DNA from: Lachnospiraceae bacterium
GTDB taxonomy: Bacteria; Bacillota; Clostridia; Lachnospirales; Lachnospiraceae
Assembly: GCA_022766245.1 (NCBI GenBank)
Contig: JALEPL010000033.1
Span: 23,069 to 87,068, forward strand
Length of the DNA stretch: 64,000 nt
Reading direction: 5' to 3'
A program made the translations under genes and the position numbers. Every line of letters begins with the position of its first letter. Position 1 is the first letter of the stretch. Positions 1 to 64,000 of this stretch are shown here, one piece after another. The notes under the pieces are model-generated. The model was not told where the DNA came from. It worked only from the letters and a program-made list of their open reading frames with translations, and made no database searches.

Positions 1-7
1 ACGGTTA

Positions 8-862
8 TTACCGTCGCTCTTTTTCGTTTAGTAAACTTTGGTATATGTCCCGTTTGCTGATGCCCCGATCCTTCGCCACCAGCTTCATGGCTTCCTTCCG
101 GTCAATGCCCTGCTCTGTGTAGTGAGCCATATGCTCCTCAATACTCATGGAGGACCAGGCATCCTGCTGCTCCTTTTCCTTCTCTTCGAATGTCTTTCCC
201 TCCAGGACAAGGACATATTCTCCCCGGGGCTCATTGTCCTGATAAAAGTCAATGACATTTTTTAAAGTCGTTTTTGTCGTATTCTCATGTTTCTTGGTAA
301 GTTCACGGCAGACACTTAATGTGCGGTTCCCTAAGGTATCATAAAGCTCCACCAGGGTCTTCAATAAATGATGAGGAGCCTCGTAGATGATGATGGTTCG
401 TGTCTCTTCTTTCAGTTCGTTCAGGATCCGGATCCGGTCTTTTTTCTCCCGGGGCAGAAAGGCCTCAAAGGCAAATCTTCTGGTGGGAAGGCCGGACATG
501 GTGAGGGCAGTAATGCAGGCAGCAGGCCCGGGAAGAGAGGTGACTTCGATTCCCTCCTCCAAGCAGATGCGCACCAGATCCTCTCCCGGGTCGGAGATTC
601 CCGGTGTGCCGGCATCCGTAATCAATGCAATATTTTCCCCTGACTTTAACCGTTCCACCAGCTGATAGGCTTTTTCAATCTTATTATATTCATGGTAGCT
701 GGTCATGGGTGTCTTTATCTCAAAATGGTTTAACAGCTTAATGGAGTTGCGGGTGTCCTCTGCGGCAATCAGATCCACTTCCCTTAAGGTGCGCAACACC
801 CGGAAGGTGATGTCCTCCAGATTCCCGATGGGAGTCGCACATAAGTATAATTTTCCGGCCAT
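8..862 (-). CDS. rsmI: 16S rRNA (cytidine(1402)-2'-O)-methyltransferase
   Basis: ORF 8..946; MAGKLYLCATPIGNLEDITFRVLRTLREVDLIAAEDTRNS is the classic RsmI N-terminus. The start is probably the internal Met at 862. Confidence 0.95.
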   Translation of the reverse strand: MAGKLYLCATPIGNLEDITFRVLRTLREVDLIAAEDTRNSIKLLNHFEIKTPMTSYHEYNKIEKAYQLVERLKSGENIALITDAGTPGISDPGEDLVRICLEEGIEVTSLPGPAACITALTMSGLPTRRFAFEAFLPREKKDRIRILNELKEETRTIIIYEAPHHLLKTLVELYDTLGNRTLSVCRELTKKHENTTKTTLKNVIDFYQDNEPRGEYVLVLEGKTFEEKEKEQQDAWSSMSIEEHMAHYTEQGIDRKEAMKLVAKDRGISKRDIYQSLLNEKERR

Positions 863-915
863 AATTACTCCTCTTTTTATAGTATTGGATAGAGATATCA
901 TGTAAACTAGAGTAG

Positions 916-1092
916 TATATGTTGAACAATTATACAAACCAAACAATTCTGACTGTGATTTTAGCGACTTGTAAAATCCACTCCTTTCGGAGACTGATTC
1001 TTGAAGCCTATGCTGAAAGAATCTTAGTCGAAGTTAGGAGTTAGTTTACAAGCGCGTTACAGTCGTTTGGTTGTGAAATTGTTCAACATATA
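916..1092. mobile_element. MITE-like element with 16-bp perfect terminal inverted repeats
   Basis: TATATGTTGAACAATT (916-931) is the exact reverse complement of AATTGTTCAACATATA (1077-1092). Inner arms are also largely complementary (ACCAAAC/GTTTGGT, CTTGTAAA/TTTACAAG, GATTCTT/AAGAATC). No ORF inside. Confidence 0.65.
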
Positions 1093-1146
1093 CGTATATA
1101 ATATTATATCCGATACATTCGGCGGATTCAATGGCTCGGACCGCAT

Positions 1147-2877
1147 TTATTGGGTCATATATTCCAACAGATAATCCCGGATAATAGAAAAGGGGGCAGG
1201 ACCGATGGCAAGAATCGCATCGTGAAAATTCTGATCCGTGTAATGGTCTTTCAGCTGCTCTTTGGCGTAGTCCTTCAGCTCCAAGATTTCCAGATAACCG
1301 ATATAGTATTTCAGATAATGGGCAGGCTCCGATACAATATAGTAATAAATCTCCTCTACGGTCTTTGGGTTTCCGATTCCATAATCTGCAAAAAAAGCCT
1401 GGGTGTCGCTGAGAGTCCAGCCCTTGCCATGGATGGACAGATCAGCGGTGGCGTAAAGACTTAAAATGGCAGACTGGTTGTGCATGAGAAAGTCTGCTTC
1501 TTCTTTAGAAAGACCGGCATAGCTGTAGGACAGCATCTCTACATAGGTGGCCCAGCCCTCCACATAGCCTGGGTAGTTCAGGATACTTCGGATGGGATCT
1601 AATCCGGCAGAGGCAGTCTTGGTGGTCTGGTACAGGTGGCCGGGGTAGCCCTCGTGAGCAAGAGTGGTAAAAAGGGAAAGACCCTCATAGCTGCTGGATG
1701 GATTGATATAAATACAGTTTTGGTCAGCGGCATCGATGGGAGCCGTAAGGTAAAAGGCCGGAGCCATGGATTCCTGCATACACTCTGCCACATAATTAAC
1801 CGTAAACTCCGTGGATACCGGCGTAGAAAAGTCCCTGGTGATACATTGGGAGAGATAGGTCAGAATCTCATCCGGAGAGGAATTGTCAAAGGAAAAATTC
1901 GTGGGATGTAGTGTAAGGTCAGGGTATTTGCTCATCAGTTCGTTCATGGCAGAAAGGTCGGTAAGACGGTGCTTTCCCACCAGATTCAGCAGCTCATCAA
2001 TGCTTCGGGATGAGCCGGTGGAGGCATATACCAGATTTTCATAATAGGAAAGTCCTTTCGGGAAATAGCAAAGACCCGCATCGTTGGTGCCGCTTCCCTT
2101 CAAATCGGAGAGGCAGTCAATCAGCATCTGATAGCTAGGAATGATATACTCGTGGAGGGAGGCTTCATTTTCGGAAATATAATCTTTTCGTTCCATGTCG
2201 CTCAGGTCATTCAACTTTGCAATTCTCGACTCAAAGGTTTCCAGCAAATAATGCTTCTGGGTGGTGTCGCACAGCGCTTCCATATCTGAGATCAGGGAAT
2301 CGGCCTGCCGGTCAGACATGAAGAGTCCGGCCTCAGCTTTTTTTTGCTCATATTCGCTTATGGAGGCAAAGCAGTCCGGTATCTGCTGCAGTAAGAGAAG
2401 ATAGTCCTTTACATCCTGCTCCGTGTAGAATTGGTATTCCGCAAGAAGTACCGGAAGCTCTGCGGGGAAGCCGGTAGAGGGGCGCATAGGTTCCTGGTAA
2501 TAGATAAAATCGCTATCTCCGTTTATCTGGAAATAGTCTGACAAAATATCAAAGGTCAGCCGGTCAGAAGGACACAAATCATCGTTTCTGTAGCTGGCAA
2601 GGCTGCAGCGGATATTTTCCTGTAGTATGCCCTGCTCTGTCTGGGACTGGGAAGAATAATCAGGCAGACTGACTGTATAATCAGAAATACCATAAGCAGC
2701 GGGGTCCTTAATGGTATAGTGCATACTCAGCGTATCCTGCTTCATTTCTGTGATAAAAAGCTGTTCTGAGTAAGTGTGAAAATCCATGGTTCCATTCTTC
2801 GAAGCTCCACAGCCGGTGATGAGTAAAGATAAGGAGAATAAGAGCAGCAAAATGACAAAAATAAATTTCTTGGGCAT
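1147..2877 (-). CDS. DUF885-family lipoprotein (putative metallopeptidase-like)
   Basis: Lipobox LLITGCG; HEGYPGHLYQ motif and the general layout of DUF885 proteins. Confidence 0.8.
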   Translation of the reverse strand: MPKKFIFVILLLLFSLSLLITGCGASKNGTMDFHTYSEQLFITEMKQDTLSMHYTIKDPAAYGISDYTVSLPDYSSQSQTEQGILQENIRCSLASYRNDDLCPSDRLTFDILSDYFQINGDSDFIYYQEPMRPSTGFPAELPVLLAEYQFYTEQDVKDYLLLLQQIPDCFASISEYEQKKAEAGLFMSDRQADSLISDMEALCDTTQKHYLLETFESRIAKLNDLSDMERKDYISENEASLHEYIIPSYQMLIDCLSDLKGSGTNDAGLCYFPKGLSYYENLVYASTGSSRSIDELLNLVGKHRLTDLSAMNELMSKYPDLTLHPTNFSFDNSSPDEILTYLSQCITRDFSTPVSTEFTVNYVAECMQESMAPAFYLTAPIDAADQNCIYINPSSSYEGLSLFTTLAHEGYPGHLYQTTKTASAGLDPIRSILNYPGYVEGWATYVEMLSYSYAGLSKEEADFLMHNQSAILSLYATADLSIHGKGWTLSDTQAFFADYGIGNPKTVEEIYYYIVSEPAHYLKYYIGYLEILELKDYAKEQLKDHYTDQNFHDAILAIGPAPFSIIRDYLLEYMTQ

Positions 2878-2995
2878 GACGGAGCTCCGAAAATAGGATC
2901 ACTTTATCTTATGAGAGAAAAAAGAAATTCATGCCGGAATCATATTGGAAATCGGTAAGAATAGAATAGTTGTAAACAGCTTAGAGATTATGGTT

Positions 2996-3616
2996 ATGCT
3001 GAATTATCTGTGGGGATTCATGATTCTTATGGGAGTTGCCTATGGTGCGGTGAATGGTACACTGCCGGAGGTGACAGAGGCGGCGGTCAACTCTTCGAAA
3101 GAAGCAGTTACACTGGCAATTACCATGCTGGGAGTCATGTCCTTTTGGACCGGTATGATGAAAGTGGCAGAAAACAGTGGCATTGTAGAGGCGGCAGCAA
3201 AAAAACTGAAACCGCTGCTTCGGTTTTTATTTCCGGGTATACCCGCCAATCATCCGGCAACCCATTATATTGCTGTGAATTTTATCGCCAATATGCTGGG
3301 ACTGGGGTGGGCGGCAACCCCGGCCGGACTAAAGGCCATGAGCGCATTAAAGGAACTGCAGCAGAGCAGAGGCGTGGGCGAAGGGCCGGAGAAGGGTACT
3401 GCCAGCAATGAAATGTGTGTGTTTCTGATCCTGAATATTTCATCGTTACAGTTGATACCCATGAACATTGTGGCGTATCGCAGTCAGTATGGCAGTGTAT
3501 CCCCTGCAGCGGTGATTGCGCCGGGTCTGATTGCCACTGCTATCAGTACAGCCGTGGCAATTGTTTTCTGCAAATTAGTAGGATCGCGTCAAGTGGACAG
3601 GAGGCCAAAGATTTGA
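2996..3616 (+). CDS. spmA: spore maturation protein A (nucleoside recognition domain)
   Basis: MLNYLWGFMILMGVAYGAVNG...EAVTLAITMLGVMSFWTGMMKVAE; ATNEMC/LNISSLQLIP-like SpmA signature; start chosen inside ORF 2945..3616. Confidence 0.85.
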   Translation: MLNYLWGFMILMGVAYGAVNGTLPEVTEAAVNSSKEAVTLAITMLGVMSFWTGMMKVAENSGIVEAAAKKLKPLLRFLFPGIPANHPATHYIAVNFIANMLGLGWAATPAGLKAMSALKELQQSRGVGEGPEKGTASNEMCVFLILNISSLQLIPMNIVAYRSQYGSVSPAAVIAPGLIATAISTAVAIVFCKLVGSRQVDRRPKI

Positions 3617-4143
3617 ATCTGTTGAATTTTTTATCAAACACCATTGTCCCGCTGCTGCTTTTTTATATTGTAGGGTTTGGACTTTTGATGAAGCAGAATA
3701 TCTATGACGATTTCCTGACCGGGGCAAAGGATGGGATGAAAACCGTTGCTGGAATACTGCCTACTCTGATTGGGCTGATGATTGGCGTGGGAATACTGCG
3801 TGCTTCCGGATTTTTGGATTTTTTCTGCGGTACCTGTTTGTCATGGACAAAGCACATCGGGATACCGGCAGAGCTGATGTCTCTTGCTGTGGTGAAAATC
3901 TTTTCTTCCTCTGCAGCCACGGGCCTGCTGCTGGATCTGTATAAGGAGCATGGATGTGATTCTTTTCTGGGAATGGCGGCATCTTTGATGCTGAGCTCCA
4001 CAGAGACGATATTTTATACCGTGTCCATTTATTTTATGTCGGTGAAGATAAAAAAGACCAGGTTCACATTGCCGGGGGCTTTGCTAGCCACACTGGCCGG
4101 GATTGCAGCGAGTATCTGGCTTGCCCGGATGTATGCGATGTGA
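3613..4143 (+). CDS. spmB: spore maturation protein B
   Basis: Second nucleoside-recognition membrane protein; a TTG start overlaps the spmA stop (TTGA). DDFLTGAKDGMKTVAGILPTLIGLMIGVGILRASG. Confidence 0.85.
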   Translation: MNLLNFLSNTIVPLLLFYIVGFGLLMKQNIYDDFLTGAKDGMKTVAGILPTLIGLMIGVGILRASGFLDFFCGTCLSWTKHIGIPAELMSLAVVKIFSSSAATGLLLDLYKEHGCDSFLGMAASLMLSSTETIFYTVSIYFMSVKIKKTRFTLPGALLATLAGIAASIWLARMYAM

Positions 4144-4236
4144 TAAAATACAAAAGAATACACATATTTTTATCCATAAAGGCATAAGATATATAGACAA
4201 CATTTTTGATAATTTTAATTATTATCAGAAGAATGG

Positions 4237-4310
<74 letters not shown>

Positions 4311-4320
4311 CTTTAGCTGG

Positions 4321-4356
4321 TCGCTGCCTTGTGATAAGAGGCAGCGATTTTTTCTG
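4321..4356 (+). terminator. Rho-independent terminator after tRNA-fMet
   Basis: TCGCTGCCT TGTGATAAG AGGCAGCGA followed by a T run. Confidence 0.8.
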
Positions 4357-4366
4357 AAAAAAGCGA

Positions 4367-4393
4367 GTATCTGTTCAGTTCCTTTACAGATAC
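4367..4393. repeat. Palindromic intergenic repeat, copy 1 (GTATCTGT-N11-ACAGATAC)
   Basis: GTATCTGT TCAGTTCCTTT ACAGATAC GATACGC; see copies at 8615, 23563 and 58951. Confidence 0.7.
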
Positions 4394-4443
4394 GATACGC
4401 TGTTTTGAGCAGATCATAGTTCGTTATAGTGTGGAGGTAGTTT

Positions 4444-5226
4444 ATGACAAAAAAGAAGGCGACAGCCAAAGACTGGACATTTCGCATCATATTTATTGTG
4501 GCATTGATTGTATTCGTGGTGTCGGCAGCCATGCTGATTTATTACTTCATCCTGTATCATAAAGGCAGCAGTGAATATGAGAATCTGCAACAGTATGTTA
4601 CGGTAGAGCAGGAGGTTTCCACAACAGATACCGAGGAAACGCAGGAAGAACTGAATGTGGATTTTGAGGCTTTACAGGCATTGAATCCGGACTGTGTGGG
4701 GTGGATTTATTTCGAGAATCTGGATATCAGTTATCCCATTATGCAGAGTGAGGACAATGATTATTACCTGAGGCGTACCTTTGAAAAGCAGCATGTTACG
4801 GCAGGCAGCATTTTCATGGATTATCAGAATGCTTCCGATTTTTCGGATGAAAATACCTTTATCTATGGTCATAATATGAAGGATAAAACCATGTTTGGGA
4901 AATTGAACGGATATGCAGAGAAGGATTTTTATCAGAAGAATCCCAATTTTTACATTTATGCACCGGGTTATATTTATCGCTATGATGTTTTCTCCTGCTA
5001 TGTGGGAGCTGTGGCGGAGGAGGATATTTTTTCTCTATCCTTTGCCTCTGAGGAGGAGTATCAGAAGTATTTGGATGTGATTCAGGGGAAGGCAGCTTAT
5101 GATACCGGTGTGGAGGTAACAGCGGAGGATCGGATCGTAACCCTGATGACCTGCAACACAGCGGGGCAAGACTATCGGTTCTTTGTACATGGGGTGTTGG
5201 CTGAGACAACAGAGTTGAAGGAGTGA
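4444..5226 (+). CDS. srtB: class B sortase
   Basis: N-terminal TM; DISYPIMQSEDNDYYLRRTF, YGHNMKD, TLMTCN catalytic motif. Confidence 0.9.
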   Translation: MTKKKATAKDWTFRIIFIVALIVFVVSAAMLIYYFILYHKGSSEYENLQQYVTVEQEVSTTDTEETQEELNVDFEALQALNPDCVGWIYFENLDISYPIMQSEDNDYYLRRTFEKQHVTAGSIFMDYQNASDFSDENTFIYGHNMKDKTMFGKLNGYAEKDFYQKNPNFYIYAPGYIYRYDVFSCYVGAVAEEDIFSLSFASEEEYQKYLDVIQGKAAYDTGVEVTAEDRIVTLMTCNTAGQDYRFFVHGVLAETTELKE

Positions 5227-5235
5227 GGACGTAAG

Positions 5236-5952
5236 ATGGATGAAATCAAACAGTTGAAACAATGGGTGGATGAGTCAGAGCGGATTGTGTTTTTCGGGGG
5301 AGCGGGGGTATCCACCGAAAGTGGAATCCCGGATTTTCGAAGTGTGGACGGATTATACAATCAGAAATATGATTATCCGCCGGAAACGATATTAAGTCAT
5401 ACTTTTTATCGGAAAAGGCCGGAGGAATTCTACAAGTTCTATCGGGATAAAATGTTATGTCTGGACGCAAAGCCCAATGTGGTTCACAAAAAACTGGCAG
5501 AGCTGGAGCAGCAGGGAAAGCTCACCTCTGTGGTGACACAGAATATTGATGGACTTCATCAGGCAGCAGGAAGTAAACGTGTCTGGGAGCTTCACGGCAG
5601 TGTGCACCGGAACTATTGTGAGGAATGTGGCAAGCTCTTTGATGCCAGATACATATTGGAAGGTACCGGTGTTCCGGTATGTGATGCCTGCGGCGGTCCG
5701 GTGAAGCCGGATGTGGTTTTATATGAGGAAGGGCTGGACAGCCATACCATGCAGTCTGCCATCTATGATATCAGTCATGCGGACATGCTAATCCTCGGTG
5801 GAACTTCTCTGGCAGTTTATCCTGCAGCGGGGCTCATTGATTACTATCGTGGAAACAGGCTGGTGCTGATCAATAAATCCACCACGCCCATGGACAGTCG
5901 GGCAGATTTGCTGATCCAGGGGAGACTGGGGGACGTGTTTGCGTGCTTATAA
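5236..5952 (+). CDS. cobB: NAD-dependent protein deacylase, sirtuin family
   Basis: GAGVSTESGIPDFRS, TQNIDGLHQAAGS, ELHGS, Cys4 zinc site (CEEC...CDAC). Confidence 0.93.
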   Translation: MDEIKQLKQWVDESERIVFFGGAGVSTESGIPDFRSVDGLYNQKYDYPPETILSHTFYRKRPEEFYKFYRDKMLCLDAKPNVVHKKLAELEQQGKLTSVVTQNIDGLHQAAGSKRVWELHGSVHRNYCEECGKLFDARYILEGTGVPVCDACGGPVKPDVVLYEEGLDSHTMQSAIYDISHADMLILGGTSLAVYPAAGLIDYYRGNRLVLINKSTTPMDSRADLLIQGRLGDVFACL

Positions 5953-5966
5953 AATAAGGAGATTCT

Positions 5967-6158
5967 ATGAAATATCTATATGAAGTGGGAGATATCGTAA
6001 CGCTAAAAAAGCCCCACCCCTGTGGCAGCAAGGAGTGGGAGATTCTGAGAGTGGGAGCAGATTTTCGTCTGAAATGCTGTGGCTGCGGACATCAGGTGAT
6101 GCTGGCTCGTACCTTGGTGGAGAAAAATACGAAAAATCTGGTAAAAAAGTCCGAATAA
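5967..6158 (+). CDS. DUF951 domain-containing protein
   Basis: MKYLYEVGDIVTLKKPHPCGSKEWEILRVGADFRLKCCGCGHQVMLAR is a canonical DUF951 sequence. Confidence 0.85.
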   Translation: MKYLYEVGDIVTLKKPHPCGSKEWEILRVGADFRLKCCGCGHQVMLARTLVEKNTKNLVKKSE

Positions 6159-6171
6159 CTTTAAAAAAGGC

Positions 6172-6200
6172 TTGCCTTCACAGTAAAATTGTGCTATCAT
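6172..6200 (+). promoter_or_regulatory. Putative housekeeping promoter of rpsF-ssb-rpsR
   Basis: TTGCCT (6172-6177), 17-nt spacer, TATCAT (6195-6200). Confidence 0.55.
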
Positions 6201-6224
6201 AAGGGCTCGTGATATGTAAAATTC

Positions 6225-6255
6225 CTTGCTTCCTACCCGTTAGGAGGCCAGAGAC
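6225..6255 (+). promoter_or_regulatory. Putative S6:S18 ribosomal leader hairpin
   Basis: cttCCTAcccgTTAGGagg stem-loop with CCG in the loop just upstream of rpsF, resembling the known S6:S18 leader motif. Confidence 0.5.
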
Positions 6256-6275
6256 CAAAAGGAGGTAAATCTAGC

Positions 6276-6566
6276 ATGAACAAATATGAATTAGCACTTG
6301 TTGTGAATGCCAAGATCGAAGACGATGTCAGAACTGCTACAGTTGAGAAGGCAAAAGAGTATATCACTCGTGCAGGCGGAACTGTAACAGAGGTAGAAGA
6401 GTGGGGTAAGAAGAGATTAGCTTACGAAGTTCAGAAGATGAACGATGGCTTCTACTATTTCATCCAGTTCGATGCAGCATCGACCGTTCCTGCTGAAGTA
6501 GAGCAGAATGTTCGAATCATGGACAACGTTCTTCGGTTCTTATGCGTTAGAAAAGACGAGGCATAG
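6276..6566 (+). CDS. rpsF: 30S ribosomal protein S6
   Basis: MNKYELALVVNAKIEDD...EEWGKKRLAYEVQKMNDGFYYF. Confidence 0.97.
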   Translation: MNKYELALVVNAKIEDDVRTATVEKAKEYITRAGGTVTEVEEWGKKRLAYEVQKMNDGFYYFIQFDAASTVPAEVEQNVRIMDNVLRFLCVRKDEA

Positions 6567-6590
6567 AATAGAGAAGAGGAGATCGAAAGT

Positions 6591-7031
6591 ATGAATAAAG
6601 TAATACTTATGGGAAGATTAACCAGAGATCCGGAAGTCAGATACTCAAGTGGAGATAATCAGATGGCAATTGCCAGATATTCACTTGCAGTAGATCGCAG
6701 AGGCAGAAGAGACGGAGACGGACAGACAGCAGATTTCATCAACTGTGTTGCATTTGGAAAGGCAGCAGAGTTTGCAGAGAAGTATTTCCACAAGGGAATC
6801 AAGATCGCTATCACCGGACGTATCCAGACCGGAAGCTATACAAACAAAGAAGGACAGAAGGTATATACTACCGATGTCGTAGTGGAAGAGCAGGAGTTTG
6901 CTGAGAGTAAAGCTGCATCTTCTGAGAATGCAGGAGGATTCACCCCTGCGGACAGACCTTCACCAAGCAGTGCCGGAGATGGATTTATGAATATTCCGGA
7001 CGGAATTGATGAGGAGTTACCATTTAAATAA
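6591..7031 (+). CDS. ssb: single-stranded DNA-binding protein
   Basis: MNKVILMGRLTRDPEVRYS...DFINCVAFGKAAEF; acidic tail ending DEELPFK. Confidence 0.97.
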   Translation: MNKVILMGRLTRDPEVRYSSGDNQMAIARYSLAVDRRGRRDGDGQTADFINCVAFGKAAEFAEKYFHKGIKIAITGRIQTGSYTNKEGQKVYTTDVVVEEQEFAESKAASSENAGGFTPADRPSPSSAGDGFMNIPDGIDEELPFK

Positions 7032-7049
7032 CTATAGGAGGTAATAGCC

Positions 7050-7313
7050 ATGGCTTTCAATAAGACAGACAGAGATGGCGCGCCCGCAAGAAGAAGAGGC
7101 GGCATGCACAGAAGAAAGAAAGTATGTGTATTCTGTGGAAAAGACAATGTAATTGATTACAAGGATACCAACAAGTTAAAGAAGTATATCTCTGAGAGAG
7201 GAAAGATTCTTCCCAGAAGAATCACAGGAAACTGTGCAAAGCATCAGAGAGCACTTACTGTTGCAATCAAGAGAGCCCGTCATATCGCAATCATGCCTTA
7301 TGTACAGGATTAA
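7050..7313 (+). CDS. rpsR: 30S ribosomal protein S18
   Basis: [43 protein letters not shown]. Confidence 0.97.
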
Positions 7314-7329
7314 TTATTAGAAATTTCAG

Positions 7330-7367
7330 GAGTCATTCACAGTTGTGGATGGCTCCGTTTTTTTGCG
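7330..7367 (+). terminator. Rho-independent terminator of the rpsF operon
   Basis: GGAGTCATTCACAGTTGTGGATGGCTCC followed by GTTTTTTT. Confidence 0.7.
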
Positions 7368-7503
7368 TGTCCGTTGTGGTACAATATGCCCTGAGGCTTG
7401 TCCTCAAAGTAGCGCAAAGCGACCTTTGAGGGCTTAGCGAAGAGGCGACGGAGTCCGGGAGGATGCCTTAGGTTCTATTGAGAGTGGAAATAAGCCAGAT
7501 GCC

Positions 7504-8571
7504 CTAAGAGAAAAATATGGTCTCTATCATAATCAGAATAAATACCAACATAAATGCAACTAGAGCATCAAAAAGTACAATACCCAGGTAGTGAGCCCCC
7601 CGTTTCTTACTCTTGCACAAAGGAAAATACCTTTGGACATTGCAGTAATTAAAACCAATGAGTATAAAGGAAAGCATCATAAGCAGGGAAATGATGCGAT
7701 TCAGCCAAAGCAGCGCACCGGTGGTGTTCTCTACTTCCATGGATAAGCAAACATAGAAAATCAGCATATATGCAGGCGCAGACACCAGCATCTTCCAAGG
7801 GGTCATGGTACGAAAACCGGGCGGAAGAAACGAAGCGTCTTTGGGCACTTTTGCAGGCCGTTGGTCTGGGTTCATGATCTGCCAGATGGCAGTTTTCAGT
7901 TCCGTCACATCCTTGTATCTGTCGGAGGGGTTCATTTGGGTACATTTCCCGATGATTTCATGATAGACTTTTGTAGGGACAGAAAGGGAGGATTGAAGTT
8001 CCCTTAATAATATACCCACAGAATAAATGTCGGTCTGAGGAGAGGATGAACCGAATCCATATTGCTCCGGAGCTGCATAACCCTGGGTTCCCAGCAGTAC
8101 TGTATCCTCTGCAGAATCGGTAGAAAAGCGCTTGGCGGCATTGAAATCCAGAAGAACCACATGGTTGTAAGAGGTGATAATAATATTGGTTGGTTTGATA
8201 TCCCTGTGAATCACTGGTGGATTCAGGCTGTGAAGCCTCTCCAGAATACAGCATAAATCGAAAATGTAATGTGCAATGGAGTCATAAGTTAAGTCAGAGG
8301 ATGCCATTTTTTCAGATAGGGAGCAACCGGAAATGTACTCTTCAATCACTGTGAGCTGACCATTTTCCTCACAATAATCGATAATTCTTGGAACACCATC
8401 CATTGGGTGGTGAAAAAGATATTCATAGATGGAAAGGTTGTAAACAGTAAGAATCTTTTTTATGTATATTTTCCCGGTTTCCTGATGCTGTACCAGATAA
8501 ACCTGATGGGGTTCATTGATTACAGCGATAGTTTTATAATAGGAAATAGCAAGCCGTCTGGTGAAATCCAA
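7504..8571 (-). CDS. Hanks-type serine/threonine protein kinase with C-terminal TM helices
   Basis: VIHRDIKPTNIII, LLDFNAAK, GTQGYAAPEQYG, DIYSVGILLREL; hydrophobic C-terminal segments; no PASTA repeats. Confidence 0.92.
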   Translation of the reverse strand: MDFTRRLAISYYKTIAVINEPHQVYLVQHQETGKIYIKKILTVYNLSIYEYLFHHPMDGVPRIIDYCEENGQLTVIEEYISGCSLSEKMASSDLTYDSIAHYIFDLCCILERLHSLNPPVIHRDIKPTNIIITSYNHVVLLDFNAAKRFSTDSAEDTVLLGTQGYAAPEQYGFGSSSPQTDIYSVGILLRELQSSLSVPTKVYHEIIGKCTQMNPSDRYKDVTELKTAIWQIMNPDQRPAKVPKDASFLPPGFRTMTPWKMLVSAPAYMLIFYVCLSMEVENTTGALLWLNRIISLLMMLSFILIGFNYCNVQRYFPLCKSKKRGAHYLGIVLFDALVAFMLVFILIMIETIFFS

Positions 8572-8614
8572 GAAATCACCCCTTTCTTATGTGAGTCGTT
8601 ATATGTACATAATC

Positions 8615-8640
8615 GTATCTGTAAAGTCCCGAACAGATAC
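8615..8640. repeat. Palindromic intergenic repeat, copy 2 (inverted orientation)
   Basis: GTATCTGT AAAGTCCCGA ACAGATAC; followed by GAACAGTTAC at 8643-8652. Confidence 0.7.
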
Positions 8641-8675
8641 CCGAACAGTTACAGTATATCAGATAGGAGGAGCAA

Positions 8676-9137
8676 ATGAGAGAAAAAAATACACGGGAGT
8701 TGGAAAATGTTTTGGGAAGGACGCATTTATCCCAGTTTGAAGGATATTGCAGGGAAAACAAGGACAGTATGTCGGATGGTGGAGATACATTTTCCATCTA
8801 CATCAAAAATCTATTGTGTGAAAAGGGAATCACACAGCAAATGGTTTTCCTGAAGGCGGATATCCCGGAGCGATATGGGTACAAGCTGCTATCGGGGGAG
8901 AAACACACCAGACAGAGAGACGTGATTCTGCGTATCTGCTATGCGGGAGAGCTTACTCTGGAGGAGACTCAGCGAGCCCTGAGAAAATATGAAATGCCGG
9001 AGCTGTATGCAAAGGTACCAAGGGATGCCCTGCTCATGATTATCTTTAACGAGAGGCCGGGAAGCATCATTGATGTAAATGAATTGCTGAAGGAAAAGGG
9101 GATGGAACCTCTGCGGACCAGTGGATTGCAGGATTAA
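8676..9137 (+). CDS. hypothetical HTH-like protein, divergent from the Ser/Thr kinase
   Basis: Complete ORF with SD (ATAGGAGGAGCAAATG); an XRE-like segment (KGITQQMVFLKADIPERYGYKLLSGEKHTRQRDVILRICYAGELTLEETQRAL). Confidence 0.65.
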   Translation: MREKNTRELENVLGRTHLSQFEGYCRENKDSMSDGGDTFSIYIKNLLCEKGITQQMVFLKADIPERYGYKLLSGEKHTRQRDVILRICYAGELTLEETQRALRKYEMPELYAKVPRDALLMIIFNERPGSIIDVNELLKEKGMEPLRTSGLQD

Positions 9138-9170
9138 GGTGAGATTTGGGTTAAGAGGGCGTTTGTATAG

Positions 9171-9620
9171 ATGAAGAAAAACAGAGACAGAATTTTTCTA
9201 TGGATGAACATTTTACTTCCGGTGATGGTGGGCGGTATCACTTACTATCTTATTTCGCCGGAGGTATTTTTTGCGCGGCAACTGGATGCATTATTGGGAA
9301 GTGGCATTCATATTGAGAATGTGGGATCTCAGGGGATTATTTTTCGATGGCTCCGAAATTATGCATTGGATATGATGTGGGGCTATGCATTGTTTTTTAC
9401 CTTGCATCTTATGGTGGCGGATGATACGGCGGAGTGGTGGAAAACTTTTGGGATGGCAGCCGTTTTTTCAGCAGGAATGGAACTTCTGCAAATTATGCCC
9501 GGTGTGGCAGGAACGTTTGATGTGTGGGACATTGTGGTGGAGGTACTGGCGGAGGGGATTGCCGCGGTGGTGTTGCTGTGTTATAAAAACTTCCCACCAC
9601 TGCGGGGGCAACGGTGGTAG
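9171..9620 (+). CDS. VanZ-like family membrane protein
   Basis: Four hydrophobic segments, FSAGMELLQI...TFDVWDIVVEVLA resembling VanZ (E-Q...DVxDixxN/E). Confidence 0.65.
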   Translation: MKKNRDRIFLWMNILLPVMVGGITYYLISPEVFFARQLDALLGSGIHIENVGSQGIIFRWLRNYALDMMWGYALFFTLHLMVADDTAEWWKTFGMAAVFSAGMELLQIMPGVAGTFDVWDIVVEVLAEGIAAVVLLCYKNFPPLRGQRW

Positions 9621-9671
9621 ACCTGTGTATGGTAGAATTATCATATATTTTACAGGCAGGAGGAGTTTATC

Positions 9672-10595
9672 ATGAGAAAGAAAAAGAAATGGCTGGCAAT
9701 GGGACTGTGTTTTACAATTTTTGGAGCGATGGCACTGGGAAGTGGTTCCGATTCAGGGGATAGCAAGGACGTGACCACATCAGGAGAAACCGGTACGGAA
9801 AATGTCGGAGCTTCGGATAGTTCATCCGACACAACATCTGATACGTCATCAACCAATATAACCATAGAGGAGCAGGTGCTGGTGGATGAGGGCGGCATCA
9901 AGATTACTGCAACAGAATACACGACGGATAGTATCTGGGGAGATGGCATCAAGCTTCTGGTGGAAAATGATTCCGACACGGACTACACCGTTGGTTGCGA
10001 TGCGTTGATCGTAAACGATTATATGATTACCGACTTGTTTATAACGGATATCGCAGCGGGGAAGAAAGCCAATGAAACCATGTATCTGTCTTCCACAGAG
10101 TTGGAGGCTGCAGGAATCGACACCGTAGGAAAGGTGGAAATGTATTTCCATGCCTATGATGCAAACATGGATGATCTGTTCCAGAATACTTACGCTGAGG
10201 TGCAGACTTCCGAGTATGAAAACATGGACACCACAGTAAACGATGAGGGAACCGAGTTGTACAATGAGAACGGCATCCGCATCGTGGGAAAGACCGTGGA
10301 TGAAAACAGCTTCTGGGGAACAGCGATTCTTTTATATGTGGAGAATACCTCAGGACAGAATGCAGGAATCTCCGTAGATGATATGTCCATTAACGGATTT
10401 ATGATGAGTCCCTTCTTCTCCACCACAGTCTATGATGGAAAGAAAGCCATCGACGATATCACTATTTTCTCCAGTGATCTGGAGGAAAACGGAATCGAGA
10501 CCATTGAGGATGTTGAGTTGAAATTCCACATTTATAACGCAGATACCTATGAAACGATTACGGATTCGAATCCCATTACATTTTCAGCACAGTAA
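9672..10595 (+). CDS. exported hypothetical protein with two tandem homologous domains
   Basis: Signal-like N-terminus, Ser/Thr/Asp-rich linker, then two ~105-aa repeats (see findings). Confidence 0.7.
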   Translation: MRKKKKWLAMGLCFTIFGAMALGSGSDSGDSKDVTTSGETGTENVGASDSSSDTTSDTSSTNITIEEQVLVDEGGIKITATEYTTDSIWGDGIKLLVENDSDTDYTVGCDALIVNDYMITDLFITDIAAGKKANETMYLSSTELEAAGIDTVGKVEMYFHAYDANMDDLFQNTYAEVQTSEYENMDTTVNDEGTELYNENGIRIVGKTVDENSFWGTAILLYVENTSGQNAGISVDDMSINGFMMSPFFSTTVYDGKKAIDDITIFSSDLEENGIETIEDVELKFHIYNADTYETITDSNPITFSAQ

Positions 10596-10617
10596 AACAG
10601 GGCATGAGTTAATAAGA

Positions 10618-10652
10618 GCGGTTATTGGTTAGCCAATAGCCGCTTTTTTGAT
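10618..10652 (+). terminator. Rho-independent terminator
   Basis: AGCGGTTATTGGTTAGCCAATAGCCGCTTTTTT. Confidence 0.85.
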
Positions 10653-10663
10653 AAGTGGTTGCA

Positions 10664-10753
10664 AGTTTGATTATATGGTGTTATAGTTTGAACAAACAAA
10701 AATAAAGTTTAGAATTAAAAAATAAAGTTTGGAATTCAAAAATAAAGTTTGGT
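10664..10753 (+). repeat. Phased AGTTTRGA motif array upstream of the HTH-ATPase-STAS gene
   Basis: AGTTT at 10664, 10685, 10706, 10726, 10746 (spacings 21, 21, 20, 20). The last three lie in AATAAAGTTTRGAATTMAAA 20-bp direct repeats (10701, 10721, 10741). Confidence 0.85.
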
Positions 10754-10761
10754 AAGGGTAT

Positions 10762-11850
10762 ATGTCATTCACAGAGAAAAAGAGAGAGGAAATCAGGAAA
10801 TATATTTTACGGAAAATAGCGCAGAGAGATGGAGCTGTATTGGAGAAAACCATGGACAGCTTTGGAATCTCTAATACTACAGTAAAGCGCTATCTCAAAG
10901 ATGCAATAGCTGGCGGAATTATTGAAAGTGTGGAAGGGGAGGAATGTCCCTATCGGCTGGTTCAGAAGGAGTGCCGGGTTCTAGTGTCTTTGGAGGAAAG
11001 CAGGTTGGAGGAGGATGTGCTGTTTGATCAACACATAGCGCCATATCTTTCAGAATGCAATGAGCGAGCACGTGCGATATGGCAGTATTGTGGCGCAGAA
11101 ATTCTGAATAATGCTATTGAACATTCCGGAGGAACAAGGATTGGCATAGTAGTTCAATGCAATGCATTGAATACCACAGTAGTAATTTCTGATGACGGAG
11201 TGGGAGTTTTTTCTACCTTAATGGAGTATATGAAGGGCAATGGATGGGAGCATCCTCGTGCTGAGGATGCCCTGGTGGAGCTTTACAAAGGGAAAATCAC
11301 CTGCGACAGCCGGAATCATTCCGGTGAGGGAATATTTTTTTCATCTAAGATGATGGATTCATTTATTCTGTGGTCGGATTCATTGATTCTGAAATTTGGA
11401 AATCAGGAGAAGACGGAAGTAGTGCAGTCGCATCTGGCTGCCTATGCATCAAGAATATGGAAGGAGAGTACCATGGTTATGATGACATTAGAAAATGAGA
11501 CAGAGCGAGAGGCAGGAAAAGTATTTGATCTCTATGCTGATGTGGATGATGGCTTTGTGAGAACACGGATACCGGTAAAGGAAGCCTGCATTACCGGCGA
11601 ACCGGTAGCCCGCTCCCAGGCAAGGAGAATCTGTCATCGCCTGGAAACATTTCGTGAGGTGATATTGGATTTTTCAGATGTGACTATGATGGGACAGGGC
11701 TTTGCTGATGAATTGTTCCGGGTTTATGCCGTGGCACATCCTGAGGTAATGCTTCGACCGGTGAATATGTTGCCGCAGGTGGAGCGGATGATTCGGCATG
11801 TTGGAAGGGGGGAATCCGCAAATAATATTATTTTTCCGGCTAGTTGCTGA
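10762..11850 (+). CDS. HTH - histidine-kinase-like ATPase - STAS-like (DUF4325) regulatory protein
   Basis: N-terminal wHTH (VLEKTMDSFGISNTTVKRYLKDAIAGGII); N-box EILNNAIEHS; G1 ISDDGVGVF; G2 HSGEGIFFSSKMMD; C-terminal VILDFSDVTMMGQGFADELFRVY typical of DUF4325. Confidence 0.85.
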   Translation: MSFTEKKREEIRKYILRKIAQRDGAVLEKTMDSFGISNTTVKRYLKDAIAGGIIESVEGEECPYRLVQKECRVLVSLEESRLEEDVLFDQHIAPYLSECNERARAIWQYCGAEILNNAIEHSGGTRIGIVVQCNALNTTVVISDDGVGVFSTLMEYMKGNGWEHPRAEDALVELYKGKITCDSRNHSGEGIFFSSKMMDSFILWSDSLILKFGNQEKTEVVQSHLAAYASRIWKESTMVMMTLENETEREAGKVFDLYADVDDGFVRTRIPVKEACITGEPVARSQARRICHRLETFREVILDFSDVTMMGQGFADELFRVYAVAHPEVMLRPVNMLPQVERMIRHVGRGESANNIIFPASC

Positions 11851-11964
11851 TGTTTTGGTGGAAAATACAGTTTGTGAAGATAGTGTCAAGTCAAATATGA
11901 AAAACGACACAAGGGCTCCGTCACCTGCGGCGACACCTCGTGTCAAGAAATAAGGGGATAAGAT

Positions 11965-12366
11965 ATGAAAGTACAGGATTTAAAGGTAGCAGTGGTGGAC
12001 GATAATGTTTTTAAGTCCATGGAAATCAAACGGGCATTGGAATTCAATGGAATATCAAATATTACATTGCTGAACAATCAGGAAGATGTGTGGAATCTAT
12101 TGAATCGGGAAGAAGTGGATCTGATTGTGACGGATATGCATTATCCCTTGGAAAAAGGCGCAGAAGCGGATCTTCATGCGGGATATATTTTGCTGGAAAA
12201 AATGAAGGAAAAGGGTATTCAGATTCCGGTGATCATCTGTTCCAGCCTGAACTATCTGCCTGAAGGAGCAGTAGGCGTGGTTTGGTACAATAGGATGAAG
12301 GATCTGAACTTCGAGTTCAAGGAAGTGCTGGGGAGGGTGATGGATAATCTCTCAAAAGAACTTTAA
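11965..12366 (+). CDS. stand-alone receiver-like (REC) protein
   Basis: KVAVVDDNVFKSMEIKRALE...EVDLIVTDMHYP...IQIPVIICSSL; CheY-like fold with Asp acceptor, no output domain. Confidence 0.75.
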   Translation: MKVQDLKVAVVDDNVFKSMEIKRALEFNGISNITLLNNQEDVWNLLNREEVDLIVTDMHYPLEKGAEADLHAGYILLEKMKEKGIQIPVIICSSLNYLPEGAVGVVWYNRMKDLNFEFKEVLGRVMDNLSKEL

Positions 12367-12453
12367 AATCCCTATATTTCATGCTATAATATCCTCGGCA
12401 GACAAGACGCTCTGCCGGGGATATTACTTTCTCATGCCAAAAGGAGAAAAGCT

Positions 12454-14505
12454 ATGACAAGAAGCATAAAGCTAAAGGGGCGGCTGAAAAGTTACATGCA
12501 GCTTCCATTGTTTTTGACCATATTACTAATCGTTCTGAATGTACCCATGTACTTTTGGGATGTGCGTGCCGGCGTGGTGGTTTCGGTTTTTCTGGTTATC
12601 TATATAATTGTGGTGGCCATAACATATAATAGTTATAAACCGGTGCTGGTTAACGAATTGATTAATTTTGCGACGCAGTATGGAACTGTACAAAAAAAGC
12701 TCATCAATGAATTTGAGATTCCCTATGCCTTGTTGGACTATAATGGAAGGGTTTTGTGGGTCAATGAAAAGTTTACCGAGCTTACCGGAAAAGATAAGCG
12801 GTTTCATAAGTCCATCTCTACAATTTTTCCCGGGATTACCAAGGAACTGATTCGTCAGGAGGAGAATATCGAGAGTCTGGATGTTGTGTGGGAAGATCAT
12901 TATTTCCGTGTGAAAATGAACAAGATTTTTTTCGAGGAAATGATGGAGAGCAGTCAGATGGTGGAGCTGCATCAGGCAGAAGAGTATCTGACAGCGGTTT
13001 ACCTGTTTGATGAGACTCAGCTGAATCAGTGCCGGCAGGAAAATGAGGATCAGAAGCTGGTAGCTTCTCTGGTATATATTGACAATTATGAAGAGGCATT
13101 GAACAGCATCGAGGACGTGAAGCGGTCTCTGCTCATTGCATTGATTGAGCGGAAAATTAATAAGTATTTCTCCCAGATGGATGGGCTGGTGCGAAAAATC
13201 GAGAAGGATAAATTCTTCGTAGTGTTCCAGCATAAGTATCTGGCGCAGATGGAAGAGAACAAGTTCAGCCTGTTGGAGGACGTAAAGACCGTTAAGGTGG
13301 GAAACGAGATGGCAGTGACCTTAAGCATTGGAATCGGTGTCATGGGTGCTACCTATACGCAGAATTATGAGTATGCCCGAATGGCCATCGATCTGGCATT
13401 GGGTCGTGGCGGAGACCAGGTGGTGTTAAAGAAGGGTGGAGAAATTTCCTACTATGGTGGCAACACCAAGCAGGTGGATAAGAATACCCGTGTAAAGGCC
13501 CGTGTAAAGGCGCATGCTCTTCGGGAGATTCTGGAAAGCAAGGAGCATGTGATGATTATGGGGCACAGTATTCCGGACGTGGATGCCTTTGGAGCGGCGG
13601 TGGGAATATACTGTGCGGCTAAGGTGCTTGGCAAGCATGCGCAGATTGTCATCAATGAGGTGACTTCTTCCCTGCGGCCCATCAAGGATAGCTTTACTGT
13701 GGATCACGGGTATCCGGAGGATCTGTTTTTGACCAGCGAGCGGGCATTGGATGCCATTGACAGCAATACGCTGGTGGTGGTAGTGGATACCAATCGCCCC
13801 AGCTATACGGAGTGCCCGGATCTTTTGAAGCGGGCAAAGAGCGTGGTGGTATTTGACCATCACAGACAGGGAAGCGAGGTAATCAAAAATCCTTTGCTTT
13901 CCTATATAGAACCCTATGCGTCTTCTACCTGTGAGATGATCGCAGAGGTGCTGCAGTATTTTTCTGAAAATATTAAACTCACACCGGAGGAGGCGGACTG
14001 TATTTACGCCGGAATCCTCATCGATACCAGCAACTTTATGACAAAAACCGGTGTGCGTACCTTTGAAGCGGCAGCTTATTTGCGGCGATGTGGTGCAGAG
14101 GTGACCAGAGTTCGCAAGATGCTGCAGAATAATATGAGTGATTATAAAGCGCGTGCGGAGGTGATTCGGCATGCTCAGGTATATCGGGGCTCCTTTGCCA
14201 TTTCCATCTGTCCCGCAGGGGAGATTGAGAGTCCAACCGTGGTGGGAGCTCAGGCGGCAAATGAATTGCTGAATATTATCGGAATCCGTGCATCCTTTGT
14301 ACTGACAGAGTATCAGGGAAAAATTTATGTCAGCTCCCGGTCCATTGATGAGATTAATGTACAGCGGATTATGGAGCGGTTGGGTGGCGGTGGCCATATG
14401 AATACAGCAGGATGTCAGATTCAGGGCTGCAGCTTAAAGCAGGCAGAAAAACTAATTGAAGATACCATCGATGAGATGATTGAGGAAGGAGATATTAAAG
14501 AATGA
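12454..14505 (+). CDS. gdpP: cyclic-di-AMP phosphodiesterase GdpP-type (PAS, degenerate GGDEF, DHH-DHHA1)
   Basis: Two TM helices, PAS-like [21 protein letters not shown], degenerate GGDEF, DHH motifs [17 protein letters not shown] and [22 protein letters not shown]. Confidence 0.95.
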
Positions 14506-14948
14506 AAGTAATTTTATTACAGGATGTGAAGTCTCAGGGAAAAAAGGGAGACATTATCAATGTAAGTGACGCTTATGCCAGAAATCAGCTGATTCCAAAA
14601 GGATTGGGTGTGGAGGCAAACAATAAGACTTTAAACGATTTAAAGCTTCAGAATAAGCATGCAGACAAGGTGGCTGAGGAGAACTATCAGGCAGCATTGC
14701 AGTTGGCAGAGGATTTGAAGGATAAGTCTGTGGAAGTGAAGATGAAGGCCGGAGAAGGTGGAAGAACCTTTGGTTCTGTCTCTACCAAGGAGATTTCCCA
14801 GGCTGCCAAGGATCAGTTGAATTTGGAACTGGATAAAAAGAAAATGCAGTTAAAGGATAGCATCAAGACGTTTGGCGTATATGAAGTGCCCATCCGTATT
14901 CATCCTAAGGTAACTGCTACATTGAAGGTGAAGGTTACAGAAGCCTAG
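14502..14948 (+). CDS. rplI: 50S ribosomal protein L9
   Basis: [39 protein letters not shown]. Confidence 0.97.
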
Positions 14949-14959
14949 GAGGAGTGTAC

Positions 14960-16294
14960 ATGGAGGAGGCAGTCATTACACGGGTCATGCCAAACAGCCT
15001 GGACGCAGAGCAGTCGGTGGTAGGTGCCATGATTATGGACAAGGACGCCATCCTTGCAGCAGGTGAGCGGCTGATTGGAGAAGACTTTTATCATAAGCAG
15101 TATGGCATTATGTTTGAGGCCATCATGGAGCTGTTCAATGCAGGTGAGCCGGTGGATCTGGTTACCCTTTCCAATAAATTAAAGGCAAAGGATGTCCCCG
15201 CTGAGTTCAGCAGTCTGGATTTTATCCGGGATCTGGTGGACAACCGGATTACTTCTGCGAATGTGGCTTCTTACGTTACTATCGTAAAGGAAAAGTCTAC
15301 CCTGCGCCGGCTGATTAAGACAGTTCAGGATATCGAGGATGCCTGCTATGCAGGAAAGGACAGTACCGAGGATATTTTGGCGGATACAGAGAAACGCATT
15401 TTTAATCTGCTACAGAACCGCAGTGGCGGGGATTATGTTCCCATCGAACAGGTAGTAATCAATGCGCTGGAGAAAATCGAGAAGGCATCGAAGCAGAAGG
15501 GAAGCGTAACGGGAATTGCAACAGGTTTTATTGATCTGGATTATCAGATGGCAGGATTGCAGCCCTCTGATCTGATTCTGATTGCGGCTCGTCCGTCCAT
15601 GGGAAAGACGGCGTTTGTTTTGAATATTGCGGAGTATGTGGCGATTCATTCGCAACTGACCACGGCTATTTTTTCCCTGGAGATGAGTAAGGAGCAGTTG
15701 GTGAATCGTATGTTTTCCTTAGAGTCCCGGGTGGATGCCCAGAAGCTGCGTTCCGGTAATCTTACCGAGGCTGACTGGGAGATGCTGACGGAGGGAGCCG
15801 GCAATGTGGGACGGTCCAAGCTGATCATCGATGATACGCCGGGTATTTCTATTTCTGAGCTTCGCAGCAAATGCAGGAAGTACAAGCTGGAGCATGATCT
15901 GAAGCTGATTATCATCGATTACTTACAGCTGATGAGTGGTTCTGGTCGAAGAGCGGAGTCCAGACAGCAGGAGATTTCCGATATTTCCCGTTCCTTGAAG
16001 GCACTGGCCCGGGAACTGAATGTTCCTGTACTGGCGTTGTCACAGCTCAGCCGTGCGGTGGAGCAGCGCCCGGATCACAGACCAATGCTTTCCGATCTGC
16101 GTGAGTCCGGAGCCATCGAGCAGGATGCGGACGTGGTAATGTTTATCTATCGAGATGATTACTACAACAAGGACAGCGAGATGAAGGGTGTGTCAGAGAT
16201 TATCGTGGCAAAACAGCGAAACGGCCCCATTGGAACGGTGAACCTGGCATGGCTGCCACAGTATACGCGTTTTGCAAACATGGAGAGACAATAA
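14960..16294 (+). CDS. dnaB: replicative DNA helicase
   Basis: PNSLDAEQSVVGAMI, RPSMGKTAFVLNIAEYVA, IIDYLQLM, LRESGAIEQDADVVMFIYRDDYY. Confidence 0.97.
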   Translation: MEEAVITRVMPNSLDAEQSVVGAMIMDKDAILAAGERLIGEDFYHKQYGIMFEAIMELFNAGEPVDLVTLSNKLKAKDVPAEFSSLDFIRDLVDNRITSANVASYVTIVKEKSTLRRLIKTVQDIEDACYAGKDSTEDILADTEKRIFNLLQNRSGGDYVPIEQVVINALEKIEKASKQKGSVTGIATGFIDLDYQMAGLQPSDLILIAARPSMGKTAFVLNIAEYVAIHSQLTTAIFSLEMSKEQLVNRMFSLESRVDAQKLRSGNLTEADWEMLTEGAGNVGRSKLIIDDTPGISISELRSKCRKYKLEHDLKLIIIDYLQLMSGSGRRAESRQQEISDISRSLKALARELNVPVLALSQLSRAVEQRPDHRPMLSDLRESGAIEQDADVVMFIYRDDYYNKDSEMKGVSEIIVAKQRNGPIGTVNLAWLPQYTRFANMERQ

Positions 16295-16300
16295 GACACT

Positions 16301-16372
16301 AGCAACTGTTCATACGCCTCATCGACGAAATGCGCAGCATTTTGGAGGTTGGAGATGAACAGTTGCTTTTTT
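16301..16372 (+). terminator. Probable dnaB terminator formed by a member of the intergenic repeat family
   Basis: AGCAACTGTTCAT (16301-16313) and ATGAACAGTTGCT (16355-16367) are a perfect 13-bp inverted repeat followed by a T run. Confidence 0.7.
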
Positions 16373-16504
16373 CTACATTTTTTTCTTTTCTTCTTATGTG
16401 TTCTCCCCGAATACTGTCGGAATTCTACGATGAAAACTGATTGCGCTTGTTCTATGGGTGGGTCTATAATTTTATATCATAGATTGGTGCAAAGGAGGCA
16501 GATT

Positions 16505-17119
16505 ATGGACAAGCAACGATATATGATTTCCGATGCGGCTGCACTGGTGAAGGTGGAATCCCATGTGTTACGGTATTGGGAAGAGGAACTAGACCTTACG
16601 ATTCCCAGAAATGAAATGGGACATCGCTACTATACAAAGGAGAACATTGATCAATTTTTCAAGATTAAGGAGTGGAAGGAAAAAGGGTATCAGTTGAAAG
16701 CCATCAAGATTCTCATACATAATGGGGGCAATGAGGAGCTATTGCATCAGATGCCGGAATTTCAGGAGAGTTCAACACAGATGGAAAGGAAAGAAGGATT
16801 GATGACCCAGGCAAATGATCAGATGCCGGTGAATAAGGAAGTAGCAGACAATACCCGGCGTATGGAGCAGTTTCAGGCTATGATGACCGAGATTATCCGG
16901 AATGCCATTGAGGAGAATAACGAGAATCTCAGCAAAGAGGTGGGGGAAGAGGTTCGTACCCGCATTTTAAAAGAGATGAATTATCTGGCCAGAGAGCAGG
17001 AGGATGCCCAAGAGGAGCGTTATCGCAAATTGGATGCGCTGATTCGGCAGAACATGAAGGTGAAGCAGAAAAAGGAAAAGAAGCTGTTTCACAAACGTCC
17101 CGTGGTGCAGCCCAACTAA
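16505..17119 (+). CDS. MerR-type HTH protein with C-terminal coiled coil
   Basis: MISDAAALVKVESHVLRYWEEELDLTIPRNEMGHRYYTKENIDQF; SD AAAGGAGG. Confidence 0.85.
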   Translation: MDKQRYMISDAAALVKVESHVLRYWEEELDLTIPRNEMGHRYYTKENIDQFFKIKEWKEKGYQLKAIKILIHNGGNEELLHQMPEFQESSTQMERKEGLMTQANDQMPVNKEVADNTRRMEQFQAMMTEIIRNAIEENNENLSKEVGEEVRTRILKEMNYLAREQEDAQEERYRKLDALIRQNMKVKQKKEKKLFHKRPVVQPN

Positions 17120-17166
17120 AAAATCTCTACCGGAGAAGAAGCTTCTTTTCCGGTAGAGATTTTTGC
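17120..17166. terminator. Rho-independent terminator
   Basis: AAATCTCTACCGG AGAAGAAGCTTCTTTT CCGGTAGAGATTTTT. Confidence 0.85.
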
Positions 17167-17221
17167 CTGTATGAGACAGGAATTGAAATCCGTTTGGATG
17201 TCACCACATGTACGCCAAAGA

Positions 17222-17392
17222 TTAGCCCTGGCTGATAGCACCTGTGGGGCAAACACCTGCACAAGATCCACACTCGATACATGTATCTGCATCGATTACG
17301 TACTGTCCGTCACCGGCTGAGATAGCGCCAACCGGGCAGCCACCCTCGCAAGAACCGCAGCTTACGCATGTGTCAGAAATAACGTATGCCAT
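17222..17392 (-). CDS. 2[4Fe-4S] ferredoxin (56 aa; not in supplied ORF track)
   Basis: Translation MAYVISDTCVSCGSCEGGCPVGAISAGDGQYVIDADTCIECGSCAGVCPTGAISQG*; SD upstream of the start on the minus strand. Confidence 0.95.
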   Translation of the reverse strand: MAYVISDTCVSCGSCEGGCPVGAISAGDGQYVIDADTCIECGSCAGVCPTGAISQG

Positions 17393-17580
17393 TGTTTTGT
17401 CCTCCTTTGAATAATCATTGAATAGCTCTTAAGCTACAGTAAATTCTAATACAAAAGATTTGTTATTACAAGAGTAAATTATGAGGTATTTGTGAAAAAT
17501 AATTGCATAATCAGGTATTTGGCATTATAATGTCTAGGATTAGCACAAATGTAGTTCAAAGCATAAGGAGGTACCATATT

Positions 17581-17790
17581 ATGGCACAGGTTACAGGAAA
17601 AACAATGATCGGAGAATTACTCATGATCGATGAAAATATTGCACCGATTTTACTGGAGATCGGAATGCATTGTCTGGGATGTCCTTCCTCACAGATGGAG
17701 ACCATCGAGGAAGCCGCTATGGTTCATGGCATCGAGCCTCAGGAGCTGGTGGATCGCATCAATGATTTCCTGGCAAAGGACGGAAAATAG
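17581..17790 (+). CDS. DUF1858 domain-containing protein
   Basis: MIGELLMIDENIAPILLEIGMHCLGCPSSQMETIEEAAMVHGIE; SD AAGGAGG. Confidence 0.88.
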   Translation: MAQVTGKTMIGELLMIDENIAPILLEIGMHCLGCPSSQMETIEEAAMVHGIEPQELVDRINDFLAKDGK

Positions 17791-17817
17791 AATTTTCCCG
17801 TGAAATTTAAGTAATAT

Positions 17818-17874
17818 GGAAGCCTGATTTCTATCAAGTATGGTTGGTAGAGATCAGGCTTCCTTGTTTTTTAT
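17818..17874. terminator. Rho-independent terminator
   Basis: GGAAGCCTGATTTCTA...TAGAGATCAGGCTTCC TTGTTTTTT. Confidence 0.8.
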
Positions 17875-17885
17875 AAACTTCCGTA

Positions 17886-17939
17886 AATCATGTTGTTACC
17901 GCCTCATCAGAAGTGATTCAGCCTGTTCTGAACAGTTAC
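17886..17939 (+). repeat. Long intergenic repeat, copy A
   Basis: AATCATGTTGTTACCGCCTCATCAG-AAGTGATTCAGCCTGTTCTGAACAGTTAC. Confidence 0.75.
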
Positions 17940-17948
17940 AAACTTCCT

Positions 17949-17975
17949 TAAGAAAATGGGAGAAATGGCCGACAT
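17949..17975 (+). promoter_or_regulatory. Putative sigma-D (sigma-28) flagellar promoter
   Basis: TAAG (17949-17952) - N15 - GCCGACAT (17968-17975), close to TAAA-N15-GCCGATAT; located ~65 bp upstream of the FliK-like/flagellin cluster. Confidence 0.6.
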
Positions 17976-18040
17976 AGTAAATATAATGATGAAAGAGCAT
18001 AACTATGAAGGTACGGAATAGTTATGAAAGAGGTTTTTAC

Positions 18041-21000
18041 ATGAAGATTGAATCAGCCAGTATTTTAGACCCTTCGAAGCAGGCGGCGCCGATGCTTCGA
18101 CCGGAAGAACAACAAAATAGTGTGCGGACAGGGTCTGTGTTTCAGGTGGAGCAGAGTCGAAAGGCGCAGAATCTTTTGGACAATCCTACCTATGGAAAGC
18201 CTCAGAAGGAAGCGACCACAATAGAGGAGATTCAGCAGCAGGCATCGGAAATGGATGCGGTTCAGCAGAAGAACGAGATGCTGTTTGCATCCCAGACTAC
18301 CTCTGTCAGGGACGCAAAGGAACTGGAGGAGAATGGCCACTCTCTGTTGGATGATAAGATTGAGACCGTGGTGACAGAGACAGATAAGATTAAGATGATG
18401 CTGGCGAAGGCGGGCTGTGATATTAGCTGCTTTGGGGATGATCTGACAGAGGAGCAGCTAAGCGAGATGGCAGGAAGTGCGGTCTTAGCCTACCAGCTTG
18501 CGCAGGTACTGACTCAGGCAGATCTGCCGGCTTCAGAAGAAAATGTGTCTGATATGATGGATACCATTTCTGTGCTGAGCGAGGTTTCTGAGCTTTCCGA
18601 TGGCGCCATTCGCTATTTGCTGCAGAATGAGCTGGAGGCTACGCCGGAAAATCTGTTTAAGGCTCAGTTCTCCGGCAGTATGGCAAAGACTGTGGCAGAA
18701 GCGGAAGGGCAGATCGACTATACAGCGCTGCAGCCAGCAATTGAGCGTACTTTGGAGGAGATATCACTGGATATAAACAGTGAGAATGTGGAGGACGCAC
18801 AGTGGCTCATTGCCAATGAGCTTCCTCTTACTGCAGAGAATCTGACCCGGAAGCAGGCACTAGAAAATCTGGAGATGCCCATGGATCCCAAAAAACTGGT
18901 GCAGTCGATGACAGAGGGCATCGCTGCAGGAGTGCGTCCGAAGAATGTGATTTTGACCGAGGTGGGATCGGGACAGGAAGATGCGGCGGAAGAAATCTAT
19001 GAGACGATACAGAATGCGACAGATGAAGATGTCCGATATGTCTTGGATTCGGGAAAAGAACTTACGGTAGAAAATCTGAAATGGGCGAAAGAGGTGAATA
19101 AATCCTATGCACAGAACCCGAATCAGAAGAGTTATTCCAATGATACAGACAATGAGGACGGAAACAGGGACCATGCGTACCGTATGGTAAGAGCCATGAG
19201 ACAGCTGGAAGAGGTGCGTCTTGTGATGACTACGGAGGCAAATCTTGCATTGCTGAAAAAAGGGATATCCATCGATACCATGGACCTAGAGCAGCTGGTG
19301 GAAGAATTGAAGCAACAGGAGAGTGAACTGCAGATTCGTGGAAGCGATTCTCAAGAGCCTGAGCTGATACAGCAGAAACAGGCTCAGTATCTGATGCAGG
19401 AAGTGGAACAGATGAAAACCCTTCCGGCTTATGCCATTGGAAGTATGCCTGCCGATGAGCTGACCCTAAATGGATTAAAGGAGCAGGGCAGCAGGATACA
19501 GATGCAGATGGAGCAGGCCGGAGAGCGCTACGAAACCATGCAGACAAGACCGCGTCAGGATTTGGGTGACAATATTCAGAAGGCATTTCGAAATGTAGAT
19601 GATATTTTAAAGGATCTGAAACTGGATCCGACCAGGGTCAATCAGCGTGCGGTGCGGATTTTGGCGTATAATCACATGGAGATTACACCGGAGAGCATAC
19701 AGCAGATGAAGGCAGCGGACGAGATGGTTCAGCGCAGTTTTTCAAATCTGAAGCCTGCAGTGGTTGAGAGCATGATTAAGAGGGAGATTAATCCGCTGGA
19801 TATGAGTTTAAACGAGCTGAATGCAGTGGCGGAGGAAATACAGACGGAGCAGGGCATCAAAGAGGAAGAGGCGTTCAGCAAATATCTCTATAAACTGGAG
19901 CAGAATCAGCAGATCAGTGAAGAGCAGCGCAGTGCGTATATTGGAATTTATCGTCTCATTCGGCAGGTGGAAGCTTCAGATGGGGCGGTCATCGGCTCAC
20001 TGTTGCAGCAAGGCGGGGAGATGACCCTTCGGAATCTTTTGACCCAGGTTCGGACGTCAAAACATAAGGCCATGGATTACCGGGTGGATGATGAGTTTGG
20101 TGGTGTCACAGCTAAGGAGAATGGCACAGTGTCCATCACGGATCAGATTGAAGCGGCATATCAGCAGAATCTTTTGAAGGACATTCAGCAGAATATAACT
20201 CCGGAGCGGCTACGTATGCTGGGAAATGAAGAACAATGGATGGAATTGACGCCGGAGGAGATGGCAAACCAATTGAAGGAAATGGAGGAACCTTTAGAGG
20301 GGGAATATCAGTATCAGAGCCGCCAGCTGGAGTATCTGGCGCAGGCTGCGTCAGCCCCGGAGGAGGTCTATGCCATGTTGGATCACTATGACCTGCCGAT
20401 AACGGTAAACAATGTGCTGGCGGCCATGCAACAGTATTCTCAGAGAAACCGTCTGTTTCAGCAGATTTTTGGCAGTGAATCGAAAGCAGAGCTTTCACAG
20501 GAGCTTGAGGAGATTCAGGAAAAGCTGCTACGAGATTTTGGGGAAGCAGTAAAGACGCCCAAGGAGATGGCAGAGGCTCAGGAACGGTTGGCAGATACCG
20601 CAGAAAAAGTCATGAAGGACATGATGGTGGAGAAAGAGGATGTGACCAGTGTCGATATACGGGACATGAAAGTGGCCATGTCCCAGATTGCCCTGATGGG
20701 CGAGCAGGCGAAGGAGGAACAGTATGCAGTTCCTGTTTTGGTGCAGGGGGAAATGTGCAATGTATCCTTAAAGATTGTCCGGGGAGAGGACAAAAAAGGG
20801 CTGGTGGATATTTTGTTTGACACGGATCGTCTGGGCAAAGTGGCCGCTACGCTGCGAGCCACTAATAAGGGAGTATCTGCATATATTGCCACGGAAAAGG
20901 GGGAGACCGGGGAGCTTTTTGCCGGACAGGAAGCTTTTTTGAAAGAGCAGTTGGGCATGGAAGAAGGACAGGAGCTTCAGATGAGCTTTGCTGTCAGTGA

Positions 21001-21166
21001 AAATCTGGACATAAATGAGTTCGGAAAAGAGCATCAGACGATGTTTCGATATGGTGAGACACCGGAAGAACCGGTGCAGACGAAAACCCTGTACCGCATG
21101 GCAGAAAGTTTCCTGAACGTGGTTAAGTCCATAGAAAACGGAACCGATATACAAGGTAGTGAATAG
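18041..21166 (+). CDS. large FliK-like/DUF6240-type flagellar protein with internal helical repeats
   Basis: 1042 aa from the MKIESAS start (ORF 18005..21166). C-terminal LDILFDTDRLGKVAATLRATNKGVSAYIATEKGETGELFAGQEAFLKEQLGME resembles the hook-length control C-domain; followed by flagellin and FliS-like genes. Confidence 0.65.
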   Translation: MKIESASILDPSKQAAPMLRPEEQQNSVRTGSVFQVEQSRKAQNLLDNPTYGKPQKEATTIEEIQQQASEMDAVQQKNEMLFASQTTSVRDAKELEENGHSLLDDKIETVVTETDKIKMMLAKAGCDISCFGDDLTEEQLSEMAGSAVLAYQLAQVLTQADLPASEENVSDMMDTISVLSEVSELSDGAIRYLLQNELEATPENLFKAQFSGSMAKTVAEAEGQIDYTALQPAIERTLEEISLDINSENVEDAQWLIANELPLTAENLTRKQALENLEMPMDPKKLVQSMTEGIAAGVRPKNVILTEVGSGQEDAAEEIYETIQNATDEDVRYVLDSGKELTVENLKWAKEVNKSYAQNPNQKSYSNDTDNEDGNRDHAYRMVRAMRQLEEVRLVMTTEANLALLKKGISIDTMDLEQLVEELKQQESELQIRGSDSQEPELIQQKQAQYLMQEVEQMKTLPAYAIGSMPADELTLNGLKEQGSRIQMQMEQAGERYETMQTRPRQDLGDNIQKAFRNVDDILKDLKLDPTRVNQRAVRILAYNHMEITPESIQQMKAADEMVQRSFSNLKPAVVESMIKREINPLDMSLNELNAVAEEIQTEQGIKEEEAFSKYLYKLEQNQQISEEQRSAYIGIYRLIRQVEASDGAVIGSLLQQGGEMTLRNLLTQVRTSKHKAMDYRVDDEFGGVTAKENGTVSITDQIEAAYQQNLLKDIQQNITPERLRMLGNEEQWMELTPEEMANQLKEMEEPLEGEYQYQSRQLEYLAQAASAPEEVYAMLDHYDLPITVNNVLAAMQQYSQRNRLFQQIFGSESKAELSQELEEIQEKLLRDFGEAVKTPKEMAEAQERLADTAEKVMKDMMVEKEDVTSVDIRDMKVAMSQIALMGEQAKEEQYAVPVLVQGEMCNVSLKIVRGEDKKGLVDILFDTDRLGKVAATLRATNKGVSAYIATEKGETGELFAGQEAFLKEQLGMEEGQELQMSFAVSENLDINEFGKEHQTMFRYGETPEEPVQTKTLYRMAESFLNVVKSIENGTDIQGSE

Positions 21167-21223
21167 AAAATTGACAGGGATGGTCAATCGGTCGCAGGGA
21201 AGCGTGCCAAGAGAAAAGAGAAG

Positions 21224-22615
21224 GTGGAACGAATGAAGATAAACCATAATATGTCTGCAGTTGTGACCAACAAACAGCTGCTTCGCACAGAGGATGCGCT
21301 GAGCATTGCCATGGAACGGCTTTCCTCCGGACTCAGCATCAATCATTCCAAGGATAATCCTGCGGGAATGGCCATCAGCAATAAAATGAATCTCCAGATC
21401 GATGGACTGGATCAGGCTAGCCGGAATGCTTCCGACGGCACATCTGTTTTACAGACGGCAGATGGAGCTTTAAGTGAGATAACCTCTCTGATACAGAGAA
21501 TGCGGGAACTTTCCGTACAGGCAGCCAATGAAACCAATACGCAGGAAGATTTACATGCCATTCAGTTAGAGATTGATTCCCTCAGTGAAGAGGTGGATCG
21601 TGTCAGCAGAGACACAGAATTTAATAGTAAGACATTGCTGGATGGAACTGTGCAGAGGAGAGTATATGCGGAGAATGTAAGCCGGGTGGCTGTTTCCGAT
21701 GAAGTGGCAGCGGGAGCCTATAAGGTGACGATAGACAGGGCTGCGACCCAGGCCGTATCAGAAGCGGATAATGCCGTATTTGCCAATATGTCGTCAGCAG
21801 TGGGGGTGTCCGGCACCATAAGTATCAATGGAAGTTCTACACAGATTTTGGCAACGGATACGTATGCCGAAGCATTTGCAAAGATTCGCGATGCGGCAGA
21901 AATCGGTGAGACAGAGGCAGAAATAACAGCAGATGGAAAGCTGAGCCTTTCCTCTACCGCCTATGGAAGTGAAGGAAAGGTAGCAATCAGTATCAGTGAG
22001 GCAACATTGGCGGGGGCGCTGGGATATGGCTCTACGGATCCGGCGACTGCCTACGGAATGGATGCAAAGGTTTCCCTTACCAGTGGATTCACAGCGACAG
22101 CTACTGTGGAGCCGGATGGAAATAAGGTGACGGTGACAGATAAAAATGGTTTCAGCATGTCATTTCTGGCGGATCGTAATCTGCCAAATGGTACAGACAT
22201 TGTACTGGATGTGACAGATATTGGCACCATGAATATACAGGTGGGCTCCAATGAGAATCAGATTATTGCCGTGGATATCCCGGCAATAACCAGAGAGACA
22301 TTATATTTGGATGAAGTGAACGTAACTACAGTGACGGGCGCTTCCCGTGCTATCAGTCAGTTGGATGATGCCCTTGCCCGGGTATCCTCCGTGCGCTCGG
22401 CCATTGGTGCATACCAGAATCGTCTGGATTATGCGGTTACCAGTCTGGATGAAACCAGTGAAAATATGACTGCTGCCCTTTCCCGTATTCAGGACGTGGA
22501 CATGGCATTGGAAATGACTGAGTATACGAAGCAAAACGTACTGCAGCAATCAGCGATTTCTGTACTGAGTCAGGCAAATGACCAGCCGCAGCAGGTATTG
22601 CAGCTTCTGCAGTAG
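21224..22615 (+). CDS. flagellin
   Basis: Conserved D0/D1 ends: MKINHNMSAVVTNKQLLRTEDALSIAMERLSSGLSINHSKDNPAGMAISNKM and SAIGAYQNRLDYAVTSLDETSENMTAALSRIQDVDMALEMTEYTKQNVLQQSAISVLSQAN. Confidence 0.95.
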   Translation: MERMKINHNMSAVVTNKQLLRTEDALSIAMERLSSGLSINHSKDNPAGMAISNKMNLQIDGLDQASRNASDGTSVLQTADGALSEITSLIQRMRELSVQAANETNTQEDLHAIQLEIDSLSEEVDRVSRDTEFNSKTLLDGTVQRRVYAENVSRVAVSDEVAAGAYKVTIDRAATQAVSEADNAVFANMSSAVGVSGTISINGSSTQILATDTYAEAFAKIRDAAEIGETEAEITADGKLSLSSTAYGSEGKVAISISEATLAGALGYGSTDPATAYGMDAKVSLTSGFTATATVEPDGNKVTVTDKNGFSMSFLADRNLPNGTDIVLDVTDIGTMNIQVGSNENQIIAVDIPAITRETLYLDEVNVTTVTGASRAISQLDDALARVSSVRSAIGAYQNRLDYAVTSLDETSENMTAALSRIQDVDMALEMTEYTKQNVLQQSAISVLSQANDQPQQVLQLLQ

Positions 22616-22623
22616 GAGGGGCT

Positions 22624-23100
22624 ATGGACAAAGAGAAGAAACAGGAATTTACCAGACGAATTACTCAAAGTAACCGGGGACAACTGGTGGCAATCTGTTA
22701 TGAAATAGGGCTGACTTATCTGGGAGAAGCAATGTGTGCCGGGAATGCGATGGATTGGGAGGAATTTCGTGCAGCCCTCCGGCAGACGGACCAGGTGCTG
22801 GTTCATCTGCAGGAACGGTTGAATTTTCAGTATGATTTGTCCCGGAATCTATATCAGCTGTATGATTTTAGCCGCAGGCAGCTTATGCAGGCCATGTACC
22901 AGAGAAGTGTGGTTCCCGTGCAGCAGGTAGAACAGATTCTAAAAGAGCTGCATGAAGCATTTCAGGCAGTGGCTGCACAGGATGAATCAGCTCCGCTGAT
23001 GCAGAACGCACAGCAGGTGTATGCCGGAATGACCTATGGGAAAGAACAATTAAATGAAAGTTTTCAGGGCTTAGATCATTCCAGAGGATTCTTCGCATAA
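22624..23100 (+). CDS. FliS-like flagellin export chaperone
   Basis: RITQSNRGQLVAICYEIGLTYLGEA...LSRNLYQLYDFSRRQLMQAMYQR...VEQILKELHEAFQ; directly after flagellin. Confidence 0.75.
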   Translation: MDKEKKQEFTRRITQSNRGQLVAICYEIGLTYLGEAMCAGNAMDWEEFRAALRQTDQVLVHLQERLNFQYDLSRNLYQLYDFSRRQLMQAMYQRSVVPVQQVEQILKELHEAFQAVAAQDESAPLMQNAQQVYAGMTYGKEQLNESFQGLDHSRGFFA

Positions 23101-23245
23101 GGATCTGTAACTGCTCGGTATCCTTGCAGTTACGAGCGCAAATCCATGTTAAATTTGCTTCGCAAATGGATTTGTGCTTGCTAAATATATGTTTTCGTAC
23201 GGCATTCGCAGTAAATGAGTATGCCTACCGAAAGCTACATGAAAG

Positions 23246-23467
23246 CTACCTGGATTGTTCTATTTGTTTCACTCGTTGCAGCAGGAATTTGTATCTCAGT
23301 TGTGCGGAATTGACTTCATAAATATACGCATCGATGAGATCCGGGTCTACCACATTCTGAAAATTGGAATAGGCATAGTCTAAATCATCTTTCGTGCGGG
23401 CCAGGTCGGCCAAAAGCAACATATAATATTCATTTCTCGGTTTTTGATTCTTTGATATATGAAGCAT
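23246..23467 (-). CDS. DUF2508 (YaaL-like) family protein
   Basis: LLADLARTKDDLDYAYSNFQNVVDPDLIDAYIYEVNSAQLRYKFLLQRVK. Confidence 0.8.
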   Translation of the reverse strand: MLHISKNQKPRNEYYMLLLADLARTKDDLDYAYSNFQNVVDPDLIDAYIYEVNSAQLRYKFLLQRVKQIEQSR

Positions 23468-23512
23468 GTCATCCCCACTTTCTTATTTCCTGATTTATTA
23501 AAGATCTTGGGT

Positions 23513-23552
23513 CTGTTCAGAGGCTACCTCCAAAATGCTGCACTCTGAACAG
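23513..23552. repeat. Intergenic repeat, CTGTTCAGAG/CTCTGAACAG stem carrying ACCTCCAAAATGCTGC
   Basis: Perfect 10-bp inverted repeat; the internal 16-mer at 23526-23541 is the exact reverse complement of GCAGCATTTTGGAGGT at 16334-16349. Confidence 0.75.
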
Positions 23553-23562
23553 TTATATATTC

Positions 23563-23589
23563 GTATCTGTTCAGTACCTTCACAGACAC
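23563..23589. repeat. Palindromic intergenic repeat, copy 3
   Basis: GTATCTGT TCAGTACCTTC ACAGACAC GATTCGC. Confidence 0.7.
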
Positions 23590-23693
23590 GATTCGCAAAC
23601 CCATGAAAATCGGCTGCGCCGATGGGGTGTTAGGTGCCAGTGGCACCTGTTCAACACCGACCGAAGCGAAGCGTAGACTTTGCGCACACCTGA

Positions 23694-23747
23694 ATCATGT
23701 TCTTACGGCCTCATCAGCAAGTGATTCGGCCTGTTCTGAACAGTTAC
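23694..23747 (+). repeat. Long intergenic repeat, copy B
   Basis: AATCATGTTCTTACGGCCTCATCAGCAAGTGATTCGGCCTGTTCTGAACAGTTAC. Confidence 0.75.
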
Positions 23748-23750
23748 CGG

Positions 23751-25115
23751 TTATCTTTCATTTATGGGTTTATAGGACCGATGCTCGCCTATGTTGCGGT
23801 AAGCAGGACGCATGATTTTTCCGTTCTGGGTCAGTTCCTCTAAACGATGTGCACTCCAGCCTGCAATTCTTGCAATGGCAAAAATCGGTGTATACAGTTC
23901 CAATGGAAGATCCAGCATATGATACACAAAACCACTGAAGAAGTCTACGTTTGGACTTACACCTTTGTAGATTTTACGCTCTTTCGCAATAATCTGTGGG
24001 GCGAGACGTTCCACCAGTGAATATAGAGCAAATTCTTTTTCATATCCCTTTTCTACGGAAAGCTTCTCTACAAAGCCTCTGAATATCCTTGCACGGGGAT
24101 CGGACAGGGAATATACTGCATGACCCATTCCATAGATTAAACCTGCGTGGTCAAAAGCTTCCTTGTACAATAGTGCAGTCAGATACCTGCCTACTTCTTC
24201 TTCGTCAGTCCAGTCTTTTACCTGAACTTTCATATCCTCAAACATCTGAACAACCTTGATATTAGCACCGCCGTGTTTAGGACCCTTCAAAGAACCAAGG
24301 GAAGCCGCGATTACAGAATAAGTATCTGTTCCGGAGGAGGATACCAGGTGTGTGGTAAAGGTGGAGTTATTTCCACCGCCATGCTCCATGTGCAGAATCA
24401 GTGCAATGTCCAAAAGCTTTGCTTCCAAAGGAGTGTATTTACTGTCGGGACGCAGAATGTGCAGAATTGTCTCTGCGGTGGACAACTGCGGCTGGGGGGT
24501 ATGGATGAAGAGGCTGGCACCATCGTGGTAGTGGCGGTAAGCCTGATACCCATATACGGATAACAGTGGAAACAGACTGATCAGCTGCATACACTGACGC
24601 AGTACATTCGGGAGAGAAATGTCATTGGCCCGCTCATCGTACGCATACAGAGTCAGCACGCTTCTGGCCAATGTATTCATCATATCCTTGCTGGGAGCTT
24701 TCATAATAATATCCCGGACAAATCCAGTGGGAAGGGAGCGGTATTCGGAAAGAATACTGCAAAAATTATGCAGCTGTTCCTTGGTCGGTAGTTCACCGAA
24801 GAGGAGCAGATAGGTGCATTCTTCGAATCCAAAGTGACTGTCAGGGGAAATACCTTTTACTAAGTCCTCTACATTGTAGCCGCGATAAAAGAGCTGTCCA
24901 TCCGCTGGAACAGAAACACCATCCACGATTTTTGTGGAACTAACTTCAGATATATTGGTGAGTCCCACCAAAACGCCTTTACCATTTAAATCTCTCAGTC
25001 CGCGTTTAACATCATATTCAGAGTATAACTCAGATGGAATTTGATTTGCTTCAGAACATAATTTGGATAATGACATGATATCGGGGGTTAGCTCGTAAAA
25101 ACTGTTTGTTGTCAT
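23751..25115 (-). CDS. gltA: citrate synthase
   Basis: GVLVGLTNISEV...LFYRGYNVEDLV; HMEHGGGNNSTFTTHLVSSSGTDTYSVIAASLGSLKGPKHGGANI; GMGHAVY. Start at 25115 with SD. Confidence 0.93.
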   Translation of the reverse strand: MTTNSFYELTPDIMSLSKLCSEANQIPSELYSEYDVKRGLRDLNGKGVLVGLTNISEVSSTKIVDGVSVPADGQLFYRGYNVEDLVKGISPDSHFGFEECTYLLLFGELPTKEQLHNFCSILSEYRSLPTGFVRDIIMKAPSKDMMNTLARSVLTLYAYDERANDISLPNVLRQCMQLISLFPLLSVYGYQAYRHYHDGASLFIHTPQPQLSTAETILHILRPDSKYTPLEAKLLDIALILHMEHGGGNNSTFTTHLVSSSGTDTYSVIAASLGSLKGPKHGGANIKVVQMFEDMKVQVKDWTDEEEVGRYLTALLYKEAFDHAGLIYGMGHAVYSLSDPRARIFRGFVEKLSVEKGYEKEFALYSLVERLAPQIIAKERKIYKGVSPNVDFFSGFVYHMLDLPLELYTPIFAIARIAGWSAHRLEELTQNGKIMRPAYRNIGEHRSYKPINER

Positions 25116-25334
25116 TGCAACGCCTCCTTTACTCATTTTGTCGCCTCTTTGAGACATCAACTAAAGAATATCCTATCATATTTTATCGAATAAAAACAAG
25201 GGGAATTGTGGCACTTTTTGAAAAGTTAATATTACATTTAGAAAAAATTCATTATTTAAATGGATTTTTTATTGAGAATCATTTATCATACTTTCAGGAC
25301 ACATTTTAATTCTAAATTGGGAGGAATTTCTTTT

Positions 25335-25979
25335 ATGGAAAGCAAAAAAATATATGAATATGTGGACCATACTGTATTGAAGCCATACACCACGTGGGAG
25401 AATATTACAAAATTATGTGACGAGGCGATCGCCCACAACACAGCTTCTGTGTGTATTCCCAGCTGCTATGTGAAGAGAGTTCACGAGACTTACGGAGAAA
25501 AGCTGCGTATCTGTACCGTGGTAGGTTTTCCTTTGGGATATGCCAATACAGAGGGAAAGGTGGCGGAGACAAGGCAGGCTATTGCGGACGGAGCCTGCGA
25601 GATTGACATGGTCATCAATCTCTGTGATGTGAAAAACGGGGATTATCAGGCGGTAGAAGATGAAATCCGCACTCTGAAACATATTGTGGGAGATAAGGTG
25701 TTAAAGGTAATTGTTGAGACTTGCTATCTCACGGAAAAAGAAAAAATCGCCATGTGCCATGCGGTGACCAAAGCCGAGGCAGATTTTATTAAAACATCCA
25801 CCGGATTTGGAACAGCCGGAGCCACCTTGGAGGATGTGCGTCTGATGAAGGAACATGTGGGTCCGAAGGTTAAGATCAAAGCTGCCGGAGGAATCCGCAG
25901 CAGAGAAGATATGGAGGCTTACATTGAGGCAGGATGTCAGCGAATCGGATGCAGTTCGGCAGTGGATGCCCTGGGCTAG
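25335..25979 (+). CDS. deoC: deoxyribose-phosphate aldolase
   Basis: YVDHTVLKPYTTWENI, VVGFPLGYANTEGKVAE, DFIKTSTGFGTAGATLEDV, KAAGGIRS. Confidence 0.96.
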   Translation: MESKKIYEYVDHTVLKPYTTWENITKLCDEAIAHNTASVCIPSCYVKRVHETYGEKLRICTVVGFPLGYANTEGKVAETRQAIADGACEIDMVINLCDVKNGDYQAVEDEIRTLKHIVGDKVLKVIVETCYLTEKEKIAMCHAVTKAEADFIKTSTGFGTAGATLEDVRLMKEHVGPKVKIKAAGGIRSREDMEAYIEAGCQRIGCSSAVDALG

Positions 25980-26004
25980 TGCAAATAGGGTGTGAAGGAG
26001 GAGA

Positions 26005-26436
26005 ATGCAAATCATGAATCAGGAAGCATTAGTGGAAGAGGCAAAGAAAGCCAGAGAGTTTTCCTATTCCCCTTATTCCCATTTTCGGGTGGGGGCAGCA
26101 CTTCTTTGTGCCGATGGAAGTGTGTACACGGGATGCAATATTGAAAATGCAGCTTTTTCCCCTACTAATTGTGCGGAACGAACAGCTGTTTTTAAGGCGG
26201 TATCGGAAGGAAAAAAAGAATTTGTAAAAATAGCGGTGGTGGGGGATGATAAGACATATCTGTCTCCCTGCGGGGTATGCCGTCAGGTGCTGATGGAGTT
26301 TGTGGATCCCATGGAATTTGAAGTGATCATGGCAGGCGATTCTGACAGCATAAAAGTGGTAAAATTAGCGGAACTTCTGCCGGAATCCTTCTCTCCAATG
26401 AATCTTAAAAATCATGTAAAAAAAGATATTTTTTAG
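26005..26436 (+). CDS. cdd: cytidine deaminase
   Basis: YSPYSHFRVGAALLCADGSVYTGCNIENAAFSPTNCAERTA, SPCGVCRQVL. Confidence 0.95.
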   Translation: MQIMNQEALVEEAKKAREFSYSPYSHFRVGAALLCADGSVYTGCNIENAAFSPTNCAERTAVFKAVSEGKKEFVKIAVVGDDKTYLSPCGVCRQVLMEFVDPMEFEVIMAGDSDSIKVVKLAELLPESFSPMNLKNHVKKDIF

Positions 26437-26541
26437 ACAAAACAGATTGACAAAAAAATAACATAGTGTATATTGTTAAGTGAATATTTTGGTTAAAATA
26501 ATGGATTTCCATTATTTATATATTTTAAGGAGGAAAGAAAT

Positions 26542-28257
26542 ATGTCAACAAAAGCGTATTACCCAATTAACGAGATTGGCTTTGGAAAAGTTGGTTTTTC
26601 CAAGACACGTTCCATCATCGAAGCTCCTTTCTACGGCAATAACGTAGTTAAGGTTAACACCTTAAAAGAAGCTTATGAATTAGCAAAGAATTCACCGGGA
26701 ACAGTCGTAACAGATATGCCGATTAAGGACGGCGAGACATTTGGTCTGGAGAAGGATGCAAAGGTTTTATTATTCAACGATGGTGCAGTAACCGGACGTT
26801 ACGCAGCAGCTCGTCGTATCAAGGGTGAGCCTGGTGTGGATGATACAAAACTTGACAAGGTTGTTATGGATGCAATTTACGAGACCCGTTGGAAGACCAT
26901 GTACCATGCAGAGTGCTTCATCGGACTTGATCCTGAGTTTATGGTGAAAGCTCACCTTCTGATTCCGGAAGGAGAGGAGAACATCCTTTACAACTGGATG
27001 TTGAACTTCCAGTATATGTCTGACGAGTACGTTAAGATGTATAAGAACTCTAAGCCTGTTGGAAATGGTAATGAGCCTGATATCTATATCTTCTCTGATC
27101 CTCAGTGGGTACCCGGCAACAGACCTGACGTTGATTACAGCTGCTTAAGTGATCCTTTGACTCTGTGCTACTTCGATACCAATGCAAACTGTGCAGCAAT
27201 CCTTGGTATGAGATACTTTGGAGAGCATAAGAAGGGTACACTTACCATGGCTTGGGCTCTGGCTAACAGAAATGGTTATGCTTCCTGCCACGGTGGACAG
27301 AAAGAGTACACCCTAGAGGATGGTTCTAAGTTCGTTGCATCTGTATACGGATTGTCCGGATCAGGAAAGTCTACTTTGACACATGCAAAGCACGGCGGAA
27401 AGTATCCTGCAATCAAGGTTCTTCATGACGATGCATTCATCATCAACACTGATACCTGTGCATCTATCGCTTTGGAGCCTACTTACTTTGATAAGACAGC
27501 AGATTACCCGACCGGATGCCCGGATAACGAGTACTTACTGTCTGCTCAGAACTGCTCATGTACTATGGATAGCGAGGGCAAGATTCAGTTAGTAACTGAG
27601 GATATCAGAAATGGTAATGGACGTGCCCTCAAGTCTAAGCTCTGGTCTCCGAACCGTGTGGACAAGATTGATGCTCCGGTTAACGCAATCTTCTGGATCA
27701 TGAAGGATCCTACCCTTCCACCGGTATTAAAGTTAAAGGGTGCTGCATTGGCTTCCGTTATGGGAGCTACTTTGGCTACCAAGACTTCTACCGCAGAGCG
27801 TGTAGCTGCAGGAACTGATTTAAATGCATTGAGAATCGTTCCTTACGCAAATCCTTTCCGTACCTATCCTTTGGTAAACGACTACGAGAAGTTCAAGAAG
27901 CTGGTTGAAGAAAAGAACGTAGCTTGCTACATCGTAAATACCGGTGACTTCATGGGAACCAAGTGTAAGCCTGCGGATACCTTAGGTATCTTAGAGACTA
28001 TCGTTGAAGGCAAAGCAAACTTCGAGAAGTGGGGACCGTTCGAGGATATCGAAATCATGTATGACTGGTCTGGAAAGACTGCTGACTTTAAGCCTGATTT
28101 AGCAGACAAGGAGTATGTAGAAGCCTTAAAGAATGCTATGCAGAATCGTGTAAATGCAGTATCTGATTTCGCTGTTAAGAAAGATGGTTACGACAAGCTT
28201 CCGGATGAGGCATTGGCTGCATTACAGAAGCTGGTTGACGAGGTTTCTACCCTGTAA
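26542..28257 (+). CDS. pckA: phosphoenolpyruvate carboxykinase (ATP)
   Basis: SVYGLSGSGKSTLTHAKH, HDDAFIIN, 571 aa. Confidence 0.92.
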   Translation: MSTKAYYPINEIGFGKVGFSKTRSIIEAPFYGNNVVKVNTLKEAYELAKNSPGTVVTDMPIKDGETFGLEKDAKVLLFNDGAVTGRYAAARRIKGEPGVDDTKLDKVVMDAIYETRWKTMYHAECFIGLDPEFMVKAHLLIPEGEENILYNWMLNFQYMSDEYVKMYKNSKPVGNGNEPDIYIFSDPQWVPGNRPDVDYSCLSDPLTLCYFDTNANCAAILGMRYFGEHKKGTLTMAWALANRNGYASCHGGQKEYTLEDGSKFVASVYGLSGSGKSTLTHAKHGGKYPAIKVLHDDAFIINTDTCASIALEPTYFDKTADYPTGCPDNEYLLSAQNCSCTMDSEGKIQLVTEDIRNGNGRALKSKLWSPNRVDKIDAPVNAIFWIMKDPTLPPVLKLKGAALASVMGATLATKTSTAERVAAGTDLNALRIVPYANPFRTYPLVNDYEKFKKLVEEKNVACYIVNTGDFMGTKCKPADTLGILETIVEGKANFEKWGPFEDIEIMYDWSGKTADFKPDLADKEYVEALKNAMQNRVNAVSDFAVKKDGYDKLPDEALAALQKLVDEVSTL

Positions 28258-28381
28258 TCAAAACCAAAAACTAACAGGAATTATTGATTGCAATGTTCCG
28301 CATAATATAGTATAATCATAATTAATTAAAACAGGTCGGAGCGGAACCGCGAAGACATGAACAGTTACGTATAATCTTTTG

Positions 28382-28576
28382 TATCAGAAGAAGATGCCTG
28401 GGATGTGCGACACTCCTGCATTTTTGAACCTACATTTACTTTAAAAGGGATTCCTATATCGGCAATTGGATGTCAGGCCTCCGTTAGCAGTGGAAGACAG
28501 AAGGTTGCGTGCGGTCACCCACCTAGCTGTGGCTAGGAGTCAAAATTGCAGGAAACGGCATTTTGGGTCTTCTACG
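28382..28576 (+). ncRNA. ssrS: 6S RNA (probable)
   Basis: TATAAT at 28370-28375, then AGAAGATGCCTGGGATGTGCGAC...CATTTTTGAACCTACATTT...GTGGAAGACAGAAGG...GGTCACCCACC...GGCATTTTGGGTCTTCT; closing AGAAGA/TCTTCT stem; no ORF. Confidence 0.7.
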
Positions 28577-28659
28577 AAAGATAGCTCACGTAAGATTTTA
28601 CGAAAGACGTATTATCACAAATGATGGCAAAGTACAAAAGATGAAATACTACAAAAGAT

Positions 28660-28698
28660 AAGAAGAAGCTGCTGATGAGGCAGCTTCTTTTCTTGATT
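28660..28698 (+). terminator. Rho-independent terminator
   Basis: AAGAAGAAGCTGC TGATGAG GCAGCTTCTTTTCTT. Confidence 0.75.
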
Positions 28699-28751
28699 TA
28701 TAGGAAACATGAGAGAGAGTCGCAAGCGACTCCTTGTAATAGGAAAATCAG

Positions 28752-30989
28752 ATGGTATGGCAGACGGTGGAGAGTCTTATGAATGCGAAGGGTATATATA
28801 AAAGAATTGTAGTATGGATTGTGCCTGCCTTGATACTGGTGGTGGGGATTCTTTTGCTGGGAAGATGTGGCAAACAACAGGAAGCAGCGGATACATATAT
28901 ATGGAAAGAGGAAATTCCAGACTGGCTTAAGTTTACCGGCTTTTCTGCAGAAGATATTGAAAGCCGAATTGGTGAATCAGGAAGAGTGTCCAGAAAAGAT
29001 GTGGATACACTGGTAGCGATGCTTCACTTGTCAGACGAGATAGAAGTAAACGCTCAGGGGCGTTATCTGACCCGAGCAGAGTGGGTGGTATTATACCGAA
29101 AGTTTTTGGATTATTATGAAGCAAATCAGGTGCAGGAAAAAGATGTAATTTTGCTGGAGACAAATGAAGAAATATGGACAACGGCGGAGGGGGACTTTTA
29201 TTGTGAAGAAGTGTCTTTTTTGGTAGAGCCTTTTTATGCATATACTGTTTTCTTCGAAGGAGATTATATTTTGGGTGTGGCAGGTAAAGTGGAATCAGAG
29301 ACTGTACTTGAAAATGAATATATCGTGGAATGTGCCAATGAGAAACTCATTTTTATGTGTGATAATACAGAATATCAGGTAGAGGTGGACAGTGAGCAGA
29401 CGATTTCCGGTGTGGTGGCAGACCTGGTTTTTTTAGATGGAAAAATCACCTGTATCCGGAAGAAGGAAGATCAGATTCAGGGAAAGCTTTTGGCGTTAAC
29501 GGATACGTATGCGGAAATCAAGGGATATGGCCAGGTTCCCTGTAGTGAAAAAATGAAGTTTTACTCCACTTACGATGGAATCAGGGAGTCAAAAAAAGAA
29601 GAACTTCTTTTGGAGAATATGGAGATTACCTATGTTGTGGCGGAAGGGGAAATCTGCGCATTTTTAATGAAGGAGGCAGCTGCTCTTGAAAATATCCGTG
29701 TGCTGATTTTAAATGGGGAAAGTCCTTATTATGAGAATATTTATATCAACGGAGATGGGCCGGTTAAAATATCTATCGGTGATAATGTGAATCAGGTGGA
29801 GGGCGGTGCACTGGTCACGGCATCTGATTATCAGGAAAAATTGGCGGAAGATACGGTATTTTTAACTTCGGCGGATGGAAGTTTTCCTCTGTATCTGACG
29901 GATGCATCCGGTGCGCGGATCAGTAACGGATATTGTGGGACTCTGGAGCTTCGTCATTATGAAGCAGGGTATACTGTAGTGAATGTGCTGCCTTTGGAGA
30001 CATATATAAAAGGGGTGATTTCCAGCGAAATGCCTGCAACCTACGAACTGGAAGCGTTGAAATGCCAGGCAGTCTGTGCCAGAAGCTATGCTTATCGTCA
30101 GCTTTTGGAGAACCACTATCCGGAGCTTGGGGCACATGTGGATGACAGTACCAATTATCAGGTTTATAACAAGAGTGCACCTTCTCCTGTGACCGATCAG
30201 GCGGTGGATGAGACAGTGGGGCAAGTGCTTTGCTGGGGGGATCAGGTGATTGAAGCCTTTTATTATTCTACCTCCTATGGACATTCCGGCGATTATACAG
30301 CATGGAATCTGGATGCAGCGGAGTACCCATATCTATCTGGTTATTGGCTGCGTCAGTCTGAGGGAACAGTAGATTTGTCCAATGAAACTGCATTTTCCGA
30401 GTATATCAGACAGCCAGATTCGGAATGCTATGAGTCAGACATTAAGTTTTTTCGCTGGACCGCCGATTTGAATTTCACAGAAAGAAAGGATGCATTGTGT
30501 ACTCGTATCCGGGACAGAAAATCTTTGCAGCCGGAGATGATACACTATTACAAAAAGAGTGATGGGGAGGAAACAGATTCTTTGGAACACTTTGGAGAAC
30601 TGATTGGAATCAGTATTGCAGGTAGAGACAGTAGTGGTGTTATAGAAAGACTTGATCTTTTGTTTGAGAAAGGAACCGTCTCCATTTCTTCTGAGTATAA
30701 CATGCGTTACATTTTGGCAAGTGGATTGTCGCGGGTCATATGGCAGGATGGAAGCACAACGGATAGCGCTGGATTGATTCCCAGTTCCTATTTCACGATT
30801 GCAGAAAACGGAAACGGAAGCTATACATTATGTGGTGGTGGATATGGGCACGGATTGGGCATGAGTCAGAATGGTGCACAAAGGCTGGCACAAAACGGAT
30901 GGAAGATGGAGGATATTCTGAAGAAATTCTATCCGGATACCGGCATTTGTAATCTGTATTGTCTGGCTGATGAATTTGTAGTAGAATGA
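28752..30989 (+). CDS. SpoIID/LytB domain-containing protein
   Basis: VLPLETYIKGVISSEMPATYELEALKCQAVCARSYAYRQL...GGGYGHGLGMSQNGAQRLAQNGWKMEDILKKFYP. Confidence 0.93.
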   Translation: MVWQTVESLMNAKGIYKRIVVWIVPALILVVGILLLGRCGKQQEAADTYIWKEEIPDWLKFTGFSAEDIESRIGESGRVSRKDVDTLVAMLHLSDEIEVNAQGRYLTRAEWVVLYRKFLDYYEANQVQEKDVILLETNEEIWTTAEGDFYCEEVSFLVEPFYAYTVFFEGDYILGVAGKVESETVLENEYIVECANEKLIFMCDNTEYQVEVDSEQTISGVVADLVFLDGKITCIRKKEDQIQGKLLALTDTYAEIKGYGQVPCSEKMKFYSTYDGIRESKKEELLLENMEITYVVAEGEICAFLMKEAAALENIRVLILNGESPYYENIYINGDGPVKISIGDNVNQVEGGALVTASDYQEKLAEDTVFLTSADGSFPLYLTDASGARISNGYCGTLELRHYEAGYTVVNVLPLETYIKGVISSEMPATYELEALKCQAVCARSYAYRQLLENHYPELGAHVDDSTNYQVYNKSAPSPVTDQAVDETVGQVLCWGDQVIEAFYYSTSYGHSGDYTAWNLDAAEYPYLSGYWLRQSEGTVDLSNETAFSEYIRQPDSECYESDIKFFRWTADLNFTERKDALCTRIRDRKSLQPEMIHYYKKSDGEETDSLEHFGELIGISIAGRDSSGVIERLDLLFEKGTVSISSEYNMRYILASGLSRVIWQDGSTTDSAGLIPSSYFTIAENGNGSYTLCGGGYGHGLGMSQNGAQRLAQNGWKMEDILKKFYPDTGICNLYCLADEFVVE

Positions 30990-31049
30990 GTGTGACTATA
31001 AAGGTAATGAATCGTTGCGAATGAGGGAAGAAAGCTACGGGAGGATTTT

Positions 31050-31898
31050 ATGATCTGGAAAATGATTGGCAATGTAAAGGCATTTATGGATAAATGCAAG
31101 CGTGACAATATTAATGCGTTTGCAGCCCAAACGGCCTACTTTCTTATTTTGTCCGTGATTCCTTTTCTCATGGTATTCAGTGCCTTGCTTCAATACACGC
31201 CGGTGACGGAAGGAATGCTGCTTGATACGGTCAATCGTGTCATGCCTGAGTATATTGCGCCTTTTATGGTGTCTATCATCAATGAAGTGTATACCAGGTC
31301 GATTGGAATCGTGTCGGTGGCTATTATTGTGGCTGTCTGGTCATCGGCAAAGGGTGTCCAGTATCTGGTGAATGGGTTGAATGTAATCAACGATATCAAT
31401 GAGACAAGAAACTGGTTTGTGCTGCGATTCTGGGCGGTGATTTATACCATTGTCTTCGTGATTGCCATTACGATTACGCTTGTTCTGGTGGTTTTTGGTG
31501 CTTCCCTACAGGAACTGATTTTGCGGTATCTGCCATTTTTAGGATCCGTAACAGAATTAATCCTGGGAACCGGAAGCCCACTGATGCTTTTGTTTCTGAT
31601 CATATTTTTTACCGTTGTATTTTCTTTGTTGCCGAATCGCAAGATAAAGCTTCGATCCCAGATACCGGGCGCAGTTTTGTGTGCGTTATTGTGGTATTTG
31701 CTTTCTTTTGGAATATCCATATATATCAATTATTTTAATGGCTTTTCCATGTACGGAAGTCTTACCACGATTGTATTGATTATGCTGTGGCTGTATTTTT
31801 GTATGTATACCATGATGATGTGTGCGGAGTTCAATATTGTTTTCAACGAACATATAGAGCGGATTATGTATCGGAAAAAGCATAAAAAAAGCACTTGA
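31050..31898 (+). CDS. YihY/BrkB-family inner membrane protein
   Basis: FAAQTAYFLILSVIPFLMVFSALLQYTP, SLLPNRKIKLRSQIPGAVLCALLWYLLSFGISIYINYFNGFSMYGSL. Confidence 0.92.
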   Translation: MIWKMIGNVKAFMDKCKRDNINAFAAQTAYFLILSVIPFLMVFSALLQYTPVTEGMLLDTVNRVMPEYIAPFMVSIINEVYTRSIGIVSVAIIVAVWSSAKGVQYLVNGLNVINDINETRNWFVLRFWAVIYTIVFVIAITITLVLVVFGASLQELILRYLPFLGSVTELILGTGSPLMLLFLIIFFTVVFSLLPNRKIKLRSQIPGAVLCALLWYLLSFGISIYINYFNGFSMYGSLTTIVLIMLWLYFCMYTMMMCAEFNIVFNEHIERIMYRKKHKKST

Positions 31899-31904
31899 TT
31901 TTTC

Positions 31905-31933
31905 TTGCCATTTGGCAATTCATGTGATAAGAT
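31905..31933 (+). promoter_or_regulatory. Putative promoter of the T-box-pheST transcript
   Basis: TTGCCA (31905-31910), 17-nt spacer, TAAGAT (31928-31933). Confidence 0.5.
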
Positions 31934-31939
31934 TACCAT

Positions 31940-32208
31940 TGGCTATAAGAAAATGCTTAGATGGTGAGCAGTAGGCGGATATGCTTTTTTCAGAGAGAGA
32001 GAATCGTTGGCTGAAAGTTCTCTTAAGGTAAGGTGTCAGCTGAATTTCACACCGGAGCAGCGCAGGGGAAGATAGAAAAGTAAGTAGTCTGCGACGTTCA
32101 TACACGTTACGTATTTGAGAGTCTGTTAAAATGACAGGAATCAGGGTGGTACCGCGGAGTATATTCGTCCCTAGGAAGGGATGAGTATCCTCTGCGTTTT
32201 TTCTTTTT
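31940..32208 (+). promoter_or_regulatory. T-box riboswitch, probable Phe specifier (TTC)
   Basis: AGGGTGGTACCGCGG at ~32143-32157 followed by a terminator hairpin (CGTCCCTAGGAAGGGATG...TTTTTT); candidate specifier TTC at 32046-32048; upstream of pheS. Confidence 0.9.
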
Positions 32209-32253
32209 ATGCACACGAGGCGGAAAGGAAATATATATAAAGGAGATAGAACT

Positions 32254-33276
32254 ATGAAAGAGAAATTGCAAAGCATCAGAGAACAGGCAATCGCTGATAT
32301 TGAAAATTCTGCTAATCTGGAAACGTTGAATGAAGTACGTATGTCTATTCTTGGGAAGAAAGGTGAACTTTCAGCGGTATTAAAGGGTATGAAGGATGTG
32401 GCACCGGAGGATCGTCCCAAGGTGGGTCAGTGGGTGAATGAAACCAAGGAAGCCATTGAATCGGCTTTAGACGAGAAGAAGAAAATGTTGGAGGAGGAAA
32501 AGCTGCGACTTCGCTATGAGAGCGAGAAAATAGATGTAACCATGCCGGCGGAGCAGCGTGCGCATGGAAATCTGCATCCCATTACGCAGGTGCGCAATCA
32601 ATTGACGGATATTTTTGGATCTATGGGATTTGAGGTATATGAGGGGGCTGAGATTGAGACAGATTACTATAACTTTACGGCATTGAACACGCCGCAGGAT
32701 CATCCGGCAAGAGATATGCAGGATACCTTTTATTTGTCACCGGAGTTTTTGCTGAGAACACAGACATCTGCAGGACAGATTCATGTAATGGAAGCAAAGA
32801 AGCCTCCGATTAAGGTGATTTCACCTGGAAAGGTATTCCGTTCCGACGATGATGCTACCCATTCTCCGATGTTTACACAGATGGAGGGACTAGTGGTAGA
32901 TGAAGGAATTACATTGTGTGACTTAAAAGGAATGCTGGATGAATTCGTTCAGGAAATCTTTGGAAAAGGAACTACAACACGTTTGAGACCTTCTTACTTC
33001 CCGTTTACAGAGCCTTCGGTAGAAGTGGATGTGAGCTGTTTCCAGTGCGGTGGAAAGGGCTGTAAGCTGTGTAAGGGTACCGGATGGATTGAGGTGCTGG
33101 GTGCCGGAATGGTGAATAAGAAAGTATTGGAAGGATGCAACATCGATACGGATGTGTACAGCGGATTTGCTTTTGGTATCGGCGTGGAGCGTATTGCCAT
33201 GTTAAAATACGGCATCAACAACATTAAGTTATTGTTTGAATCAGATCTGCGTGTGTTAAAGCAGATTGATGACTAA
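32254..33276 (+). CDS. pheS: phenylalanyl-tRNA synthetase alpha subunit
   Basis: [30 protein letters not shown]...[12 protein letters not shown]; start at MKEKLQS. Confidence 0.97.
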
Positions 33277-33299
33277 TAGATAGAAGAAGGAGGCTTATC

Positions 33300-35720
33300 A
33301 TGTTAGCACCGTTAAGTTGGTTAAAGGAATATGTAGATATTGATGTTACTCCGAAGGAATTGGAAGAAAAGCTTTTTTCCTGCGGATTTGAAGTAGAGGA
33401 ATTGATTGAAGTTGGCAAAGATGTCAGTAATGTGGTGGTAGGACAGGTGGAGTCCTGCGAGCCGATTCCAGAGACCCATCTGAATGTTTGCCAGGTTAAT
33501 GCCGGAGAACACGGTACGTTCCAAATCTGCTGTGGAGCAGATAATGTCAGGGCCGGAGGTAAGTTCCCGTTGGCTTTGATTGGAGCTACTGTATATGCTA
33601 CGGCAAAGGATCATGTGACTATTGAGGGAGTCATGAAGATTAAAAAGGGCAAGCTGAGAGGATATGAGTCTTTCGGTATGCTCTGTTCCGGCACGGAACT
33701 TGGATTGAGTGAAGATCTCTATCCGGGCGCAGGATACAACGGACTTCTGGTTCTGCCGGAGGATGCACCGGTGGGCGCAGATGTAAAGCCTATTTTGGGA
33801 ATGGATGACTGGATTTTTGATATTGCAATTACAGCAAATCGTCCGGATTGTCAGAGTATTTATGGAATAGCCAGAGAAGTGGCCGCTGTGTTAGGCAAGG
33901 AGTGTCGGGAGCCGGCACTGGATTATACCGAGACGGATGTGGAAAGAATACCATTTTCTGTCTGCGTAGATGCACCGGATATCTGCCCGCGATATATTGC
34001 ACATTATGTGTATGATGTCGAAATCAAAGAGTCGCCGGCATGGATGAAGCGCAGACTGGCTTTGGTGGGATGTTCTTCTATCTCCAATGTGGTAGATATT
34101 ACGAACTACGTGTTAAAGGAACTGGGTCAGCCTATGCATGCCTTTGACAATAATTATCTGGAGCAGGATCGGATTCAGGTGAGACGGGCAAATAATGGGG
34201 AGAAGATTGTGACTTTAGATGAGAAAGAGTTTACCCTGAATGAATCCAATCTGGTGATTTGCGATGGAGTAAAACCAGTTGCTTTAGCAGGTATTATGGG
34301 TGGTCTGAATTCTGAAATCAAAGACGATACCACGGAGGTCATGTTTGAGTCTGCCAAATTTGCGCGAGATAATATCCGTAAGAGCTCCCGCGCATTAGGA
34401 CAGGCTTCTGATTCCAGTGCCCGTTATGCGAAGGGTGTGGACGAGTACACCACAGTGATGGCCATGAAACGTGCGCTGCATTTGATTGAGGAACTGGGTT
34501 GCGGTAAAGTATCTAAGACTCATGTGGATATCAATACGGGAAATTCCATCGAGCCTCATGAAATGAAGGTAAGTGTCAGCCGTGTGAATGGTGTGCTGGG
34601 TATTACCGTTCCTACAGAGGAGATGACTCGGATTCTGACTGCACTGCAGTTTGCACCGGTGATTGATGGGGATGAGCTGACCATCCGGATTCCGGCATAC
34701 CGTGAAGATATGGAGTCCTATCCGGATGTGGCAGAGGAAGTAATCCGTATGTATGGGTATGACCATGTGATTCCGACCTTTATGCCATCAGCAAAGGTTA
34801 CTATGGGAGGACTGAATTTAAGACAGAAGAGTGAACTGAAAATCAAACGAGCGCTTTGTGGCGCAGGTGCGTATGAGGCAATTCATTATTCTTTCTTCTC
34901 ACCATCTGATTTGGATTTGCTGCGTTTACCTGAAGACGCAAAAGAACGTCATGCAATCCAGCTCATGAATCCTATTAATGTGGATCTGTCACTGATGCGT
35001 ACCACTTTGGCATCAGAGATGATTTATGCCATCGGACGAAATCAGAAGAAGGGGAATTTGGAGGGACGTCTCTTTGAACTGGGAAATATTTTTATCCCTA
35101 AGGATTTGCCCCTTACAGAGTATCCGGACGAGAGAGAGACGTTATGCGTCGGTGTGTTTGGTGAAAAAGAGAGCTTTTTCACTTTGAAGGGATTAGCTGA
35201 GACAGTGGCAGACACGCTTGATGTAACCTTTACCTATGAACCTGTCACAAAAACATTTCTGCATCCTTACCAGACTGCTGCTGTATTCTGTGAAGGATTG
35301 GAAGTGGGATATTTGGGTAAACTGAGTTATGAGATTCAGGACGAATTGGATATGCGTATGCCTGCTTACATCATGGAACTGGATCTTCGAGTATTGTCTC
35401 AGTGGTATGGCAAGGAGCAGGTCTTCCAGCCATTACCGAAATATGAGGAAGAAAAGCGTGATTTTGCCTTTGTGGTGGATAAGAATATTACCTGTGCCCA
35501 GATTGAGAATGGTATACGGGAAGCCTGCAGCTATGTGACAAATGTGCATCTGTTTGATGTTTACGAGGGAAAACAGTTGGCTGAAAACAAAAAGAGTATG
35601 GCATTTTCCGTAGTGTTTACCCCCCGTGAAGAGGAGTTTACCAATGAGTTGGTGGAAGGCTTTGTGGCAAAGATTTTAAAGAATCTGGACAAAAAACTGG
35701 GCGTGACCTTACGTGCATAG
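33300..35720 (+). CDS. pheT: phenylalanyl-tRNA synthetase beta subunit
   Basis: 806 aa; tRNA-binding domain, GYESFGMLCSGTELGLSED, TANRPDCQSIYGIAREVAA. Confidence 0.97.
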   Translation: MLAPLSWLKEYVDIDVTPKELEEKLFSCGFEVEELIEVGKDVSNVVVGQVESCEPIPETHLNVCQVNAGEHGTFQICCGADNVRAGGKFPLALIGATVYATAKDHVTIEGVMKIKKGKLRGYESFGMLCSGTELGLSEDLYPGAGYNGLLVLPEDAPVGADVKPILGMDDWIFDIAITANRPDCQSIYGIAREVAAVLGKECREPALDYTETDVERIPFSVCVDAPDICPRYIAHYVYDVEIKESPAWMKRRLALVGCSSISNVVDITNYVLKELGQPMHAFDNNYLEQDRIQVRRANNGEKIVTLDEKEFTLNESNLVICDGVKPVALAGIMGGLNSEIKDDTTEVMFESAKFARDNIRKSSRALGQASDSSARYAKGVDEYTTVMAMKRALHLIEELGCGKVSKTHVDINTGNSIEPHEMKVSVSRVNGVLGITVPTEEMTRILTALQFAPVIDGDELTIRIPAYREDMESYPDVAEEVIRMYGYDHVIPTFMPSAKVTMGGLNLRQKSELKIKRALCGAGAYEAIHYSFFSPSDLDLLRLPEDAKERHAIQLMNPINVDLSLMRTTLASEMIYAIGRNQKKGNLEGRLFELGNIFIPKDLPLTEYPDERETLCVGVFGEKESFFTLKGLAETVADTLDVTFTYEPVTKTFLHPYQTAAVFCEGLEVGYLGKLSYEIQDELDMRMPAYIMELDLRVLSQWYGKEQVFQPLPKYEEEKRDFAFVVDKNITCAQIENGIREACSYVTNVHLFDVYEGKQLAENKKSMAFSVVFTPREEEFTNELVEGFVAKILKNLDKKLGVTLRA

Positions 35721-35738
35721 AAGAAGTAGGACAAGTTT

Positions 35739-36764
35739 ATGGATGTAAAAGATTTTGATTATGAATTACCGGAGGAGCTGATTGCACAGGATCCTTTGGA
35801 GGACCGCTCCTCCTCCCGGCTTATGGTTTTGAATCGGGAAACTGGAGCGGTGCAGCATAAAATTTTTAAAGATGTCATCGATTATTTGAATCCCGGTGAC
35901 TGTCTGGTTATCAATAATACCAAAGTGATTCCTGCCCGATTATTTGGCGTGAAGGAAGGCACAGAAGCTAAAATTGAGATATTACTTCTGAAACGTCACA
36001 GTGATGATGTGTGGGAGACACTGGTGAAACCAGGGAAAAAGTGTAAAATCGGGACTAGAATTTCTTTCGGAGAAGGACTTTTGGTGGGAGAAGTGGTTGA
36101 TGTGGTGGAGGAAGGAAACCGCATGATCCGTTTCAATTATGAGGGGATTTTTGAAGAGGTTTTAGATCAATTGGGACAGATGCCTCTTCCGCCTTACATT
36201 ACCCATCAGTTGAAGGATAAGAACCGTTATCAGACAGTTTATGCCAAATATGATGGCTCTGCGGCGGCACCTACAGCAGGTCTTCATTTTACACCGGAAT
36301 TGCTGGAGCAAATTCGGGGAAAGGGTGTAGAAATCGCGGAAGTTACGTTACATGTTGGTTTAGGAACGTTTCGACCGGTGAAGGTGGATACCATCGAGGA
36401 ACATCATATGCATTCGGAATTCTATCGGATCGAGCAGGCGGAAGCGGATAAAATCAATCGTGCGAAGAAAAGTGGACATCGAATCATTGCAGTGGGAACC
36501 ACAAGTACCCGTACTCTGGAATCAGCTGCGGAGCCGGATGGTTGTCTGACTGAAAAAAGTGGATGGACTGATATTTTTATCTATCCGGGTTATAAGTTCA
36601 AGGTAATTGATGGCTTAATCACGAATTTTCATTTGCCACAGTCTACGCTTGTGATGCTTGTTTCTGCACTGGCTGGAAGAGAGCATGTACTGAATGCATA
36701 TCGTCAGGCGGTGGAAGAGCGTTATCGATTCTTTAGTTTTGGAGATGCAATGCTGATTTTTTAG
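35739..36764 (+). CDS. queA: S-adenosylmethionine:tRNA ribosyltransferase-isomerase
   Basis: [55 protein letters not shown]. Confidence 0.97.
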
Positions 36765-36836
36765 AAACAAGGTTGTAAAACTCGAAAAAGTATTATAGAA
36801 TAGAACAAATAGAGTATTCAGTGTAAGGAGAAAACC

Positions 36837-37178
36837 ATGGAAGAGAAGAGAAAACATAAACGTCTTGATCTGGATGTGCAGATACAGCTGGAGAAGCTGG
36901 ACCAGGGTGGTGTGACGACATTGAAGCTTATACATGTGGACGTGACGGATATTTCCCGTTCCGGACTTGGTTTCCTGTCGGATAAGATGTTGGAGATTGG
37001 TAGTTTCTATGATACCAAGATACAGATTTGGACAAAAGAAATCATTAATGCAGTGGTGGAAATCGTGCGTTGTGAAAGTCGTCCGGATGGAAAGTTTAAG
37101 TATGGATGTACTTTCGTGGGAATGACAGATACGGAAGCACTAAAGATTGATATTTACCAGATTTTTAATGATGTATAA
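36837..37178 (+). CDS. PilZ domain-containing protein
   Basis: EKRKHKRLDLDVQIQLE...VDVTDISRSGLGFLSDK. Confidence 0.88.
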   Translation: MEEKRKHKRLDLDVQIQLEKLDQGGVTTLKLIHVDVTDISRSGLGFLSDKMLEIGSFYDTKIQIWTKEIINAVVEIVRCESRPDGKFKYGCTFVGMTDTEALKIDIYQIFNDV

Positions 37179-37194
37179 GTCAGTATATGAAAAG

Positions 37195-37239
37195 GCCACA
37201 GGCAATGATGGAATCCTTCTTGATTCGGTTGCCTGTGGC
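37195..37239. terminator. Bidirectional terminator between convergent genes
   Basis: GCCACAGGCAA (37195-37205) / TTGCCTGTGGC (37229-37239). Confidence 0.75.
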
Positions 37240-37245
37240 TTTCTG

Positions 37246-38106
37246 TTATTTCTCCGGAATGGAATCCCGGTATTCTTTTGCATCTGCAAAAAAGTGTGAG
37301 ATGGATTTGGTGTCTTCGGATGTGATATAGCCTTCCATTTCTGTTAAAATTCCCTTGAAATCCTCAATTAACGAAAGAATCTGGTCTTTGTTGGCGGCAC
37401 ATATATTCTGCCACATAACAGGGGAAGAGGAAGCAATCCTAGTAATGTCACGGAAACCGCCTGCCGCAATCCTTTTCATGGTCTGTTCGGAATCGTCTGT
37501 CCGTGCTACCAGATTTACCAGACTTGCTGCCAGGATATGAGGCAGATGACTGATGGATGCGGTGGCATGGTCATGGACATCGGGCTTCAGAATCATTGGA
37601 AGTGCAGCCAGAGATGCGACATATTCCTGCATCTGCCCAAGGTCTTTAGGGTTTGTCTTTGCACAGGGCGTGAGAATGTAATAAGCATCTTTTATTAGCG
37701 CTGCATCGGCCGCCTGGTAACCTGTTTTTTCGGAACCGGCCATGGGATGACCGCCGATAAAGTTTTCTTCCATTCCCAGTGAGGTTACACTTTGATGAAT
37801 ATCGCCTTTCACGCTTCCCACATCTGTGATGATACAGTGGGAGGAAATGACAGGCTTTAGCATCTCAAGGTATTCGATGTTCTTTTTGACCGGACAACAG
37901 AGAAAAATCAAATCCCGATCTGAAAAAGCAGTGATGGGGAGTAAAGCCTGATTGGTTATTGTGCCGTCCTCTGAAGCATTGGTAATGGTTTCCAGATGAC
38001 CGGATGTTGCGATGATATCAGTATCCGGATAAATGGCTTTGATGGCTTTGGCTATGGAACCGCCAATCAGACCGAGTCCGATAAATCCGATTTTTTCAAA
38101 TTTCAT
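37246..38106 (-). CDS. tyrA: prephenate dehydrogenase
   Basis: IGFIGLGLIGGSIAKAIK, FLCCPVKKN, DVGSVKG, GGHPMAGSEKTGYQAAD. Confidence 0.93.
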   Translation of the reverse strand: MKFEKIGFIGLGLIGGSIAKAIKAIYPDTDIIATSGHLETITNASEDGTITNQALLPITAFSDRDLIFLCCPVKKNIEYLEMLKPVISSHCIITDVGSVKGDIHQSVTSLGMEENFIGGHPMAGSEKTGYQAADAALIKDAYYILTPCAKTNPKDLGQMQEYVASLAALPMILKPDVHDHATASISHLPHILAASLVNLVARTDDSEQTMKRIAAGGFRDITRIASSSPVMWQNICAANKDQILSLIEDFKGILTEMEGYITSEDTKSISHFFADAKEYRDSIPEK

Positions 38107-38480
38107 AATGAGCCTTCCTTGCTTGTTGTATTTATGTATTTACACGCATGTTTGATATGATAATCATACATACTAACTAAATATATAAAATAAAATTAAG
38201 AATGTCAACACTTTAAAGTGATAAAGTATGGGGCTAAGGATTTAAAAGTTGAAAAAATGGAAACTGATTTGTTGTGAACAGCCAAAAAATTGTATTAAGG
38301 TACTAAATAGTCATATAGAAATTATTGTAATTGCATAAAAAATACATTTTTTCCAGTAAAAACAAGTGCAATTTGTACAAAATATTCACTGGTTGTTCAT
38401 AGTTTGTTAATAAAAATTGAATAAAATAACTATATGAAAAAGAAGAATGTGTACGGTATGCACATAGAAAGGGTCGTGAC

Positions 38481-39800
38481 ATGCGCTATAAGAAAAGTTT
38501 GTTTGTGATTTTGATGATTATGGCAATGTTATTAAATCAGCCGGAATTTGCTCGGGCAAATCAGACGGATATGGTGACATGGTCTTCTCAGAGTGCATGT
38601 TTCTTTGATTCTTATTCTGACTTTGATACTGCTTGCGATGAGGAAGGAACGTATCATTTGATGTATTTTCTTAATGGTGGGGTTGTGGATGGAGAACTTC
38701 AGGAAACCTATGTGGAGGCAGAATTGCCTCTCTCTCTGCCAATTCCTACCAGAGAAGGATATAATTTTGCAGGCTGGTACAGGGATAATAATTATAGACA
38801 CAGAATCAATGGTATCACATGGGATAATTGTGGCAGCTATGCCTTGTTTGCAAAATGGACCAGGGAGATTGATGCTAATGCCAGTGTACAGATGTATTCC
38901 TATACCACAGACTCTACGGTAAGTGGAAATGATAAAAAACTGGCGGAGTGCTGCTATGGATTTGTAGACACCATAGATATTCCCGGCATGCCTGCTACGA
39001 GGGAGGCAGATTATCAGGATAATCTCATCACCACGAAAGCACAGTGCCCTCAGGGAATCTGTATGACAGAGGATTATTGCTTCATCACAGCGTATTGTAG
39101 CGATGACAGAGAAAATCTGGGTTCGCTGTATGTTTTTGATCGTCATACCGGGGAATATCTGGTGACGCTTGGTATGAAGAAGAAAAGCCATTTGGGCGGT
39201 TTGACTTACGATGGACGCAATCTATGGATTTGTCATTCAGATACTCGTACTCTGGAATGCATCAGTTATTCCTATATTCGACAGGTAGCTTCCGAAAAAC
39301 CACAGATTTTTGTAGATTGTACCGGAATGTTTCAGGAATACCGGGTTGCAAATATGCCGTCCTGCATTACCTATCATGATGGACTTTTGTGGGTGGCAAC
39401 CCATAACACTTATTTCAAATCGGTTATGGTTTCCTATCGATATTTGGATGGGAAACTGGTGGAGCAGCAACGCTATGAGATACCGGAAAAAGTACAGGGG
39501 ATTGCCTTTGACGAAGAAGACCACGTGTATTTAAGTACTTCCTATGGCAGGACAAAATCATCTTACCTTAAGGTGTACGATTCTGTTGATGCCATGAATA
39601 ACAATCCGGGTAATTGTTTCATTAAAGTGGAAATGCCACCCTGCTCGGAGGAAATCAATTACACAGATGGAACAATATATATTCTTTTTGAATCTGCATC
39701 GGAAAAGTATTTTGAGGGAACCGATGGAAATGGCACGAGTGTCTGTCCGATTGATAAAATTCTTTCTGTGAACATTGATTCCATATTGTCCGGCTTATAA
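38481..39800 (+). CDS. secreted protein: Listeria-Bacteroides (Flg_new/InlB-B type) repeat plus beta-propeller-like C-terminus
   Basis: Signal peptide; MYFLNGGVVDGE...LPIPTREGYNFAGWYRDNNYRHRINGI...YALFAKW; C-terminal repeats of the YDGRNLWICHSDTRTLECI / YHDGLLWVATHNTY type. Confidence 0.75.
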   Translation: MRYKKSLFVILMIMAMLLNQPEFARANQTDMVTWSSQSACFFDSYSDFDTACDEEGTYHLMYFLNGGVVDGELQETYVEAELPLSLPIPTREGYNFAGWYRDNNYRHRINGITWDNCGSYALFAKWTREIDANASVQMYSYTTDSTVSGNDKKLAECCYGFVDTIDIPGMPATREADYQDNLITTKAQCPQGICMTEDYCFITAYCSDDRENLGSLYVFDRHTGEYLVTLGMKKKSHLGGLTYDGRNLWICHSDTRTLECISYSYIRQVASEKPQIFVDCTGMFQEYRVANMPSCITYHDGLLWVATHNTYFKSVMVSYRYLDGKLVEQQRYEIPEKVQGIAFDEEDHVYLSTSYGRTKSSYLKVYDSVDAMNNNPGNCFIKVEMPPCSEEINYTDGTIYILFESASEKYFEGTDGNGTSVCPIDKILSVNIDSILSGL

Positions 39801-39884
39801 ATGACAAACGGATTTCCCATATTTTTCCCTTGACAAAAGAAGTGTGCAGGCTTTAGCATAAGGTGGATGACAGGAGGAATAATA

Positions 39885-41054
39885 ATGTCGCAGCATATAA
39901 AGAACTATAATTATAGAGAAATTGAAAATAAATGGGAACAGAGTCTCTCGGATGCCGGAACAGAGGATGAGGGAGCCTCGGAAACGTACTATAAATGTCA
40001 GTGTATGCCGATTTTACAGCCACAGGAAATCTCTGTGGCTGATTTTCGTGGACGGCTGCTGGCAGATGTGTGGGCCAGATATCGATGTATGCAGGGTGAG
40101 GATGTGCTGAGTCTTCCGGATGATGTGACCATGAATCAGGATGCAGTACAGTGGATCGAGCCTGTTATAGGACGTTTGGAATGCGAAGGATACCTGCTGT
40201 GGGAGAAGGAGGAGGGAGAAAACATCTATGGAACATTGCTTCTGGAGCACTACATAGATGCGTTGAAGAAGGATTTATCTTTGGTGATGATACCGGAGTC
40301 TGTGGCCAATATGCAGTTGGATTGGCTGAATCGCTCCGATAGAATTGTACTTAGGAATCCCAGGGAACAGATTTTTCTTGCGCTCCAATTTTTGTATGGG
40401 CAGGGAGAGGGAGTACGTTATCGCCCAGTGGATTTTTATGTGAATGGAACGACTCATGCGACTCGACGCCTGATATTAAGCCGTTTTCTGTCAAAAGTTC
40501 TTTATGATTGGAATATGGTGGATTTCAAAGAACCCTTTCTGGAGATTGTCAGTGTGGGAAACATTACCGGAGAGGACGGAAAAAAGATGGATTTTGCCCG
40601 GGGGAATGCAGTAAATCCGGTATTTTTGGAAAATGACTATGGAAAGGATGCATTGCGTCTTTATTTATTGTTTGTGGCACCCATGAGACAGGATTTTGCA
40701 TGGGATGAGGATGGTCTGGAGGGAATCTATCATTTTCTGACGAAGCTATGGAATCTGGTGGCAAATGGTAATGACTTGTCGGAGTCTGTTACGAAGGAAC
40801 AGCAGGAATTATGCAGGGAAATGACGGAGGTACTGTCTGACCGTTATCTGCAGTATAAGTTTAATACAGTTGTCTCGGGTCTGATGGAATATAATAATCG
40901 AATGATACGATTGGCCAGAGAAGGTGCGCTGGAAAAAGCGACGGTGGAGTGTTACCTGAAATTCCTGGCACCCTGCGCACCTTACCTGGCTCAGGAGTTA
41001 TGGCACATGTTGGGAAATGAGTCATCGCTTCTGCATGGTTTGCATCAGCATTAG
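39885..41054 (+). CDS. degenerate leucyl-tRNA synthetase-like protein (class I aaRS paralog, no editing domain)
   Basis: Motif-by-motif LeuRS resemblance (NYREIENKWEQ; LLADVWARYRCMQGEDVL; VDFYVNGTTHATRRLILSRFLSKVLYDWNMVDFKEPF; NAVNPVFLENDYGKDALRLYLLFVAPMRQDFAWDEDGLEGIYHFLTKLWNLV) but HIGH and KMSKS positions are altered. Confidence 0.8.
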   Translation: MSQHIKNYNYREIENKWEQSLSDAGTEDEGASETYYKCQCMPILQPQEISVADFRGRLLADVWARYRCMQGEDVLSLPDDVTMNQDAVQWIEPVIGRLECEGYLLWEKEEGENIYGTLLLEHYIDALKKDLSLVMIPESVANMQLDWLNRSDRIVLRNPREQIFLALQFLYGQGEGVRYRPVDFYVNGTTHATRRLILSRFLSKVLYDWNMVDFKEPFLEIVSVGNITGEDGKKMDFARGNAVNPVFLENDYGKDALRLYLLFVAPMRQDFAWDEDGLEGIYHFLTKLWNLVANGNDLSESVTKEQQELCREMTEVLSDRYLQYKFNTVVSGLMEYNNRMIRLAREGALEKATVECYLKFLAPCAPYLAQELWHMLGNESSLLHGLHQH

Positions 41055-41303
41055 CATACGATCTGCCTTTTTTCGTTCTGCTTCACTCATGTTCTGCTTG
41101 AGGAGTTCGATGAGCAGAGCGGTTTCGGCAGAGGAAAACTGGATTCCCTGTCTTTTCGCCTGGCTTGCTGCGCCGGCAATGGAGGATGCAGCGCTCTGAT
41201 TGTCTTTGCAGTTGGCTTTTTGGGCGAATTCCAGAATAAAGTCGAGCTTTTCTTTGGAAATATTCTGCAGTGCTGGGTTATTCTCTAAAAAATCTAAATT
41301 CAT
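41022..41303 (-). CDS. conserved hypothetical protein
   Basis: MNLDFLENNPALQNISKEKLDFILEFAQKANCKDNQSAASSIAGAASQAKRQGIQFSSAETALLIELLKQNMSEAERKKADRMLMLMQTM; start at 41303 with SD. Confidence 0.75.
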   Translation of the reverse strand: MNLDFLENNPALQNISKEKLDFILEFAQKANCKDNQSAASSIAGAASQAKRQGIQFSSAETALLIELLKQNMSEAERKKADRMLMLMQTMQKR

Positions 41304-41404
41304 GCTTACCTTCCTTTTTATATTCTTTTTCTCCCTTTTCGGATTTGTGTTTCTGAGAATAATATATGAAAATTCATTCGAGAACACTTTTCTGAAAAGG
41401 GAGT

Positions 41405-41737
41405 TTATTTTTCCGTTCCGATATCGCAGGTGGACAGTATCTGAAACATGCCAAGCAGCATATCGATATTTTCCCGCTCATGGCTGTTACACTGGTCACT
41501 GATATCTGCAATCATCTGGCGCATGCGTTCCTGAGGATTTACATTTTCTAATGACTGGATGGACATGGCGTTTTCCGGAAAACTTTTCATAGTTCGCTGC
41601 AGTTCCTGATATTTAACGAACATGGCAAAAAATCGCTGACGACGACTGTCTAAGTAAGGAATCATTGCTTTTATAATCTGCAGATCATGACTTTGAGTCT
41701 GCAAATCGAATGTGGTTGGTTTGTATTCCTGTTCCAT
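41405..41737 (-). CDS. hypothetical protein
   Basis: 110-aa ORF upstream of, and on the same strand as, the 41022-41303 gene. Confidence 0.65.
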   Translation of the reverse strand: MEQEYKPTTFDLQTQSHDLQIIKAMIPYLDSRRQRFFAMFVKYQELQRTMKSFPENAMSIQSLENVNPQERMRQMIADISDQCNSHERENIDMLLGMFQILSTCDIGTEK

Positions 41738-41822
41738 TTCTTATCCTAAATTTTTCTTCCTTTTATGTGTATGCAAAAATCAGAAAAAAATGAATATTAT
41801 AAACAAAAAGAGAGGTTTTAAT

Positions 41823-41990
41823 ATGGGAAAATTAATTATAGATGGAAATCAGGTATATGAGCTTGATGAGGACTGTATGAAACAAAAAGAAAAAGAGCGG
41901 AACCAATTGGAGGAAAATAAAAAATGGAAAGAAGGTAACTGGTCAGAACAGATTTATGCGGAACCGCATAAATCTTATGAAAACGTATAG
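41823..41990 (+). CDS. small hypothetical protein (55 aa)
   Basis: MGKLIIDGNQVYELDEDCMKQKEKERNQLEENKKWKEGNWSEQIYAEPHKSYENV; purine-rich SD AAAGAGAGG. Confidence 0.55.
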   Translation: MGKLIIDGNQVYELDEDCMKQKEKERNQLEENKKWKEGNWSEQIYAEPHKSYENV

Positions 41991-42043
41991 ATAGCAAAGA
42001 ATTAAATAGAAAGGTTCGAAGCAGATACGTTACGAAAAAACAA

Positions 42044-42076
42044 GGCCGGCTCCCCTACAATGGGGAGCCGGCTTTA
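42044..42076. terminator. Rho-independent terminator
   Basis: GGCCGGCTCCCC TACAAT GGGGAGCCGGCTTT. Confidence 0.8.
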
Positions 42077-42090
42077 CGAGTCACCTGCTT

Positions 42091-42306
42091 TTAGCAGCCG
42101 CATCCGCAGCCAGAGCCGAACAGTCCGTCATTGCCGTTGCAGCAGAACAGAAGCAAGATGATCCACAGGCAGCAATTGTCGCCTCCAAAACCGCAGGAAC
42201 TGCCACCATTGTTGCCACAGCAACTTAAGAGAAGCAGAATCCAGATAATGCTGCAGCATCCACCTCCGTTATTGCATCCACAGCTTGTAGCAGCTAAATC
42301 ACTCAT
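42091..42306 (-). CDS. Cys/Gly-rich small protein with two hydrophobic Cys-flanked segments
   Basis: MSDLAATSCGCNNGGGCCSIIWILLLLSCCGNNGGSSCGFGGDNCCLWIILLLFCCNGNDGLFGSGCGCGC. Confidence 0.65.
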   Translation of the reverse strand: MSDLAATSCGCNNGGGCCSIIWILLLLSCCGNNGGSSCGFGGDNCCLWIILLLFCCNGNDGLFGSGCGCGC

Positions 42307-42372
42307 TCTAATTTCCTCCAAGATTTATTCTTACACTTCATTGTATGGAGGTTGCTTGGGTATTGTTACTGT

Positions 42373-44112
42373 TTATTCCGAAATTTTTTCGATGTTTTTT
42401 ATATCAGGCGTAATCGCCATGGAATAATTGGTATAGTAGATGACATAACCGGCCACCGCACCGTTGGGCTTTTTCACATTTTTACGTTGCAGATAATCAA
42501 TTTCCACTTTTTCGTTGTCGCGACCCTTGGAATAATAGCCGGCCAGTCTGGCGGCTTCCTCAAAGGTGGCATCCGGCAACTCTTTTCCCTCTGTGCGTAC
42601 GATGACGTGGGAACCGGGCATTCCTTTGGCGTGGAACCACCAGTCTCCTCCATTTGCAAACTTAAAAGTGAGCTCATCATTCTGAAAATTATTTTTTCCA
42701 ACATAGATATCAAATCCATCGGAGGAGCGATAGTGAAAGGGCTTGCTTTTGGTGGATTTCTTTTTGCCGGTATTTTTGCGGCGTAGATAACCATAGGTAA
42801 CAAGTTCTTCCCGAATCTGTGACAGATCATCCTCTGTTTCGGCAATATCCAGTGCATTTAGAATGGATTCTAAATGGGCTATTTCCATCCGGGTTCCTTC
42901 CAGCTGAGTGGAAAGGGCTTCGGCAGTACGCTTCAGCTTGTTGTAGCGCGCAAAGTATTTCTGGGCATTTAAAAGCGGGGACAGGGTAGGATCCAACGGG
43001 ATGTTCATGGGCTGGTTGGTGTAGTAGTTTAGAACTTCCACAGAGGAAGCGCCTTCCACAGCCTGATATCCATAGGTGTTTAGCAGTTCGCCGTATATTT
43101 TGTATTTATCTTTCTTCTCGGTATCTTTCATCTGTTTTTCCTGAAGAACCAGCTTTTTTTGGTTGCGCTCCAGTAAAGTGGTGATGTGACGGCGCAGATC
43201 AGCTGATTTCTGACGAATTCGTGTGTAGCTGTTTCTCTTTGCGTAGTACGTTTCCAGTACCACAGAGATGGAAAATTCCTGCTGAATGGTAAGATCCTGA
43301 TACTGGGTCGGGAGAAGAGCGGAAAAATCCACAGGCTCATCTCCCTGGTAAATGATACAGGGTGAGAAATGATTTTCACGAATATCGTTCATTACATGGT
43401 CAAATACATGGTAAAAATGCAGGCGAAGGTCAGCAGAGAGACTGGCAGTTGCATCATCTGCATCCAAAGAGGCTCTGTGACAGATTTCGTTGGCACTGGG
43501 GGTACTGATGCCTGTAAAAGAGGATACCAGTGCTTTGGAAAGACTCATGGGCTTTTCACAGACTGTATCGAAAAACTGTTCCTGACTCACAGTTAATGGA
43601 TTCAGCTTGCTCTGAGTATCCGGAATAAAGTAATTGCGTCCCGGCAATACCTCGCGGACGGAGCTGACCTGAGCGGGAACACGCTTGATACTGTCGATGA
43701 TTTTTAAGGTGTTCTCGCAAAAAATAATGTTGCTGTATTTTCCCATCAGCTCTATGATTAGGAGTTTTTTGCACAAATCACCCATCTCATCTAAATGTTC
43801 AATCTCAAACTGAATGATTCGTTCCAGACCGGGCTGCCTGATGGCCGTAATACGCCCATTGGCAATGTGTTTTCGCAGCACCATGCAGAAAAGCGGGGCA
43901 GTCATGGGACTGGGTTTGTTGGAGTCGGTTAGATATACGAAAGGCAGGGATGCACTTGCAGACAGTGCAAGACGTCTGGCACCTTCGTTTGTCTTAATGG
44001 TCAGAAGCAGCTCGTCCGCCTCCGGCTGGGCGATTTTGCTGATTCTTCCGTTTAAAATGGTCTGATTTAATTCTGCTACCAGGTTTGCAACTACAATTCC
44101 GTCAAATGCCAT
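42373..44112 (-). CDS. rqcH: NFACT/RqcH family protein
   Basis: MAFDGIVVANLVAELNQTILNGRISKIAQPEADELLLTI; FDIYVGKNNFQNDELTFKFANGGDWWFHAKGMPGSHVIVRTEGKELPD. Confidence 0.93.
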   Translation of the reverse strand: MAFDGIVVANLVAELNQTILNGRISKIAQPEADELLLTIKTNEGARRLALSASASLPFVYLTDSNKPSPMTAPLFCMVLRKHIANGRITAIRQPGLERIIQFEIEHLDEMGDLCKKLLIIELMGKYSNIIFCENTLKIIDSIKRVPAQVSSVREVLPGRNYFIPDTQSKLNPLTVSQEQFFDTVCEKPMSLSKALVSSFTGISTPSANEICHRASLDADDATASLSADLRLHFYHVFDHVMNDIRENHFSPCIIYQGDEPVDFSALLPTQYQDLTIQQEFSISVVLETYYAKRNSYTRIRQKSADLRRHITTLLERNQKKLVLQEKQMKDTEKKDKYKIYGELLNTYGYQAVEGASSVEVLNYYTNQPMNIPLDPTLSPLLNAQKYFARYNKLKRTAEALSTQLEGTRMEIAHLESILNALDIAETEDDLSQIREELVTYGYLRRKNTGKKKSTKSKPFHYRSSDGFDIYVGKNNFQNDELTFKFANGGDWWFHAKGMPGSHVIVRTEGKELPDATFEEAARLAGYYSKGRDNEKVEIDYLQRKNVKKPNGAVAGYVIYYTNYSMAITPDIKNIEKISE

Positions 44113-44261
44113 AGCAGGTTCCTCCGTTTCTTGACACAAAAAATTACACTGGTTACAGTATAAGAAAAAATACAAAAAAATTCAATGTGGAACGTAATTA
44201 AAATTTGACTATTAATAGATTTTAAACTATAATACAAATATCTATGCGTAAGGAGATAATC

Positions 44262-45140
44262 ATGGTCAAGAGTATGACAGGCTTTGGCCGCTATGAAGCG
44301 GAAGAGAGCAATCGGAAAATTACAGTAGAGATTAAGTCTGTGAATCATCGTTATCTGGATATGAATGTGAAGCTTCCGAAAAAACTCAGTTTTTTTGAGA
44401 GTAGTGTCCGTAATCTGATGAAAGAATATATGCAGCGTGGTAAAGTGGATATCTTTATTACGTATGAAGATTATAATGAGACAAATTTTTCTTTGAAATA
44501 TAACGAGACTCTGGCCGGAGAATATCTGAAATATCTGAAACGCATGGCAGAACAGTTTGAGCTTCCAAATGATATGACCGTTAGTAAGCTCTCCCGCTAT
44601 CCGGATGTTCTGGTTATGGAGGAGCAGGATACAGATGAAGAGGAGCTTTGGACTCTGTTGGAGAAGGCTCTGCGTGGGGCCGGACAGGAGTTCGTATCTA
44701 CCAGAGAGGGCGAAGGTGAGAGACTTTGCCGGGATCTGGATGGAAAACTTGCCCAGATGCTGATTTATGTAGATGAGATTGAGGCACATGCACCGGAGGT
44801 GCTACAGGATTACCGCGAACGCCTTGCGGCAAAAGTGCAGGAGATTCTTGCAGATACGCAAATGGATGAAGGGCGAATTGCAACAGAAGTTACCATTTAT
44901 GCAGACAGGATTTGTGTGGATGAGGAGACTGTTCGTCTCCGAAGTCATATTGAGGCGATGCGACAGGTGCTGAAAGCGGGAGATGGCATTGGAAGAAAAC
45001 TGGATTTTATTGCCCAAGAGATGAATCGGGAGGCTAACACCATTTTGTCAAAGGCAGGGGATTTGGCTACTTCGGATTTGGGGATTAATCTGAAAACCGA
45101 TATTGAAAAAGTCAGAGAGCAGATACAGAATATTGAATAA
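44262..45140 (+). CDS. YicC/YloC family endoribonuclease
   Basis: MVKSMTGFGRYEAEESNRKITVEIKSVNHRYLDMNVKLP; EANTILSKAGD. Confidence 0.93.
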   Translation: MVKSMTGFGRYEAEESNRKITVEIKSVNHRYLDMNVKLPKKLSFFESSVRNLMKEYMQRGKVDIFITYEDYNETNFSLKYNETLAGEYLKYLKRMAEQFELPNDMTVSKLSRYPDVLVMEEQDTDEEELWTLLEKALRGAGQEFVSTREGEGERLCRDLDGKLAQMLIYVDEIEAHAPEVLQDYRERLAAKVQEILADTQMDEGRIATEVTIYADRICVDEETVRLRSHIEAMRQVLKAGDGIGRKLDFIAQEMNREANTILSKAGDLATSDLGINLKTDIEKVREQIQNIE

Positions 45141-45180
45141 ATGTGACAGAATATCTTGTCAAAGGAGTGATGGATAGAAG

Positions 45181-45816
45181 ATGGGAGAAAGAGGAATATT
45201 AACGGTTGTATCCGGCTTTTCCGGTTCCGGAAAAGGAACCATTATGAAAGAATTGTTAAAAAAATACCCGGGACAGTATGCATTGTCCATTTCTGCCACC
45301 ACACGCGATCCCAGGCCGGGAGAGGAGAACGGCAGAGAGTATTTCTTTAAGACCACAGAGGAGTTTGAACAGATGATTGCAGAAGATGCATTGATTGAGT
45401 ATGCGCAGTATGTGAATCATTATTACGGAACACCCAGAGAGTATGTGGAAAGCCAGCTTTCTGCCGGGAAAGATGTGATCTTAGAGATTGAGATTCAGGG
45501 TGCACTTAAGGTAAAGGAGCGCTATCCGGATACGGTGCTGATGTTTATCTCACCGCCCGGTGCCGAGGAGTTAAAAAAACGTCTGGTAGGCCGTGGAACG
45601 GAAACCATGGACGTAATCGATGCCAGACTTTCCAGAGCAGTAGAGGAGTCTTTAGGAATCGAGAATTACGATTACTTTGTGATCAATGATGTGTTGGAAA
45701 ACTGTGTGGAGGAAGTTCATTCCATCATACAGAACGAACACAGTCGTGTGTCACGTAATATAAATTTAATTAATCAAATCAGAGAAGAGCTGAAGGGCTT
45801 TTCGGAAGGAGAATAA
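45181..45816 (+). CDS. gmk: guanylate kinase
   Basis: VVSGFSGSGKGTIMKELL, SATTRDPRPGEENGREYFF. Confidence 0.97.
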   Translation: MGERGILTVVSGFSGSGKGTIMKELLKKYPGQYALSISATTRDPRPGEENGREYFFKTTEEFEQMIAEDALIEYAQYVNHYYGTPREYVESQLSAGKDVILEIEIQGALKVKERYPDTVLMFISPPGAEELKKRLVGRGTETMDVIDARLSRAVEESLGIENYDYFVINDVLENCVEEVHSIIQNEHSRVSRNINLINQIREELKGFSEGE

Positions 45817-45818
45817 TT

Positions 45819-46073
45819 ATGATACATCCATCTTATGTAGAACTTATGAAGGTAGTAAATGACAACGTGGAGATTGGTGAGGAGCCGGTAGTCAACAGCC
45901 GTTATTCTATCGTAATCGCATCCGCAAAGCGTGCAAGACAGATTATCGCAGGGGATGAACCGATGGTAGCCAATGCGAAGGGAAAGAAGCCTCTTTCTAT
46001 TGCAGTGGAAGAACTTTACAACGGAGATGTTCAGATTATGGGTGAGGATAAGGAATCTGACGAGGTAGAGTAA
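45819..46073 (+). CDS. rpoZ: DNA-directed RNA polymerase subunit omega
   Basis: RYSIVIASAKRARQI...KKPLSIAVEEL; position after gmk. Confidence 0.93.
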   Translation: MIHPSYVELMKVVNDNVEIGEEPVVNSRYSIVIASAKRARQIIAGDEPMVANAKGKKPLSIAVEELYNGDVQIMGEDKESDEVE

Positions 46074-46187
46074 TTGGAAGGTTTTGGTATGAGATTGGTG
46101 TTTTCCTTTCGGGGAGAATGCCAATTTTCTATATCTATCATGAAAGAATATGATTGATAAAGGAATATTTGAAAGTCGGAGGTTTTC

Positions 46188-47516
46188 ATGAATATATTTT
46201 TTGTCTCCTTAGGCTGTGACAAGAATCTGGTGGATTCAGAGTATATGATCGGTATGTTGCAGGCAAATGGATATACGATTGTAAATGACGAGACTCAGGC
46301 AGACGTGATTGTGGTAAATAGCTGCTGTTTCATCGGTGATGCCAAGGAGGAAAGTATCAATACCATTATTGAAATGGGAGAATATAAGAAAAAGGGACGT
46401 TTAAAAGCCCTGATTGTCACTGGATGTCTGGGACAGAGATATCAGAAAGAAATTGAGCAGGATCTTCCGGAGGTAGATGCTGTGTTGGGCACCAATTCCT
46501 ATGAGCATATTGTAGATGCGGTGAATGAGGTATTGCAGCATAAGCATTATGTAAATATAGGAAGCCTGGAGGGATTGCCCAAGCTTAGCACCAAGCGGTG
46601 CCTTACGACAGGCTTGCAGCGTTATGCGTATCTGAAAATTGCGGAGGGCTGTAATAAGCGTTGCACCTATTGTGTGATTCCTTCGGTTCGTGGCAATTAC
46701 CGCAGTGTGCCCATCGAAGAGTTGGTGGAATCTGCCAGAGAACTGGCGGCTCAGGGCTGTCGGGAACTGATTCTGGTGGCACAGGAAACCACTTTATACG
46801 GTGTGGATCTCTATGGAGAAAAGTCTTTGCATCACCTGCTGGATGAACTGAACAAGATTCCTGAGTTATACTGGATTCGCATCATGTATTGCTATCCGGA
46901 GGAAATATACCCGGAACTGATTGCTTCCATAAAGCGGAACGAGAAAGTCTGTCATTATCTGGATCTACCCATTCAGCATGCCAGTGATGAGGTGTTGCGA
47001 CGTATGGGCAGGAGAACCAATCAGCAGGATTTGGTGCAGATCATCACGAACCTGCGTCAGGAAATACCGGATATTGCACTGCGAACCACAGTGATCTGTG
47101 GTTTTCCGGGAGAGACAGAGGAACAGCATGAGGAACTGATGGGCTTTATCAATGAGATGGAGTTTGATCGTTTGGGTGCCTTTTGCTATTCGGCGGAAGA
47201 GGGAACACCGGCGGCAGAGATGCCGGATCAGGTAGACCCGGAACAGATGCGTCAGTGGCAGGAAGCTGTGATGGAGCTTCAGCAGGAAATTTCCTGTGAC
47301 AAAAATGAGACGCGGATCGGTCAGGAGACCTATGTGTTTATCGAGGGAAAGACTGTGGATGCGGAGAATGTATATGTTGGCAGAACCTACCGGGATGCCC
47401 CTGAGGTGGATGGTCTGGTCTATATACAGACTTCTGAGGAAATACTCACCGGAGAATTTGTGAAAGTTCGTATTACCGGTGCATATGAATATGATTTGAT
47501 AGGAGAGATGATGTAA
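46188..47516 (+). CDS. rimO: ribosomal protein S12 methylthiotransferase
   Basis: FVSLGCDKNLVDSEYM, EGCNKRCTYCVIPSVRGNYRS. Confidence 0.97.
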   Translation: MNIFFVSLGCDKNLVDSEYMIGMLQANGYTIVNDETQADVIVVNSCCFIGDAKEESINTIIEMGEYKKKGRLKALIVTGCLGQRYQKEIEQDLPEVDAVLGTNSYEHIVDAVNEVLQHKHYVNIGSLEGLPKLSTKRCLTTGLQRYAYLKIAEGCNKRCTYCVIPSVRGNYRSVPIEELVESARELAAQGCRELILVAQETTLYGVDLYGEKSLHHLLDELNKIPELYWIRIMYCYPEEIYPELIASIKRNEKVCHYLDLPIQHASDEVLRRMGRRTNQQDLVQIITNLRQEIPDIALRTTVICGFPGETEEQHEELMGFINEMEFDRLGAFCYSAEEGTPAAEMPDQVDPEQMRQWQEAVMELQQEISCDKNETRIGQETYVFIEGKTVDAENVYVGRTYRDAPEVDGLVYIQTSEEILTGEFVKVRITGAYEYDLIGEMM

Positions 47517-48065
47517 ATGAATTTACCAAATAAGCTTACCATGTTTCGTGTGGTGTTGATTCCTTTTTTTGTGATATTTATGTTGGCACCTGTTTGTAGC
47601 GGCTATGCAAATTACATAGCAGTTGCAATCTTTATTATTGCAAGTTTGACGGATCTTTTGGATGGAAAAATTGCAAGAAAATACAATCTTGTGACAGATT
47701 TCGGCAAATTTATGGACCCTTTGGCAGATAAACTGCTGGTATGTTCGGCCATGATCTGTCTGGTGGAAAAGGCTCAGCTTCCTGCCTGGATCGTGATCGT
47801 AATCATTGGACGGGAGTTTATCATCAGTGGTTTTCGTCTGATTGCAGCAGATAATGGCATTGTCATTGCGGCAAGTTATTGGGGCAAGTTCAAGACTACA
47901 TTTCAAATGCTGATGATCATTGTGCTGGTGTTTAACCTGGATTTTAACAATTCGTATGTGTATCTGGCTGGTCAGGTGCTGGCATATATTGCACTGGCAT
48001 TGACAGTCATTTCTCTGGTGGACTATCTGTGGAAAAATAAGGGTGTCTTAAAAGAACAGAAGTAA
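47517..48065 (+). CDS. pgsA: CDP-diacylglycerol-glycerol-3-phosphate 3-phosphatidyltransferase
   Basis: NLPNKLTMFRVVLIPFFVIFM; DLLDGKIARKYNLVTDFGKFMDPLADKLL. Confidence 0.96.
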   Translation: MNLPNKLTMFRVVLIPFFVIFMLAPVCSGYANYIAVAIFIIASLTDLLDGKIARKYNLVTDFGKFMDPLADKLLVCSAMICLVEKAQLPAWIVIVIIGREFIISGFRLIAADNGIVIAASYWGKFKTTFQMLMIIVLVFNLDFNNSYVYLAGQVLAYIALALTVISLVDYLWKNKGVLKEQK

Positions 48066-48071
48066 AGGTGT

Positions 48072-48566
48072 TTGTTTATGAGTGAAAATAAAGCGAGTCT
48101 GGAAGAGCAACTGGTGGCTTGGTTAAAAAAGAAGAATTATACCATTGCTACAGCAGAATCCTGTACCGGTGGACTGGTTGCGGCAACCCTGATTAATGTG
48201 GCGGGAATTTCTCCCTATCTGAAGGAGTCTTATATCACATATTGCGATGATGCAAAGCATCGCATCCTGCATGTTACTTTCGAAACTCTGGAAAGATACA
48301 CTGCAGTCAGCGAAAAATGTGCAGAGGAAATGGTTTGTGGAGTTACGGCTGTGGCGGATGCACAGGTGGGTATCTCTGTCACCGGTATTGCAGGACCGGG
48401 AGGTACAAAGGAATTTCCGGCAGGACTGGTTTACATTGGCAGCAAGGTTGATGAGCAGATATGTGTGGAGTGCTATCATTTTGAGGGGGATCGACAGAGC
48501 GTGCGGGCTCAGGCAGCGCAGGCCGCGTTGCAGCAGACATTGAAGCTATTGGAGGATGAAGGGTGA
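48072..48566 (+). CDS. CinA-family nicotinamide-nucleotide amidohydrolase
   Basis: ATAESCTGGLVAATLINVAGISPYLKESYITYCDDAKHRIL; GIAGPGG. Confidence 0.93.
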   Translation: MFMSENKASLEEQLVAWLKKKNYTIATAESCTGGLVAATLINVAGISPYLKESYITYCDDAKHRILHVTFETLERYTAVSEKCAEEMVCGVTAVADAQVGISVTGIAGPGGTKEFPAGLVYIGSKVDEQICVECYHFEGDRQSVRAQAAQAALQQTLKLLEDEG

Positions 48567-49114
48567 GAATTATTGCAGGAAAGGGCAGGAGTCTGCCGTT
48601 GAAGACAATAGAGGGAATGGATACCAGACCCACTACGGATCGAATTAAGGAGACATTGTTTAATATGCTTCAGTCTTTTTTGGCGGATTGTGAGTTTTTG
48701 GATCTCTACGCCGGAAGTGGACAGATTGGCTTAGAAGCTGTGAGCAGAGGCGCTGCGCATGCAGTTTTTGTGGAAAATGGAAAACGTGCCGCAGCGTGTA
48801 TTCAGGATAATATTTCTTTTACCAGATTCGATGGGCAGTGTACTCTGATGAATACGGATGTGATGAGTGCGTTACATCAGATGGAAGGAAAACGATATTT
48901 TGATGTGATTTTTATGGATCCTCCCTATGGAAAGTCGCTGGAGAAAGAGGTGCTTACCTATCTTTCGTGCTCCAACATGATAGACGATGGCAGTCTGATC
49001 GTTGTGGAGGCATCTCTGGGTACAGATTTCAGTTATCTGGAGGAATTGGGATTCGTTCTGGAAAAGAGAAAAGCATACAAAACAAACGAGCATGCATTTA
49101 TACGGAAAGGGTAA
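48563..49114 (+). CDS. rsmD: 16S rRNA (guanine(966)-N2)-methyltransferase
   Basis: [13 protein letters not shown]...[44 protein letters not shown] start overlaps the upstream stop. Confidence 0.96.
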
Positions 49115-49128
49115 AGGCAAGTATAGAA

Positions 49129-49614
49129 ATGAAAAAAGCAATATATCCGGGCAGCTTTGATCCGGTGACAAACGGACATGTGGATATGATCGTAAGGTCT
49201 GCCAGTATTGTAGATGAATTAGTAGTGGGAGTACTCAATAACAGTGCAAAAAATCCATTGTTTTCTGTGGAGGAACGTGTTAGTATGTTAGAGGAGATTA
49301 CAAAGGATATTCCCAATGTTACTGTGGCATCCTTTGATGGATTGCTGGTGGATTACATGGAACAGATCGGTGCGTCTTTGATTATTCGTGGATTGCGTGC
49401 AGTAACGGATTTTGAATATGAATTGCAGATTGCGCAGACAAATCATCGGGTCAGCCCGGCGGTGGAGACAATTTTTCTCACAACGAATTTGAAGTATTCA
49501 TATTTAAGTTCGACAATTGTAAAGGAAGTTGCAGCTTACGGTGGTGATATTTCACACTTTGTGCCGGAGCAGTTTATCGAACGGATTTACCGGAAATACA
49601 ATATTGTAAAATAA
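49129..49614 (+). CDS. coaD: phosphopantetheine adenylyltransferase
   Basis: [46 protein letters not shown]. Confidence 0.97.
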
Positions 49615-49626
49615 GGAGAGTGTATC

Positions 49627-50256
49627 ATGAGCAGCAGAATGGAACAGATTATTGAGGAGATTGAGGAGTACATAGACAATTGCAAATTCCAGCCCTTATC
49701 CAATACCAAAATTGTGGTAAATAAGGATGAACTGGAGGAACTTCTGACCGAGCTTAAAATGAAGACACCGGAGGAGATTAAGCGTTATCAGAAGATTATC
49801 AGCAATAAGGAGGCAATCTTGGCAGATGCCCAGGCAAAAGCAGATGCCATCATTGCGCAGGCTCAGGTGCAGACCAATGAACTGGTCAGTGAGCATCAGA
49901 TTATGCAACAGGCCTATGCTCAGGCAAATGAGGTGGTTATGATTGCCACAAAGCAGGCACAGGAGATTCTGGATAATGCTACCAATGATGCCAACAATAT
50001 TCGTATGGCTGCTATTGAATATACGGATAACAGTTTAAAGAGTGTGGAGGAGATTCTCACCAGAAGCATTTCAAATTATAAGACACGCTATGAGGGTCTT
50101 TTGAATTCTCTGCAGGAGAGCCTGGACGTGGTGGTTGCAAACCGCAGCGAGCTGGTGCCCATGGAGATGGAGCAGGGTATGACTGAGGCCGTTAAGGATG
50201 AAACTCCTGCACAGTCAGAAGCACCGGTAGAGGATTTGACCGGTAAGGAAGAGTAA
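49627..50256 (+). CDS. coiled-coil ATPase-subunit/DivIVA-like protein
   Basis: Heptad-rich Ala/Gln sequence (ADAQAKADAIIAQAQVQTNELVSEHQIMQQAYAQANEVV). Confidence 0.7.
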   Translation: MSSRMEQIIEEIEEYIDNCKFQPLSNTKIVVNKDELEELLTELKMKTPEEIKRYQKIISNKEAILADAQAKADAIIAQAQVQTNELVSEHQIMQQAYAQANEVVMIATKQAQEILDNATNDANNIRMAAIEYTDNSLKSVEEILTRSISNYKTRYEGLLNSLQESLDVVVANRSELVPMEMEQGMTEAVKDETPAQSEAPVEDLTGKEE

Positions 50257-51168
50257 TCAGAGGAACGGATATATCAGATAGCCGCACAGTCCACTGATTC
50301 CTGCTAATAGCAAATGTGTCAGCACGTATTGTTTCATTGGAAGCTTGGCAGTGTGTACCATGGAGTAGGTTTGGGCGATTCCACATACGCCACCAAAGGC
50401 TGTCAGGGATAGGATACAGGCGTATTTGATTTGTTCAGGCAGAGACGAGCTGCCCAGAAGAGCCACTCCGTTGGTGATTTCCAGTGGGGCTGTGAGGATA
50501 AGCCGCCAGAAAGAAGTGGGACAGTATATTTCAATCAGTTGTGTCAGAATAGAAAAGAGTATGATATACCCTCCCAGTTTGCACATCATTTCAAAACTGT
50601 TCATAATACCGGCATCCAGGATTGAAAAATTGATTTTTAGTCCGGATGTCGTATTTTTTTGCGACGGAAAGATATGTTTAGCTGCAATGAAATGGCCCAA
50701 TACAACCGCTGGCATATATAGACATAATAACGTGGGGAGAAACAGCGTGTTCCTTCCCATTGTATCGTGAACAATGTAGCTGATGATAAAAATAGGACTG
50801 ATGTTATTGCAGACAAGAAAGAGTATGGATGCTTCCTCTTGAGAAATCTGACCGGATGCTACCATCTGACTGCAGATGCGACTACCCATGGGAAATCCAA
50901 ATAGGAATCCGGCTACCAGGGGGAAGGCTCCTTGTCTGCTGCATTTTACCAAAGCTTTTACGAAGGGCTGAAGAAAATACGATAAATAGAGACAGCCATT
51001 GGAATGAATCAAAAGATCTGACAGGATGGCGAAGGGCAGGAGAGCAGGCAGAATGTGTTCATACCATAGCAGCAGTCCGTAAGCAGCGGCTTTTACTGTG
51101 CTAATGGGATGGAGCAGCATCAAAAATAGTAATAAAAAAATGGCAAGGATGGAAATAGATTTTTTCAT
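50257..51168 (-). CDS. sporulation integral membrane protein YlbJ-like
   Basis: GLLLWYEHILPALLPFAILSDLLI...GFLFGFPMGSRICSQMVASGQISQEEASILFLVCNNISPIFIISY. Confidence 0.85.
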   Translation of the reverse strand: MKKSISILAIFLLLFLMLLHPISTVKAAAYGLLLWYEHILPALLPFAILSDLLIHSNGCLYLSYFLQPFVKALVKCSRQGAFPLVAGFLFGFPMGSRICSQMVASGQISQEEASILFLVCNNISPIFIISYIVHDTMGRNTLFLPTLLCLYMPAVVLGHFIAAKHIFPSQKNTTSGLKINFSILDAGIMNSFEMMCKLGGYIILFSILTQLIEIYCPTSFWRLILTAPLEITNGVALLGSSSLPEQIKYACILSLTAFGGVCGIAQTYSMVHTAKLPMKQYVLTHLLLAGISGLCGYLIYPFL

Positions 51169-51211
51169 ATTCTAATATATTGTTATAAATGCTGTTTTAT
51201 GCGATGGAACT

Positions 51212-52036
51212 ATGAGGAAGTATCTTGCAGGACTGATGGTGTTTTTGTTTGCGATGATTGTAGATGTGTCGATGCTGCGTTGCATACATCGCTATGGGGA
51301 GAGCTATGTACCTTTTGATGAAGCTGCCATTAAAAACGTAATCCGCAATCATCAGATTACACCGGAGCAGGTGATTGGACTAAATGAGGCGGAATCGGTA
51401 TATGGATTTTCTGAGCTGGCATTTGCCTATTTTTATTCCAATCTCACAGAGGTTTCGGGATTGGAAAACAGTTATGCGAGATTGTCAGAGCAATATCCGG
51501 CAGAGACCACTTACTGGGTACAGCAGATATCTGCCATTTGGAGTGATATCAAGTATTTCCCTGTGCCGGAAAGTGCCACAGAATCTTATGATGTGAACTT
51601 TGAGGATTCCTGGATGCAGTCTCGAAGCTTTGGTGGCAACAGGGGACATGAGGGCTGCGATATTATGGCAGAGAAGAATAATCGGGGCCTATACCCAGTG
51701 GTCAGTGTCAGCGACGGGGTGGTGGAGCAGATGGGATGGCTTCCCCAGGGAGGATACCGCATCGGGATTCGGAGCAGTCATGGAGCATATTTTTATTATG
51801 CCCATCTTGCAGATTATGAGGAGGGGCTTGAACCGGGAGACGAAGTAGCTGCCGGAGAACTGTTGGGCTTCATGGGAGATACCGGATATTCTGACGTGGA
51901 GGGAACTACAGGAAATTTTGACGTACACCTGCATTTTGGTATATACTTAAATGATGCGGACGGAAAGGAATTCAGTGTGAATTCTTATGCGGTCTTAATG
52001 TATTTAAAGGACAAAAGGCTGGTGTATTCCTATTAA
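51212..52036 (+). CDS. M23 family metallopeptidase
   Basis: GHEGCDIMAEKNNRGLYPVVSVSDGVVEQMGWLPQGGYRIGIRSSHGAYFYYAHL...DVHLHFGIYLN. Confidence 0.9.
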   Translation: MRKYLAGLMVFLFAMIVDVSMLRCIHRYGESYVPFDEAAIKNVIRNHQITPEQVIGLNEAESVYGFSELAFAYFYSNLTEVSGLENSYARLSEQYPAETTYWVQQISAIWSDIKYFPVPESATESYDVNFEDSWMQSRSFGGNRGHEGCDIMAEKNNRGLYPVVSVSDGVVEQMGWLPQGGYRIGIRSSHGAYFYYAHLADYEEGLEPGDEVAAGELLGFMGDTGYSDVEGTTGNFDVHLHFGIYLNDADGKEFSVNSYAVLMYLKDKRLVYSY

Positions 52037-52049
52037 AGATGCCTTTTTC

Positions 52050-52096
52050 GTAACTGTTCAGAACAGGCCGAATCACTTGCTGATGAGGCCGTAAGA
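52050..52096 (-). repeat. Long intergenic repeat, copy C (inverted)
   Basis: GTAACTGTTCAGAACAGGCCGAATCACTTGCTGATGAGGCCGTAAGA is the reverse complement of copy B over ~47 nt. Confidence 0.8.
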
Positions 52097-52131
52097 GATA
52101 CCCTTTTTCCAGGAATAAGAGGAACGGACTC

Positions 52132-52848
52132 ATGATGAGATTAGACAAATTGTTATGTGAAATGAATCTAGGTACCCGCAGTCAGGTGAAGGAACAGATC
52201 AAGAAGGGGCGTGTCACGGTGAATGGGAACACGGCCCAGCGCCCTGAGCAAAAGACGGATCCGGAGAACGACCGGATCTGTGTGGATGGGAAGCCGATTT
52301 CCTATATACAATATGTTTATTATATGCTTCATAAGCCGGCAGGCTGTGTCAGTGCCACAGAAGACGGCCGGCATGCAACCGTATTGGACTATATCAAAGA
52401 CGAGCCCAGAAGGCAGGAACTTTTTCCGGTGGGCAGACTGGACCTGGATACTGAGGGACTGCTTCTTATGACAAATGATGGAGAACTGGCCCATCGTCTG
52501 TTATCCCCTGCACATCATGTGCCAAAGACATATTATGCGAAGGTAAAAGGACAAGTTACCGGACAGGATGTGGAGGAGTTTTCTAAGGGACTGGATATCG
52601 GTGAGAAAAAGCTTACAAAACCGGCAGAGCTTACCATATTACAGTCAGGGGAGATATCGGAGATTCTGGTTATCATAACAGAAGGCAGGTTTCATCAGAT
52701 TAAGCGAATGTTTGCCTGCGTAGGCAAAGAGGTTATCTATTTAAAACGAATTCGTATGGGAAGCCTTCAACTGGATGAAAATCTGGCTCCGGGGGAATAT
52801 CGTCCCCTAACGGAGGAAGAAGTTTTGGAACTACAGAAGGCAAAATAG
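52132..52848 (+). CDS. pseudouridine synthase, RsuA/RluB/E/F family
   Basis: S4 domain plus LFPVGRLDLDTEGLLLMTNDGELAHRLLSP. Confidence 0.93.
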   Translation: MMRLDKLLCEMNLGTRSQVKEQIKKGRVTVNGNTAQRPEQKTDPENDRICVDGKPISYIQYVYYMLHKPAGCVSATEDGRHATVLDYIKDEPRRQELFPVGRLDLDTEGLLLMTNDGELAHRLLSPAHHVPKTYYAKVKGQVTGQDVEEFSKGLDIGEKKLTKPAELTILQSGEISEILVIITEGRFHQIKRMFACVGKEVIYLKRIRMGSLQLDENLAPGEYRPLTEEEVLELQKAK

Positions 52849-52868
52849 TTTTCAGGAGAGGATAGAGG

Positions 52869-54830
52869 ATGGCAAAAGGTTTTTTACCCATTTCAAAACA
52901 GGATATGGATGAGGCAGGTATCCAACAACTGGATTTTGTTTACGTAATTGGGGATGCCTATGTGGATCACCCATCCTTTGGGCCTGCTATTATCAGTCGG
53001 GTGTTAGAAGCTCACGGTTATCGGGTGGGAATTATTGCGCAGCCGGATTATCATAATGAGAAAAGTATTACGGTACTAGGGGAACCCAGACTGGGATTTC
53101 TGGTGAGCTCCGGCAATATGGATTCCATGGTAAATCATTATTCCGTGTCGAAAAAACGGCGAAAGCAGGATAGTTACACGCCGGGTGGTGTCATGGGAAA
53201 AAGACCGGATTATGCCGTAGTGACCTACTGTAATCTAATTCGTCGGACTTACAAGCATACGCCCATCGTGATCGGGGGAATTGAGGCCAGTCTCAGACGT
53301 CTGGGACATTACGATTACTGGTCCAACAAAGTAAAACGTTCGATTTTGTTGGATTCCGGGGCAGATTTGATTTCCTATGGTATGGGTGAAAAGAGCATTG
53401 TGGAAATTGCCGATGCGTTGGACAGTGGTTTGAAGGTTTCGGATATCACCTTTGTGGAGGGAACGGTATACAAAACCAGAGATGAGGATAGTATTTATGA
53501 TGCCATTCGGCTTCCGGCCTTTGAGGAGATCAAGGCGGATAAGCGTGCTTATGCCAAAAGCTTTTCCATTCAGTATCAGAACACGGATCCCTTTGCTGCC
53601 AGACGGATTTATGAGACCTATGATCAAAAGCTTTTTGTCGTTCAGAATACACCGGCCAAGCCTCTGACCACCCAGGAGATGGATGATGTCTATGCGCTGC
53701 CCTATATGAGGACCTATCATCCGGTTTATGAGAAGGAGGGAGGAATTCCTGCAATCCGTGAAGTGAAGTTTTCCCTGGTCAGCAATCGTGGCTGCTTCGG
53801 CGGATGCAGCTTCTGTGCATTGACGTTTCATCAGGGACGTATCGTGCAGTGCAGGAGTCATGAATCCATCCTTTCTGAGGCAAAGCTTATGACAAAGGAT
53901 CCGGAATTCAAGGGCTATATCCATGATGTGGGAGGTCCAACCGCAAACTTTCGGGCACCGGCATGTAAGAAACAGATGACAAAAGGCGCTTGCCCGAATA
54001 AGCAATGCCTGTTTCCCAAGCCCTGCAAAAACCTTGTGGCGGATCACAGCGACTATATCAGACTGCTACGGTCACTGCGCAGCCTGCCCGGTGTAAAAAA
54101 AGTGTTTATCCGTTCCGGAATCCGGTTTGATTATCTGCTTGCAGACCAGAAAAATGATTTCCTTACCGAGCTATGCAAGTATCATGTCAGTGGACAGCTA
54201 AAAGTGGCACCGGAGCATATTTCAGATACGGTACTGTCGAAACTGGGAAAGCCCTCCGTGTCGGTGTATAACCGGTTCGTGGACAAGTATCGACGTACCA
54301 ATGAGCGTCTGGGCTTAAAACAATATCTGGTGCCCTATCTCATGTCCTCCCATCCGGGGTCTACGTTAAAGGAAGCGGTGGAGCTGGCAGAGTACCTGCG
54401 GGATTTGGGGTATATGCCGGAGCAGGTGCAGGATTTTTATCCAACCCCATCCACCATCAGTACCTGTATGTATTATACGGGCTTAGATCCCCGCACTATG
54501 GAACCGGTTTATGTGGCTACGAATCCTCATGAAAAAGCCATGCAGCGTGCCCTGATTCAATACCGTAATCCGGAAAACTATGATCTGGTGTATGAGGCAT
54601 TGCAGCTGACTCACAGACAGGATTTGATTGGATTTGGAAAAGAATGTCTGATTCCACCGCGAAAGAAACCTGTGGACAGAAAAAGTGAGAAAACAGCAGG
54701 AAAGACTAAAAGCAGAAATACTTCCAAGGATGTTCGACCGGGAGAAAAGGATAGGAAAAATGGAAAAAATAACAAAAATGGCAAAAATAGTAAGAAGAAG
54801 ACCTTGCGAAATATACACAAAAAGCATTAA
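52869..54830 (+). CDS. YgiQ family radical SAM protein
   Basis: [38 protein letters not shown]; Lys/Asn-rich C-terminus. Confidence 0.95.
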
Positions 54831-54845
54831 CAAAGTGAATAGATT

Positions 54846-55823
54846 ATGAAAGAATTTATCATAAACAAAAACGAAGCGGGACAGCGCTTTGACAAATACT
54901 TAAAGAAGCTATTAAAGGAGGCTCCAGGCAGTTTTCTGTATAAGATGCTTCGCAAGAAAAATATCACATTGAACGGGAAAAAGGCAGAGGGAAAGGAAAT
55001 CCTAAAGGAGCAGGACCGAGTGAAACTTTTTTTATCCGATGAGACTTTTGAGAAATTCCATGGAAATGCAGCGGCATCTGTGACACGATTGTCAGAAGAT
55101 TATCCCGATTATCCTCTGGAGATTGTATACGAGGACGAGGACAGCCTGCTGATTAATAAACCCGCCGGAATGCTTTCCCAAAAGGCAAAGCCTGAGGATG
55201 TTTCCGCCAACGAGTATGTGATTGGTTACCTGCTTCGCACAGGCGCCATCACAAGGGAGAGCTTAAAGACGTTCCACCCCTCGGTCTGCAACCGGCTGGA
55301 CCGCAACACTTCCGGCCTTCTCATAGCCGGAAAAAGCCTGCGGGGTCTGCAGTACTGGAGTGAAGCACTGAAAAGCCGAAGTCTGGAAAAATACTATCTG
55401 GCATTGGTGGAGGGAAGCGTAGCACAGAATGCACATTTGAAAGGATATTTGTTGAAGGATCATGGCAGCAATGAGGTAACAATTATGGAATCGCCCATTC
55501 AGGATGCGTCGTATATTGAGACCTCCTATGAGGTACAGGAAAATTATGGGAAAGCCACCTTGTTGAAGGTGCATCTGATCACAGGAAAAACCCATCAGAT
55601 CCGTGCCCATCTGGCATCAACCGGTCACCCGATCATCGGGGATATGAAATATGGAAGCAGGAAGAGCAATGAACTCTGGAGAAAAGAAGCCGCTGTAAAA
55701 CGCCAGATGTTGCATGCCTATGAACTGGTCACAGAAGAAAAAAAATACTTTCAGGCAAAGATACCTGAGGATATGGAACAGGCATTGAACTATGCCCAAA
55801 ATAATCCAGATAACAAATACTAA
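54846..55823 (+). CDS. RluA family pseudouridine synthase
   Basis: S4 domain; NRLDRNTSGLLIAGKS; KTHQIRAHLASTGHPIIGDMKYG. Confidence 0.93.
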   Translation: MKEFIINKNEAGQRFDKYLKKLLKEAPGSFLYKMLRKKNITLNGKKAEGKEILKEQDRVKLFLSDETFEKFHGNAAASVTRLSEDYPDYPLEIVYEDEDSLLINKPAGMLSQKAKPEDVSANEYVIGYLLRTGAITRESLKTFHPSVCNRLDRNTSGLLIAGKSLRGLQYWSEALKSRSLEKYYLALVEGSVAQNAHLKGYLLKDHGSNEVTIMESPIQDASYIETSYEVQENYGKATLLKVHLITGKTHQIRAHLASTGHPIIGDMKYGSRKSNELWRKEAAVKRQMLHAYELVTEEKKYFQAKIPEDMEQALNYAQNNPDNKY

Positions 55824-55841
55824 TGAGTAAAGGACGAATAA

Positions 55842-56489
55842 ATGAAAATATATTTGATGAGACACGGAGAGACGGATTATAATAAAAAGGGACTGATTCA
55901 GGGAAGACTGGATATCCCATTGAATGAAAATGGATTAGAGCTGGCACGTCTGACCAGGGACGGATTTGATCGGGATGGCATCCGTTTTGATTACTGTTAC
56001 TGCAGTCCATTGATTCGGGCAAGACAGACGGCGGATATTCTTCTGGAAGGGACGGATACCCCCATTACATATGACGAGAGAATCTGTGAAATGAACTTTG
56101 CAGAGGGGGAGGGAATTCCATTGAAGCAGATTTCCGAGGATCCCCAATATAAGAATATTGATTATCTGTTTCATGATCCGGAGAAATATCATGCCACAGA
56201 AAAGGGGGAAGACTATGCTGATCTTTTTGCCCGGGTATCTGATTTTTTGGAGAATGAACTTTATGCCCATGAGAATGATTATGAAAATGTGCTGGTATGC
56301 TGTCACGGCGGTATTATTCGTGCGTTTCTGGCCTTTATGAAGAAGCTGGAGCTGGGAAAGTTCTGGGACAATCATCAGCCGAACTGCAGCGTGAATATCA
56401 TTGAAATCAAGAATCACAAGCTGCAGATTTTGGAAGAACACCGGATTTACTACGAGCTTCCGGAGGAAAAGAAAGGAACAATACTCTAA
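55842..56489 (+). CDS. histidine phosphatase family protein
   Basis: MKIYLMRHGETDYNKKGLIQGRLDIPLNENG; CCHGGIIRAFL. Confidence 0.93.
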   Translation: MKIYLMRHGETDYNKKGLIQGRLDIPLNENGLELARLTRDGFDRDGIRFDYCYCSPLIRARQTADILLEGTDTPITYDERICEMNFAEGEGIPLKQISEDPQYKNIDYLFHDPEKYHATEKGEDYADLFARVSDFLENELYAHENDYENVLVCCHGGIIRAFLAFMKKLELGKFWDNHQPNCSVNIIEIKNHKLQILEEHRIYYELPEEKKGTIL

Positions 56490-57022
56490 TGGCAACATGG
56501 AATTCCAGAGGATTGCGTGGCTCCACCTTTGAGGAATTTATCAATCGGACCAATGAGAAATATATGGAGCATGATTTGGCTTTGATTCAGAAAATACCCA
56601 CTCCTATCACTCCTATTAACATAGATAAGGAAAGTCGTCATATTACCCTGGCTTATTTTGAACAGAAGAGCACCGTGGATTATATTGGTGTGGTTCAGGG
56701 AATCCCGGTATGCTTTGATGCCAAGGAGTGTCACACGGACACCTTCCCACTGGCTAATATCCATGAACATCAGATTGTATTTATGGAGCGGTTTGAGAAA
56801 CAGCAGGGCATTGCGTTTCTGTTGATTTATTTTACTCATCGGGATGAGTTTTATTATATGCGTTATGAGGAGATGCGCAGCTTCTGGGAGCGGGCAAAAG
56901 AAGGTGGACGAAAGAGCTTCTGCTATGAGGAGTTGAATGCGGAATTCTTCTTTACCGGAAAGGGTGGCATTCTGGTTCCTTATCTGGATGGAATCCAGAA
57001 AGATTTGTCTCAAAGGGATTGA
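56489..57022 (+). CDS. recU: Holliday junction resolvase RecU
   Basis: RGLRGSTFEEFINRTNEKY; DYIGVVQGIPVCFDAKECH. Confidence 0.93.
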   Translation: MATWNSRGLRGSTFEEFINRTNEKYMEHDLALIQKIPTPITPINIDKESRHITLAYFEQKSTVDYIGVVQGIPVCFDAKECHTDTFPLANIHEHQIVFMERFEKQQGIAFLLIYFTHRDEFYYMRYEEMRSFWERAKEGGRKSFCYEELNAEFFFTGKGGILVPYLDGIQKDLSQRD

Positions 57023-57047
57023 CAAGGATAGAATGATTTGTTATGGT
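57019..57047 (+). promoter_or_regulatory. Putative promoter of the his operon
   Basis: TTGACA (57019-57024), 17-nt spacer, TATGGT (57042-57047); the -35 overlaps the recU stop. Confidence 0.55.
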
Positions 57048-57094
57048 AGCATGGTAGCACGCTAAAGTGCGTGCTTATTTTACTGGAGGTTAGA

Positions 57095-58288
57095 ATGAAA
57101 AATCAACTGTTACATACACCGGAAGGTGTGAGAGATATCTATAGTGAGGAATGTGAAAAAAAATTAGAACTGCAAAATAGGCTGCATCGTGTTCTGGGAA
57201 CCTACGGATACCACAGTATCCAGACACCAACCTTTGAGTTCTTTGATATATTTGGAAAAGAAATCGGTACGACTCCGTCTAAAGAATTGTATAAATTTTT
57301 CGACCGGGAGGGAAATACACTGGTGCTCAGACCGGATATTACCCCGTCCATTGCCCGTTGTGCCGCAAAATATTTTGTGGATGAGGATATGCCCATTCGT
57401 CTGTGTTATATGGGGAATACCTTTATTAATAACAACAGCTATCAGGGACGTTTGAAGGAATGTACCCAGTTGGGTGCTGAGCTGATCGGCGATGACTCTG
57501 TGGATGGAGATGCAGAGATGATTTCCATGACCATTGAGTCATTAAAGGAATGTGGATTAAAGGAATTCCAGATCAGTGTAGGTCATGTGGACTTTTTTCA
57601 GGGACTTATGGAAGCTGCCGGGTTTGATGAGGAGGAAGAACTGGTTATACGGGAATTGATCGCCAACAAAAATTATTTTGGCGTAGAGGAAGAAATCGCC
57701 GGATACCCCCTGGCAGACAATTTGAAAGAATTGTTCACTATGTTGGGCAAACTTTATAATCAGGCATCGGATTTTGCAGAAGCAAAGACTGCTGCCATGA
57801 ATTATCCAAAAGTGTATGATGCGCTTTGCCGTTTAGAACAGCTGGATGCAGTGCTGAAGTTGTATCAGGTGGATTCTTATGTGACCTATGAACTGGGCAT
57901 GCTGACAGATTATCATTACTATACTGGCGTGATTTTTGCCGGATATACCTTCGGAAGCGGGGAACCCATTGTGAAGGGAGGCCGATACAATAACCTGCTT
58001 TCTCATTTTGGAAAAGATGCGGCATCCATTGGTTTTGCTTTTGTTGTAGATCAGCTGATGACAGCCATTGCCAGACAGCATATTGAGATTCCTACCGTAC
58101 ATGACACCATATTGATTCTGTACACGCAAAACAGTCAGAAGACGGCTGTAAATCAGGCTCGCAGCATGAGAGCAGAGGGAAAAAAGGTAGAACTGATGCG
58201 TCAAAATGACAGTCATAATAAGGCAGAATATGAGAATTATGCAGCACGCAATCAGATCAAAGAGATCATATTTATGGATGGAGAGTAA
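57095..58288 (+). CDS. hisZ: ATP phosphoribosyltransferase regulatory subunit
   Basis: LHTPEGVRDIYSEECEKKLELQNRLH; LVLRPDITPSIARCAAKYF; adjacent to a short hisG. Confidence 0.93.
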   Translation: MKNQLLHTPEGVRDIYSEECEKKLELQNRLHRVLGTYGYHSIQTPTFEFFDIFGKEIGTTPSKELYKFFDREGNTLVLRPDITPSIARCAAKYFVDEDMPIRLCYMGNTFINNNSYQGRLKECTQLGAELIGDDSVDGDAEMISMTIESLKECGLKEFQISVGHVDFFQGLMEAAGFDEEEELVIRELIANKNYFGVEEEIAGYPLADNLKELFTMLGKLYNQASDFAEAKTAAMNYPKVYDALCRLEQLDAVLKLYQVDSYVTYELGMLTDYHYYTGVIFAGYTFGSGEPIVKGGRYNNLLSHFGKDAASIGFAFVVDQLMTAIARQHIEIPTVHDTILILYTQNSQKTAVNQARSMRAEGKKVELMRQNDSHNKAEYENYAARNQIKEIIFMDGE

Positions 58289-58289
58289 G

Positions 58290-58943
58290 ATGGAAGAGAG
58301 ATATTTAACCTTTGCCTTAGGAAAGGGCAGACTGGCAAATAAAACATTAGAGACTTTTGAAAAAATCGGTATTACCTGTGAGGAAATGAAGGATAAAAAT
58401 ACCAGAAAGCTGGTTTTTGTCAATGAAGAGCTGAAGCTTCGATTTTTCCTGGCTAAGGGACCGGATGTGCCCACTTATGTGGAATACGGTGCGGCAGATA
58501 TTGGAATTGTAGGACGTGATACCATTTTAGAGGAAGGCAGAAATATCTATGAAGTGTTGGATTTGGGCTTTGGTAAATGTCGGATGTGTATCTGTGGTCC
58601 CAAGGAGGCCAGGGATTTGCTGCAGCATCATGAGTTGATTCGTGTGGCTACCAAATACCCTCGCATTGCCAAGGATTACTTTTACAATAAAAAGCACCAG
58701 ACAGTGGAGATTATTAAATTAAATGGCTCCATTGAGCTGGCACCTATTGTAGGTCTTTCCGAAGTGATCTGTGATATTGTGGAGACAGGTTCTACCTTAA
58801 GGGAGAATGGTCTGGAAGTATTGGAAGAGGTATGTCCCCTGTCTGCCCGCATGGTGGTAAACCAGGTGAGTATGAAAATGGAACATGACCGGATTACCAG
58901 ATTGATTACAGATTTAAAGACCGTATTAGCAAGTGATAAGTAA
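58290..58943 (+). CDS. hisG: ATP phosphoribosyltransferase catalytic subunit (short form)
   Basis: MEERYLTFALGKGRLANKTLETFEKIGI; YGAADIGIVGRDTI. Confidence 0.95.
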   Translation: MEERYLTFALGKGRLANKTLETFEKIGITCEEMKDKNTRKLVFVNEELKLRFFLAKGPDVPTYVEYGAADIGIVGRDTILEEGRNIYEVLDLGFGKCRMCICGPKEARDLLQHHELIRVATKYPRIAKDYFYNKKHQTVEIIKLNGSIELAPIVGLSEVICDIVETGSTLRENGLEVLEEVCPLSARMVVNQVSMKMEHDRITRLITDLKTVLASDK

Positions 58944-58950
58944 ATATGTC

Positions 58951-58977
58951 GTATCTGTGAAGATGCAAAACAGCTAC
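58951..58977. repeat. Palindromic intergenic repeat, copy 4 (inverted, diverged)
   Basis: GTATCTGT GAAGATGCAAA ACAGCTAC. Confidence 0.55.
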
Positions 58978-59002
58978 AATATGTCAAAAGGAGAAACAGA
59001 AC

Positions 59003-60295
59003 ATGAGAATTTTAAAGCTGACAAAAGAAACAGAAGAAAATATTTTAGAAGACTTGTTAAAGCGCAGCCCCAACAGCTATGGAAAGTTTGAGGACAGTGT
59101 AAATGAGATTATTGCAAATGTACGTAAGAATCGGGATGCAGCTATATTTGATTATACTGCCCGGTTTGATGGAGCCAGGATCGATGCATCTAATATTTTA
59201 GTGACAGAAGATGAAATCAAAGAAGCGTATGATGCGGTAGATCCCAAGCTTTTGGAAGTCATCCGCAAAGCATTGGTGAATATTCGCAGCTATCATGAGA
59301 AACAGATTCAGAATAGCTGGTTTACCAGTGAGAATAATGGGATTATTCTGGGACAGAAGGTAACAGCATTAGAGCGTGTGGGTGTATATGTGCCTGGAGG
59401 AAAGGCAGTATATCCTTCTTCTGTTCTGATGAATATTCTGCCTGCAAAGGTAGCCGGCGTGGATGAGATTATTATGACGACACCTCCGGGAAAAGACGGA
59501 AAGGTAAATCCTTCCACTCTTGTAGCTGCAAAGGAGGCAGGCGCTGATAAGATTTATAAGGTGGGTGGTGCCCAGGCTATCGCAGCATTGGCATTTGGTA
59601 CTGAGAGCATTCCAAAGGTGGACAAGATTGTTGGCCCCGGCAACATTTACGTGGCATTGGCAAAAAAAGCGGTATTTGGCTATGTGAGCATTGATTCTAT
59701 TGCAGGTCCCAGCGAGATTCTGGTACTGGCTGACGACTCTGCAAATCCCCGTTTTGTGGCAGCAGATTTACTGTCTCAGGCAGAGCATGATGAGATGGCC
59801 TCTGCTATTTTGATCACCACCAGTCAGACATTGGCAGAACAGGTGTCTGATGAGGTGGACAAGTTCGTGGCACAGCTTTCCAGAAAAGAAATCATTCAGA
59901 AGTCTTTGGATAATTATGGTTATATTCTAGTGGCAGATGATATGAATCAGGCAATTAATACGGTAAACGCCATTGCATCAGAACATATGGAAATTGTTAC
60001 CAGAAATCCCTTCGAGGTGATGACAAAGGTTCGGAATGCGGGTGCAATCTTTATCGGAGAGTACAGCAGTGAACCTCTTGGCGATTACTTTGCAGGTCCG
60101 AATCATGTATTGCCTACCAATGGAACTGCAAAATTCTTCTCTGCATTGTCTGTGGACGATTTTATCAAAAAGTCCAGTATTATTTCTTATTCTAAGGATG
60201 CATTGCAGGCAGTTTATAAGGATATTGCGCAGTTTGCAGAGTGCGAGCAGCTCACAGCACATGCGAATTCCATTAAGGTGCGGTTTGAAGACTAG
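59003..60295 (+). CDS. hisD: histidinol dehydrogenase
   Basis: VGVYVPGGKAVYPSSVLMNILPAKVAGVDEI; VDKIVGPGNIYVALAKK; GPSEILVLAD. Confidence 0.97.
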   Translation: MRILKLTKETEENILEDLLKRSPNSYGKFEDSVNEIIANVRKNRDAAIFDYTARFDGARIDASNILVTEDEIKEAYDAVDPKLLEVIRKALVNIRSYHEKQIQNSWFTSENNGIILGQKVTALERVGVYVPGGKAVYPSSVLMNILPAKVAGVDEIIMTTPPGKDGKVNPSTLVAAKEAGADKIYKVGGAQAIAALAFGTESIPKVDKIVGPGNIYVALAKKAVFGYVSIDSIAGPSEILVLADDSANPRFVAADLLSQAEHDEMASAILITTSQTLAEQVSDEVDKFVAQLSRKEIIQKSLDNYGYILVADDMNQAINTVNAIASEHMEIVTRNPFEVMTKVRNAGAIFIGEYSSEPLGDYFAGPNHVLPTNGTAKFFSALSVDDFIKKSSIISYSKDALQAVYKDIAQFAECEQLTAHANSIKVRFED

Positions 60296-60385
60296 TGCTG
60301 TCTAAAAAATAAATCAGTCTCTTCCCAGAAATGTGTTCCGAGAAAACACATTTCCGGAAAAGAAGAAAATTTTTGGGAGGTTTTT

Positions 60386-60976
60386 ATGGATAGAAGGATT
60401 GGGGAATATACCCGTAAGACCAAGGAGACAGATATTTATCTGTCCCTGGATATCGATGGAAGTGGGAAATTCGAGGTGGATACCGGAATCGGCTTTTTTG
60501 ACCATATGCTGGAAGGATTTGCAAGACATGGTTTGTTTGATCTGAAGGCGAAAGTTACCGGTGATTTGTCTGTGGACTGTCATCATACCATTGAGGACAC
60601 TGGGATTGTATTGGGAAATGCCATTGCTAAGGCAGTGGGAGATAAAAAAGGTATCAAACGATATGGAAGCTGCATTCTGCCTATGGATGAGACTCTGGTG
60701 CTTTGTGCCATCGATTTATCCGGCAGACCATATTTGTCCTTTGATGCGAACTTTACCACAGACCGGGTGGGATATATGGATACGGAGATGGTGAAGGAGT
60801 TTTTCTATGCCATATCCTACACGGCGGCCATGAATCTTCACATTAAGGTGCTGACACCGGGAAACAATCATCACATGATTGAGGCCATGTTCAAAGCATT
60901 TGCCAAAGCACTGGATGCAGCCACCACAGTGGACGAGCGGATCACAGATATACTCTCAACGAAAGGTAGTTTGTAG
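60386..60976 (+). CDS. hisB: imidazoleglycerol-phosphate dehydratase
   Basis: [35 protein letters not shown]. Confidence 0.97.
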
Positions 60977-60977
60977 C

Positions 60978-62258
60978 ATGGATCATAAGAATATTGTAGC
61001 GACGATTTATTTAAAAAATGGGGAGGCTGTAAAGAGTCGGGAAGATATGACGATTTTGGACGATTGGGCGACTCTTGCCAAGTTTTACAGTGACTGTGGC
61101 GTGGATAAAATTTATGTATTTGATCTGTCTACCACAGATGAGGAACATGAGAAGAATATACACCGCATCCATGATATTTTTCGAATGGTGGAGATTCCAT
61201 TATGTGCCGGCGGAAATATCAATCGTCTGGAGGATATGAAAAAATACTTTTATGCGGGCTGTAAGCAGGTCATGTTAAACGGAGCGAAAACAGTTAGTAT
61301 TTCTTTGGCAGAAGAGGGCAGCAAGCTGTTTGGAAAAGACCGGATTTTAGTTTCTGTGGAGAATGTGGATTTTCTCTTTAAAAACAGGGATGTGCTCAAC
61401 GAATACTTCCATGAAATGCTGGTACTTGATCCGGAAATGATTGATGGTGTGGAGAATATTACGGATATCCCTTATGTTGTAACATACGATACCTTTGATG
61501 AAGAGAAGATGGTGGCCACCCTGCGCAGGGAAAATGTCCGTGGAATCTGCGGTGCATGTATTGACCATACGCAGGCAGATGTAATGCGCATGAAAGCATC
61601 ATTTGTAGAACGTGGCATTCACATGGATAATTTTGCACCAGCCTTAAAATGGTGGGATTTGAAAAAGAATTCAGACGGAATGGTGCCGGTCATTGTGCAG
61701 GATTATCGCACAGCGGAGGTACTGATGCTGGCTTATATGAATGAGGAAGCTTTCAATGCCACCATCACCAGCGGAAAGATGACCTATTACAGTAGAAGCC
61801 GTCAGCAGCTTTGGTTAAAGGGGGAGACCAGCGGACATTTCCAGTTCGTAAAATCCCTTACGGCAGACTGCGATTACGATACGATTCTGGCAAAAGTTTC
61901 TCAGGTTGGTGTGGCATGTCACACCGGTGCCAGAAGCTGTTTCTTCCGCGAAATCGTGAAGAAGCAGTATATTGAGAGGAATCCCCTTCAGGTATTTGAG
62001 GATGTATATAAGGTGATTCTGGACCGAAGGGAAAATCCTAAGGTGGGCTCCTATACCAATTATCTGTTCGACAAGGGAATAGATAAGATTTTGCAGAAAG
62101 TAGGACAGGAAGCAACAGAAATTGTCATAGCTGCAAAAAATCAGGAACCGCAGGAGGTGGTGGAGGAGATTTCAGATTTCCTGTACCATGTGATGGTTCT
62201 GATGGCAGAAAAAGGGATTACCTGGGAGGAAGTTACGGAGGAGCTGGCACAGAGATAG
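60978..62258 (+). CDS. hisIE: HisF-like (degenerate) - HisI - HisE fusion protein
   Basis: N-terminal ~210 aa HisF/HisA-like barrel; HisI ([22 protein letters not shown]...[18 protein letters not shown]); HisE ([25 protein letters not shown]). Confidence 0.9.
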
Positions 62259-62333
62259 TGTCAACAGTGTGAACAGTAACGTATAATTTCGATATTTTCA
62301 CATAAAATGTAAAAAAACAATAAGTGAAAATAT

Positions 62334-62654
62334 ATGAACCGAAAAACAAGCCATAGTTATCATTCCCATAGAACAAATCAGAACAGAATAAGAAATAAAA
62401 CAGACCCGGACACAACTGAGCATGTGGCTGGGTCTTGTGCATTCACCTGGTTTAAGATTCGGTTTTTCCTCTGCGCCGTTTTTATTTCGTCCTTTGCTCT
62501 CTGTGACAAACTGGACTACCCGTTTTTTACTTTAGACACGGATATGGTCTACGAACAGATACAGGAAAACTATCATTATACAAATCTGAAAAAATATGTT
62601 ATGATGATGGCTGATAGTGAGTATATAAGCAACGAAAAGGATTCATTAAAATGA
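62334..62654 (+). CDS. small hypothetical protein with one TM segment
   Basis: 106-aa ORF whose stop overlaps the next start (ATGA); no strong homology recognised. Confidence 0.4.
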   Translation: MNRKTSHSYHSHRTNQNRIRNKTDPDTTEHVAGSCAFTWFKIRFFLCAVFISSFALCDKLDYPFFTLDTDMVYEQIQENYHYTNLKKYVMMMADSEYISNEKDSLK

Positions 62655-64000
62655 GAAAATTAGCTTTGAGTGATGAAATACTGATGACCATAGATAAGCC
62701 GGCCAGATATATCGGCAATGAGTATAATATGGTGCAAAAGGATCCGGCACAGGTGGATATCCGCTTCGCAATGTGTTTTCCGGATGTGTATGAGATTGGG
62801 ATGTCCCATCTGGGAATCCAGATTTTATACGATATGTTCAATAAAAGAAACGATGTATATTGCGAGAGAGTGTATTCTCCCTGGCCGGACCTGCATCAAA
62901 TTCTGAAAGAGCAGCATATTCCGCTGTTTGCGCTGGAGTCCCAGGAACCGATTCATAATTTTGATTTTCTGGGTATTACCATTCAGTATGAAATGTGTTA
63001 TACCAATATTTTACAGATTCTGGATCTTTCCCAGATTCCTATGTATGCAAAGGACCGGTGTGACACCGATCCCATTGTGATTGGCGGTGGACCTTGTACC
63101 TATAATCCGGAGCCCATTGCAGATTTCTTTGATTTATTTTATATCGGCGAAGGGGAAATTTCCTATGATGCGCTCTTTGCCTTGTACAAGGAATATCGCC
63201 GGGAGGGTTATAGCCGAGAGGAGTTTCTTCATCGTGCGGCAAAGATTCCGGGCATTTATGCCCCTATGATGTATCAGGTGACATACAAAGAGGATGGCAC
63301 CATTGATGCATATACATCGATTTATGAAGATGTTCCTGCAAAAGTAAAAAAGCAGATTGTACAGGATATGTCAATGGCCACCTATCCGGAAAAACCACTG
63401 GTTCCGTTTATTAAAGTGACCCAGGACCGTGTGGTTCTGGAGGTTCAGCGTGGCTGTATCCGTGGATGCCGTTTCTGTCAGGCGGGAATGGTGTATCGGC
63501 CGACGAGACCGCGGGATATCAATATGCTGAAGGAGACCGCAAGAGCGATGCTCCGGAATACGGGACATGAAGAAATTACTTTAAGTTCGTTGAGTTCCAG
63601 TGATTACAATGAATTAGAAGAGATCGTGAATTTTCTGATCGATGAATTTCACGGGCAGGGTGTAAATATTTCCCTTCCTTCGCTTCGAATTGATGCTTTT
63701 TCGCTGGATGTCATGAGCAAGATCCAGGATATCCGTAAGAGCAGTCTTACGTTTGCCCCGGAAGCCGGTACGCAGCGGATGCGAAATGTGATCAATAAAG
63801 GTCTTACGGAAGAAGAAATTCTGGAAGGAGCGGGACAGGCCTTTGAAGGCGGCTGGAATAAGGTGAAGCTTTATTTCATGCTGGGGCTGCCCACCGAGAC
63901 AGAGGAAGATATGGAAGGAATCGCGGTCCTTTCTGATAAAGTTGCCCGCAGATATTACGAGATTCCGAAGGAACAGCGCAATGGGAAATGCCAGATCACG
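62651..64000 (+). CDS. radical SAM protein, TIGR03960-type (3' truncated by window edge; absent from ORF track)
   Basis: MRKLALSDEILMTIDKPARYIGNEYNMVQKDPAQVDIRFAMCFPDVYEIGMSHLGIQILY...VVLEVQRGCIRGCRFCQAGMVYRPTRPRD; open to position 64000. Confidence 0.93.
   Translation, partial: MRKLALSDEILMTIDKPARYIGNEYNMVQKDPAQVDIRFAMCFPDVYEIGMSHLGIQILYDMFNKRNDVYCERVYSPWPDLHQILKEQHIPLFALESQEPIHNFDFLGITIQYEMCYTNILQILDLSQIPMYAKDRCDTDPIVIGGGPCTYNPEPIADFFDLFYIGEGEISYDALFALYKEYRREGYSREEFLHRAAKIPGIYAPMMYQVTYKEDGTIDAYTSIYEDVPAKVKKQIVQDMSMATYPEKPLVPFIKVTQDRVVLEVQRGCIRGCRFCQAGMVYRPTRPRDINMLKETARAMLRNTGHEEITLSSLSSSDYNELEEIVNFLIDEFHGQGVNISLPSLRIDAFSLDVMSKIQDIRKSSLTFAPEAGTQRMRNVINKGLTEEEILEGAGQAFEGGWNKVKLYFMLGLPTETEEDMEGIAVLSDKVARRYYEIPKEQRNGKCQIT

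Follow-up and report, generated by a model that had tools for sequence, protein, structure and literature searches.

Gene A of the window (the whole 64,000-nucleotide stretch of Lachnospiraceae DNA analysed here) probably encodes a solitary autoregulator, which would act as a repressor in the window's clade and would be gated by ATP and by a STAS-like domain that cannot be phosphorylated; we give this reading a probability of roughly 0.6. The domain architecture, the motif conservation, the repeat array at the promoter, the promoter spacing, the covariation with the recognition helix and the absence of a receiver partner were all computed. A preliminary description had proposed a compact module of gene A with the adjacent receiver gene (gene R), and contained neither the self-operator array nor the loss of the STAS phospho-acceptor. 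Both open reading frames were recovered as it claimed (ORFs, Pfam, model), gene R as a receiver and gene A with the following features:

10762-11850, + strand: gene A, 362 aa, winged helix-turn-helix (wHTH), SpoIIAB-like GHKL ATPase and DUF4325 STAS-like domain (ORF, Pfam, model)
10762-10962, + strand: N-terminal wHTH, residues 1-67 (model secondary structure, HTH matches)
approximately residues 36-46, + strand: recognition helix, tracking the operator sequence
10969-11496, + strand: GHKL ATPase domain, approximately residues 70-245 (Pfam, alignment, model, fold match)
11545-11805, + strand: STAS-like domain, approximately residues 262-348, with Gln312 at the phospho-serine position (Pfam, alignment)

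In Pfam searches DUF4325 (PF14213) was matched at residues 286-338 (E 2e-13, 50.1 bits against a gathering cut-off of 23), HATPase_c and HATPase_c_2 were matched at 2e-4 and 1e-3, both below the cut-off here and above it in some relatives, and weak HTH matches covered residues 3-55. No HisKA/DHp domain with a phospho-histidine was matched in gene A, in line with the earlier statement that no histidine dimerisation domain is visible. The helices and strands of an AlphaFold2 model (pLDDT 93.8, pTM 0.89) fit a wHTH, then a GHKL domain, then a STAS-like domain, and its top PDB fold match was to SpoIIAB chains (1til_E, Foldseek E 3.4e-5, probability 1.00, target TM 0.77). The ATP motifs (N-box E113/N116/N117/H121; G1 D144-G146-G148; G2 H186-SGEGIFF), already described as intact, proved nearly invariant, residues E113, N116, H121, D144, G146, G148, G188 and G190 being kept in 86 of 87 aligned relatives with a truncated sequence as the exception. 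Since the relatives were partly found by their N-box and G2 motifs, with G1 unused in finding them, this invariance is partly the product of selection; all three motifs are also kept in the Lachnospiraceae relatives found without motif selection. By its model, the GHKL domain of gene A resembles the anti-sigma kinase SpoIIAB, is of the anti-sigma type and is predicted to bind ATP.

Within the STAS-like domain R284, S285, R289, Q312 and F314 are nearly invariant among the 87 aligned sequences, S285 being an invariant hydroxyl residue away from that of the phospho-position. The phospho-position was located by aligning a profile of this domain in the gene A family with the vapKSC-like DUF4325 protein of the same genome, of which the serine in MISPF falls opposite Gln312. 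The glutamine is found in 85 of 87 relatives at the position aligned with this VapS-like serine, and a serine or threonine anywhere in residues 309-314 in only 4 of 87. Consequently, judged from sequence, a literal anti-sigma/anti-anti-sigma phospho-switch of the SpoIIAA type, working in cis, is unlikely. The earlier comparison of gene A to such a pair set on a DNA-binding output is supported for the fusion of a SpoIIAB-like GHKL domain, a STAS-like domain and a wHTH, while the loss of the acceptor serine argues against a literal phospho-switch.

The promoter of gene A carries four TATAGTTT/AATAAAGTTT copies spaced by 20-21 bp, which begin at the -10 box and end close to the start codon:

10659-10687, + strand: predicted sigma-70-type promoter of gene A, TTGCAA-17-TATAGT (promoter scan)
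10681-10689, + strand: candidate operator repeat copy 1 (TTATAGTTT), sharing bases with the -10 box, the following copy at a distance of 21 bp
10701-10710, + strand: candidate operator repeat copy 2 (AATAAAGTTT) (repeat analysis)
10721-10730, + strand: candidate operator repeat copy 3 (repeat analysis)
10741-10750, + strand: candidate operator repeat copy 4, 11 bp 5' of the start codon (repeat analysis)

Copy 1 (TTATAGTTT) includes the predicted -10 hexamer, and copies 2-4 are evenly spaced (C/A)AAAAATAAAGTTT units with a TRF period of 20. Searched with up to one mismatch in the 2.44 Mb window genome, the 17-bp form of the motif, AAAAATAAAGTTTNGAA, occurs only as copies 2-4. Tandem sites elsewhere in that genome, looked for as a wider regulon, did not exceed a reversed-pattern control, and in other genomes nothing stood out except sites adjoining gene A.

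Upstream of 79 non-redundant relatives, a direct repeat at lag 21 was found in 36 (1.0 expected, z=37.6), at lag 22 in 10 and at lag 20 in 4, with harmonics at 42 and 44 and the remaining lags near background; approximately 30 of the 79 have no array at the threshold used, and the arrays hold two to four copies. A second set of 25 relatives from viral contigs gave lag 21 in 6 (0.23 expected) and lag 22 in 7 (0.17 expected), and 160 neighbouring promoters of the same loci, taken as a control, gave 2 (0.9 expected) and 2 (0.57 expected) respectively. The repeats fall into classes (TATAGTT, CGAAT, GAGTAAT, ACAAWTA, TTTGGAA) that differ by clade and match the classes of recognition helix. Repeat sequence correlates with the recognition helix after correction for how far the remainder of the protein has diverged (partial Mantel r=0.25, p=0.0005), and not significantly with the rest of the protein given the helix (0.066, p=0.10); because a partial Mantel test leaves some phylogeny in, this covariation supports self-binding and does not prove it.

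The placement of the array differs between clades. In 14 of 16 loci of the window's clade the -10 element TATAGTT is itself copy 1 with a further copy 3' of it, which by sequence is the position of a repressor, while in CGAAT-type clades exactly 5 bp separate the last copy from the -35 box 3' of it (17/18), a location compatible with an activator as well as with a repressor. The motif search behind these counts was designed after the pattern had been seen, so that they are a description and not an independent test. Overall, arrays overlap predicted promoters in 25 of 44 cases against 22.2 expected, which is not above chance, and the geometric argument therefore rests on the fixed spacing.

Some arrays occur on both sides of the gene. 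At L041 a near-identical direct repeat of approximately 50 bp of the operator array lies on each side of gene A, at L123 the array flanks it as a direct repeat with a palindrome, at L091 the second array is inverted, and at L125 a 16-bp direct repeat flanks promoter and gene. The downstream array of L123 precedes a ClpB-like gene which has a CIRCE-like inverted repeat of its own. The idea of a mobile cassette bounded by repeats of its own was considered and rejected, clear flanking repeats being present in just about 4 of 77 loci.

Relatives of gene A were found in 12 of 149 other Lachnospiraceae-family genomes, eleven at 36-60% identity over nearly the full length and the twelfth as a C-terminal fragment of 82 residues located at the end of a contig. 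A scan of genome contigs yielded at least 547 related stretches, of which the 80 that were kept include Nitrospira, Burkholderiales and Deltaproteobacteria MAGs, and 300 genomes drawn across the phylum contained the family in 3, the window's own genome among them; the family is thus broad but patchy. Neighbours differ among the loci read gene by gene, and no conserved sigma factor, STAS substrate or separate STAS-wHTH gene was present in those examined. One relative (L180:4001-5050) stands directly 5' of terminase genes on a prophage-like contig, as a lone cargo gene. Searches of plasmid and phage records gave no match.

The receiver gene lies downstream of gene A:

11965-12366, + strand: gene R, 133 aa, an atypical receiver standing alone next to gene A, with no recurrent association (ORF, Pfam, neighbourhoods)
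12387-12426, + strand: terminator-like hairpin 3' of gene R (hairpin scan)

Gene R matches Response_reg (E 3e-9) over residues 8-95 only. It keeps D13, D57 and S94 and has Tyr-Asn/Ser at the usual C-terminal lysine motif, where receivers normally carry a conserved lysine. Three genomes have relatives of it at 51-55% identity and four others at 27-38%; these stand alone by unrelated genes. RNA structure between the two genes was no better than in shuffles, and a search of solved structures with gene R was uninformative. Gene R also matches the PADLOC candidate PDC-M60B (E 9e-8), its relatives weakly, and the partner PDC-M60A of the candidate PDC-M60 had no match in four genomes, in which the control also matched nowhere. 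Seven further genomes of this genus also carry the gdpP-like gene, and the interval from rpsR to this gene (7313-12454 in the window) is variable in the genus, measuring approximately 250 bp in one of the seven and holding roughly 4 kb of different genes in another genome. As the gap is so short in that one genome, genes A and R both lie in a variable accessory stretch, which in the window also holds a protein-kinase-like ORF with a C-terminal hydrophobic part (7504-8571, - strand, HRDIKPTN).

The recurring receiver partner, for which the preliminary description had suggested a neighbourhood analysis, was not found. A profile search of the 6 kb around each of 86 gene A relatives, 79 of which have 1 kb or more of sequence downstream, detected no gene R-family receiver; 11 Lachnospiraceae neighbourhoods and a set of 80 gene A loci held no receiver partner, and none stands beside the 81%-identical relative L057. 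The two genes are adjacent on the same strand, 114 bp apart with no predicted terminator between them, and D13 and D57 of gene R are conserved, as would suit a signalling module in which the GHKL domain or a trans kinase phosphorylates the receiver and the receiver controls the DNA-binding protein. Such a module is nevertheless very improbable given the empty neighbourhoods, the receivers that occur elsewhere with no gene A alongside, the lack of a DHp/HisKA domain in gene A and the missing C-terminal lysine motif in gene R. That gene A binds the array is something that we infer, and the array could accordingly belong to a different regulator, with gene A as one target; this too is highly unlikely, as the repeat sequence tracks the recognition helix of gene A, changes between clades and is found nowhere else in the window genome.

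Gene A might instead act in trans, as an anti-sigma factor or as a kinase of STAS proteins, with the HTH and the array merely steadying its level. SpoIIAB is its nearest fold, the sole operator found in the window genome is its own, and that genome encodes another DUF4325 STAS-like protein with a serine at the phospho-position; against these stand the lack of a conserved sigma-factor or STAS-substrate neighbour in the loci examined and the fused STAS-like domain, which would compete for the active site, so that we regard this, the main alternative, as unlikely while keeping it in view. It is doubtful, somewhat more strongly, that gene A is a CapK-like DNA-damage sensor in one polypeptide, freed from its promoter by single-stranded DNA in a GHKL/STAS-like groove. 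CapK and gene A have three domain types in common and CapS controls its own expression and is released once ssDNA has been sensed by CapK (PMC13373217), but the domain order differs, a CapS gene is lacking and the phospho-serine is missing.

In the preferred reading, gene A as a solitary autoregulator, the wHTH would bind the head-to-tail array of sites 20-22 bp apart over its own promoter, and since the array takes in the -10 box and continues up to the start codon, this binding should repress gene A. The SpoIIAB-like GHKL domain would bind ATP and, together with the STAS-like domain, most likely govern the assembly of protomers on the array. With Gln312 in place of the acceptor serine, the STAS-like domain would be a non-phosphorylatable pseudo-substrate, and control may be exerted through nucleotide state or a ligand rather than through STAS-like phosphorylation. 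Gene R would be an unrelated accessory neighbour. The binding of the array, the repression, the gating by ATP and the STAS-like domain and the physiological role are what we infer here. Against this explanation count the relatives with no array, the activator-compatible placement in the CGAAT-type clades and the chance-level overlap of arrays with predicted promoters. The two-fold symmetry of a SpoIIAB-type dimer would also suit inverted repeats better, and no second target was found in the window genome, which makes the use of a single-target regulator hard to account for.

Sites that run in the same direction two helical turns apart suggest protomers aligned on one face of the DNA. SpoIIAB binds SpoIIAA through GHKL and STAS surfaces, which makes the GHKL and STAS-like domains natural surfaces for assembly, and direct repeats would be consistent with an ATP-dependent grip between neighbouring protomers that no phosphorylation undoes. 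A specific form of this, in which gene A polymerises head to tail on the array as the ATP-bound GHKL domain of one protomer grips the non-phosphorylatable STAS-like domain of the next, is speculative and on balance unlikely. If true, the interface of an anti-sigma kinase and its substrate would have become an ATP-gated DNA filament with its own gene as sole target, a pattern retained in distant bacterial groups.

The function of DUF4325 is listed as unknown, and the domain was rarely mentioned in the literature searched; a widespread one-gene regulator made of an anti-sigma kinase, a STAS-like pseudo-substrate and a DNA-binding domain, with a recognisable array, gives it a testable role. The array would make the likely DNA target of each family member readable from its sequence, and gene A shows how a partner-switching pair could have become a one-piece DNA switch.

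Among known systems, two-component traits are absent from gene A, with no HisKA/DHp domain in Pfam and no recurrent receiver partner at 86 loci. SpoIIAB/SpoIIAA and RsbW/RsbV are like it in the GHKL fold and the STAS-like partner domain, and unlike it in being separate proteins with a phosphorylated serine, a sigma-factor target and no HTH. VapKSC, a toxin-antitoxin operon (PMC13373217), resembles gene A in combining a STAS-like protein with a GHKL kinase. The window genome contains a vapKSC-like operon (contig C20, L146:5302-7094) of a 295-aa STAS-GHKL kinase-like protein, a 113-aa DUF4325 protein and a 183-aa PIN nuclease, and gene A has no significant sequence similarity to this VapK-like kinase. 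CapK/CapS (PMC13373217, EMBO J 2026) consists of two genes, HTH-STAS-GHKL and STAS-wHTH, upstream of immune operons; its STAS serine is phosphorylatable, the equivalent residue in CapS being the site phosphorylated by CapK, its sites are palindromic, and CapS is proposed to assemble along DNA (PMC13373217). Gene A is not classed as CapK or CapS because two defining features are absent, a kinase gene with a STAS-wHTH gene of its own behind it in the loci examined and the conserved phosphorylatable serine, replaced by Gln312. CapK/CapS is nonetheless the nearest described system, resembling gene A in its GHKL, STAS and (w)HTH domains and in the autoregulated DNA binding proposed for gene A, while gene A is a single polypeptide in the order wHTH-GHKL-STAS, with glutamine for serine, direct-repeat sites and no conserved operon.

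Follow-up and report, generated by a model that had tools for sequence, protein, structure and literature searches.

The locus at 39885-41054 (+) of the window, the 64,000-nucleotide stretch of Lachnospiraceae DNA that we analyzed, raises the question of why a gene descended from LeuRS, the synthetase that charges tRNA-Leu, should have lost its catalytic signatures and still be open. The ORF, hereafter P0001, encodes 389 aa without an internal stop or frameshift, and it matches both the LeuRS model TIGR00396 (E = 4e-46, far beyond chance) and the LeuRS structure 3ziu in the PDB (E = 3e-33); on this homology, its derivation from LeuRS is beyond doubt. Its score on TIGR00396 (157.5 bits) falls below the NCBIfam curated cut-off of 548.4. 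Overall, the sequence comparisons described here make it probable that P0001 is a displaced ancestral leuS, which lost catalysis and has been retained by selection as a non-catalytic protein of ~390 aa.

A Shine-Dalgarno sequence, AGGAGG (39872-39877, +), is separated by 7 nt from the start codon at 39885, and a promoter-like TTGACA-18-TAGCAT element, recognized by consensus match only, is present at 39830-39859 (+); a second in-frame ATG is found at 39867, 18 nt upstream of the first. Two relatives in the genus, G003 (locus L057) and G004 (L058), have a TTGACA-16-TAGAAT element upstream of leuS and an AGGAGG upstream of its start, and both carry AGGAGGAAT. We regard the region upstream of P0001 as a candidate promoter and Shine-Dalgarno sequence of the leuS kind. 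At its other end (41022-41054, +), the ORF runs antisense into the end of a convergent gene (41022-41387, -). An assembly artefact is unlikely, given that P0001 lies mid-contig on an 87 kb contig and its flanks are syntenic.

The anatomy of P0001 was derived from an alignment to 32 LeuRS proteins of the family, using LeuRS reference numbering and taking the names of deleted domains from established LeuRS anatomy (all coordinates in this paragraph are on the + strand). Residues 1-72 (39885-40100) correspond to LeuRS 1-73, comprising the N-terminus and the first Rossmann part, with 33% identity; residues 82-109 (40128-40211) correspond to LeuRS about 129-155, with weak conservation; and residues 118-151 (40236-40337) correspond to LeuRS 195-228 (YADRL..MQTDWIGKS), with 41% identity. 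The next 26 aa, residues 152-177 (40338-40415), are of uncertain origin and replace LeuRS 229-526. The best-conserved block, residues 178-383 (40416-41033), aligns with LeuRS about 527-732 at 44% identity and comprises the second Rossmann half and the anticodon-binding helical domain. About 410 LeuRS residues are deleted, and the large internal deletions are all in frame. P0001 is without (i) LeuRS ~80-126, which forms part of the ATP site (DAFGLPAENYA...), (ii) LeuRS 156-193, the zinc hairpin, (iii) most of LeuRS 229-526, which holds the CP1 editing domain and neighboring segments, (iv) the WGEPIP segment, and (v) the C-terminal tRNA-binding domain, the last 68-74 aa of the reference being gone. 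Among the catalytic signatures, the HxGH (HIGH) site has changed from HVGH to SVAD (residues 50-53; 40032-40043) and the KMSKS site to KMDFA (residues 234-238; 40584-40598); K234-M235 of the latter survive, as does the GGVEHA His. The absence of CP1 does not strictly set P0001 apart from active LeuRS, because 3ziu, a 637-aa LeuRS that we take to be the Mycoplasma mobile enzyme, lacks this domain too. The initial annotation had described a LeuRS-derived ORF of 389 codons with a Shine-Dalgarno sequence, SVAD in place of HxGH, no KMSKS, and no editing insertion; each of these points is borne out, and the alignment adds the further deletions listed above.

A near-perfect hairpin at 40017-40041 (CAGCCACAG...CTGTGGCTG; 9 Watson-Crick pairs, 10 with G-U; folding z = -3.5) sits exactly on the lost HIGH motif, and a stem as long was seen in only 6 of 500 codon shuffles. 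It is possible that the motif was overwritten here by a template-switch (quasi-palindrome) mutation, or that the hairpin acts as a weak attenuator.

The genome that carries P0001 (G000) also contains, as the initial annotation had wished to see confirmed, a full leuS of another type (type C) at a different locus, G000:C4:382-2787(-), in which the HIGH and KMSKS motifs are both intact. In the genus, G003 and G004 have a full-length type A leuS between the same flanking genes as P0001; G002, G006, and G007 have a type B leuS after the same upstream gene; and G005, also with type B, has the same downstream genes. Type C LeuRS is common to G000 and G001, away from the old leuS locus, and its relatives at 70-82% identity are scattered across other genera of Lachnospiraceae. 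These two genomes are sisters in a species tree of concatenated neighbor genes (100/100), and in G001 the old leuS has been cleanly excised, leaving the two flanking genes almost abutting. In a tree of the best-conserved block, P0001 groups with type A LeuRS, with a 100/100 branch between type A and types B and C, and its own branch length is 3.62, where ordinary genes of this lineage have 0.15-0.28. By virtue of this synteny and this tree, we identify P0001 as the displaced ancestral leuS in place; the gene order and phylogeny show a history of displacement in which the original, vertically inherited leuS stayed at its native locus. They also led us to reject P0001 as a fresh duplicate of the resident LeuRS.

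In our reading of this history, a horizontally spread type C LeuRS was gained in the common ancestor of this gut-type species (G000) and G001 and took over tRNA-Leu charging. The sister G001 then deleted the old leuS. In G000 the gene shrank by in-frame deletions to under half its length, and with them went catalysis, the CP1 and zinc modules, and the domain at the C-terminus that grips tRNA. What selection would have retained is a foldable protein that combines the second Rossmann half and the helical bundle of the anticodon domain with N-terminal pieces.

Several further observations concern the synthetase genes of this group. In one family genome, G053, for which the contamination estimate is 8%, a type A and a type C LeuRS, both full-length, occur side by side (L085, L087), possibly as an intermediate of displacement. 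T-box leaders precede the type B leuS of G006 and G007 (L062:5178-5396; L060:7853-8064) and may have come along with that gene; at gathering score, none was found on the type A or type C leuS of the genus, and T-box control of the old leuS was rejected as a candidate, there being no such leader upstream of P0001 or type A leuS. Within the window, pheT (33300-35720) shares 81% identity with that of G001 but only 38% with its counterpart at this locus in G003 (59% for pheS), which suggests that members of the genus have exchanged another synthetase close to leuS as well. A T-box leader lies upstream of pheS at 31949-32175, and a 6S RNA is present at 28392-28573.

The competing explanation that survives best, although we consider it unlikely, is that P0001 is a decaying pseudogene, redundant since the type C LeuRS came, drifting, and by chance still open. 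We simulated neutral evolution under a simple mutation model from five type A leuS genes (150 runs each, 750 in all) to the observed divergence of P0001; the selection statistics rest on the single P0001 sequence, with one genome per species. The simulated genes acquired 15-18 stop mutations on average, and at least 6 in every one of the 750 runs, whereas P0001 has none, and its frame has survived several deletions. Its substitutions are also more conservative than neutral ones (mean BLOSUM62 of about -0.2 compared with about -0.6), a level reached in only 0-1 of 150 runs per starting gene, on an optimized alignment that may slightly favor matches. Hydrophobic columns are retained at 86%, as opposed to 75% under neutrality (1 of 400 runs), and change at second versus first codon positions is 0.37 versus 0.51, with neutral values of 0.35 versus 0.39. 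The synonymous codon score of P0001, which was outside the training set, is 0.134, inside the range of neighboring genes (0.116-0.165, these genes having served for training too) and not decayed to the -0.145 +/- 0.034 that would follow if codons tracked base composition.

Other results are those that a pseudogene would give. LeuRS-invariant columns are retained at 47% in P0001, no better than the 49% of the neutral runs, and we take this loss at the neutral rate to mean that LeuRS function was lost early. Synonymous sites are saturated (pS 0.69-0.84), which makes dN/dS uninformative here; the pN/pS of P0001 does not fall below that of the neutral runs and does not reject neutrality. The long branch and the deletion of the locus in G001 also favor decay, as does the C-terminal truncation into the neighboring gene, since an end in a neighbor's antisense sequence is as expected of erosion and counts against a selected protein. 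Moreover, no P0001 ortholog above ordinary LeuRS was found among 8 genomes of the genus and several hundred of the family and order (one genome per species), and none of 66 other family genomes with type B or C LeuRS carries a type A remnant, one of them having both full forms. AlphaFold, run on a shallow alignment, gave P0001 a pLDDT of 36, and a genuine LeuRS fragment used as a control fared equally poorly (pLDDT 42), so that the low score of P0001 speaks neither for nor against decay. Weighing these results, we infer from the statistics that the reading frame has been under selection: P0001 has remained intact and gene-like far longer than expected of a dead gene, and the simplest reading is that during most of its divergence selection was maintaining a protein able to fold, and that it was not a pseudogene.

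A less probable variant holds that P0001 was a useful repurposed or auxiliary protein, kept long after LeuRS function was lost, from which selection has been lifted only recently, so that decay is just starting. It would reconcile the signatures of selection with the presence in one species and the ragged C-terminus, but the sole available P0001 sequence carries no inactivating change. That P0001 still activates or senses leucine, as a leucyl-adenylate or leucine sensor in the manner of LeuRS-I, is very improbable. Its LeuRS ancestry, GGVEHA His, and K234-M235 speak for this reading; against it, the HIGH motif, the SKS of KMSKS, part of the ATP site (LeuRS ~80-126), the WGEPIP segment, and the CP1 region are gone, and LeuRS-invariant positions show no preferential retention. 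Editing is likewise unlikely.

The proposal of a repurposed synthetase fold made in the initial annotation accordingly holds in part. Its view that this is not a fresh pseudogene agrees with the missing stops, the conservative substitutions, the hydrophobic columns, and the normal codon usage, and the scattered frameshifts that it named as contrary evidence are absent; the lack of an ortholog outside the strain, named likewise, is what we found within the genomes searched. Its suggestions that P0001 might sense leucine or modify a different substrate find no support, given the alteration or deletion of HIGH, KMSKS, the ATP/leucine-site segment, zinc, and CP1, together with the neutral loss of invariant residues.

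Returning to a selected, non-catalytic protein as the preferred reading, the most likely guess at its role, by analogy and in itself doubtful, is that of a tRNA- or protein-binding factor acting in the mode of SLIMP. Non-catalytic synthetase paralogs are usually attributed to duplication. It is possible, if short of probable, that a housekeeping synthetase displaced by a foreign copy turned, at its own locus and inside a single species lineage, into a non-catalytic protein selected for something new; P0001 would then be the birth of a pseudoenzyme caught early and brought about by horizontal displacement, not gene duplication. The genus displays the route at one locus: some members keep the complete ancestral gene, others have another type in its place, one has excised it cleanly, and one retains a reshaped remnant. 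If P0001 is made and needed, it shows how an essential enzyme, once displaced, can supply the material from which a new protein arises; otherwise, it offers a clean benchmark for how long a dead ORF looks alive.

Compared with known systems, P0001 resembles bacterial type A LeuRS (L057/G003, L058/G004) in its locus, in its leuS-like candidate promoter and Shine-Dalgarno sequence, and in sequence, with 44% of residues identical across the anticodon-binding domain and the second half of the Rossmann fold, and differs in lacking both catalytic signatures and the zinc, CP1, and C-terminal modules, with a score far under the family cut-off. The LeuRS-I of Sulfolobaceae, whose CP1 is disrupted and whose C-terminus is divergent, still binds tRNA-Leu and forms leucyl-adenylate, and a low charging activity persists in LeuRS2 of Halobacteria (PMC9437257). 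P0001, like these, derives from LeuRS and accompanies a complete LeuRS; it is not of their kind, because they keep catalytic steps and tRNA binding, whereas P0001 is without catalytic motifs and under half length. In Halobacteriales, three divergent LeuRS forms are scattered by horizontal transfer within one group, much as in the group of P0001; the abstract of that study describes the copies as LeuRS forms, with no mention of a non-catalytic remnant at a displaced locus (PMC3436685). SLIMP, an inactive mitochondrial SerRS paralog, performs no aminoacylation and is kept for another role (PMC9437257). It is class II and eukaryotic, with known tRNA binding and partners, whereas P0001 is known from sequence alone and from one species, so that the cross-species conservation of SLIMP-like proteins is not seen. 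P0001 nevertheless fits the description of an aaRS derivative that has lost its catalytic motifs and coexists with a full aaRS and, like SLIMP, it is non-catalytic and putatively kept for another role.
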